Assembly (NCBI GenBank): GCA_016280595.1
Contig: JAEEHB010000063.1
Coordinates: 1-39,072 of the forward strand
Direction: 5' to 3'
From: Clostridiaceae bacterium
GTDB lineage: Bacteria > Bacillota > Clostridia > Oscillospirales > Acutalibacteraceae
DNA: 39,072 bases
Shown here piece after piece: positions 1 to 39,072 of the stretch (the first letter of the stretch is position 1; the number at the start of each line of letters is the position of its first letter). The notes under the pieces are model-generated. The model saw only the letters and a program-made list of their open reading frames with translations. It made no database searches and was not told the origin of the DNA. A program made the translations under genes and the position numbers.

Positions 1-235
1 GAGGACGAAGAAACGGATGAAAACGGCTCTTTCCGGACTGAAGACAGTATCAAGATACGGTGTCGAACCACCGAAGCGCCGCCGGTGGCGGATAAAGCGA
101 GGCGGTGAGAGGAAGAAACAAGGAGAACTGCGAAGTGAGTCAACGAGCAGGGCGACTGTGTTTCTGACGGTTAAAAATAAGTCGAGAAAAGACAAAACAA
201 TTATTCCTTATAAAAACCATATCAAACAAAGAAAA
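1..235. other. Unassigned left-edge segment
   Basis: No gene is recognised here. Frame 1 is open from the window edge to a stop at about 106-108 and would give a short acidic-then-basic tail ending in ADKARR, which could be the 3' end of a gene that starts outside the window. Frame 2 is also open as far as 268, but it is strongly basic, lacks a convincing ribosome binding site and runs through the terminator hairpin at 236-262, so I do not call it a gene. No tRNA or known RNA motif was seen. Confidence 0.25.
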
Positions 236-262
236 GAAGTGCGAGCCCGAAACTCGCACTTC
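236..262 (-). terminator. Rho-independent terminator of the htrA-like gene
   Basis: A perfect 10-bp stem (GAAGTGCGAG paired with CTCGCACTTC) has a 7-base loop. Read on the minus strand it is followed by TTTTCTTTGTTT, a U-rich tail. It lies 50 bases beyond the stop codon of the HtrA-like protease gene, so it most likely ends that transcript. Confidence 0.8.
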
Positions 263-312
263 TGCTAAACTCTTGTCTTTTCGATTTTTGCCGTATATTC
301 TACGACCGAAAG

Positions 313-2106
313 TTAATAACCATAACCGAAAAAGTAATCAAAGGGGTTATAGGCTGTCGTGGGCGTTTCGGTATCCCCTTCCGCTGCCGCAGCCGGTTCT
401 TTATTACCTTTATCTTCAATCAGCGTGGCTGTCACATCAAATCTGTCAACCGAGTAGTCGCTGTTAACTCTGCAGAGCGTGAGCGTCATCTTGTCGCCCA
501 CTTTGCCCTCGTCTATCTTTTCGAGCAGGGCGTCCGCGGTGTCAAGCGGCTCACCGTTTACGGCAATTATCATATCGTATTTCTTCGCATCGGTGTTGAC
601 GAGTGAAGAATCGGAATTGATACCGGTGATGATGAGCGTGCCCTGGGGCAGGTTGTTGACCTGGGCAATCAGATAATACTGGGTGCTGTTGTTGATTGAG
701 GTATATGTGATGCTCAGTTTTGCTCTGTCTTTGACATAGCCGTACTGGATAAGGTCGTCTATAATCACCTTCGCGGAGGTGATGGGAATTGAGAAGTTCA
801 TTCCCTCGTAACTTACGGTAACTATCTTCTGGGAGTTGATGCCTATGACCTGACCGTACTGGTTGAGCAGCATACCGCCGGAGTTGCCGGGGTTGATGGC
901 CGCGTCGTGCTGAATGCACTTCATCGTGTAGCCGATTTCACTGCTTATGGGTCTGTCGATGGCGGAAATTCTGCCTGCGGTGAAGGAGCCGAAGAATTCA
1001 ACGCCGCCGGGGTTGCCTACCGCATAGACGGGGTCGCCGACTTTGAGCTCGTCGGAATTGCCGAATACAGCGGGGGTGAAATCAGTGCTCTTTACTTTGA
1101 CAACGCCGATGTCGGTCTTTTTGTCATAGCCGACCATTTCGGCATCATAGGTGTTGCCCTCTTCGTTTTGCACTTTAATCATAACGCCGTCGTCATCAAT
1201 GACATGGGCGCAGGTGATGATGTAGGTGTATTTGCCGGTGCTGTCAAGCCCCATAACAATGCCGCTGCCCTGACCGCTTGCGGAAGCGGAGGTGACGGAC
1301 GAATAGATGAGGATGCCGACGTTGCTCGCTCTGCCGAGTTCGGCAATTTCGGAAACGGGCAGCACTTCGCCCGATTTGGCGCGGCTTGATTTCGGCGTTT
1401 CCTCTATAACAAGCGCGGTATCATCTCCGGGCTCGGTATCATCCTGCTGAGTGACATGGTTTTCGCTTGAGGACGGAGTCTTTCTCGAGGAAAAGATTCT
1501 GCCGGCGACTGCGACTATGCCCGCGATAATCGCGAAAACAACCACGAGCGCGATTGCCGCGATAAATATCTTGAGCCCCGTGTTTTTCTTTTTGGGGGGT
1601 ACGGGCGGCTGCTGAGGCGCGCCGTAATAACCGTTGTTGGGGTAGGGATTTGTTCTGCCCTGTGCGCCGTAGGGACCGCTGTAAGGTCCGCCCTGACCGT
1701 AGGGCGCTCCGTAAGACGGATTGCCGTAGCCGGAGTATCCGCCCTGCTGACCCGCGCCGTAATACTGCCCCTGCTGATTGGGGATTCTCTGCGCCTGAGC
1801 CTGCGGAATTTCCTGCTGAGGCTGTGCCGCCCCGGGGGCTTCGCCTTCGGTTTCGGTTTCCTGCGTGCCGGAGTAAATATCTTCATATTCACCCTGTACT
1901 CTCTGCTCTTCTGCGGGGCTTTCAAACTCCTCTGCAGTTTCCTCTGCGGGCTGTTCGTTTGCTTCTTCGGAGGCTTCTTCCTGCGCGTAAACGGGAGTTT
2001 CTTCTGTTTCCGCGCTTTCCGGTGCTGCGCCGGAAGCCTCTTCTTCAATTATGTTTTCAGTGCCTTCTCCGGTTTCCTCCGGGTTTTTGTCGTAATCATC
2101 ATACAT
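313..2106 (-). CDS. HtrA/DegP-like membrane-anchored serine protease with PDZ domain
   Basis: Predicted 597-residue protein. Residues 1-96 are very acidic (Glu/Ala-rich), 97-172 are Gln/Gly/Tyr/Pro-rich, and a single membrane helix spans about 178-204, which predicts a cytoplasmic tail and an extracellular protease. The trypsin-like domain has a clear triad: His301 in TCAHV, Asp332 in KTDIG and Ser409 in NPGNSGG. A PDZ domain follows at about 460-565. The tail ends in an aromatic run (YNPFDYFFGYGY). I chose the start at MYDDY because AGGG lies 7 bases before it; an in-frame start 12 codons upstream has no such site. HtrA proteases degrade misfolded exported proteins. The kinase and response regulator genes upstream suggest CssRS- or WalRK-like control, but that link is inference. 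Confidence 0.93.
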   Translation of the reverse strand: MYDDYDKNPEETGEGTENIIEEEASGAAPESAETEETPVYAQEEASEEANEQPAEETAEEFESPAEEQRVQGEYEDIYSGTQETETEGEAPGAAQPQQEIPQAQAQRIPNQQGQYYGAGQQGGYSGYGNPSYGAPYGQGGPYSGPYGAQGRTNPYPNNGYYGAPQQPPVPPKKKNTGLKIFIAAIALVVVFAIIAGIVAVAGRIFSSRKTPSSSENHVTQQDDTEPGDDTALVIEETPKSSRAKSGEVLPVSEIAELGRASNVGILIYSSVTSASASGQGSGIVMGLDSTGKYTYIITCAHVIDDDGVMIKVQNEEGNTYDAEMVGYDKKTDIGVVKVKSTDFTPAVFGNSDELKVGDPVYAVGNPGGVEFFGSFTAGRISAIDRPISSEIGYTMKCIQHDAAINPGNSGGMLLNQYGQVIGINSQKIVTVSYEGMNFSIPITSAKVIIDDLIQYGYVKDRAKLSITYTSINNSTQYYLIAQVNNLPQGTLIITGINSDSSLVNTDAKKYDMIIAVNGEPLDTADALLEKIDEGKVGDKMTLTLCRVNSDYSVDRFDVTATLIEDKGNKEPAAAAEGDTETPTTAYNPFDYFFGYGY

Positions 2107-2162
2107 AATAAAACCCTCTTTTCGTGATTTTGCTATGGTCAAAGTATATACGGATTTTTTTA

Positions 2163-2186
2163 ATTATATTTTAACAAGAGTTAAAA
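2163..2186 (-). promoter_or_regulatory. Possible htrA promoter element with inverted-repeat operator
   Basis: On the minus strand a TATAAT hexamer (2163-2168) lies about 57 bases before the HtrA start codon. Directly upstream of it is a 7-bp inverted repeat with a 4-base centre (TTTTAAC AAGA GTTAAAA, 2169-2186), in the place of a -10/-35 spacer. No good -35 hexamer is present, as expected of an activator-dependent promoter. A TGTAAA element (minus strand) lies at 2204-2209. Function is inferred from position only. Confidence 0.4.
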
Positions 2187-2204
2187 AATTGTTGAAAATT
2201 GCGT

Positions 2205-3701
2205 TTACATTTTGGGCAGGGTGAAAATAAATTCCGTATACTCCCCTTCTTCGCTGCGGCAGACTACGGTGCCGCCGTGTATTTCAACAATCGTTTTCAC
2301 AAGGTAAAGCCCTACGCCAGCGCTCTTTGAATCGTAACTTCTGGACTTGTCCGTCTTGTAAAACCTTTCAAATATGGTTTCCCGCTCGCTTTCGGGTATG
2401 CCTCTGCCGGTGTTTCTGATTTTTGCTATCACCTTTTCGCTGTCCTCTTTCACCTCAAGCGAGATGCATCCGCCTTCGGGCGTGAATTTCACGGCGTTGT
2501 CAACAAGGTTATAGACAACCTGGTTTATAAGGTCCTTGTCGGCGACGATTCTTTTTTCGGTAAGGTTTTCGAGTCCTTCGATGTCTATCCTCTTGTTTTC
2601 AACCATCTGCTCAAAAGACAGAAGCGTGGTGAAGAGCATTTTGCTAAGATCAAACTCCGAGGGCTTGAGTTCCATTTTTCCCGCCTCAAGGCGGCTCATA
2701 TTGAGCATCGCGGTGACGAGCCTTGAAAGCCTCTTTACTTCGTCGCTTACTATAATAAGGTATTTCTTTTCGTTTTCTTCGTCTATCGTGCCGTCAAGTA
2801 TGCCGTCAATGAATCCGCCTATGGTGGTCATCGGCGTTTTGAGTTCGTGAGACACGTTTGAAACGAAACTGCGCCTGCTCATTTCAAGGGCGGAAAGATC
2901 CTGCGCCATTGAGTTGAACGCCTGGGCGAGTTCGTCAATTTCGGTGGGATATTTGTTTCTGCGCTTTTCGTCTATGAATATCCTCTGCGAAAAATCGCCG
3001 TTCGCGTACTGCTTGGCGGCTTTTGACATCTGGCGCAGAGGCCTTGTGGTCCTGTAAACATTTACATAAACTATGACAAGGTCAATAAGGAAAGCGAATA
3101 TCGAGGCGTAGGCAAACAGGCGGATAATAAGCGCCACATATTTGACAAGCCCGTTTGTGGAGGGCATTGTGCCGAAAACCGCGCCCCTGAAAACGCCGTC
3201 AACCTCGAGCGGACAGCCGACTATGAAGTTGTTTGAGGCAAATACGCCGTCAAGTTTGCCGGTATCCCTGAAATCCTCTCCGTTTCGCAGCTGCTCCATA
3301 ACCGCGTCGGGTATCTGATAGTTATCGTGGACTATGCAGTTGCCGGTTAAATTGCCCACATTCTGTATGATGTGCTTGCAGTAAACGGGCTCGCCCTTTT
3401 CGTTTACCACAAAGAAATCCGCGTCAAGAACATCGGACGCCTGGTAGAGCGAGTTGCATATCACGAGCACCGTGCCCCTGCCCGTGCCCATATATTCGGA
3501 CTGCAGCACAAGTTCGGTGTTTTCGGTTATGCTTTTTGTGTTTTCTTCAAGCAGGTCCAGTTTTTCGTTCATCCACACGGCCGATACCATCAGCGAAAGC
3601 AAAATTCCGACGAAGGTGAAACTCGTGAGAATGATGCTCATTGTGGAAAACAGATATTTTCTGAAAAGGCCGGACAGTTTCCGCTCTTTCCGTTCTTTCA
3701 T
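2205..3701 (-). CDS. Two-component sensor histidine kinase
   Basis: A 498-residue membrane kinase. There are two membrane helices (about 17-42 and 186-212) around an extracellular sensor region of roughly 145 residues, then a HAMP linker (about 213-270). The dimerisation/phosphoacceptor domain has His285 in NVSHELKTP. The ATPase domain has the N box (Asn402 in NLVDNAVKF), GRGIPESE and GVGLYLVK motifs. GAGG lies just before the ATG. No PAS domain is visible, so it is not a standard WalK. It follows its response regulator gene and precedes the HtrA-like gene on the same strand. A sensor of envelope or secretion stress is plausible but unproven. Confidence 0.95.
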   Translation of the reverse strand: MKERKERKLSGLFRKYLFSTMSIILTSFTFVGILLSLMVSAVWMNEKLDLLEENTKSITENTELVLQSEYMGTGRGTVLVICNSLYQASDVLDADFFVVNEKGEPVYCKHIIQNVGNLTGNCIVHDNYQIPDAVMEQLRNGEDFRDTGKLDGVFASNNFIVGCPLEVDGVFRGAVFGTMPSTNGLVKYVALIIRLFAYASIFAFLIDLVIVYVNVYRTTRPLRQMSKAAKQYANGDFSQRIFIDEKRRNKYPTEIDELAQAFNSMAQDLSALEMSRRSFVSNVSHELKTPMTTIGGFIDGILDGTIDEENEKKYLIIVSDEVKRLSRLVTAMLNMSRLEAGKMELKPSEFDLSKMLFTTLLSFEQMVENKRIDIEGLENLTEKRIVADKDLINQVVYNLVDNAVKFTPEGGCISLEVKEDSEKVIAKIRNTGRGIPESERETIFERFYKTDKSRSYDSKSAGVGLYLVKTIVEIHGGTVVCRSEEGEYTEFIFTLPKM

Positions 3702-3719
3702 CTTGTCACCTCAAAAAAC

Positions 3720-3745
3720 AAGCCGCCTCTCTCGGGAAGCGGCTT
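3720..3745 (-). terminator. Intra-operon terminator-like hairpin between regulator and kinase
   Basis: AAGCCGC pairs with GCGGCTT over a 12-base loop. On the minus strand the stem is followed by GTTTTTT, and then the kinase ribosome binding site follows at once. This has the form of an intrinsic terminator in the 64-base gap between the response regulator and kinase genes, and would lower kinase expression relative to the regulator. Confidence 0.65.
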
Positions 3746-3765
3746 TGCGGATTTTGACAACTGCG

Positions 3766-4455
3766 TCAGTCGTTGGTTGCGAATTTGTAGCCGACCGACC
3801 ACACTGTTTTGAGTTCCCACTTGTCGGAAACGCCCTCAAGTTTTGCGCGCAGGCGTTTCACATGAACATCAACCGTTCTGCTGTCGCCGTAGTAGTCAAA
3901 GCCCCATACTTCGTCAAGAAGCTGATCTCTTGTGTATACTCTGTTGGGGTTGCTCGCAAGGTGATAAAGCAGTTCAAGTTCTTTGGGCGGAGTGTCTATC
4001 TTTACTCCGTCAACGGTGAGTTCGTAATTGGTGAGGTTGATTATGAGTTTGTCATATCTCACTTCTTTTACGTCGGATTTCGCGGCTCCTCCGCTTCTGC
4101 GCAGCACGGCCTTTACTCTTGCCATAACCTCTTTGGTGTCAAAGGGCTTCACAACATAGTCGTCGGCTCCGAGTTCGAATCCTAGCACCTTGTCAAAGGT
4201 CTCCGCTTTCGCGGTGAGCATAATAATCGGCTTGTCGGAAAACTTTCTGATTTCGCGGCAGACCTGCCAGCCGTCAAGCACGGGCAGCATGATATCAAGC
4301 AGGGTAAGGTCGGGGTCTACCTCTTTGAACACGTTTACGGCATCCGCGCCGTTGTTTGCGGTATAGACCTCGTACCCTTCTTTTTCAAGATATAACTTAA
4401 GAAGTTCGCAGATATTGGTTTCGTCGTCAACTACAAGTATTTTTTCCGCTGACAT
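3766..4455 (-). CDS. OmpR/PhoB-family response regulator
   Basis: A 229-residue two-domain regulator. The receiver domain (1-120) has an acidic pocket at Asp10-Asp11, phosphoacceptor Asp54 in LLDIMLP and the conserved Lys in MLTAK. A winged-helix DNA-binding domain fills about 135-226, with the usual PPKELELL and RTVDVHVKRLR segments. GGAGGG lies 6 bases before the ATG. It is the first gene of the regulator-kinase pair, and the receiver resembles WalR and CssR of Bacillus in general form. The separately positioned TTTACA-type direct repeats upstream suggest self-regulation. Its exact orthology is not settled by sequence reading alone. Confidence 0.95.
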   Translation of the reverse strand: MSAEKILVVDDETNICELLKLYLEKEGYEVYTANNGADAVNVFKEVDPDLTLLDIMLPVLDGWQVCREIRKFSDKPIIMLTAKAETFDKVLGFELGADDYVVKPFDTKEVMARVKAVLRRSGGAAKSDVKEVRYDKLIINLTNYELTVDGVKIDTPPKELELLYHLASNPNRVYTRDQLLDEVWGFDYYGDSRTVDVHVKRLRAKLEGVSDKWELKTVWSVGYKFATND

Positions 4456-4535
4456 GTTAATCCCTCCTCTTGGAATGCGGGGAGAGTTTCCCCTTACTGT
4501 CTGTAATTCAATTTAACCCACAATAATTAATTTTC

Positions 4536-4563
4536 TGTAAATAGCCGTAAAACAAAATGTAAA
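4536..4563. promoter_or_regulatory. Direct repeats upstream of the response regulator gene
   Basis: Three related hexamers lie on the plus strand: TGTAAA at 4536, CGTAAA at 4546 and TGTAAA at 4558, spaced 10 and 12 bases apart. They sit about 80-110 bases upstream of the response regulator start. OmpR-family regulators commonly bind direct repeats with one-turn spacing, and WalR uses TGTAAH pairs. This is a candidate autoregulatory site and nothing more has been shown. Confidence 0.35.
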
Positions 4564-4582
4564 GATTTGATTGACTGTTTAT

Positions 4583-5620
4583 TTACGCGTTATACAGCCC
4601 GAATCTGAACACCGTGCTGCTCTCGAATTTTTCGCCCGCGTCAAAGGTGCACTGCGGGAAATCGGGCATGTTGGGTGTGTTGGGATAAAACTGCGTTTCA
4701 AGGCAGAAACCGCAGTACTGAATCAGGGGCTCGCCGCCCTTGCCGGGCCTTGTGCCGTCAAGGAAGTTGCCGCAGTAAAGCTGCACGCCGGGAAGGTCGG
4801 TAAACACCTCCATCATTCTGCCGCTTTCGGGGTCGTACGCGACCGCCGCAGGTCCGTCGCCCTCGTTGAGGCAGAAATTGTAGTCATAGCCTCTGCACTG
4901 TTTCAGCTGCTCGTCATCGGCGCCTATATCTCTGCCGATGGGTTTCGCCGTTCTGAAATCAAACGGAGTGCCCTCAACCTTTCTGAGTTCACCTGTCGGA
5001 ATCGAGCGGGAATCGGTCGGGGTAAAGGCGTCCGCGTTTATCATAAGCACGTGGGAGAGAATGTCTCCCTTGCCGGCGAGGTTGAAATAAGCGTGGTTTG
5101 TCATATTGATAACCGTCTTTTTGTCGCTGACGGCGGAGTAATCGATTTTAAGCGCGTTATCCTCATACAGGGTGAATTTCACGGTGAAATCCACTTTGCC
5201 CGGGAAGCCCATCGCTCCGTCGGGGCTCGAATAACTCATTTCGATGCTTGTGTCGTCGGTGATAATCGCCTTCCACACCGCGTGTGAAAGTTCGCCGCCG
5301 CCGTGAAGGCAGGTGATGCCTTTTTCGTTTTTTTCAAGGGCATATTCCGTGCCGTCGATTGAAAATTTGCCGTCGGCTATTCTGTTGGCGTATCTGCCTA
5401 CGGTCATGCCCTGATAGTTTGAATACTTCTCGTGACCTTCGATAGTGTCAAAGCCTTTGACAACATCGGCAAACTCACCGTTTCTGTCCGGCACCCTGAT
5501 TGCGTTGATTGTTGCGCCGTAAGTGATGAGGTCAACCGAAACGCCCTTTGAATTTTCGAGTGTGTAGAGGGCTACGCTCTCTCCGCTCTGAGTTGTGCCG
5601 AAATCTTTTTTTGTAATCAT
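4583..5620 (-). CDS. galM: Aldose 1-epimerase (mutarotase)
   Basis: A 345-residue GalM-family protein that interconverts alpha and beta anomers of hexoses such as galactose and glucose in the cytoplasm. Seen in the sequence are the N-terminal YGATINAIRVPDR segment, GRYANRIADG, His106 in CLHGG, His176 in TNHAYFNLAG (catalytic acid region) and Glu308 in CLETQFYPNTPN (catalytic base). Length is normal for the family. It is the last gene of a coupled series: its ATG overlaps the TGA of the flavoferredoxin gene by 4 bases. With the GH3 glucosidase and GPH symporter upstream it fits a sugar-use operon. No clear terminator follows. Confidence 0.96.
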   Translation of the reverse strand: MITKKDFGTTQSGESVALYTLENSKGVSVDLITYGATINAIRVPDRNGEFADVVKGFDTIEGHEKYSNYQGMTVGRYANRIADGKFSIDGTEYALEKNEKGITCLHGGGELSHAVWKAIITDDTSIEMSYSSPDGAMGFPGKVDFTVKFTLYEDNALKIDYSAVSDKKTVINMTNHAYFNLAGKGDILSHVLMINADAFTPTDSRSIPTGELRKVEGTPFDFRTAKPIGRDIGADDEQLKQCRGYDYNFCLNEGDGPAAVAYDPESGRMMEVFTDLPGVQLYCGNFLDGTRPGKGGEPLIQYCGFCLETQFYPNTPNMPDFPQCTFDAGEKFESSTVFRFGLYNA

Positions 5621-6378
5621 TCAGTATCACCTTGCCCTAATTTCATTATATTGTACCTGCCTCTGTTTTCCGTAATCCTGCCAAACTGAATTGCCTCTGC
5701 CGGGCATCTGTTTATGCAGGCGGTACAGTGCTGGCATTTGTTTTTTATCCATTTCGGTCTGCCCTTTACCATTTTTATGGCGGAGTCGGGGCAGATTGCC
5801 GCGCACATTCCGCAGTGCACGCATTTATCCGTCGCCTTGTAAAACATGGTTGTCCTGAAAGGCTCATAGAGCGGATACATAAACACCGAGGCGATTTTCT
5901 GCGGTACGCTCGGCTGCATTATGTAGGTTTCGCCGTTGAGAATTCTGTCCGAAAATCCGCTGAGTTTGGAATCCGCCTTTCTGAGCACGGCTATTGCCTC
6001 TTTGCCCGTTGCGGGAGCGTAGGCGATAACATAATTGTCGGGCATCCTGACGCTTGCGCAAAGGTCGGGCTCCCTGCCGAGAGCGCGGGTGAATTTAAGC
6101 CCCGCCGCCTGAGGATTGCCGCCGCAGGTCATAACCGCGAATACATATTTCCCGAGTTTGTTTTTAATCTCGGGGTTTGTCACGAATCGTTTCACCATTT
6201 CGGGCATTCCGCCGTAATACACGGGAAAAACAAAGCCGGTAACTTCGGTTTTGCCTACAACGCTTTTGATTTTTCCTCTGTAAATGTCGGCGATGTCAAC
6301 GCATCTGTCACCCGTCTGCCTCGCTATTTTTTCGGCGGCATAGCGGGAATTGCCTGTGCCCGAGAAATAATAAATCAT
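5617..6378 (-). CDS. EFR1-type flavodoxin-ferredoxin fusion
   Basis: A 253-residue protein. The N-terminal half is flavodoxin-like, with the FMN phosphate loop in FSGTGNSRYAA (residues 5-15). The C-terminal part is a 2[4Fe-4S] ferredoxin: Cys186, 189, 192, 196 and Cys215, 218, 221, 225, each in the CxxCxxCxxxCP pattern. Such EFR1 proteins are common in Clostridia and are thought to shuttle electrons within the cell; the redox partner is unknown. Its start overlaps the stop of the pseudouridine synthase gene (ATGA) and GGAG precedes it. Why it sits in a sugar operon is unclear. Confidence 0.92.
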   Translation of the reverse strand: MIYYFSGTGNSRYAAEKIARQTGDRCVDIADIYRGKIKSVVGKTEVTGFVFPVYYGGMPEMVKRFVTNPEIKNKLGKYVFAVMTCGGNPQAAGLKFTRALGREPDLCASVRMPDNYVIAYAPATGKEAIAVLRKADSKLSGFSDRILNGETYIMQPSVPQKIASVFMYPLYEPFRTTMFYKATDKCVHCGMCAAICPDSAIKMVKGRPKWIKNKCQHCTACINRCPAEAIQFGRITENRGRYNIMKLGQGDTE

Positions 6379-7016
6379 AAAAAGTACTCTCCGAATAAAC
6401 TGAATGGTCCCGCGTCTGTCTGCGGCTTTGCGGTAAAGGTTTCCGCCGAGCCGCTTGCGGGATTTGTAAACTCAAGGGAATAAGCGAAAAGCCCGGTATT
6501 CTCCGCCTTTTCGCCGCCGTAACGGCGGTCGCCGCACAGCGGAAATCCCCTTGATGAAAACTGCGCTCTTATCTGATGTGTTCTGCCCGTGTGAAGGAGG
6601 ATGTCCCAAAGGGCATATCCGTCCTTTTCGCAGGCAAGGGAATATTCAAGGCTCGCGCGCCTTACTCCCTTTCTTTCTCTTTTTACAACGTAGGTTTTGT
6701 TTTTTGATTTGTCCCTGAAAAGCAGGTCTTCCATTACTCCCGATTCGGGTCTCAGCCCCGCGCGGGTGACGGCGTAATAACGCTTCTGCATTCTGCCCGA
6801 AAGCACCTGCTCCGAGAGCGATGCCGCCGCTTCGCGCGTTTTGGCAAACACCATAACTCCGGCAGTCTCTCTGTCAAGGCGGTGAACGGGATAAACCGTG
6901 CTGCCGGTACATTCGCCGAGCAGAGTAACCATATTTTCACCTTCGTCACTCTGGCTTACCACCCCTGCCGGCTTAATGCAGACTATGAAATCCCGAGTTT
7001 CCTTTATAACCGTCAT
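6375..7016 (-). CDS. Short RluA-family pseudouridine synthase
   Basis: A 213-residue protein of the RluA/RsuA superfamily, which isomerises uridine to pseudouridine in rRNA or tRNA. The catalytic motif HRLDRETAG places the essential Asp at residue 48. Later family segments include the RYYAV stretch and HTGRTHQIRAQF near residue 160. There is no N-terminal S4 RNA-binding domain, so it is shorter than RluD-type enzymes (about 300). Its ATG overlaps the TetR gene stop (ATGA) and its own stop overlaps the next start. Target RNA cannot be told from the sequence. Confidence 0.92.
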   Translation of the reverse strand: MTVIKETRDFIVCIKPAGVVSQSDEGENMVTLLGECTGSTVYPVHRLDRETAGVMVFAKTREAAASLSEQVLSGRMQKRYYAVTRAGLRPESGVMEDLLFRDKSKNKTYVVKRERKGVRRASLEYSLACEKDGYALWDILLHTGRTHQIRAQFSSRGFPLCGDRRYGGEKAENTGLFAYSLEFTNPASGSAETFTAKPQTDAGPFSLFGEYFL

Positions 7017-7570
7017 TTCTGATTGTCGGCTCTTTCGATAGCCGCAGTCATACCCTCAAACACGAGCAGGAATTCTCTTATGATTTCCTGAGGCGTTTCG
7101 CCCATACCCGTTCTGAACCATTCGGAAAGCGTGCCTATTACGCCGAACTGATGGTAGGAAATGATGAATTCGAGGTTGCTTCTGCTCACGTTTTTATCCT
7201 TGGCGATTTCATAGATATAATCCGCCATAATCTCTTTGCACGATTTGAAAAGGTAGGTCACGAGGTAATCATAACTCTTGCTCGCGCAGATATTGTTGAT
7301 TATTTTTTTGTTGGCATAGCAGTTTTCTATCATACGGGAGAAACCGACAAGCCATCTGAAACCGCTGTTGTATTTGGAAACCATCTCGGAAAACTCTCTT
7401 TTGAAGAGTTCCTCGAGCAGTTCATAAATATCGCTGTAATAGTAATAGAATGTGTTTCTGTTTATGTTGCAGCGTTCAACTATATCCCTGACCGTGATTT
7501 TGTCAAAAGGCTTTTCGCTGAGTATTTCAAGAAAAACACGGAAAATTCTGTCTTTTGTCGTAATGTTCAT
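7013..7570 (-). CDS. TetR/AcrR-family transcriptional regulator
   Basis: A 185-residue regulator. The N-terminal helix-turn-helix covers about residues 5-50 (ITVRDIVERCNINRNTFYYYY, interrupted only by normal variation). The C-terminal ligand domain resembles the DhaS-like TetR group (GMGETPQEIIREF near the end). Its ATG shares a base with the stop of the symporter gene (TAATG), so it is translated with the transporter. Placement inside the sugar operon suggests control of that operon or of a related one, with a small-molecule ligand. This is inference; no operator was recognised. Confidence 0.92.
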   Translation of the reverse strand: MNITTKDRIFRVFLEILSEKPFDKITVRDIVERCNINRNTFYYYYSDIYELLEELFKREFSEMVSKYNSGFRWLVGFSRMIENCYANKKIINNICASKSYDYLVTYLFKSCKEIMADYIYEIAKDKNVSRSNLEFIISYHQFGVIGTLSEWFRTGMGETPQEIIREFLLVFEGMTAAIERADNQK

Positions 7571-8994
7571 TATGCTTCTCCTTCCGCGTTCATTTCTTCC
7601 CTCTTGCGGGTTATCGCATCAAGCACTTCTCTCTTGAAATCGCCGTAAATCGTATATTTGCGGGCGAAAATGATGTGAGAGATTATGAGCATAAGAGGAG
7701 GAACAATGAACATCATAAATGTGATTGCGCTGTTTGCCGCCGGGTTTTCGACGGTTGCCTTTGTTTCGCCGCTGAAATTGTAGCCTGTTGCAACAAAGGC
7801 GGAATACATGATAACCGACTGCAGAGTGTAAGCCATCTTCTGCAAAAAGCCCTTCATTGAGAAGGTGAGGCTCTGGTTTCTTGTGCCGAGTTTGTATTCG
7901 CCGTAGTCGACTATATCCGCAAGCATAACGGTCTGATTTACAAACATACTGCCTATGCCGATTGATGCCACAAGGTAGCAGGCGCCGAGCACAAGCGGAT
8001 TTGCCGCCGTAAAGTAGCCGACTGCCGCCATACCCGCATAGCCGACGGTCGCAACCGTGAGCGAGAGGCGGTAGATGGTGCGGTTTGTCATAAACTTGCT
8101 GCAAACGGGTATCACGAGAATCGAGAGCACCGAGCCGACACTGCCGAGCAGGTTGAATTTTGACTGCAGTGTGAGGTCGCCCTTTACCTGCAGGAAATAG
8201 TAACTGCTTATGCCGCTTGTCATATAGTAACCGCAGTTTGAAATCATCGCGAAAAGCATGAATTTCGTGAGCTGGTCGTTGCGGGCAATCATTTTTACGG
8301 CGGTGCCGAAGGAAAATTTCTCTTTCGGGTCAACCACATTTCTCTCTTTGGTCGAAATAACGCTCACGCAGGCAAAAAGCACAAGCGCCGCGGCGCAGAT
8401 TATGCTCCATTTGCCGAAGCCGCTGCTGAGCGCGCCGGAATCCATTTCGTCAAGGTCGCTGCCCGCAACCCCCGCGAGCAGGGCAACAAGGATTGAGGTG
8501 AGGATTGAAACTATGCCCTGACCGAGTCCCGAGAAGGTCCTCGCGATTGTTGAAACAAGGTTTCTGTCCTTTTCCTCGGTGGCAAACGAGGGTATCATAC
8601 TCCAGAAGGGAATGTCCGCAAGGGTGTTTGTCATACCCCAGAGCACATAGAATACCGCCACATAGATATAGAGCCCGGTTGAGCCGAGAGAAAAGCCCGG
8701 ATTATTGAAAAGCAGTGACAGCACAATACCGTTGAGTATCGCTCCGGTCAGAATCCAGGGGCGGTATTTGCCCATCTTTGTTTTTGTGCGGTCAACTATC
8801 GCGCCCATCATCGGGTCATTCACGCCGTCCCATATTCTCGCGAGAGGCGCGAGAATCAGCAGGAAGAGCGGGCTGATTTTCAGCGCGTTTGTCAGATACA
8901 GCGAAAGGTACGAGTAAAACAGGCCGTATGAGAGGTCAAGGCCCACCGCGCCTACGCCGTAGCCGAGTTTTTCTCTGAGAGAAACTTTTTCCAT
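7570..8994 (-). CDS. GPH-family sugar:cation symporter (MFS superfamily)
   Basis: About 474 residues with some 12 membrane helices. Features of the glycoside-pentoside-hexuronide family are the N-terminal GYGVGAVGLDLSYG segment, WDGVNDPMMGAIVDRTKTKMGKYRPW after helix 2, and DIVDYGEYKLGTRNQS near residue 385. It would import a glycoside or sugar with a cation. I chose the second ATG (8994) because GGA lies 9 bases before it; the first ATG at 9003 directly abuts that GGA. It follows the phosphatase gene after a GC-rich hairpin and is coupled to the TetR gene. The substrate is probably a product of the neighbouring GH3 enzyme, by inference. Confidence 0.93.
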   Translation of the reverse strand: MEKVSLREKLGYGVGAVGLDLSYGLFYSYLSLYLTNALKISPLFLLILAPLARIWDGVNDPMMGAIVDRTKTKMGKYRPWILTGAILNGIVLSLLFNNPGFSLGSTGLYIYVAVFYVLWGMTNTLADIPFWSMIPSFATEEKDRNLVSTIARTFSGLGQGIVSILTSILVALLAGVAGSDLDEMDSGALSSGFGKWSIICAAALVLFACVSVISTKERNVVDPKEKFSFGTAVKMIARNDQLTKFMLFAMISNCGYYMTSGISSYYFLQVKGDLTLQSKFNLLGSVGSVLSILVIPVCSKFMTNRTIYRLSLTVATVGYAGMAAVGYFTAANPLVLGACYLVASIGIGSMFVNQTVMLADIVDYGEYKLGTRNQSLTFSMKGFLQKMAYTLQSVIMYSAFVATGYNFSGETKATVENPAANSAITFMMFIVPPLMLIISHIIFARKYTIYGDFKREVLDAITRKREEMNAEGEA

Positions 8995-9010
8995 ATATTT
9001 CATTCCTTTT

Positions 9011-9033
9011 CCGGCAGGGTGCTCCCCTGCCGG
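9011..9033 (-). other. GC-rich hairpin between phosphatase and symporter genes
   Basis: CCGGCAGGG pairs perfectly with CCCTGCCGG (9 bp) around a short loop. On the minus strand it is followed by AAAAGGAA, not by a U tract, and that is the ribosome binding site of the symporter. It may be an RNA processing or stability element, or a weak terminator, that sets unequal expression within the operon. Confidence 0.6.
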
Positions 9034-9053
9034 ATTGTATTAACGCTTTGCTG

Positions 9054-12000
9054 TCAGGCGATTGCCGCCCTCATTTTGTCAAAGAGGAACATTATCGGGG
9101 CAATCACTTTAAGCAGGATGTTGCCGAGTTTCCAGGTATATTTGACGTTGATTTTTGAGAGGATGGTCTGCATAATCACATCAATTATGCCTGCCGCCTT
9201 TGATGCGGGAGTATCGTTTGCCCCTGTTTTGGTGATGCCGAAGGAGTCCGCAAGCTCGGCCTCACCGTCCTTCACCTGATAGGCGCTGTAATAGAGGCTG
9301 TCGCCGTCAACGGTGATTGCCGAGAACATCGGATAATCGTTGGAAACTATGCACTCCGCCTCGGGGAAGTACTTGTTTGTCTTATCCGTGCCGACTTCCT
9401 GATATTCCTTAACACCCGAGGAGCAGATGATTGAATAGACCGTACCTTTCGGGTCAATCTTCATCTTATATGTCTGTCCGTTGTATTCGGTATCCTGTGT
9501 CTGCGTGGGCACAACCATATTCGCGTTCATGACACCGGTTCTGGTGTAAACGTGATTGTGTCCCTGAAGCACGAGGTCAACGCCGAGGTAGGGCAGAAGC
9601 GCGCTGAGCTGATTTCTGAGCGCCTCGGTTTCGTCATCCTTATAGTAAATGCCGTTTGCGTAGAGCGCCTTGTGGAGCACCACTATCTTCCAGTCGGCGT
9701 CGCTGTTTCTGATATCGGACTTCATCCAGTCAAGCTGCTGCTTGCTCAGGCCTTCTTTTTTATCCATATCGTTGGTGTTGAGCACGGTGAAGTGAACGCC
9801 GTTGTAATCATAGGAATAATAGGTGCCCGTCTCTTCGTCCTGCTCGGGCACGCCGGGAAGGGTGAAGTTTGCCGCTATTGCGCCGGCTTTCTTTTCGTGG
9901 TTGCCCGCCGTAGGCATAAACGGTAAATCGCGGAAGGTGTCGCTGCTCGCGAAGAAGTAATTCCACTGCTTCGAGTGAGTGCCCAGGTCAACCTGGTCGC
10001 CGTTTGAAACGGTGAATCTCGCGTCGGGGTAAAGCCCGAGAGCCGCGTCCATAACGGATTTATAGGTTTCGTAATGGCTCTTTCTCTGCGCCTGCGGGTC
10101 GGTGATATTGATGAAGGTAAACGCCTCATCGCTGCCCGACGACACGGTGATTGTGCCGGGCTCGCTCCACCAGCCTCTATCGGCGGAGCCTACTCTGTAA
10201 CTGTATTTTTCGCCGGGAGTGAGACCCGTGAGAGTGACGGTGTGCTTGATATAGTCTTTTTCGAGCGGAAGTATGTCAATCACGCCGAGGTCCGCGCCCG
10301 GATAACTTCTCTGCGTTTCCTCATATTCCGATTTCACGCGGTCATCCGTCGTGGCTTCGCCCGTAAAGCGCGGGCTTTCGCTGTAAGGCAGAAGTTCAAT
10401 ATCGGTGTCCGTAATGCTGTACTTCGTGAGCCAGGTCACGGTAACGCCCGTTGTTTCGTCATCGGTGAGATTCATAACGAGATTTGCGGGCAGGCGGAAG
10501 TTTTCGCTTGTCGCCTCAACATCTTTTGTGCCGGTATATTCAATTACAATGTTGTTATCCTGTTTGAGAGCGGGATTTTCGTCAAATACGAGCGATTTTA
10601 TCATCCACGCGATAGTCGCTCCCCACGCCTCATACTGGCTGGGAGTGAGATACTTGCTCAGAAGCAGGGTGTCGAGGATTTCATCTATCGAGTTGTAGCC
10701 CTTGGGCACAACGGGAAGTCCGAGAATTGACTGAGCGAGGTTGAGGATGCTCTTGTCCGTGCCGAGAAGGGCGGAAATGATTTTGTCTATAATCTGACCG
10801 GTGAGCCAGAATGCGGTGCCCTCGGGGAAGGCGGAATTTACATTGAAATCGATGTGTCCGAGCAGTTCTTCCTCAACAAGTTCATCCACAACAACATCAA
10901 TCAGAAGATTAAAGAACTTTTCGGTGGTTTCGCCGCTGTCAAATCTGTCAAGCGCGTCCTTGACATATTCGTAGCCCTCTTTGCCGTAAACGTCTTCATC
11001 GCCGCCGTAATAGAGAAGCAGGGCGGTGGTGGCGTATTCGCCGAGCGTGCAGGGCTTGCCCGTGAGCGGAGTGCCGAGCACTTCGTGATTGTATGTGCAT
11101 TCGTACGGGCTCACTTCAAACGCAAGCAGCTCGCCGACGAAGCCCATAAGTTTTTCCATTGTCTCATCGGGCTTGTTGACATAATTTGCCATAAGCTGCA
11201 TATCTATATCGTTTATCAGACTCATCGCGTTGCGGCTGACGGTGAGGATGTTGTAGTCCCCTACCGCAAGGCCGTCCGTGCCGATGAGGTCCGTGAGCAG
11301 AGACTGTACGTCAATGCCCTTGTATGAAAGATATTTGATTATGCTTCCGGCTTCGGAAATATCCGCAAACACGCCCTTGATAAGTTTGGAAAGAATCCTG
11401 TCAAGGAATTCGCCGATATCGTTGCCGAAGGTCTGGTCATAAGATTTGGTATATTTGTAAGGCGCTTCGTAAACATCGCCGTTTTCGGATACGACGGGCT
11501 CATATTCGTCGATATCGTGATTGACCATATCGAGTTTTATGTCGGTGCCGTCGGTTGACATATCAACGGTCCTGAAATAGTTGGGGTAACCCGTGAGCGT
11601 GGGAGAGAGAACATCGGTTATCTCTTCGCCGTTGTCGTTGATATATGAACTGGTGTCGCTCGCGTGAAGGTGACCCGTGAATACATAGTGGATGCCCGCG
11701 TCGGCGTAAGTGTCCGCTATTCTTTCCCAGTCATAGCAGACAAACGCCCAGAATGTGGCTTCCTCAATATCCATATGCGGCACAAGGTTGTGGTGCTGCA
11801 TAACGATGGGCACTTTGCCCTCGCTTGTAGCTTTGTTTGCCTGGGCAACAACCCAGTCAAGCAGTTCGTCGCCCACCTGACCGTCGGTGAGGTGCTCGGT
11901 TTCCTTCGCGCCGTTGTCAACCGAATAGATGCTCGTATCAACAACAATCAGTTTGAAGGCGTCGCCGAGGTCAGCGGTATAGGAGAGCATTCCGCCCTTG

Positions 12001-12563
12001 ATGCCGTCGTAGTCCTTGCTGTAACCGGTCGGGGTGAAGGTTGCGTCCGCTTTGTCAAAACCGAGATTTTTGTAAATCTCCCTGAATTCTTCGGGGGTGG
12101 TCTTTCTCGCAGGCTCCTTCTTGCCGTTTACAAAGGTGCAGGCATCGGAGTTATTTATATCGTGGTTGCCGTTGGTAACGAAAACGGGTATGCCCGTTTC
12201 CGCCTGCCACTGCTCAAGTATGCCCGCAAGGGCAAGGTGGCTTTCGTATTCGCCGTCTTTGGTAAGGTCGCCGGGGATGAGCACATAGTCCGCCCCGTCC
12301 TTTTCGGCGTTTTCAAGAATTCCCGCAAGGGCGTTATTCACAAGCGAATAGTTTTCCGCGTATTCCTTGCTGGAGAGATAAGTAAACTCTTTATAAGCAT
12401 CGCAGTTGTTGCCCTTGAGGCTGTCACCGTAAATATGCACATCGGAAAATACTCCGAGGTGAATTGTGGTCTCCTGGGCAAAAGCCATATACGGCAGGCA
12501 GGAAAACAGCATTGCGAATGCCATTAACACCGCCGTAATTTTCAGTGTGAGTTTCTTTTTCAT
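9054..12563 (-). CDS. Large secreted protein with two calcineurin-type phosphatase modules
   Basis: Predicted 1169 residues. An N-terminal signal peptide (about 1-29, ending AFA) implies export. Module 1 (about 33-330) shows SDVH (Asp41, His43), PGDL (Asp99), NGNHD, QHHN and TGHLH metal-binding motifs. A helical region of unknown role follows. A fibronectin-like domain lies at about 700-815 (TVTWL, GEKYSYRVGS), as in purple acid phosphatases. Module 2 (about 819-1010) shows SNGDQVD, AGNHE, VVLHKALY and QGHNH. The C-terminus is hydrophobic. I chose the start that follows GGAGG and gives the signal peptide; the open frame extends 39 codons further upstream without one. It lies 17 bases after the GH3 gene. 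Substrate is unknown: phosphate esters or nucleotides are possible. Confidence 0.9.
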   Translation of the reverse strand: MKKKLTLKITAVLMAFAMLFSCLPYMAFAQETTIHLGVFSDVHIYGDSLKGNNCDAYKEFTYLSSKEYAENYSLVNNALAGILENAEKDGADYVLIPGDLTKDGEYESHLALAGILEQWQAETGIPVFVTNGNHDINNSDACTFVNGKKEPARKTTPEEFREIYKNLGFDKADATFTPTGYSKDYDGIKGGMLSYTADLGDAFKLIVVDTSIYSVDNGAKETEHLTDGQVGDELLDWVVAQANKATSEGKVPIVMQHHNLVPHMDIEEATFWAFVCYDWERIADTYADAGIHYVFTGHLHASDTSSYINDNGEEITDVLSPTLTGYPNYFRTVDMSTDGTDIKLDMVNHDIDEYEPVVSENGDVYEAPYKYTKSYDQTFGNDIGEFLDRILSKLIKGVFADISEAGSIIKYLSYKGIDVQSLLTDLIGTDGLAVGDYNILTVSRNAMSLINDIDMQLMANYVNKPDETMEKLMGFVGELLAFEVSPYECTYNHEVLGTPLTGKPCTLGEYATTALLLYYGGDEDVYGKEGYEYVKDALDRFDSGETTEKFFNLLIDVVVDELVEEELLGHIDFNVNSAFPEGTAFWLTGQIIDKIISALLGTDKSILNLAQSILGLPVVPKGYNSIDEILDTLLLSKYLTPSQYEAWGATIAWMIKSLVFDENPALKQDNNIVIEYTGTKDVEATSENFRLPANLVMNLTDDETTGVTVTWLTKYSITDTDIELLPYSESPRFTGEATTDDRVKSEYEETQRSYPGADLGVIDILPLEKDYIKHTVTLTGLTPGEKYSYRVGSADRGWWSEPGTITVSSGSDEAFTFINITDPQAQRKSHYETYKSVMDAALGLYPDARFTVSNGDQVDLGTHSKQWNYFFASSDTFRDLPFMPTAGNHEKKAGAIAANFTLPGVPEQDEETGTYYSYDYNGVHFTVLNTNDMDKKEGLSKQQLDWMKSDIRNSDADWKIVVLHKALYANGIYYKDDETEALRNQLSALLPYLGVDLVLQGHNHVYTRTGVMNANMVVPTQTQDTEYNGQTYKMKIDPKGTVYSIICSSGVKEYQEVGTDKTNKYFPEAECIVSNDYPMFSAITVDGDSLYYSAYQVKDGEAELADSFGITKTGANDTPASKAAGIIDVIMQTILSKINVKYTWKLGNILLKVIAPIMFLFDKMRAAIA

Positions 12564-12580
12564 TTCTTTTCCTCCGGCGC

Positions 12581-14998
12581 TTAAATCTGTTTGAGAAGAG
12601 GACCTACGCCCTTGATTGCTTTGGGTATGCAGCTGAGCATCTGTCTCACGCCGCCCTTTTCGCCGTTGAGAAGTTTGCAAAGGCCGTCCGCCATTTTTTC
12701 GCTGAACACGCCTCCGCTCATACTCATAAAATCACGGAAGGGCACCTGGAAGGCAATCGCCTGCGCGAAACCGGCGGGCACAAACTTGCTCAGCAGGTTA
12801 AACATCTTTTTGCCGTTCTTTGTTCTCTTTGCGCTCTCGAAGCAGTCCGCGATGGTAACGGGCGCGTCGGGGGCGTAATCGTTTGCGGGAATTTCCCTGC
12901 CAAGCACGGCGGTAAACTGCTCATCGGGCACAGCCTGAATGTCAGCGGTGTAATATGCAGGCGCGCTCTGTCTGTAATCGGGAATTTCTGCGGGAGCGGC
13001 GTTTACTTTCACGCCCGCGGTAAGAAGAATATCCGCGCTCGAGGAGCCTACGAGAATATCGAAGTCTCCGCTCTCAACGGTCCAGTCGTTGACTGCCGTG
13101 TTAAAGAATGCAAACGCTCTTCTGCCGAGTTTAAGGGAAATCTCTTTCTCTTCGCCGGGCTCAAGGTAAACTTTCTTAAATGCCTTGAGTTCCTTTGCCG
13201 GGCGGAATACGGTGCTCTCTTTGTCGGCAACATATACCTGAGCGATTTCCGCGCCCGCAACGGAGCCGGTGTTTTTCACTTTGAAGGTAACGGTGATTTC
13301 GTCGTTTTCATCCGCTTCGCTCTTGTCAAGCGCAAGGCCGGAATACTCAAATGTTGTATAGGAGAGACCGTAGCCGAAGGGGTAGCGCACGGGCTTGCCT
13401 GCTTTATCATAATATCTGTATCCGATATAGATGCTTTCCCTGTGCTCAACCGTCGCGGGGTTGCCGGGATAATAGTTATAAGCGGGAGTGTCCGCATAGG
13501 TGAGCGGATAGGTCTCGGGGAGTTTGCCGGAGGGATTGACCGCGCCGGAGAGGATGTCGGCAACTGCGCCGCCGCCCGCCTGACCGCCGAGGTAGGAGTT
13601 GAGAATCGCCTTGACGGAATCGGTCCAGGGCATCTCAACGGGTGAGCCGCCCGCAAGCACAACCACGGTATTCGGGTTTGCCTTGACAACCTGATTTACA
13701 AGTTCGTTATGCGAGGCGGGGAGATTCATATGCTGTCTGTCAAAGCCTTCGGATTCGAAATCATCCGTAAGACCGATGAATACAACAGCGATGTCGCATT
13801 TCGCGGCAAGTTCTGCGGCCGCCGCGATGAGAGGCGGATTCTTCTTTTCTTTCTTGATTGATTTCTCGTAGCCCTGTGCGTATTCGATATCAAAGCCCAT
13901 AGCGGTGAGTTCGTCGAGCGCGCAGTCAATCTTTGTGGGGTTAATCTGCGATGAGCCCGCGCCCTGATATCTCGGGTTTTTCGCCATATCGCCTATAACG
14001 GCAATCTTTTTGCTCTTGTCAAGCGGCAGGATGCCGTCGTTTTTGAGAAGCACCATTGACTCGCCCGCAATCTTTCTTGCAAGGGGCTGATCGTCCGCAT
14101 CATTATATTCGTAATTATCCTGTGCGCCGTCGCTGCACTTTTTGATGAGATTGAGAATATTCAGCGCTCTCTCGTCGAGCACGGCCTCGTCAAGTTCGCC
14201 GTTTTTGATTGCTTCAACTATCTTCTTTGTGCCCGCGCCGAAGGATGAGGGCATTTCGAGGTCGTTGCCGTTTCTGAGGCCGAGCACTCTGTCATTGACC
14301 GCGCCCCAGTCGCTGACCACTACGCCGTCAAAGCCCCACTCGTCACGCAGAATTTCAATCTGCGTATGCTTGTTTTCGGAGCCGTGCACTTCGTTGATTC
14401 TGTTGTATGAATTCATCACCGTCCAGGGTTTCGCTTTTTTGACGGCGATTTCAAAGCCGGTCAGGTAAACCTCTCTGAGGGCTCTCTCGTCGAGCACTTC
14501 GCTGACCGTCATTCTTCTCGTTTCCTGGCTGTTAACGCAGAAATGCTTGAGGGAGGTGCCGACACCCATACTCTGCACGCCTTCAATAAGGCCTGCCGCC
14601 ATTTCGCCCGCAAGCACGGGGTCCTCTGCGAAATACTCAAAGTTTCTGCCGCAAAGAGGGCTTCTCTTCATATTGATGCCGGGGCCGAGAAGCACGCCGA
14701 CTTTTTCCTTGAGGCATTTCTTACCGAGCGCTTTGCCCATCTCTTTGATAAGCTCGGGGTCCCAGGACGCGGCTGTGGTTGCAGCCGTGGGGTAGCAGAT
14801 TGAGGGCACGCTCGCCGTGAGGCTGGAGCCCGTCTTGTTATAGTCCTTCTTGCGCAGTCCGTGAGGTCCGTCGCAGACCATAATCTCGGGTATGCCGTAT
14901 TTTTCAAAAGCCTTCAGGTGCCAGAAGTCTCCGCCGTCGCAGAGCGCGGCCTTATCCTCAAGAGTCATCTGAGCAAGTATTTCTTTGGGGTCCTTCAT
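12581..14998 (-). CDS. Glycoside hydrolase family 3 beta-glucosidase
   Basis: An 805-residue GH3 enzyme. The N-terminal barrel has CDGPHGLR (42-49), GRNFEYFAEDP (117-127), KHF (151-153) and the nucleophile Asp230 in VVSDWG. The second alpha/beta domain (about 310-520) and a C-terminal fibronectin-like domain (about 570-660, ending near DWTVESGDFDILVGSSS) are in the standard order. About 120 extra residues follow. No signal peptide is seen, so it acts inside the cell on imported glycosides. Its ATG overlaps the rmuC stop (ATGA), with AAGGAGG 10 bases before. It fits the symporter and galM downstream. Exact linkage specificity cannot be told. Confidence 0.95.
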   Translation of the reverse strand: MKDPKEILAQMTLEDKAALCDGGDFWHLKAFEKYGIPEIMVCDGPHGLRKKDYNKTGSSLTASVPSICYPTAATTAASWDPELIKEMGKALGKKCLKEKVGVLLGPGINMKRSPLCGRNFEYFAEDPVLAGEMAAGLIEGVQSMGVGTSLKHFCVNSQETRRMTVSEVLDERALREVYLTGFEIAVKKAKPWTVMNSYNRINEVHGSENKHTQIEILRDEWGFDGVVVSDWGAVNDRVLGLRNGNDLEMPSSFGAGTKKIVEAIKNGELDEAVLDERALNILNLIKKCSDGAQDNYEYNDADDQPLARKIAGESMVLLKNDGILPLDKSKKIAVIGDMAKNPRYQGAGSSQINPTKIDCALDELTAMGFDIEYAQGYEKSIKKEKKNPPLIAAAAELAAKCDIAVVFIGLTDDFESEGFDRQHMNLPASHNELVNQVVKANPNTVVVLAGGSPVEMPWTDSVKAILNSYLGGQAGGGAVADILSGAVNPSGKLPETYPLTYADTPAYNYYPGNPATVEHRESIYIGYRYYDKAGKPVRYPFGYGLSYTTFEYSGLALDKSEADENDEITVTFKVKNTGSVAGAEIAQVYVADKESTVFRPAKELKAFKKVYLEPGEEKEISLKLGRRAFAFFNTAVNDWTVESGDFDILVGSSSADILLTAGVKVNAAPAEIPDYRQSAPAYYTADIQAVPDEQFTAVLGREIPANDYAPDAPVTIADCFESAKRTKNGKKMFNLLSKFVPAGFAQAIAFQVPFRDFMSMSGGVFSEKMADGLCKLLNGEKGGVRQMLSCIPKAIKGVGPLLKQI

Positions 14999-16329
14999 TG
15001 GTTGTCGTCCTCCTTATTTGTTTCTGTAATTCCCAAAACATATTCGGCGTTTCCGCCTTCAAGCCCGTCAACAGAGCCCAGTTTCTTTTTTATGATGCCG
15101 TTTCTTCTGTCCGCCTCGTCGAGCACGGTGCCCGCCTCGTCGATTTTTCTTCTCGCCTTTGACAGCAGGTCGCCGAATTTGTCATACTGCTGTTTCGCGG
15201 CGGCAAGTACGGCAGTGATTTCCGTCGCCTTTTCGTTTATTGCGACCGCCCTGAATCCGAGGGCGAGAGAATTGAGCAGAGCCGTTATCGTGCTCGGCCC
15301 CGCGAGCATCACGTTGTAGTCCCTCATCACTCTTTCGGGTACACTGCTTGAGGCCGAGTAAGCCTCCGCGTAAAGCCCTTCCGTTGCGAGGTAAAGGATT
15401 GCAAAAGGCGTTGTCACGGGAACGTTTATATACTTTGAAACTTCCTTCGCTTCACTGAGTATTCTCGTTTCAAGCGCCTTGCGGGCGGATGCGAGCGCCG
15501 CCGCGTCTCCCGTCTGCGCCGCCTCCGAAAGCCTCACATAATCTTCAAGCGGGAATTTCGAATCTATAGGCAGATATGCCGCCGTGCCGTCGTTTGACGG
15601 AATTCTTACCGCGAATTCCACTCTGTCCGACGAGTTTTCTCTCGGGGCGAAATTCTTTTCGTACATACCGGGCAGAGTCTGGTCGAGTATGGAGCCGAGC
15701 TGTATCTCTGCCCAGGTGCCTCTCGCCTTCACGTTTGTGAGCACTCGGTTGAGGCTGTTTACGCTGCCCGTGACTCCGTTTGAAAGTTCTTTCACTTCGC
15801 CGAGTGATTTATAAACGCTTTCGAGTCTGTCGGAAACGGTTTTGAACGAGGAATCGAGCCTCTTTGAGAGAGTTTCGCTCAGTTTTTCGTCAACGGTTGT
15901 GCGCATCTCTTCAAGTTTTTTCTCGTTGCCCGCGCTCATTTCCTTAATCGATTCGGAAATCTGCTTCGTCTGCTTTTCGTTTTGCTCCGAGTTTTCCCTG
16001 AGCATCTGTATGAGCGCCTTGCTCATGGCTCTTTCGAGCCTGTTCTGCCGCTCGGAATTATCTACCCTGAGCGCTTCCATTTTTTTGTTGACGCCCTCTA
16101 TCGCCTCTCCCGTTTCACGCCGCATCTGTTCCTGCGCCGCGCTCTGCTCCCTGCGGGAGCGTTCAAACTCCGAGCCCATACCCTGTGAGAGCCTTGAGAG
16201 ATCGTCTTCAAGGTGCTGCATCTTTTCCGCCGTGCGGAGATTTTTAATGATTACAACCGCGAGAATTATAAGCAGAATAAGGTTCAGCGCGCCCGCTGCC
16301 GCCGTTGCAATCAGAAGGGGGTTGTCCAA
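14995..16329 (-). CDS. rmuC: RmuC-family DNA recombination protein
   Basis: A 444-residue protein. A membrane helix (about 5-28) is followed by a long coiled coil (about 30-200, rich in Glu/Gln/Arg) and the RmuC nuclease-like domain (about 205-390; NVKARGTWAEIQLGSILDQ, PIDSKFPLEDY and FAILYLATEGLYAE segments). In E. coli RmuC limits recombination at inverted repeats; its biochemical action is poorly known. The start codon is TTG, supported by GGGGAGGA 7 bases upstream and by a sigma-A-type promoter about 30 bases before that. It is the first gene of the minus-strand series. Confidence 0.93.
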   Translation of the reverse strand: MDNPLLIATAAAGALNLILLIILAVVIIKNLRTAEKMQHLEDDLSRLSQGMGSEFERSRREQSAAQEQMRRETGEAIEGVNKKMEALRVDNSERQNRLERAMSKALIQMLRENSEQNEKQTKQISESIKEMSAGNEKKLEEMRTTVDEKLSETLSKRLDSSFKTVSDRLESVYKSLGEVKELSNGVTGSVNSLNRVLTNVKARGTWAEIQLGSILDQTLPGMYEKNFAPRENSSDRVEFAVRIPSNDGTAAYLPIDSKFPLEDYVRLSEAAQTGDAAALASARKALETRILSEAKEVSKYINVPVTTPFAILYLATEGLYAEAYSASSSVPERVMRDYNVMLAGPSTITALLNSLALGFRAVAINEKATEITAVLAAAKQQYDKFGDLLSKARRKIDEAGTVLDEADRRNGIIKKKLGSVDGLEGGNAEYVLGITETNKEDDNQ

Positions 16330-16366
16330 TACGCAGTCCTCCCCGATTATAAATTATAGATATTTT

Positions 16367-16395
16367 ATTTTAACATAATGCACCTGCGCGTTCAA
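16367..16395 (-). promoter_or_regulatory. Promoter of the rmuC-led operon
   Basis: On the minus strand TTGAAC (16390-16395) and TAAAAT (16367-16372) are separated by 17 bases. Expected transcription start is near 16360, giving a leader of about 30 bases to the TTG start of rmuC. Confidence 0.65.
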
Positions 16396-16483
16396 TATAC
16401 AAAATAACAGAACAGTTTTGGAAGAATTGCACAAACAGGTTTCTCTCTCTTTATGGTTTTTGTTACTTTCGGTTATATAAATC

Positions 16484-16512
16484 TTGACTATGTGCGCTGT
16501 TTGTATTATATT
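16484..16512 (+). promoter_or_regulatory. Promoter of the epimerase gene
   Basis: TTGACT (16484-16489) and TATATT (16507-16512) are 17 bases apart, close to the sigma-A consensus. The predicted start is near 16519, about 49 bases before the epimerase ATG. It faces away from the rmuC promoter, so this gap is the switch point between minus- and plus-strand genes. Confidence 0.7.
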
Positions 16513-16567
16513 AAAATGTGATATTTATTGGCTGCTCACGGCAAGCCGAATTGAAGGAGGAAAACAA

Positions 16568-17587
16568 ATGAAGGTATTTATGATCGGCGGCACCGGCCTG
16601 CTCGGCTGTGAAGCGGCGAGAATCTTCATCGAACACGGCCACCAGGTAAAGAGCGTTGCTCTGCCCCCTCTCCCCGAAGGCGCACCCATTCCCGAGGAGA
16701 TGGAAATCGAATTCTGCAACATTTACGAAAAGACCGACGAAGAAATCAAGGCAATGATGGAAGGCTTTGACTGCTTTGTGTTTGCGGCAGGTGTTGACGA
16801 GCGCGTGGAATTCCCCGCCCCCGTTTATGATGCTTACTACAAATTCAACATCGCTCCCATCGAGCGCATCCTTCCCCTTTGCAAGGAAGCCGGCCTTACC
16901 AAGGCGGTTATTCTGGGCTCCTATTTCTCATTCCTTGCCAAAGAGCGCCCCGATATGAAACTCACCGAGAAGCATCCCTACATCCGCAGCCGTATCGACC
17001 AGGAAAACACAGCTTTCTCGTTTGCGGATGAAAACTTCGATGTTTCCGTGCTTGAACTTCCCTATATTTTCGGCACTCAGCCCGGCAGAAAGCCCGTTTG
17101 GGTTATCCTCATTGAACAGATCAAGCGCATGGACAAACTCCCCTGCACCCTCTACCCCAAGGGAGGCACCGCAATGCTTACCGTACGCCAGGTGGGTGAG
17201 GTTATCGTAGGAGCCGCGGAGAAATCCAAGGGCGCGAAGGCGTGGCCCATCGGTATGTATAACATGACCTGGAGCGAATTCCTCAAGATAGTCTATGCCG
17301 CAAGAGGCATGGGCGAAAACCGCAAGATTATCGGCATTCCCCCGTGGATGATGCGTATGGGTCTCGGCGGAGTTGTGAAAGAATACAAAGAAAAAGGTAT
17401 TGACAGCGGCATCGACCCCATGGGTCTGCCCGAAATTATGGATATCAACCTCTTCATCGACCGCAAGTACAGTGAAGAACTCGGCGCAACCGAGGACGAT
17501 ATCAAAGCCGCCATTTACGATTCAATCAAGGTCAGCGTTGCCTCATACGAAGGCAAAGTGAAGCTCCTTGAAATGAAAGGCGAATAA
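16568..17587 (+). CDS. NAD(P)-dependent epimerase/dehydratase-like SDR protein
   Basis: A 339-residue extended short-chain dehydrogenase fold. The nucleotide-binding motif GGTGLLG is at residues 6-12, followed by the usual IFIEHGHQV strand-helix. A typical YxxxK active-site pair is not evident; the expected area reads HPYIRSRIDQE, so it may be an atypical oxidoreductase or a binding protein. I chose the ATG that follows AAGGAGG; an upstream in-frame extension overlaps the promoter. It is separated from the next symporter by a strong terminator. Substrate is unknown; a sugar or small aromatic compound is conceivable. Confidence 0.85.
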   Translation: MKVFMIGGTGLLGCEAARIFIEHGHQVKSVALPPLPEGAPIPEEMEIEFCNIYEKTDEEIKAMMEGFDCFVFAAGVDERVEFPAPVYDAYYKFNIAPIERILPLCKEAGLTKAVILGSYFSFLAKERPDMKLTEKHPYIRSRIDQENTAFSFADENFDVSVLELPYIFGTQPGRKPVWVILIEQIKRMDKLPCTLYPKGGTAMLTVRQVGEVIVGAAEKSKGAKAWPIGMYNMTWSEFLKIVYAARGMGENRKIIGIPPWMMRMGLGGVVKEYKEKGIDSGIDPMGLPEIMDINLFIDRKYSEELGATEDDIKAAIYDSIKVSVASYEGKVKLLEMKGE

Positions 17588-17600
17588 TACCGAAACTTCG

Positions 17601-17646
17601 GGGTCCGAGGAGTAAATGAAGTTGCTTCATTCCCCGGACCCTTTTT
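17601..17646 (+). terminator. Rho-independent terminator after the epimerase gene
   Basis: GGGTCCG pairs with CGGACCC and the stem continues with mismatches through AATGAAG/CTTCATT around a TTG loop. It is followed by a run of five T's. Confidence 0.85.
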
Positions 17647-17674
17647 CGTAAATATTTCAGAGAGGATTTTCACA

Positions 17675-19165
17675 ATGGAAACCAAGAAATATGTATCCGG
17701 CAAAGAAAGATGGATGTACGCCTTGGGCGCGGGCGGTCAGGGTATGATTTACGCGATGATGTCAAGTTACATCAGCGACTATTACCTCAACGTGCTACAG
17801 CTCACCCCGATGTTTGTGCTTCTGCTTATGCTCCTGGCGAGAGTGTGGGACGCAATCAACGACCCGCTTATGGGCATAATCGTTGACTCGCGCACCACAA
17901 AATGGGGCAAGATGAAGCCCTATATCCTGTTTGCCTCCGGCCCCATAGCGGCGCTCACCCTGCTTATGTACGCGAGCCCCTCGCTCAGCGGCACACAGCT
18001 TATGGTGTTTTCCGCGGTCGTCTATGTGCTCTGGGGCATGAGTTACACTATGGCGGATGTCCCCTTCTGGTGCCTGCCGAATGTGATGACTCCCAACGCG
18101 GAGGAAAGAAGCTCCGTTATCTCCTTCACAAAAATCATCAACAGTATCGGCTCCGCCCTGCCCGAAATTTTCTTCCTTGTTGCGGGCTTCACCCTGCCCA
18201 AGCTGCTTGATACCTCCGACCCGCTCGCTTTCGATAAGAAAAGATATTTCATTATCGCCTGCGCCGTGGTCGCCATAGGAATAATCCTCTATGTAAACTC
18301 CTATTTCCACGTAAAAGAGAGAGTCGTGCCTCCCATAAAGGCGCGTGCGCCCGGCGAGCCCTCCAAACTCAAGAGGCTCTTCACCTGCAAGCCGATGATG
18401 CTTGTGCTGCTTATGGGCGTGCTTTCAAGCGGCAGATATATGGTGCAGGCCGCGGCAATCCATGTGGCAAGATACTCCTTCTACATCGGCCCTTCGCTTG
18501 ACGGAATGTCAATTGAGGAGCGCACCGCCGCCATCAACGCGAGCATTTCCTCCGTTAAAACAATCTTCCAGGTTTGCGCGATTGTCGGTATGTTCGGCGC
18601 GATGCTCTTTATGCCCTATGTGATGAAGAGAGTTGACTACAAAAAGATAGTCATCGTAACCTGCCTTGCGGGCGCGGTTGCGAGCGCGGGCACCACCCTC
18701 ATCGGCTGGTTCACCTCAAACCTCTACATCTGCATCCCCTTCATCATAATCTCCTGTATTCCTCTCGGCGTTATCAACGTGGTAACCTTCGCCATGATAT
18801 GCGACTGCCTCGACTATATGGAAGTAACCACCGGTTACAGAGACAACGGTCTGGGCTCCGCAATCAGCGGATTTATAAACAAAATCGGCAACGCCCTTTC
18901 CACAAGCGGCATAATCGTGATGTATATGCTCATCGGTTTCAAGCCCGAAGAGATGCTTTCCTCCACCGCAATCACAGCCGCCACGGACCTTACTCACACA
19001 CAGAATTTCGCAATCTTCTCCCTCGTTTCCATAGTGCCCGGCGTAAGTATGCTGCTATGCGCCCTGCCCATGTTCTTCTATAAGATTTCGGGCAAGGAAA
19101 AAGAGAGAATGCTTGAAGAACTTGCGGCAAAACGCGAGGCTGAAGGCCTTGTAATCAACGAATAA
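17675..19165 (+). CDS. GPH-family symporter (MFS superfamily), second copy
   Basis: A 496-residue transporter with about 12 membrane helices. GPH signs are [18 protein letters not shown] followed by [11 protein letters not shown] after helix 2, and [17 protein letters not shown] in the second half. Compared with the first symporter (7570-8994) the motif is shifted toward the D-S-R-T-T-K-W variant, so the substrate may differ. AGAGAGGA precedes the ATG by 8 bases. It follows the SDR gene on the same strand but after a terminator, so it needs read-through or its own promoter, which I did not identify. A pair made of importer and oxidoreductase for one compound is a reasonable inference. Confidence 0.92.
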
Positions 19166-19187
19166 TCCAAAAGAATCCGGTGATACC

Positions 19188-21011
19188 TTGTCAGAGAAAA
19201 AATCATTGAGAAATATTGCCATCATCGCCCACGTTGACCACGGCAAAACCACCCTGGTTGACGAGATGCTCAAGCAGAGCGGCACCTTCCGCGAAAACGA
19301 GCAGGTTGCCGAAAGAGTCATGGACTCAAACGACCTTGAGCGCGAGAGAGGCATTACCATACTTTCCAAAAACACATCAATCCACTACAAAGGCACAAAG
19401 ATAAATGTTGTTGACACCCCGGGTCACGCCGATTTCGGCGGCGAGGTGGAGCGCATTCTCATGATGGTCGACGGCGTGCTTCTGCTCGTTGACGCGTTTG
19501 AGGGCTGTATGCCCCAGACGCGCTTCGTGCTCAAAAAGGCTCTCGGCCTCAAAAAGAAGGTGCTTGTGGTCATCAATAAAATCGACCGCCCCAACGCAAG
19601 GCCGTTTGAGGTGGTTGACGAAGTGCTCGATCTTTTCATAGACCTCGGCGCGGATGAGGACCAGCTTGACTTCCCCGTAGTTTACGCAAGCGCGCGTGAC
19701 GGCTACTCAAGCCTTGACCCCGAAGTGCGCGAGGGCAATATGCAGCCCCTGTTTGATGCCATACTTGAAAATATCGACCCGCCCGCGGGAGACCCGGACG
19801 GTCCGCTTCAGTGCCTGTTTTCATCGCTTGATTACGATGACTATGTGGGCAGAATCGGTGTCGGCAGGATTGAGCGCGGCAAAATCAGACGCAACCAGAC
19901 CGCCACTCTCTGCAAAACGGACGGCAGTCAGAAGAGCGTCAAAGTTTCGCGTCTCTATCAGTTTGAAGGCCTTAACCGCGTTGAATGCGAAGAGGCTGAA
20001 GCGGGCGACATTATCTGCGTGAGCGGTATTGAGGGCATCAACATAGGCGAAACCCTCTGCGACCCCGACAACATCGAGCCTCTTCCCTTTATCAAGATAG
20101 ACGAGCCGACCATTTCGATGAATTTCATCGTAAACGACAGCCCGTTTGCCGGCAAGGAAGGTAAATTCGTCACCTCCCGAAACCTTCGTGACAGGCTCTT
20201 CAAAGAGGTTGAAACAAATGTTTCGATGCGCGTTGAGGAAACGGACAACACCAACACCTTCAAGGTGAGCGGTAGAGGCGAACTTCACCTCTCGATTCTG
20301 ATTGAAACGATGCGCCGCCAGGGCTATGAATTCCAGGTTTCGCGCCCGAAAGTCATTCTCAAGGAGATTGACGGTCAGATTTACGAGCCTATGGAACTGC
20401 TTATAATAGAAGTGCCTGAAAGTTATGTGGGCGTTGTGATTGAAAAACTCGGCTCACGCAAGGCGGAACTTGAAAATATGGGCTCCCGTGAGGGCGGCTC
20501 CACCCACCTTGAATTCAAAATACCGTCAAGAGGACTTATCGGCTACCGCTCGGAATTCCTCACCGATACCAACGGCAACGGCATTATGAATCAGCTTTTC
20601 GACGGCTACAAGCCCTACAAAGGCGAGATTTCCTCGGGCGAGCGCGGCTCGATTATAGTGCACGAAACGGGCGTTTCCTCCGCGTACGGTCTTTTCAACA
20701 CACAGGACAGAGGCCGTCTCTTCATAGGCCCGGGCGTTGATGTCTATGAGGGCATGATTGTGGGCGAATGCGCAAAGAGCGACGATGTCACCTGCAACGT
20801 GTGCAAACTCAAGCACCTCACCAACACCCGTGCGAGCGGCTCGGACGAAGCTCTGCGCCTTGTGCCCCCGAGCATTATGAGCCTTGAACAGTGTATGGAA
20901 TTTATAAAGGATGACGAACTGCTCGAAGTTACCCCGACTTCTCTCAGACTGCGCAAAAAGATTCTTTCAAAAGAGCAGAGAATGAAACAGCAGTTCAGAA
21001 ACAAACAGTAA
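19188..21011 (+). CDS. typA: Translational GTPase TypA/BipA
   Basis: A 607-residue ribosome-associated GTPase that helps late 50S assembly, notably under cold or stress. The G motifs are present: [14 protein letters not shown] in switch [20 protein letters not shown]-like domains III and V and the TypA-specific C-terminal domain follow ([20 protein letters not shown]). Length is standard. The start is TTG with GGTG 5 bases upstream; no ATG fits before the essential AHVDHGKT motif. The ribF start follows its TAA with no gap, so the two are probably co-translated. Confidence 0.97.
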
Positions 21012-21911
21012 ATGGATAAAACAGCACGCGCCGTCGCTCTCGGAAGCTTTGACGGCATGCACAAAGGACATAAAGCGGTTATAGCCTGCGCTCTTTCATA
21101 CAAGGAGCGCGGGCTTGTTCCCTGTGCGCTTCTCTTTACCTCCCATCCCCTGCTTTCCCTTACGGGCAAAGCCCCGCAGGAAATCCTTCAGCCCTCTCTC
21201 AGGGACAGGCTCCTTGAGAATATGGGAGTTGAAGAGAAGTTTACAGAGTTTGAAAATATAAAAAATATGACGCCGCGCGAATTCTTTACGCAGATACTGA
21301 TTGACTCTCTCGGCGCGGGCGCTCTTTGCTGCGGAGAGGATTACCGCTTCGGTAAAGGCGGCACGGGCGATGTGAATACGCTTAAAGACCTGTGCGGCGA
21401 ATACGGAGTAGCTCTCACCGTCGCGCCCACCGTAATGTATCAGGGTCAGCCCGTGAGTTCCACCAGGATAAGGGCGGCGGTCATGCAGGGCGACATCCCC
21501 GCGGCAAACGATATGCTCGGCAGGCCTTTCGGCTACGAGGCGATTGTAAAGCACGGGCACCGCAGAGGGCATCTTATAGGCGCGCCCACAATCAACCAGT
21601 ATTTTGACGGCGGCTTTATCGTGCCGAAAAACGGAGTTTACGCCTCAAGCGTCATCTACGGCGGTACAGAATACGCGGGCGTTACGAATATAGGACTTCG
21701 CCCCTCATTTGAAAACGAAGACCTGCGCAGCGAAACCTGTATACTCGGCTTTTACGGCGACCTTTACGGCGAAAACGTACAGGTAAATCTGTTTGAATAC
21801 TTAAGGCCCGAAAAGCCTTTCCCCGATATAGAAAGCCTGAAGACTCAGATAGCCCTTGACGCGGAGAAATCCCGGAAAATATTTGCTAAGCGTGGTGACG
21901 GAAATGTATGA
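21012..21911 (+). CDS. ribF: Bifunctional riboflavin kinase / FAD synthetase
   Basis: A 299-residue RibF protein that phosphorylates riboflavin to FMN and then adenylylates it to FAD. The N-terminal nucleotidyltransferase domain has [10 protein letters not shown] (12-21) and later PVSSTRIR. The C-terminal kinase domain has [16 protein letters not shown] with the G-x-P-T/A-x-N motif. The ATG comes directly after the typA stop. Its 3' end overlaps the glycosylase gene by 8 bases. Making flavin cofactors fits the nearby FAD-dependent MnmG. Confidence 0.96.
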
Positions 21912-22488
21912 CAGCTTTGAAAAACTGAAAGCGGACTGCATGAAATGTGAAAAGTGCGGCCTTTGCAAAACCCGTACAAACCTTGTTTTCGGCGTAGGCA
22001 ACGAAAACGCCGAGGTAATGTTTGTGGGCGAAGGACCCGGCAGAAACGAAGACCTGCAGGGCGAGCCCTTTGTGGGCAAGGGCGGTCAGCTGCTTGACAA
22101 ATACCTTGAATACATTGACCTTGACAGGCACAAGAATATTTATATTGCCAATATGGTAAAATGCCGTCCTCCCGAAAACAGAGACCCCTCCGAGGAGGAG
22201 CAGGATTGCTGTATCGGCTGGCTGCGCGAGCAGACAAGGCTCATACGCCCCAAAATAATAGTCTGCCTCGGCAGAATCTCGGCAAAGAGGCTCATAGGCA
22301 GGGATTTCCTTGTGACAAAGGAGCACGGAGTATTCAAAGAGAAAGGCGGCATACTGTTTATGGGCACCTATCACCCCGCCGCCCTTCTGAGAAACCCCAA
22401 CAACAAAGCCCCCGCGCTTGAAGATTTTATTTCTTTAAGAGAAAAAATATGGGAAGTTTGTGACCACACTTATGATGTACACCGCTGA
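21904..22488 (+). CDS. Family 4 uracil-DNA glycosylase
   Basis: About 194 residues. This is an Fe-S uracil-DNA glycosylase that removes uracil from DNA as the first step of base excision repair. Visible features are the N-terminal cysteines (Cys12, 15, 18, 21), motif 1 [17 protein letters not shown], the [10 protein letters not shown] segment with a further cysteine, two cysteines in QDCC, and the final [12 protein letters not shown] motif. I chose the ATG at 21904, next to GGTGACGGAA; an upstream extension of 16 codons lies inside ribF. It overlaps ribF at its start and mnmG at its end. Confidence 0.94.
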
Positions 22489-24340
22489 AAACTATGATGT
22501 GATAGTAATCGGAGCGGGGCACGCCGGAATTGAGGCGGGCCTTGCCTGCGCGCGCCTCGGAGTAAAAACAGCCGTATTCACCGTGAATCTCGACTGGGTG
22601 GGCAATATGCCCTGCAACCCCTCCATAGGCGGCACATCAAAAGGTCACCTCGTAAGGGAGATTGACGCTCTCGGCGGAGAAATGGGCGTTGCGGCGGACG
22701 CAAACACCCTGCAGTCGCGTATGCTGAATCTCGGCAAAGGGCCCGCCGTACACTCTCTCAGGGCGCAGATTGACCGCAGAGCCTATTCCGACTATATGAA
22801 AGGCGTGCTCGAAAAGCAGGAAAATCTGTATCTGAGACAGGGCGAAATAACCGATATAACAAAGGACGGCGACCTCTGGGAAGTTACCACGAGGCTTGAG
22901 GCAAAGCACAAGGCGAAAGCCGTGATTCTCGCCACGGGCACCTTCCTCGCCGGCAGAGTTTATATAGGCGATGTTTCATACGAGAGCGGGCCGGACGGTA
23001 TGTTCCCCGCCTGCGCTCTCGCCGTTTCACTCAAAAAACTGGGCGTACCGACCAGGCGCTTCAAAACGGGCACTCCCCCGAGAGTAAACCGCAGAAGCGT
23101 TGATACAGAAGCGCTTGAGCCGCAGTACGGCGACGAAAAAATAGTTTCGTTTTCATTTTCAAAAAAGCACTCTCCGCAGAACAAACTCCCCTGCTACATA
23201 GCGTTCACGGGTGAGGAAACCAAGCGGATTATACTTGACAACCTTCACCGCTCCCCTCTTTACAGCGGCAAGATAGACGGCGTTGGGCCGAGATACTGCC
23301 CCAGTATAGAAGATAAAATCGTGCGTTTCTCCGAAAAAGAAAGACATCAGATTTTTGTTGAGCCCTGCGGGGAGAAAACGGACGAAATGTATCTGCAGGG
23401 GCTCTCCTCCTCCCTGCCCGAGGATGTGCAGCTTAAAATAGTTCACTCCATACCGGGCCTTGAAAAAGCGGAATTCCTGCGCACCGCCTACGCGATAGAA
23501 TATGACTGCGTTGATCCCCTCGCCCTTCGTCAGACCCTTGAATTCAAGGGTTTTGAAGGCCTTTACGGCGCCGGGCAGTTCAACGGCTCAAGCGGATATG
23601 AAGAAGCAGCGGCACAAGGTCTTGTGGCTGGCATAAATGCCGCCCTCAAAATACTCGGTAAAGAACCGATGATTCTTGACAGGACAACTTCTTATATAGG
23701 CACGCTTATTGACGACCTTACAACCAAAGGCTGCGCCGACCCTTACAGGATGATGACCAGCCGCTCCGAATACCGACTGATTCTCAGGCAGGATAATGCG
23801 GACAGACGCCTTACCGAATACGGCTACAAAGCAGGGCTGATATCGGAGGAAAGATATGCCGCTTTCAGGCAGAAACTTGAGATGATTGAAGCGGAGAAAG
23901 AAAGGGTCAAAGCCGTATCAATAAAGAAATGCGACACTCTCGATGCCCTGCTTGTTTCACGTGGAACAGTCCCCCTTGAAAAAGGTCTTAAAATGGCTGA
24001 ACTTCTCAAAAGGCCCTGCGTTGACTATGACCTTCTCACGGATTACGACCCCGAAAGACCCGATTATCCGCCCGAAATATTTGAGCAGGTTGAGATTGAT
24101 ATCAAATATGAAGGTTATATAAAAAGGCAGGAAATGCAGATAAAAGAGATGCGCCGCCTTGAAGTACAGAAGATTCCCGATGATATAAACTATGAGGAAA
24201 TAACGGGATTAAGGCTTGAGGCGATTGAAAAACTCGGCAAAGTCCGTCCCGAAACAGTCGGGCAGGCTTCAAGAATTTCAGGCGTCTCCCCTGCCGATAT
24301 TTCCGTGCTTACGGTTTATCTGTCCAGACACAGCCATTGA
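22472..24340 (+). CDS. mnmG: tRNA uridine-5-carboxymethylaminomethyl modification enzyme MnmG
   Basis: About 622 residues; the FAD-binding partner of MnmE in modifying the wobble uridine of certain tRNAs. Seen are the N-terminal dinucleotide fold [46 protein letters not shown] with the second FAD-contact region, and the C-terminal [17 protein letters not shown] helical segment. The start is uncertain: GTG at 22460 and ATG at 22472 or 22475 are in frame; GGGAAG at 22451 is the only weak binding site. It overlaps the glycosylase gene. mnmE is not in the window. A perfect parS lies inside the gene. Confidence 0.96.
23953..23968. promoter_or_regulatory. parS: parS site inside mnmG
   Basis: TGTTTCACGTGGAACA; read on the minus strand it is TGTTCCACGTGAAACA, identical to the classic Bacillus subtilis parS. 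It lies in the mnmG reading frame (Leu-Val-Ser-Arg-Gly-Thr). ParB is encoded 2.3 kb downstream. It would be a loading site for ParB and, through it, for SMC. Confidence 0.92.
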
Positions 24341-24386
24341 TTTTCATACGCCCCTCCCCGTTTGCAGTATGATTACGGAGAATAAA

Positions 24387-25097
24387 ATGAATTTTGATTT
24401 ATCGCTGTTTGAAGAAAACACGGCAAAAATGAATATAACCCTGAGCCCCGACAGAATTGAATTGCTCGATTCTTTCGCCGCTCTGCTTACGGAAAGAAAC
24501 AAAACCGTGAATCTTACTGCGGTTACCGACGCGCGGGGAATCGCCGTAAAACATTTCGCGGATTCTCTTTCGCCCATGAGCGTATGTGATTTTTCGGGCT
24601 CGCCCAAAGTGCTGGACCTCGGCACGGGCGCGGGCTTCCCGGGAATGCCGCTGCTTATTGCAAACCCGGATATAAAAATCACCTTTATGGATTCAATCGG
24701 TAAGAAACTCGATTTTATTGAATCTGCCTTGAATGCTCTTTCGCTTGAGGGTGAAACCCTCAACTGCCGCGCAGAAGACGCGGGCAAAGACGAAACTTAC
24801 AGAGAGCGGTTTGACATCGCCGTTTCAAGAGCAGTCGCTCCGCTTAACGCCCTTTGCGAATACGCTCTGCCGTTTGTAAAGAACGGGGGAGTGTTCATCG
24901 CGATGAAAGGCGCTCAGGCGTCGGGGGAACTTGAAGGCGCGCAAAACGCAATCAAAACACTCGGCGGAGAGGTTATCTCGCAGAAGGGGATAACCCTTAC
25001 GGACGGAGAGCGGAATCTGATAGTAATCAAAAAGGTTTCGCCCACGCCCCGCGAATATCCCCGCACTCCGGCGAAAATCAAAAAATCGCCGCTCTGA
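24387..25097 (+). CDS. rsmG: 16S rRNA (guanine-N7) methyltransferase RsmG
   Basis: A 236-residue methyltransferase that makes m7G in the 530 loop of 16S rRNA (G527 in E. coli numbering) using S-adenosylmethionine. The SAM-binding loop is VLDLGTGAGFPGMPL (residues 75-89). The family segments NLTAVTD and HFADSLS are upstream, and VSRAVAPL follows. GGAG stands 7 bases before the ATG; an in-frame extension into mnmG has no support. It lies 46 bases after mnmG, in the usual mnmG-rsmG order. A basic tail ends the protein. Confidence 0.96.
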   Translation: MNFDLSLFEENTAKMNITLSPDRIELLDSFAALLTERNKTVNLTAVTDARGIAVKHFADSLSPMSVCDFSGSPKVLDLGTGAGFPGMPLLIANPDIKITFMDSIGKKLDFIESALNALSLEGETLNCRAEDAGKDETYRERFDIAVSRAVAPLNALCEYALPFVKNGGVFIAMKGAQASGELEGAQNAIKTLGGEVISQKGITLTDGERNLIVIKKVSPTPREYPRTPAKIKKSPL

Positions 25098-25131
25098 TTA
25101 ATCACAGAATCAACCGTAATTCAATAATCAA

Positions 25132-25162
25132 AGCCCGCTGTTCCGGTATTGAACGGCGGGTT
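25132..25162 (+). terminator. Terminator after rsmG
   Basis: AGCCCGCTGTTC pairs with GAACGGCGGGTT using two wobble pairs around a 7-base loop, then an A/T-rich tail follows (ATTTATATATATTT). It closes the typA-ribF-udg-mnmG-rsmG transcript before parA. Confidence 0.7.
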
Positions 25163-25272
25163 ATTTATATATATTTCCTTCTTATTATGCTTCGCTGCAC
25201 GTGAATACAGCCGTTAATCACTGCAGAACCGCCCTCTTTTATCCCGTGTTTCACGGAAATAATCCGTGCGTT

Positions 25273-25288
25273 TGTTCCACGTGGAACA
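25273..25288. promoter_or_regulatory. parS: parS site upstream of parA
   Basis: TGTTCCACGTGGAACA is a perfect 16-base palindrome matching the parS consensus core. It lies about 200 bases before parA, where ParB binding could both seed partition complexes and affect parAB transcription. Confidence 0.93.
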
Positions 25289-25413
25289 TTTTTCTGTTTT
25301 TCATAAAATTTTTTCGTTGCTTATCTGCCTGCCGAAAACAAATGCATCCACGATATAAGCGATTTTCGGCGTTTTTCGGGCTGAAAGGGGAGTGCGCGCG
25401 GAGTTTTTGACTG

Positions 25414-25442
25414 TTGCTTATTTTATTTTCGCGTGTTATAAT
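25414..25442 (+). promoter_or_regulatory. Promoter of parAB
   Basis: TTGCTT (25414-25419) and a perfect TATAAT (25437-25442) are 17 bases apart. Transcription should begin near 25449, giving a leader of about 26 bases with GGAGTGAAG as ribosome binding site. Confidence 0.75.
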
Positions 25443-25474
25443 GCGGCTATATTCTCGGTATTGGAGTGAAGATT

Positions 25475-26248
25475 ATGGCAAAAACCGTTGCAATAGTCAA
25501 CCAGAAGGGCGGGGTAGGCAAAACCACAACCGCCGTAAACCTCGCCGCGGCGCTCGGAAACAGGGGCTGTAAAGTCCTGCTTGCGGATATCGACCCGCAG
25601 GGCAATTCAACCAGCGGCTTCGGCATAAACAAAAAGGATGTTACAAACACATCCTATGATATGCTCATCGGAAACTGCGGCGCTAAGGACTGCATAGTCA
25701 AAACCGCTTTCAAAAATGTCAGCATAATCCCTTCGGGCATGGACCTCGCGGGCGCGGAACTTGAACTCGCAGACCTCGAAAAACGCGAAAGCAGGCTTAA
25801 GAACGCCCTCGCTTTTGTAAATGAGGATTTTGATTTCATCTTCCTGGACTGCCCTCCGTCACTCGGGCTCATCACTCTCAACGGCCTGTGCGCGGCGGAC
25901 ACCCTGATTGTGCCGATTCAGTGCGAATTCTACGCTCTTGAAGGACTTTCACAGCTCATCGGCACTGTGCGCACCGTGAAGCGCCTCTATAATCCGTATC
26001 TCGAAATAGAAGGAGTGCTCCTTACAATGTATGACGGCAGGCTCAACCTTACACAACAGGTTGTGGATGAAGTCAAAAAATGCTTCCCGAAGAAGGTCTA
26101 TTCCTCGGCTATTCCGAGAAATGTCCGTCTGTCGGAGGCTCCCGGCTTCGGTATGCCCGTAATGTATTACGATAAATCTTCAAAAGGCGCAAAAGCCTAT
26201 GACAAACTCGCTCACGAATTTATGAAAGCCAACGGTAAGAGGAGGTAA
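25475..26248 (+). CDS. parA: Chromosome partitioning ATPase ParA (Soj)
   Basis: A 257-residue deviant Walker-type ATPase. The motif KGGVGKTT has both signature lysines (Lys11 and Lys16). Further motifs are DIDPQGNSTSG (switch I region) and FIFLDCPPSLG (Walker B). There is no long N-terminal HTH, so it is of the chromosomal Soj type. ParA dimers bind DNA non-specifically and help move ParB-parS complexes; in Bacillus Soj also regulates DnaA. GTG 9 bases upstream is in frame, but the ATG has proper spacing to GGAG. parB starts 4 bases after its stop. Confidence 0.97.
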   Translation: MAKTVAIVNQKGGVGKTTTAVNLAAALGNRGCKVLLADIDPQGNSTSGFGINKKDVTNTSYDMLIGNCGAKDCIVKTAFKNVSIIPSGMDLAGAELELADLEKRESRLKNALAFVNEDFDFIFLDCPPSLGLITLNGLCAADTLIVPIQCEFYALEGLSQLIGTVRTVKRLYNPYLEIEGVLLTMYDGRLNLTQQVVDEVKKCFPKKVYSSAIPRNVRLSEAPGFGMPVMYYDKSSKGAKAYDKLAHEFMKANGKRR

Positions 26249-26252
26249 CACT

Positions 26253-27122
26253 ATGGCGGCAAAAAAAGGCGGTCTCGGCAAAGGCCTTGACGAACTTCTC
26301 AGAGATAACGCTCCGGAGGAAGGCAGCGGCGCTTCTTCGGTAATGCTCAGAATCGGCGATATAGAGCCGAACAAAGATCAGGCAAGAAAGAATTTTGATG
26401 ACGACGCGCTCTCCGAACTCGCGGATTCAATTTCAAAGCACGGCGTGCTTCAGCCGCTTCTTGTAAGGCCTCTCATAGGCGGCGGCTATCAGCTTATAGC
26501 GGGCGAAAGGCGCTGGCGCGCTTCCCGCCTCGCAGGGCTCACGGAAGTGCCTGCGGTTATTAAAAATCTCTCCGATGAGGAAGCGGCGGTAATTTCACTA
26601 ATTGAAAACCTGCAGAGAGAAGACCTTGACCCTGTTGAAGAGGCAAAAGGCTATCATAAACTCATCACCGATTTCGGTCTCACTCAGGAGGAGGCCGCGG
26701 CTCAGGTAGGCAAATCACGCCCCGCCGTTGCCAATTCACTGCGCATTCTCAAACTTCCCGACGAGGTGCTTGCGCTTATTTCTTCCGGCGCTCTTTCCGC
26801 CGGCCACGCTAAGGCTCTCGCCGGAATCGAAGACCTCAAAACCCTTACCGCGCTTGCGAAGACGGTTGCGGAAAAAGGTCTTTCGGTAAGAGAGACAGAA
26901 AAACTCGTGAAGGCGGCTTCAAAAACCAAAAAGCCCGCCGCTAAAACACGAAACAGCAGAAACACCTATTTTGACGAAGTGGAACTTGCCCTGCACAACG
27001 CGCTCGGCAGAAAAGCGAAAGTCGTCACCTCCGGAAAAAAAGAGAGCGGCGTGCTCGAAATACCCTTCTTTGACAAAAAGGATCTTGAAGATATAGTAAA
27101 CGCGCTTTCATCACTTGAATAA
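26253..27122 (+). CDS. parB: Chromosome partitioning protein ParB (Spo0J)
   Basis: A 289-residue parS-binding CTPase that slides on DNA as a clamp. The N-terminus KKGGLGKGLDELL is the usual ParA-stimulating segment. The CTP-binding domain has GERRWRA (84-90) and ENLQREDLDPVEEA. The helix-turn-helix for parS is near 145-170 (TQEEAAAQVGKSRPAVANSLR). A lysine-rich linker and dimer domain end the protein. The ribosome binding site AGGAGG is formed by the last parA codons. Two perfect parS sites lie within 2.4 kb upstream. It does not look like Noc, which prefers another site. Confidence 0.97.
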   Translation: MAAKKGGLGKGLDELLRDNAPEEGSGASSVMLRIGDIEPNKDQARKNFDDDALSELADSISKHGVLQPLLVRPLIGGGYQLIAGERRWRASRLAGLTEVPAVIKNLSDEEAAVISLIENLQREDLDPVEEAKGYHKLITDFGLTQEEAAAQVGKSRPAVANSLRILKLPDEVLALISSGALSAGHAKALAGIEDLKTLTALAKTVAEKGLSVRETEKLVKAASKTKKPAAKTRNSRNTYFDEVELALHNALGRKAKVVTSGKKESGVLEIPFFDKKDLEDIVNALSSLE

Positions 27123-27134
27123 AAGAGGACCGGG

Positions 27135-28502
27135 ATGAACAGAAAAACAGCAACGGCGCTCGTCATCTGCCTTGCGCTTATTGCTTTCAGCGCGCTTTCG
27201 TTTACGCTTGTAAAAACTTTGAGAACACAGGTACCCGTGCTCGGCAGTTACTATCCCTCCGGCAGCGAGGAAGAAGAAGAAACACAGACGAAAGCGGAAA
27301 AAATCAAAATAAATTATCAGCGCCTTGCTTACGACCTGACACAGAGCGGGGGAGTCGAGGTTTCCTCTCTTATGCTCGAAAGGGCGGGCGCTCAGACCTG
27401 TGCCGTGCTCGAAGAGGAAGTGAAAGGCGGAGAGATATCACCCGATCGTTTCAGGCAGATAACGGGTTACACGCCCTTTGCCTTTGCCGACAAATACGGC
27501 ACAATGGTCAGCCGCGATATGGGAGATAACGGCAAAGAGACCTTCACGCTCGGCTTTACCGGAGACATTAATTTCACCGAGACCGGCTATGTGATGACTC
27601 ACGCCTACCATATGCCCGGCTGTGTTATGGACTGCATTGACGAAACATTTCAGAATGAAATGCGCTCGGCGGATATAATGTTCATTAACAACGAATTCCC
27701 TTATTCGGACCGGGGAACGCGGCAGGTTGATAAAAAGTACACTTTCAGGGCAAAACCCGAAAACGTCAAATATCTCCAAGAACTCGGCGTTGATATCGTG
27801 TCGCTCGCAAACAATCACACCTACGATTACGGCTACGAGAGTTTTGTTGATACCCTCGAAACCCTGCGAAACGCCGATATCCTCTATGTAGGCGCGGGCA
27901 TGACCGCAAGCGAGGCAAACGCTCCCGTTTCCCTGCTTATAAACGGCTACAAAGTTTCCTATATAGCGTGCTCGGGCGTTGAGTATCCGATAAAAACACC
28001 CGTCGCCACCGAAACCTCCTGCGGCATCATGGGCTCCTATGACAACGGCGAAAAAACCAAAGAGGCTGTTGAAAAGGCGAGAGAGGACAGCGACTATGTC
28101 ATCGTCTTCCCTCACTGGGGTTTTGAAAACACCACACAGCTTACCTCCGCCCAGATTTCAAACTCTCGCAAATGGATTGACGCGGGCGCGGATGCGGTAA
28201 TCGGCTGTCACGCTCACATACTGCAGGGTATGGATTATTACAAGGGCGTCCCCGTCGCCTACGGTCTGGGCAATTTCTGGTTTAACACCCGCGATGTCTA
28301 CACTGTGCTTTATAAACTGGTTGTAAGCGGCAGCGGCATTGAAGTGAGAATCGTGCCCGGCAGGCAGGCGCACAGCGAAACCTTTTATCTTGAAAGCGAA
28401 AGCGAGCGCAGGTCGCTCTATAACAGCATAATCTCCTGGTCGCCCAATAACAACATATCCATTTCCGATGAAGGAATAATCACGGAGAAAAAAGATGACT
28501 GA
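27135..28502 (+). CDS. CapA-family (PGA_cap) protein, membrane-anchored
   Basis: A 455-residue protein with an N-terminal membrane anchor (about 8-27), an acidic linker (GSEEEEETQT) and a CapA-type metallophosphatase-like domain (about 138-420). Domain motifs are GFTGDINF, FINNEFPYSD, SLANNHTYDYG, FPHWGFE and GCHAHILQGM, the last giving likely metal ligands. In capsule operons CapA takes part in poly-gamma-glutamate export or anchoring, but CapB and CapC are absent here, so the real role is unknown. AGAGGA lies before the ATG. Its 3' end overlaps the AlaX gene by 8 bases. Confidence 0.88.
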   Translation: MNRKTATALVICLALIAFSALSFTLVKTLRTQVPVLGSYYPSGSEEEEETQTKAEKIKINYQRLAYDLTQSGGVEVSSLMLERAGAQTCAVLEEEVKGGEISPDRFRQITGYTPFAFADKYGTMVSRDMGDNGKETFTLGFTGDINFTETGYVMTHAYHMPGCVMDCIDETFQNEMRSADIMFINNEFPYSDRGTRQVDKKYTFRAKPENVKYLQELGVDIVSLANNHTYDYGYESFVDTLETLRNADILYVGAGMTASEANAPVSLLINGYKVSYIACSGVEYPIKTPVATETSCGIMGSYDNGEKTKEAVEKAREDSDYVIVFPHWGFENTTQLTSAQISNSRKWIDAGADAVIGCHAHILQGMDYYKGVPVAYGLGNFWFNTRDVYTVLYKLVVSGSGIEVRIVPGRQAHSETFYLESESERRSLYNSIISWSPNNNISISDEGIITEKKDD

Positions 28503-29640
28503 CAGACTTTATTATAAAGACGCTTATATCCGCAGTTTTACCGCAAACGTTATTTCCTGCACGGAAAAAAGCGGAAAATATGAAATCATACTCGACCGCA
28601 CGGCGTTTTTCCCCGAAGGCGGCGGACAGCCAGGCGACAGGGGAGCGATAGGCTCTTCGAAAGTGCTTGACACCGTATTGCGTGATGATGAAATAATCCA
28701 TATCTGCTCTTCTCCCGAAAGCGGAGAGTGCGAATGCTCGCTCGACTGGGATTTCAGATTTTTGAATATGCAGCAGCACAGCGGCGAGCACATTTTTTCG
28801 GGCGTGCTTCACTCGCTCACGGGCCTCGATAATGTCGGCTTTCATATGAGCGAAAGTGAAAAGGAAGTCACCGTTGATTTCAGCGGACCCGTGTCAGATG
28901 AAACAATCGCCCTTGCCGAGAAAAAAACAAACGAATTCATCTGGGCAAATGTGCCCGTAACCTGCTTTTATCCGCCCGAGGATGAAATAAGCAGTTATGA
29001 TTACAGAAGCAAAAAAGAGATTGACGGACCTCTGCGCCTTGTGAAAATTGAGGGCGCGGACCTGTGCGCCTGCTGCGGCACCCATGTCGCGCGCACTGGC
29101 GAAACAGGCATAGTGAAAGTAATCACAAGTGAAAGCAACAGGGGAGGGGTGAGAATCACTCTTAAAATCGGCTCCCTTGCCCTTGAAGACTATATCGAAA
29201 AGAATAATTCTGTTTTGGAAATATCCGCATCTCTCTGCGCAAAGCATCACGAGGTTTCGCAGGCGGTTGAAAAACTGAAGGAAAAGCAGAATGACCTTCG
29301 CATCGAAATCAGCAATCTCAATAAGGAGATTATTTCCCTTCTTGCGCGCGGTTTCACGGATGAATTCCCCTGCGTTGTTGATTCAAGGGGCTCTTCCGAT
29401 TTTGCAAGGATGCTTGCGGACGCGGGCGCTTCACAGGTAAAAATCGCCTTCGCTTTTTCGGGCGACGACAAAAACGGCTACAAGTACGCCGTCGCTTCAA
29501 AACTCACGGATGTCAGGGAAACGGGTAAACTCCTCAATTCCGCTCTCGGCGGCAGGGGAGGCGGAAAGCCCGAAATGATAATGGGCAGCGTAAGCGCTTC
29601 TCTTGAGCAGATAAAGGCTTTTATCGAAAGCGTGAAATAA
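28495..29640 (+). CDS. Alanyl-tRNA editing protein (AlaX type, with DHHA1 domain)
   Basis: A 381-residue homologue of the AlaRS editing region. TAFFPEGGGQPGD (36-48) and the zinc ligands His95 and His99 in QQHSGEH match the editing domain; CCGTH supplies the other ligands. A coiled coil (about 245-285) leads to a C-terminal DHHA1 domain with the glycine-rich GGRGGGKPEM motif. Free-standing editors hydrolyse Ser-tRNA(Ala) or Gly-tRNA(Ala). The aminoacylation domain is absent, and the length suits AlaX-L. Start is supported by the overlap with the CapA-like gene and GGAG a few bases upstream. Confidence 0.94.
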   Translation: MTDRLYYKDAYIRSFTANVISCTEKSGKYEIILDRTAFFPEGGGQPGDRGAIGSSKVLDTVLRDDEIIHICSSPESGECECSLDWDFRFLNMQQHSGEHIFSGVLHSLTGLDNVGFHMSESEKEVTVDFSGPVSDETIALAEKKTNEFIWANVPVTCFYPPEDEISSYDYRSKKEIDGPLRLVKIEGADLCACCGTHVARTGETGIVKVITSESNRGGVRITLKIGSLALEDYIEKNNSVLEISASLCAKHHEVSQAVEKLKEKQNDLRIEISNLNKEIISLLARGFTDEFPCVVDSRGSSDFARMLADAGASQVKIAFAFSGDDKNGYKYAVASKLTDVRETGKLLNSALGGRGGGKPEMIMGSVSASLEQIKAFIESVK

Positions 29641-29732
29641 ATCAGGGAATAATAATTTAAATCAAAATTTTCTCTTGATATCGGATAAAATATATTATAT
29701 AATATGATGTAAACTAATCGGCGAGAACTTTT
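29641..29732 (+). other. Leader and promoter region of the SRP RNA
   Basis: This AT-rich stretch is free of genes. It contains a promoter with -35 TTGATA (29675-29680) and -10 TATAAT (29698-29703), spaced by 17 bases. The expected start is near 29710, so the RNA may be trimmed at its 5' end before the closing helix that begins about 29733. Confidence 0.75.
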
Positions 29733-29857
29733 CTTTGATCATGTGGCGTGTGGGTCCTGTGCGACAGGACACTGTGAACCATGTCAGGCGGGAGACCGAG
29801 CAGCATTAAGCGGACAGTCGTGTGCGCCACAGTTTGCCTGCCGCCATATGATCAAGG
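29733..29857 (+). ncRNA. ffs: Signal recognition particle RNA, small bacterial type
   Basis: The conserved SRP domain is clear: GTGAACCATGTCAGG (about 29774-29788), an apical CGG-GAGA-CCG hairpin with a GNRA tetraloop, then AGCAGCATTAAG. The 5' and 3' ends form a 14-bp helix (TTGATCATGTGGCG 29735-29748 with CGCCATATGATCAA 29842-29855, one wobble pair). The RNA binds Ffh and targets membrane and secreted proteins. It lies directly before dnaX, as scr does in Bacillus subtilis. Exact ends are inferred from the helix. Confidence 0.94.
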
Positions 29858-29885
29858 GAAAGTTCTTTTGGAAAGAGGTGAGAAA

Positions 29886-31493
29886 ATGTATCTGGCGCTT
29901 TACAGAAAATGGAGACCGTCAACCTTTGACGAGGTTTACGGCCAGCCGCATATTACCGAAACTCTCAAAAAAGAAGTCGCGTCAGGAAAGATTTCTCACG
30001 CCTATCTTTTCACCGGCTCAAGAGGCACGGGCAAAACCTCCTGCGCCAAGATTCTTGCAAAGGCGGTCAACTGCCCCAACGCCGTAAACGGCAACCCCTG
30101 CAACGAATGTGAAATCTGCAGAGGCATTGATAACGGCTCGCTTACCGATGTGGTTGAAATGGACGCCGCGAGCAACAACGGCGTTGACGAAATCCGCACC
30201 CTGCGTGAGGAAATAGTTTTCGCGCCTACAGTGGCAAAGTACAGAGTGTATATAATCGACGAAGTGCATATGCTCTCCGCGAGCGCTTTCAACGCCTTCC
30301 TCAAAACTCTCGAAGAGCCGCCCGAGCACGCAATTTTCATCCTCGCCACCACGGATGTTCACAAAGTGCTTCCCACCATTCTTTCAAGATGCCAGCGTTT
30401 TGATTTCAGGCGCGTTTCCGCGCAGGATATAGTAAAGAGGCTTAAGTTCGTAGCCGAAAACGAAAATGTCACCCTCACGGATGACGCGGCAAATCTTATA
30501 GCGAATGTCGCCGACGGCGGTATGAGAGACGCTCTATCCGTGCTTGACCGCTGCTTCGCGATTTCCGACAATATCGATTCGGCGGTGGTAAGTTCCGCCG
30601 CGGGAGTTACGGGCAACGATAATCTCTTCAAGTTTTCCGGCTTTATTGCACAGGGCGATTTCAAATCCGCTCTGCTGCTCGTTTCCGAACTTTACAAAGG
30701 CTACTGCGATGTTTCGGTGCTTGCCAACCGTCTGCTTGACCACTTCAGAAATATAATGGTCGCAAAGTCGGTAAGCAACTGTCAGGATCTCATAATCTGC
30801 TCCGAAGAAGAAATTGAGCAGTACAGGAGCAGGGCAAAAGAGATTTCGATGAACAAGCTTCTCGAGTGCATAGAGATTCTTTCAAGATTCAATTATTCCG
30901 TAAAAGAAGCGTCAAACAAAAGAATTCTTCTTGAAACGGCAATCATAAAAATGTGCGGAGTGAAAGACAGTGTTTCCGCTAAAGAGCCCGCCGCTCCGGT
31001 GAGCGCTCCCCGGACCGTAACCAAAACATTCACTCAGCCGGTGCCCGTTCTTTCCTCACCCGAAGTAAAGGCTGAAACTCCCTCTCCTCAGGTCAAAGAA
31101 GAAACTCCGGCACCCGCACCTCAGCCCCAGGCAAATCCCGCAGAAAGTCAGGAGCCCTATCCCGACGGATCTTTTACTCTGTGGCCCGAGATAAAAGAAA
31201 AACTCAAGACTTACGATATGGCTCTGTTTGCCGTGCTTTCGCAGACCGACGCGATTATCAAAAACGGCAAAATCATTATTCTCACAAATAACCCCGGATT
31301 AAAAGAATACATTCTCAAAAACAATTACGCATCTGCCCTCAAAAACGCGATAACCGATGTAACGGGCAGAGAGATGAAAGCCGCAATTTCGGTTACCGGC
31401 GGCAATAACAAACCGGCAGGGGAGAGCGACAAACCGAAGGACGACAGTCCTCTGAGCGGTCTTCTGTCAAAAATCAACGATTTCAATAATTAA
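29886..31493 (+). CDS. dnaX: DNA polymerase III subunit gamma/tau
   Basis: A 535-residue clamp-loader subunit. Residues 42-51 hold the Walker A loop GSRGTGKT; zinc ligands are Cys63, 72, 75 and 78; Walker B is IIDEVH (123-128); the SRC sensor is in LSRCQRFDF. Domain III ends near 365. A Pro/Ala/Glu-rich linker (about 370-430) precedes a tau-like C-terminal domain. GAGGTG stands 5 bases before the ATG; the open frame upstream falls inside the SRP RNA and is not coding. No terminator separates it from that RNA, so read-through transcription is likely. It heads dnaX-ybaB-recR. Confidence 0.97.
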   Translation: MYLALYRKWRPSTFDEVYGQPHITETLKKEVASGKISHAYLFTGSRGTGKTSCAKILAKAVNCPNAVNGNPCNECEICRGIDNGSLTDVVEMDAASNNGVDEIRTLREEIVFAPTVAKYRVYIIDEVHMLSASAFNAFLKTLEEPPEHAIFILATTDVHKVLPTILSRCQRFDFRRVSAQDIVKRLKFVAENENVTLTDDAANLIANVADGGMRDALSVLDRCFAISDNIDSAVVSSAAGVTGNDNLFKFSGFIAQGDFKSALLLVSELYKGYCDVSVLANRLLDHFRNIMVAKSVSNCQDLIICSEEEIEQYRSRAKEISMNKLLECIEILSRFNYSVKEASNKRILLETAIIKMCGVKDSVSAKEPAAPVSAPRTVTKTFTQPVPVLSSPEVKAETPSPQVKEETPAPAPQPQANPAESQEPYPDGSFTLWPEIKEKLKTYDMALFAVLSQTDAIIKNGKIIILTNNPGLKEYILKNNYASALKNAITDVTGREMKAAISVTGGNNKPAGESDKPKDDSPLSGLLSKINDFNN

Positions 31494-31505
31494 GGAGAAA
31501 ACAGG

Positions 31506-31844
31506 ATGAAAGCAAGAATTCCCGGTGCCGGCCAGGGCGGTCAGGCCAATATGATGAAAAAAATTCAGGAAATGCAGGAAAATATGGAGAGAATCCAGAA
31601 AGAGGTTGAAGAAACCGTTTTCACCTCTTCCGCAGGCGGCGGAGCAGTTGAAGTATCCGTTACCGGCGCTCACCAGGTGACTGCAATCAACCTTAAGCCC
31701 GAAATAGTCGACCCCGAAGATATAGAAATGCTTGAGGACCTTATTATCTCCGCCTGCAACGAAAGCATCCGCAAGGCAAACGAAGCAATGGAAAAAGGTA
31801 TGGAAGAGGCAAAAGGCGGTCTTTCCATCCCCGGTCTTCTCTGA
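31506..31844 (+). CDS. YbaB/EbfC-family nucleoid-associated protein
   Basis: A 112-residue protein with an N-terminal Met/Gln-rich helix ([16 protein letters not shown], residues 18-33), a central beta region ([16 protein letters not shown]) and a C-terminal helix. The family binds DNA as a dimer and is encoded between dnaX and recR in many bacteria, as here. AAGGAG precedes the ATG. Its TGA overlaps the recR start, which points to coupled translation. Confidence 0.95.
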
Positions 31845-32443
31845 TGAGCGGTTTTGCCCCGTCACTTGAAATACTGATTGATAAACTCGCTTCTCTGCCC
31901 TCAATCGGCAGAAAAAGCGCTCAGAGGCTCGCCTTTCATTTTATGTCAATGAGTGACGAAGAAGCGCAGGCTTTTGCCGAGGCTGTTAAAAATGCTCGCA
32001 CCAAAGTAAAACGGTGCACCGTATGCTGTAATTTTTCAGATGAAGATGTCTGCCCGATTTGCAGGTCAAAGGAGCGCGACCGCTCCGTAATCTGCGTGGT
32101 TGAAGACCCGCGAGACGTGCTCGCATTTGAGCGCACTCACGAATATCCCGGTCTTTATCATGTGCTTCACGGAGTTATAAGCCCGATGAACGACATAAAC
32201 CCCGAAGACATCTGCATAAAAGAACTTATCGCCCGTCTGTCGGGCGACGAAGTAAAAGAAGTGATTATGGCAACCAACCCCACAGTTGAAGGCGAAGCCA
32301 CATCAATGTATATTTCAAAACTTATTAAACCTCTCGGCGTGAAAGTGAGCCGCCTCGCCTACGGCGTACCCGTCGGAGCGGACCTCGAATATGCCGATGA
32401 ATTCACCCTGATAAGGGCAATGGAAGGCAGAAAAGATATCTGA
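31844..32443 (+). CDS. recR: Recombination mediator protein RecR
   Basis: A 199-residue protein of normal length. In order it has a helix-hairpin-helix ([15 protein letters not shown]), a four-cysteine zinc finger ([16 protein letters not shown]), a Toprim domain ([14 protein letters not shown]) and a C-terminal Walker-like region with [19 protein letters not shown]. RecR works with RecO and RecF to load RecA on gapped DNA. The gene is the last of dnaX-ybaB-recR; the origin-like gap follows its stop and no terminator is obvious. Confidence 0.97.
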
Positions 32444-32470
32444 AAAAATATTGACTTATTCAACATCTTT

Positions 32471-32619
32471 TTCACTTTTTCTTCACTCCCTTTCACGGTT
32501 TTCACCACCCTGATTTTTATTCACACTTCTAACATTTTACTCACACACATAAAGTTAAAAATTCACCCGCGTTTTTCTCAGTAATTTAAGGCATCGCGCA
32601 AGTTGTACCACATTTTCAC
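32471..32619 (+). repeat. Helically phased TTCAC motif array
   Basis: TTCAC occurs at 32471, 32482, 32492, 32501, 32520, 32562 and 32615, with a CTCAC variant at 32540. Gaps are 11, 10, 9, 19, 20, 22 and 53 bases, near whole multiples of the helical turn, and all copies are on the same strand. Most are preceded by T-rich bases, like degenerate DnaA boxes. Confidence 0.6.
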
Positions 32620-32624
32620 GCACT

Positions 32625-32639
32625 CTACTACTACTACTG
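32625..32639 (+). repeat. CTA triplet run resembling DnaA-trios
   Basis: CTACTACTACTACTG gives four CTA triplets and one CTG, directly before the AT-rich stretch. In Bacillus subtilis the trio element (3'-GAT-5', read as CTA on this strand) loads DnaA on single-stranded DNA at this same position before dnaN. Confidence 0.6.
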
Positions 32640-32721
32640 AATTATGTATATGATTACATATCAATAATCGCTTTCGCCCGTATTTATGCGGCTGTAAGAA
32701 AGATATATGGAGGAAGTATAT

Positions 32722-33831
32722 ATGAAGTTTATCTGTAACACATTTGATTTATCTGAAGCCTGCCAGATTGTCCAGAGAGCGGCGTCTTCAAAGACAGCCC
32801 TTCCCTCAGTGGAAGGTATATTGCTGACTGCTTCTTCGGGCAAACTTACTCTCACGGGTTACGACCTTGAAATGGGCATAATCACCGAGATTCCCTGTTC
32901 TTCATCCGAAGAGGGCAAAATAGTAATAAACGCCCATATGCTCAGCGAAACTTTAAGAAAACTTCCTGCCGACTCCGTATCTGTTGACGCAGACGCAAGA
33001 CAGATTGCCACAATCGAAAGCGGCGAATTCAAAACCACGATAATCGGTATGAACGCCGAGGATTATCCCGAGCTTCCTTCGGTAAGCAGAGGATATGATG
33101 TTGAAGTAAGTCAGAATATCCTTAAAGATATGATCCGCAAAACCATCTTCTCGGCAGCTGTTAAAGACAGCAAAGTTGTTCACACGGGCGTGAAATTTGA
33201 AATAGAGCCCGGTCATATCCGCCTTGTAGCGGTAGACGGTGTGCGTCTTGCAATCAGAAATGAAAATATTGACTACAGCGGCGAAGAACTTACCTTCGTT
33301 GTGCCGGCAAAAACTCTTTCTGAAGTTATGAAACTTCTCAGCGACGAGGATGATAAAATCAAGATTTCCGTCGGCAACAGGCACATCACTTTTTCAATCG
33401 GCGCTTATTACATTATTTCAAGGCTGCTTGACGGCGAATTTCTTAACTATAAATCCGCTATTCCTTCGGCGGCAAAGACCATTGCAAAGGTAAACACCGC
33501 GCAGTTCCTCAGCAGTATTGACAGAACTTCGCTCATTATTACCGACAGAATCAAGAGCCCCATCAAGTGCGTCTTTTCAAATGACAGCATAGTGATGTCC
33601 AGTAACGCCTCAATCGGCGCGTCAAACGATAAGATTCCCGCCGAGATTACCGGCGATGACATCACAGTTGGTTTCAACAATAAATATATGCTTGATGCTC
33701 TTCGTGTGTGCGACACAGACGAAATCAAGATTATGCTCAACAGCCCCGTTGCCCCCATCCTTGTGGTGCCGGTAGAGGGTGATGAGTTTATCTTCCTTAT
33801 CCTTCCCGTGAGGCTCAAGAATGAAAATTAA
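32722..33831 (+). CDS. dnaN: DNA polymerase III beta sliding clamp
   Basis: A 369-residue clamp of normal length, with the three repeated clamp domains. Recognisable segments are KTALPSVEGILLTAS in domain 1, FVVPAKTLSEVMKLL in domain 2 and the C-terminal DEFIFLILPVRL that ends in the usual P-V/M-R-L motif. GGAGG lies 8 bases before the chosen ATG; an in-frame ATG 5 codons upstream overlaps that site. The S4-domain gene starts 11 bases before its stop. dnaA, its normal upstream neighbour, is replaced by recR. Confidence 0.97.
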   Translation: MKFICNTFDLSEACQIVQRAASSKTALPSVEGILLTASSGKLTLTGYDLEMGIITEIPCSSSEEGKIVINAHMLSETLRKLPADSVSVDADARQIATIESGEFKTTIIGMNAEDYPELPSVSRGYDVEVSQNILKDMIRKTIFSAAVKDSKVVHTGVKFEIEPGHIRLVAVDGVRLAIRNENIDYSGEELTFVVPAKTLSEVMKLLSDEDDKIKISVGNRHITFSIGAYYIISRLLDGEFLNYKSAIPSAAKTIAKVNTAQFLSSIDRTSLIITDRIKSPIKCVFSNDSIVMSSNASIGASNDKIPAEITGDDITVGFNNKYMLDALRVCDTDEIKIMLNSPVAPILVVPVEGDEFIFLILPVRLKNEN

Positions 33832-34060
33832 AGTCAAGGTTGTTCCGAAGCAGGAAATACATAAGAAGATAGACACGGATTTTGTAAAACTCGATTCTTT
33901 TCTCAAACTCAATGACGCGGTGCAGTCCGGCGGTCACGCGAAAGTGGTGATTCAGGGCGGCGAGGTGAAGGTAAACGGAGAAACCTGCCTTCAGCGCGGC
34001 AAAAAGATAAGAAAAGGCGATAGAGTGGAATTCGAAAGAAAAATCTATATAGCAGAATAA
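33821..34060 (+). CDS. S4-domain RNA-binding protein (YaaA/RlbA type)
   Basis: A 79-residue protein with a single S4 fold: FLKLNDAVQSGGHAKVVIQ and GEVKVNGETCLQRGKKIRKGD are the diagnostic segments. In Bacillus and Clostridia this small gene sits between dnaN and recF, and the same position is seen here. It may have a role in ribosome assembly, which is not established for this organism. The start overlaps the dnaN end, with GAGG upstream. Confidence 0.94.
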   Translation: MKIKVKVVPKQEIHKKIDTDFVKLDSFLKLNDAVQSGGHAKVVIQGGEVKVNGETCLQRGKKIRKGDRVEFERKIYIAE

Positions 34061-34090
34061 AAATATAAAAAGAGAGGAATGGTGATATAA

Positions 34091-35185
34091 ATGATTATTT
34101 CAAGCCATTCCTCTTTTAATTTCCGCAATTCGGAGCATTGCTCCATAGAGCCGCACCCCGAAATGAACATAATATACGGCGAAAACGGTCAGGGCAAAAC
34201 AAACCTGATTGAAAGCATCTGGATGATGACGGGTTTTTATTCATTCAGGGCGAGAAAAAATGTTCAGCTGATAAGGCAGGGGAGCGAGAAGGCGGAAATC
34301 AATACAAAATTTACCGCTTTCGGCAGAGAGCAGGAAGCATCTCTCGTTATCGGCAACAAAAAAGAACTTACATTAAACGGCGTAAAAGAGGAGAGCCCCA
34401 GGGCGATAATGGGCACCTTCCCGGCGGTAGTGTTTTCACCATCAACTCTCGGCATCGTCAGAGACGGCCCCTCCGAGCGCAGAAAGATGCTCGATATAGG
34501 CATAAGCCTCATAAAGCCGAATTACGCGATGCTGATGAGCAAATATATAAGAGTGGTCGATCAGCGAAATGTGCTCCTTCGCAAATTCGGTGACAGAAGC
34601 GCGCAGATGGCGGATTATTTTGCCCCGTGGGATGAAGAACTTGTGAAACTCGGCGCAAAGATTATAAAATACCGCCTTGATTACACAGAGAAACTTGCTC
34701 TCTATTCCGCAGAAATCTATGACGGCATAAGTTCCGGCAGAGAAAAATTTGAATTCTATTACGGCTTTTCGAAAGAAAACCTTGATGAAGAAGAAATTGC
34801 CATTCGCCTTAAAAAAGAACTCGAAAAAAATTTTGAGAGCGATATAAAAAGAAGTTACACGGGCTCGGGCCCGCACTCTCACGATCTGATTTTAAGCCTT
34901 GACGGCAGGGACGCAAGAATGTACGGCTCACAGGGTCAGCAGCGCTCCTGCGCACTTTCAATGAAACTCAGTGAAGCGCGCATCACCGAAAAGGTGACGG
35001 GGGAGAGCCCCGCCGTGCTGCTCGACGATGTGATGAGCGAACTTGACGAAGGCAGGCAGAAATATATACTCAACTTCCTTGACGGCAGGCAGGTTTTCAT
35101 CACCTGCTGCGAGCCCTCAACCCTGCTCAGAAAAGAAAAGGGCAAGGTTTTTGAGGTTAAAAACGGCGAAGTAAAAGAATTATAA
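34091..35185 (+). CDS. recF: DNA replication and repair protein RecF
   Basis: A 364-residue SMC-like ATPase. Walker A is GENGQGKT (30-37), the ABC signature region lies near GSQGQQRSCALSMKLSE, and Walker B is VLLDDVMSELDEGRQ. RecF binds gap edges and works with RecO and RecR, the latter encoded 2 kb upstream. GAGAGGAATGG lies before the ATG, about 30 bases after the S4 gene. In the standard cluster remB follows next; here a phosphodiesterase gene intervenes. Confidence 0.97.
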   Translation: MIISSHSSFNFRNSEHCSIEPHPEMNIIYGENGQGKTNLIESIWMMTGFYSFRARKNVQLIRQGSEKAEINTKFTAFGREQEASLVIGNKKELTLNGVKEESPRAIMGTFPAVVFSPSTLGIVRDGPSERRKMLDIGISLIKPNYAMLMSKYIRVVDQRNVLLRKFGDRSAQMADYFAPWDEELVKLGAKIIKYRLDYTEKLALYSAEIYDGISSGREKFEFYYGFSKENLDEEEIAIRLKKELEKNFESDIKRSYTGSGPHSHDLILSLDGRDARMYGSQGQQRSCALSMKLSEARITEKVTGESPAVLLDDVMSELDEGRQKYILNFLDGRQVFITCCEPSTLLRKEKGKVFEVKNGEVKEL

Positions 35186-35200
35186 CAAAGGAGAACGGTT

Positions 35201-35968
35201 ATGAGTTTTTCAATGTTTATCAAGATGTTCACAGCGTTTATAATGTCGGTTTTCACGGTGTTTTCATCTTCCGCGCAGGTTAAAATGATAGGCCACAGAG
35301 GCCACAGCATGCCTTACCCCGAAAATACCGCCATGGCATTTGAGCAGGCGGCAAAGCACGGCTTCGCCGGGGCTGAAACCGACGTGCGCGTGACAAGCGA
35401 CGGAGTTTATGTGACCAATCACAACAGCAGCGTTGTGCTCAAAGACGGCACAAAACTTGAAATTGCCGATAACACCTATGAGGCGCTCACCGCTCAGCCT
35501 CTGAAGCAGAGCAAAACTCTCAAGGATGTCTATCTCTGCACCTTCAAAGAGTATCTCGAAATAATGAGAGACAATGATATGATCTGCTTTATCGAGCTCA
35601 AAGGCGAGTTTGACGATGAGCAGATAAACGAAATATTCACCCTCGCGGGAGACGTATATACGCTTGACAAATGCATTTTGCAGTCTTTCGAATTCGAAAA
35701 CCTCGTGAAAGCGCACGAGCAGTTTCCCGACCTTCGCATAATGCTCACATACGGCGAAACGGACAAAAGTTATGTGAAATGCTTCGAATACGGCTTTTCA
35801 ATAGACGCCGACTACGCAGTGATTGACGAAGAAATGGTTGAAGCCTTCCACTCAAGAGGGCTCGAGGTCGCGGCGTACACGGCAAATGAACTCTTCGTGC
35901 TCAGTTACCTCAAATCGCTCGGTGTAGATTATATTGAATCCGACCTTCTCGGGGGAGCGTTTGCCTGA
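35201..35968 (+). CDS. Glycerophosphodiester phosphodiesterase
   Basis: A 255-residue GDPD-family protein. A hydrophobic N-terminal segment (about 4-24) may be a signal or an anchor. Catalytic signs are HRG (His32, Arg33), PENT with Glu41, ETDVR (Glu59, Asp61) and His74; the usual HD pair reads HN here. Later segments include FIELKGE and the final YIESDLL, close to the family end. Such enzymes release glycerol-3-phosphate from phosphodiesters of lipids or teichoic acid. AAGGAG precedes the ATG and the stop overlaps remB (TGATG), so it has been built into the origin cluster. Confidence 0.93.
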   Translation: MSFSMFIKMFTAFIMSVFTVFSSSAQVKMIGHRGHSMPYPENTAMAFEQAAKHGFAGAETDVRVTSDGVYVTNHNSSVVLKDGTKLEIADNTYEALTAQPLKQSKTLKDVYLCTFKEYLEIMRDNDMICFIELKGEFDDEQINEIFTLAGDVYTLDKCILQSFEFENLVKAHEQFPDLRIMLTYGETDKSYVKCFEYGFSIDADYAVIDEEMVEAFHSRGLEVAAYTANELFVLSYLKSLGVDYIESDLLGGAFA

Positions 35969-36228
35969 TGTATCTGCATATAGGAATGGATAAAATCATC
36001 ACCTATGATGAAATAATCGGCATATTTGACCTTGATACCACCACGGTCGAAAAAAACACGAGGGATTCCCTCGCAAACGCCGAAAAGGCGGGCATAGTTG
36101 AAAACGTCTGCAACGACCTGCCGAAATCCTTTGTCGTATGCGAAAAGGACGGCAAAAGAAAAATCTATATCACCCAGCTTACTTCGCAGACTTTGCAGAA
36201 ACGCCTTTCAAACCCGGTAGCGGAATAA
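35968..36228 (+). CDS. remB: RemA/RemB-family extracellular matrix regulator (DUF370)
   Basis: An 86-residue protein beginning MYLHIGMDKIITYDEIIGIFDLD, the family signature (given here in parts: MYLHIG, ITYDEIIGIFDLD). RemA and RemB are small DNA-binding regulators of biofilm genes in Bacillus. In B. subtilis remB (yaaB) lies just after recF and before gyrB. Here the gene is coupled to the phosphodiesterase stop and gyrB is missing. The symbol rests on position and signature. Confidence 0.85.
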   Translation: MYLHIGMDKIITYDEIIGIFDLDTTTVEKNTRDSLANAEKAGIVENVCNDLPKSFVVCEKDGKRKIYITQLTSQTLQKRLSNPVAE

Positions 36229-36236
36229 AATAAAAA

Positions 36237-36257
36237 GAGGACTGCCCTGCGGTCCTC
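36237..36257 (+). terminator. Terminator after remB
   Basis: GAGGACTGC pairs with GCGGTCCTC (9 bp with one wobble) around a CCT loop, followed by ATTATATT, a weak U-rich tail. It closes the dnaN-recF-remB series. Confidence 0.7.
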
Positions 36258-36281
36258 ATTATATTAAAAGGGGAAAACAAA

Positions 36282-37124
36282 ATGAAAACGAAAAAAATTA
36301 CCGCGATACTGCTTTGCGTTGTTATTATTTTCAGCGCATTCGGCGTAAACGCATTCGCGGCGAAGAAAAAGTTTTACCTTGTGCTCGGCGATTCAATCGG
36401 CTACGGCTCGGGTCTTCGCAATTCCGAAGAGGCCTGCTACGGTAAAATAGTAGCCGACACAAACGGTTATGACTACGCAAACGACGCGATTCCCGGCCAC
36501 ACCACGCAGAATCTGCTCGCGCGTCTTGAAAACGCGAGCGTGAAAGAGCACGTGAAAAAGGCGGATATCATCAGCATTTCAATCGGCGGCAACAATTTCC
36601 TGCTCGGCAATATGGCGGCGCTGCTCTTTGAAATACTCGTGAAGGGCGATGACTCCCGCGCGAAGGAAACAGTTGACGGTTTCTATAAGGATTTTGACGC
36701 GATTGTCAAAAAAATCCGCTCATTGAATCCGGATGTCGTGATACTCATGCAGACTCTTTACAATCCGCAGACGGATTATGTGGGCGATGCGTATCAGGTG
36801 GCAATCGATATACTCAACAAGGCGATTGTGCGCTACTCAAAGGAAAATAAGGGTGAAATCGTGATAGTCGATGTAGCCGCAAAACTCAAGGATTCCGCAA
36901 ATGACTTTGCCGAAGACGGCATTCATCCGAGCGCGCAGGGCAACGAAAAAATCGCCGTTGCCGTGCTTAAAAAACTTGCCGAACTCGGTCTCGGCAAAAA
37001 GACAACACCCGTTATCAACGAAAAAGGCGTTGACATAAGCGTTCCCTCCGTGTTCACTTATCCGCTCACGCTTTACGGCAGGGCGCTTCACCTGCTTGCG
37101 CAGGTTTACGGCGTATTTGCCTGA
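36282..37124 (+). CDS. Secreted SGNH/GDSL hydrolase
   Basis: A 280-residue protein. A signal peptide covers about 1-27 (AFGVNAFA before the mature end). The SGNH blocks are present: GDSIGYG with Ser38, the Gly in DYANDAIPG, GGNNF with Asn, and DGIHPSAQGN with Asp and His. Members are lipases or carbohydrate/peptidoglycan esterases; the substrate cannot be named. A C-terminal region of about 40 residues ends with a weakly hydrophobic stretch. AGGGGAAAA precedes the ATG. The next gene is also secreted and lies 32 bases away, so they may form a pair. Confidence 0.93.
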   Translation: MKTKKITAILLCVVIIFSAFGVNAFAAKKKFYLVLGDSIGYGSGLRNSEEACYGKIVADTNGYDYANDAIPGHTTQNLLARLENASVKEHVKKADIISISIGGNNFLLGNMAALLFEILVKGDDSRAKETVDGFYKDFDAIVKKIRSLNPDVVILMQTLYNPQTDYVGDAYQVAIDILNKAIVRYSKENKGEIVIVDVAAKLKDSANDFAEDGIHPSAQGNEKIAVAVLKKLAELGLGKKTTPVINEKGVDISVPSVFTYPLTLYGRALHLLAQVYGVFA

Positions 37125-37156
37125 TACTTTTCCGCGTATAAAGGAGAGTCCTTAAA

Positions 37157-38041
37157 ATGATTGCAAGGCTGTTTGTCACTCTTTCGCTCATATTTTCACT
37201 TCTGTTTCAGAGCCCGGCGGCTCTGCCCCCGCGCCGCGCGGACGATGTGAAAATGAAAGCGGTGCTGATTTCGGATATTCACTCCGATGCCGATTTCACG
37301 CGCGAGCGCACCAACCTTATGAGGCAGGTTTTCTTTGAAATAGGCAGAACTCAGGGCGACTCGGACACCGTTGTGATGAGCGGCGATCTTACCAACTCGG
37401 GCGATTTGCGCGAATATATCAACCTGCAGAACTGCCTCAATGCTTACTGCCGAATCGGTGACCGCGTGCCCGAAATGGGCAACCACGACAGCTGGCATCA
37501 CAGCGACGACCCCGATTATGAAAAAGCGGAAAAATATTTTAAAATGTTCTGCTCCTGGAACGGCATAAAGACGGACAAGGTTTATTACTCAAAAGAGGTG
37601 TGCGGCATACCGTTCATTATGCTCGGCGTAGAGGCGGGCGATTTCGGCGAGCCCTATCACTCCGAAGAGCAGATGAACTGGTTTGAAGAAGAAATCACCG
37701 CCGCCGTGAGCAGGGGAAAGCCCGTTTTCGTAATCTGCCACAAGCCGCTTGAGGATATGGGCGGGAGCGCGCAGCGTATGGAGAGCATATTGATGCAGGC
37801 GAGCGAAAACGCCGCCGCCCCGGTTATCTATGTGAGCGGGCACTGCCACGAAATCGGCGAAAACACCTACGCCGCTCCGAACGAAAAACTTATTTACCTC
37901 AACCTCCCCTCGGTGCTTTACACCGAAGACGGCGGGCTCGGTTTCACGGCGGAAGTCACGGACACATCCGTAATCTTAACCGGAATTAACTTCCTCGAAG
38001 ACAGGGCGCTTGACGGCTATACTTATATAATTGAATACTGA
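37157..38041 (+). CDS. Secreted metallophosphoesterase
   Basis: A 294-residue calcineurin-type phosphoesterase. A hydrophobic signal sequence spans about 3-20. The metal-binding motifs are SDIHSD, SGDLTNSGD, MGNHDSWHH, CHKPLED and SGHCHE, in the normal order. It resembles module 1 of the large double phosphatase gene in motif order, but is far shorter. AAGGAGAG precedes the ATG. The substrate is unknown; extracellular phosphate esters are possible. A terminator follows. Confidence 0.92.
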   Translation: MIARLFVTLSLIFSLLFQSPAALPPRRADDVKMKAVLISDIHSDADFTRERTNLMRQVFFEIGRTQGDSDTVVMSGDLTNSGDLREYINLQNCLNAYCRIGDRVPEMGNHDSWHHSDDPDYEKAEKYFKMFCSWNGIKTDKVYYSKEVCGIPFIMLGVEAGDFGEPYHSEEQMNWFEEEITAAVSRGKPVFVICHKPLEDMGGSAQRMESILMQASENAAAPVIYVSGHCHEIGENTYAAPNEKLIYLNLPSVLYTEDGGLGFTAEVTDTSVILTGINFLEDRALDGYTYIIEY

Positions 38042-38046
38042 TAAAG

Positions 38047-38069
38047 AAGACGGGCAGTGAGCCCGTCTT
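38047..38069 (+). terminator. Terminator after the metallophosphoesterase gene
   Basis: AAGACGGGC pairs perfectly with GCCCGTCTT around AGTGA and is followed by TATCTTTT. Confidence 0.85.
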
Positions 38070-38080
38070 TATCTTTTCAC

Positions 38081-38126
38081 CCGCACACTCCACGGTGCGT
38101 GGGTGGATTTTGCGCGCCGTGTGTGG
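38081..38126. promoter_or_regulatory. Nested dyad upstream of the HTH-superoxide reductase gene
   Basis: An inner palindrome CCACG-GTG-CGTGG (38090-38102) is enclosed by CCGCACAC (38081-38088) and GTGTGTGG (38119-38126, one wobble). It lies 26 bases or more before the HTH gene start and could be an operator or an RNA hairpin. No convincing promoter was fixed in this gap. Confidence 0.4.
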
Positions 38127-38151
38127 TAAGTTATTATCAGGAGGCGAAGAA

Positions 38152-38736
38152 ATGGACAGATACGTAACCGGAGCCGTGATAAAAAGGCTCAGAGAAAGCA
38201 AAAAAATGACGCAGGAAGACCTCGCGGCAAAGATATTTGTCAGCGCCAAAGCGGTGAGCAAATGGGAAACGGGCGCCGGCTTTCCCGATATCAGCCTGAT
38301 TGAGCCGCTCGCGGAGGCGCTCGGCATATCCGTGATTGAACTGCTCTCGGGCAACAACATCACAAACCTCAACCGCTCGTCCAATATCACAAAGAGCGTG
38401 TTTTTCGTGTGCCCCGTGTGCGGCAATGTGATTGAGTCAACGGGCGAGGCGGTGGTCAGCTGCTGCGGCATCACCCTGCCGTCGCTTGAGGCGGAAGACG
38501 CGGACGAAGAGCATTCAATCATCGTTGAGAGCGCGGAGGACGAATACTATGTCACGGTGAATCACCCGATGACAAAGGAGCATTCTATCTCCTTCATCGC
38601 GGCGGTGTCGGACAGCCGCGCGCAGATTGAAAAACTCTGGCCCGAAGGAACCGCCGGAGCATATTTCAAAAAAGGCCACGTGAAATATATCTACGCATAC
38701 TGCAACCGTCACGGACTTTTCCGCATAAAAATTTGA
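38152..38736 (+). CDS. XRE-type HTH regulator fused to a desulfoferrodoxin/superoxide reductase-like domain
   Basis: A 194-residue protein. Residues 8-66 are a Cro/C1-type helix-turn-helix (KKMTQEDLAAKIFVSAKAVS then KWETG). Residues 85-110 match a desulforedoxin iron site: Cys87, Cys90, Cys104, Cys105 (CPVC...CC). Residues 118-194 match the neelaredoxin centre: His121, His138 and His144 in NHPMTKEH, Cys184 and His187 in YCNRHG, the five ligands of the Fe(His)4Cys site. The catalytic Lys of the EKH motif is Glu here (EEH). GGAGG precedes the ATG; an upstream extension of 19 codons lacks support. A redox-sensing repressor is the favoured inference. Confidence 0.85.
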   Translation: MDRYVTGAVIKRLRESKKMTQEDLAAKIFVSAKAVSKWETGAGFPDISLIEPLAEALGISVIELLSGNNITNLNRSSNITKSVFFVCPVCGNVIESTGEAVVSCCGITLPSLEAEDADEEHSIIVESAEDEYYVTVNHPMTKEHSISFIAAVSDSRAQIEKLWPEGTAGAYFKKGHVKYIYAYCNRHGLFRIKI

Positions 38737-38750
38737 TAAAATAAAAAACT

Positions 38751-38781
38751 GCCCCCTGCGGATTGACCGCAGGGGGCTTTT
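38751..38781. terminator. Bidirectional terminator
   Basis: GCCCCCTGCGG pairs perfectly with CCGCAGGGGGC (11 bp) around ATTGA. TTTT follows on the plus strand, and an A-rich run (AAAAAA) before it gives a U tract on the minus strand. It can end both the HTH gene and the convergent small gene. Confidence 0.9.
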
Positions 38782-38794
38782 GCATTATAACGGC

Positions 38795-38887
38795 TTATCT
38801 GTTAAACAAGAAAAACAGAATGGCTACAAAGGTTGACGATACGAAATCAAGAACGCCGTCAAGTGTGCCGGCAAGAAAATCAAACAT
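38795..38887 (-). CDS. 30-residue hydrophobic peptide gene
   Basis: A small open frame whose product starts MFDFLAGTLDGVLDFV and ends AILFFLFNR. The first half is amphipathic with three Asp residues, the second half is a membrane-like helix, and Arg is last. The ribosome binding site AAGGAGG is perfect, 8 or so bases before the ATG. It ends just before the shared bidirectional terminator. Such size and make-up recall type I toxins, phenol-soluble peptides and small membrane regulators. No match was recognised, and an antitoxin RNA was not identified. Confidence 0.55.
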   Translation of the reverse strand: MFDFLAGTLDGVLDFVSSTFVAILFFLFNR

Positions 38888-39072
38888 ATTTTTTTCCTCC
38901 TTGAAAATGATTTTTGTTTTTATTTCTGAGTGATAATCGTCATATTCACGCCGCGCCGCTTTTTCCGGTCACGAAGATTACGAAGCGGGATGTCTTTTTA
39001 AGAGTATTTAACTGATAAGAATATATCAAGTCCTATGTTTTTGAACTCTTTCCATAGGAAGGTTTGTAGCAA
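38888..39072. other. Right-edge segment upstream of the small peptide gene
   Basis: No gene is seen. The minus strand has the small gene's ribosome binding site next to 38888. A TTGATA-like hexamer lies on the minus strand near 39025, without a good -10. A 7-bp inverted repeat (TCCTATG 39031-39037, CATAGGA 39053-39059) lies near the edge; its role is unknown. Confidence 0.5.

Follow-up and report, generated by a model that had tools for sequence, protein, structure and literature searches.

An XRE helix-turn-helix joined to a superoxide reductase-like iron module: a candidate metalloregulator at its own conserved promoter

Introduction

Many anaerobes rely on superoxide reductase (SOR), not on superoxide dismutase. 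The two-iron form of the enzyme, desulfoferrodoxin or 2Fe-SOR (Dx-SOR; 1dfx, 2ji1, TIGR00320), combines two iron modules held by nine ligands in a characteristic fold. Redox-active metal sites are coupled to DNA binding in SoxR, PerR, IscR and RirA, which rely on Fe-S clusters or on an iron site of the Fur type; to our knowledge no regulator of this type uses the Fe(His)4Cys centre of SOR, and we know of none that reads superoxide through an SOR-type centre. The XRE/Cro-CI autoregulators lambda CI, P22 c2 and DdrO place an N-terminal HTH_3 domain on a palindromic operator at their own promoter, and their tails are peptidase-like or all-helical dimerisation domains.

The closest described architecture is found in SORGOdb, which in 2011 named a class of 19 proteins, HTH-Dx-SOR, in which a helix-turn-helix (HTH) stands ahead of the Dx-SOR module (PMC3116461). 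The parts of that article covered here give no function, no remark on a lost Lys and no operator for the class, and no functional paper on it was found in a search of mostly open literature judged by titles, the starts of abstracts and passages. TrtA of Treponema denticola is an XRE regulator of 104 amino acids tied to the oxygen response; as described in passages of its report (PMC12724145), it has no recognised domain after residue 80 and, unlike the fused proteins, no SOR module.

The window analysed here, a stretch of 39,072 nucleotides from a Clostridiaceae bacterium, encodes such a fusion at 38152-38736. Its protein is a new member of the already named class HTH-Dx-SOR, and its architecture is one that had been described by 2011 (PMC3116461). 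The residue signature and the operator described below appear in no paper found by the literature search, as far as the passages and abstracts that it returned extend.

The Fused Protein and Its Modules

The gene lies on the forward strand and runs from an ATG at 38152 to a TGA at 38736, with a ribosome-binding site, AGGAGG, at 38139-38144. It encodes a protein of 194 amino acids, and the alignments of homologues to it begin at residue 1. The N-terminal HTH stands before the Dx-SOR module, the arrangement that defines the class. The XRE/Cro-CI HTH domain occupies residues 7-66 (38170-38349, forward strand), as delimited by Pfam HTH_3, which matches residues 10-64 (7.8e-12, 45.5 bits against a cut-off of 23), and by the helices of a structure model. 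The desulforedoxin-like module that forms centre I, residues 84-116 (38401-38499, forward strand), is placed by the TIGR00320 and phmmer alignments; PF06397, the Pfam model of the N-terminal desulforedoxin part, gives a weak match below its cut-off (0.3). The SOR-like module that forms centre II, residues 117-191 (38500-38724, forward strand), is matched above cut-off by Desulfoferrodox PF01880 over those same residues (2.6e-6, 28.3 bits against 22.2).

A single model, TIGR00320 of NCBIfam, spans both modules (residues 84-191, 3.4e-13). Its score of 49.9 bits is far below the equivalog cut-off of 146.9, which places the protein outside the desulfoferrodoxin equivalog. Among solved structures, desulfoferrodoxins are the closest in sequence (2e-9). 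The original prediction of an XRE HTH joined to both desulfoferrodoxin modules is borne out by these matches, and the translation, with codons checked, places all nine ligands where that prediction had put them. Centre I is provided with C87, C90, C104 and C105. By alignment, centre II has H121, H138, H144, C184 and H187, a complete Fe(His)4Cys set.

An AlphaFold2 model built from the window protein and 52 homologues (mean pLDDT 86.4, pTM 0.60) presents a five-helix head, with helices at residues 7-16, 21-28, 32-40, 47-57 and 61-66, followed by a beta tail. The recognition helix corresponds to about residues 32-40. The head matches the structures of P22 c2 and DdrO, and the tail matches the structures of desulfoferrodoxin and of the SOR of Treponema pallidum (E-values between 3e-10 and 7e-8, TM by target 0.71-0.79). 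Together with conservation, this fold match leads us to infer that the nine ligands cluster. The likeness to lambda CI, P22 c2 and DdrO ends with the head and the palindrome at the promoter, since the tail of the fused protein is a non-haem iron module.

A Residue Signature Separates Fused from Free Modules

Residues were counted in 119 fused proteins, 92 of them in a first set that includes the window protein and 27 fetched later. The first set was drawn from 113 loci, and entry to it required a match that starts no later than residue 6 and reaches at least residue 185; partial, split or HTH-only rows were left out (for example L038, L071, L072, L073, L076 and L077). The second set derives from 28 new loci among the 30 best class matches, hence chosen for likeness to the profile, and loses L242, a copy of L049. 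For comparison, 32 free proteins were used: L002, L078 and the 30 best free loci.

The ligands are strongly kept. C87, C90 and C104 are present in all 119 fused proteins, and so are H138, H144 and C184. C105 is found in 111, with His in the other 8, H121 in 112 and H187 in 105; centre II is not invariant, as H187 becomes Asp in 12 proteins and H121 is lost in 7. Within the first set, C87, C90, C104, H138, H144 and C184 are invariant in all 92 proteins, while C105 is kept in 90, H121 in 87 and H187 in 86. The nine-ligand set is complete in 100 of 119 (83 of 92 in the first set and 17 of 27 in the second). Homologues of the fusion lacking most ligands, the case named against the original prediction, were looked for among the 119 and none was found.

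Departures in the second set fall mainly on C105, which is His in 6 proteins, and on H187, which is Asp in 8, and all six proteins with C105H also have H187D. The two changes occur together in L244, L248, L250, L251, L254, L256 and L106, while L102 has C105H alone; judged from these alignments, a change at one iron site seems to be accompanied by a change at the other in such proteins.

The residues around the ligands are a different matter. Where desulfoferrodoxin has the EKH motif, the window protein reads E119-E120-H121, and the catalytic Lys by which a functional SOR is recognised is replaced by E120 (codon 38509-38511, forward strand). In D. baarsii SOR, Lys48 forms a hydrogen bond to the iron-bound peroxide, according to a figure legend of PMC2824530. 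The exchange of this Lys for Glu, noted in the original prediction for one protein, proves to be family-wide: the Lys is kept in 2 of 119 fused proteins (1 of 92 and 1 of 27) against 31 of 32 free ones, and the Glu that precedes it in 43 of 92 against 31 of 32. Conversely, the loop between H138 and H144 has a Lys at position 142 (codon 38575-38577, forward strand), present in 117 of 119 fused proteins (90 of 92 and 27 of 27, with Arg in the other two) and in 1 of 32 free ones. C90 and C104 are separated by 13 residues in every one of the 119 fused proteins, whereas the 32 free proteins all have a spacer of 15. The published form of the desulforedoxin site, CXXC-X15-CC (passages of PMC3116461), therefore fits the window protein in its four Cys and differs in its spacer of 13 residues.

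Three side observations attach to this signature. The sole two fused proteins with Lys120, L106 and L254, fall in the C105H/H187D group. L078, of the Gastranaerophilales, is a Dx-SOR devoid of an HTH that lacks the EKH Lys and has Lys at 142 together with a 15-residue Cys4 spacer; counted as free, it is the sole Lys exception among the 32, and it could represent either an intermediate or a split-off. Finally, the spirochaete fusions L043, L047 and L053 have insertions of about 20-29 residues just ahead of H121, where the lid of the enzyme would be.

Since the ligands are kept and Lys120 is lost, selection acts on the metal cage but not on the canonical lid of the enzyme. Such a combination, read from alignments, favours sensing or an altered chemistry over ordinary turnover. 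The preference is tempered because the SOR of Ignicoccus hospitalis is reportedly active without the EKH Lys. For that reason, and because Lys142 marks the family, the original suggestion that the centre may no longer turn over superoxide is not supported by these comparisons.

Operator and Promoter

The region 38081-38126, proposed in the original prediction as the DNA bound by the protein, holds a strongly conserved operator-like palindrome. The putative operator, CCACG-GTG-CGTGG (family form CYACG-NNN-CGTRG), lies at 38090-38102 within an 18-base motif at 38089-38106. The upstream sequences of relatives share YCYACG-NNN-CGTRGGTNG: the 92 upstreams reduce to 90 distinct ones (two duplicates), and 84 of these have the motif at two or fewer mismatches, compared with 3 of 1800 dinucleotide shuffles. 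Upstreams of the second set have it at two or fewer mismatches in 17 of 27, at three in 9 and at five in one, and the right half of the operator reads CGTTTATTG in 6 of the 9 three-mismatch loci. The motif is absent at fewer than four mismatches from all 31 upstreams of free desulfoferrodoxin (dfx) genes.

A putative promoter adjoins the operator on the forward strand. The candidate −35 element, TGGATT (family TTGNNN), at 38104-38109, abuts the operator and occupies a fixed column in an ungapped alignment of 73 sequences. A spacer of 17 bases separates it from the −10 element TAAGTT at 38127-38132, which forms part of a putative extended −10, TGG TAAGTT (family TG-N-TATNNT), at 38124-38132. 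T39, A40 and T44 of the motif, which belong to the −10, are conserved in 83, 84 and 86 of 89 sequences. The 73 operator-promoter sequences, used from 84 segments to build the promoter profile, align over 50 columns free of gaps and come from clostridial and Treponema records. This promoter is absent from the output of a generic promoter scan.

One residue of the recognition helix varies with the operator. Where residue 32 is Asp, operator base 6 is other than G in 12 of 22 cases, and where it is another residue, in 5 of 67 (Fisher 9e-6, a statistic that ignores shared ancestry and the number of comparisons tried). Covariation of residue 32 with base 6 is what would be expected if the recognition helix reads the operator.

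If the −10 is right, the centre of the operator lies about 43 bases before the transcription start. Such a position is compatible with both activation and repression: the distance would fit activation of the lambda CI kind, and the overlap of the motif with the edge of the −35 would fit repression.

Gene Context

A terminator-like hairpin of the upstream gene lies at 38046-38070, and a strong one of 11 pairs follows the fusion gene at 38751-38777, both on the forward strand. These hairpins on either side suggest that 38152-38736 is a single-gene unit. Across the family, a same-strand downstream neighbour within 60 bases is found at only 10 of 84 loci, so the fusion gene is mostly a unit of its own. 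A fixed partner gene was considered and rejected, as clustering of up to three neighbours per side gave no family shared by more than 6 of 92 loci. Elsewhere in the window, 32707-36228 carries, in this order, dnaN (Pfam beta-clamp), a recF-like gene, a glycerophosphodiester phosphodiesterase gene (PF03009) and a RemA/B-like gene (PF04025, below cut-off); dnaN-recF-remB is a usual gene order.

The genome of the window also encodes a free desulfoferrodoxin with an intact EKH motif (L002). Among 52 genomes with the fusion, 31 give no free desulfoferrodoxin match above 50 bits. Replacement of the free SOR by the fusion was rejected as a general account, because 21 of 52 fused genomes and 73 of 148 others have a free SOR (p 0.33, in a count that includes incomplete genomes and three partial fusions).

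Distribution and Origin of the Fusion

The fusion is no assembly accident, because 91 further full-length proteins share it, three pairs among them being near-copies. A genome scan returned 76 loci, mostly the fusion and some with the HTH part only, in Clostridia-type bacteria, Treponema and other spirochaetes. Within the family of the window, 105 of 200 genomes give some match and 52 have the fusion, three of them in partial form (G071, G141 and G158). Across its class, Clostridia, 64 of 291 sampled genomes match at 1e-30, a few of them partially. Of 181 plasmid records with a match, 2 contain most of the query, at 36-40% identity, and one of these, NZ_CP154629.1, is 2.6 Mb long. One distant plasmid homologue adjoins a ZIP metal transporter.

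In a tree built from the Dx-SOR portion of 92 fused and 32 free proteins (124 rows, 109 columns), one branch with support of 100/97 divides fused from free modules; many inner forks of this tree are poorly supported and its bootstrap is not fully settled. The fused protein thus stands on the other side of the tree from the desulfoferrodoxins whose fold it shares. Given this one branch, the most economical explanation is that the fusion arose once. Spirochaete proteins do not form one group, at the poor resolution of the tree, which hints at transfer.

Search for Other Targets

Targets beyond the fusion gene were sought with the strict operator, with mismatch scans and with the operator-promoter profile, in 200 genomes of the family, in 35 of the 52 fused genomes and in the genome of the window itself. 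The strict motif occurs in 18 of 200 family genomes. Seven strict sites away from the fusion were examined: five (L148, L150, L152, L160 and L161) have no HTH frame directly after them and look like chance occurrences, L159 stands ahead of a different gene, and L146 corresponds to the truncated copy of the HTH. In the genome of the window, which is 78% complete, the operator occurs once at one or no mismatch, at the fusion gene; at up to three mismatches there are 22 places and 25 for the reversed control, hence no excess. The 35 fused genomes hold 52 places at one or no mismatch, 27 at a fusion gene (a count that includes L235, described below) and 25 elsewhere, and the latter do not exceed the 64 of the reversed control.

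The operator-promoter profile finds 30 places at E < 1e-3 in the 200 genomes, 29 at the fusion gene and one before a truncated HTH copy (G054). As 23 of the 73 training rows came from the searched genomes, the hits at the fusion gene arise partly by construction and it is the scarcity of others that is informative; 30 candidates were scored per genome under the stricter filters of Infernal, so that weak sites may have been missed. Scans of up to 200 family genomes thus detected no regulon beyond the promoter of the fusion gene and a few related XRE genes. The original prediction of a transcription switch is accordingly narrowed, as far as a switch for other genes is concerned, to the one target detected, its own promoter.

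The related XRE genes are informative in another way. L200, L201 and L202, XRE relatives with other tails, carry a similar operator upstream of their genes, and in L201 and L202 a −10-like element lies near the same place as in the fusion promoters. Hence the Dx-SOR tail seems to fill an exchangeable slot, and, to judge from the shared operators, these proteins and the fusion perhaps belong to a broader subfamily of HTH proteins that carry a self-regulated promoter with them. The tails of L201 and L202 have hydrophobic stretches by eye, and the end of L202 gives a weak zinc-ribbon match.

Two loci show the operator in other surroundings. At L235:1953-3420 (G025), operator and promoter stand before a gene of the chloramphenicol acetyltransferase family (PF00302, 4e-50) that directly precedes an HTH-Dx-SOR gene, as if in one operon. 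At L203:1077-1998 (G054) there are two tandem free desulfoferrodoxin genes, and a second operator lies about 7 kb away before a truncated HTH copy; nearby frames are presumably rubrerythrin-, ferritin- and glutathione-peroxidase-like.

A Model for the Fused Protein and Its Alternatives

As most relatives have the same short motif ahead of their own gene, the protein probably sets its own level according to oxygen stress or iron. We consider it somewhat more likely than not that it is an autoregulatory metalloregulator whose SOR-type iron site is the sensor. The XRE head would bind as a dimer to the single palindromic operator at 38090-38102 that abuts its own −35. The desulfoferrodoxin-derived tail would serve as the sensor, with its iron sites kept as ligand cages and the lid residues that drive superoxide turnover (Glu47 and Lys48 in D. 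baarsii numbering) given up. The trigger at the tail would be oxidation of Fe(His)4Cys by superoxide or peroxide, or a changed occupancy by iron. This change would then be passed through the dimer to its grip on the operator and so to the level of its own expression. Such a protein would work like SoxR, PerR, IscR and RirA, by analogy. Binding as a dimer, loading with iron and a signal read at the tail are predicted here, and the position of the operator would suit either activation or repression. The original prediction named superoxide or redox state as the possible signal; iron, peroxide and redox state fit no less well than superoxide.

The tail might instead still reduce superoxide, perhaps with K142 in place of the lost Lys, so that the HTH would only set the level of an enzyme. 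Trigger enzymes such as PutA and BirA provide a model for this arrangement. The complete ligand set in 100 of 119 fused proteins and K142 in 117 of 119 are what it would lead one to expect, as is the finding of operators only at the promoter of the fusion itself and before some related XRE genes; in the 31 of 52 fused genomes that show no free SOR, the fusion could be the only one. It is nevertheless rather unlikely, given that the lid has been relaxed at both positions (43 of 92 proteins have the Glu and 1 of 92 the Lys), that L043, L047 and L053 carry insertions of about 20-29 residues before H121, and that genomes with the fusion do not tend to lack a free SOR (one is present in 21 of 52, compared with 73 of 148 other genomes, p 0.33). 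That selection has kept ligands and not catalytic residues would also agree with a pure metal sensor, which would respond to whether its two sites are filled with iron (or the Cys4 site with zinc) and in which redox chemistry would play no part. The single case of a ZIP metal transporter beside a distant plasmid homologue points the same way. Against it, the loci have no neighbouring gene family in common beyond 6 of 92 and the scans detected operators only at the fusion promoter and before related XRE genes, and we regard this form of sensing as distinctly improbable.

The same scans bear on a classical regulator that governs an oxidative-stress regulon through degenerate operators. XRE regulators often bind weaker secondary sites, and such sites could have been missed in a genome that is 78% complete and by a profile search with 30 candidates per genome and strict filters. 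Near-operators are nonetheless no more frequent than in controls (22 against 25 in the genome of the window, 25 against 64 in the 35 fused genomes), and no operator precedes any of the 31 free dfx genes, which leaves a hidden regulon very hard to credit. The preferred reading is that of an autoregulator with an SOR-type iron site as its sensor.

Conclusions

The fused proteins have in common a residue signature in which the EKH Lys is out, K142 is in and the Cys4 spacer is shorter. They occur in 64 of 291 sampled genomes of the class, a few of them as partial matches. This occurrence, the signature, and an operator that is specific and stands at a constant distance from its promoter make the proposal directly testable with one protein and 60 bp of DNA. 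In its broadest form, which we hold tentatively and with some doubt, the proposal is that these proteins may constitute a large bacterial family of metalloregulators in which a retired superoxide reductase, its Fe(His)4Cys centre kept and its catalytic Lys moved or lost, would act as a direct sensor of superoxide or redox state at its own promoter.
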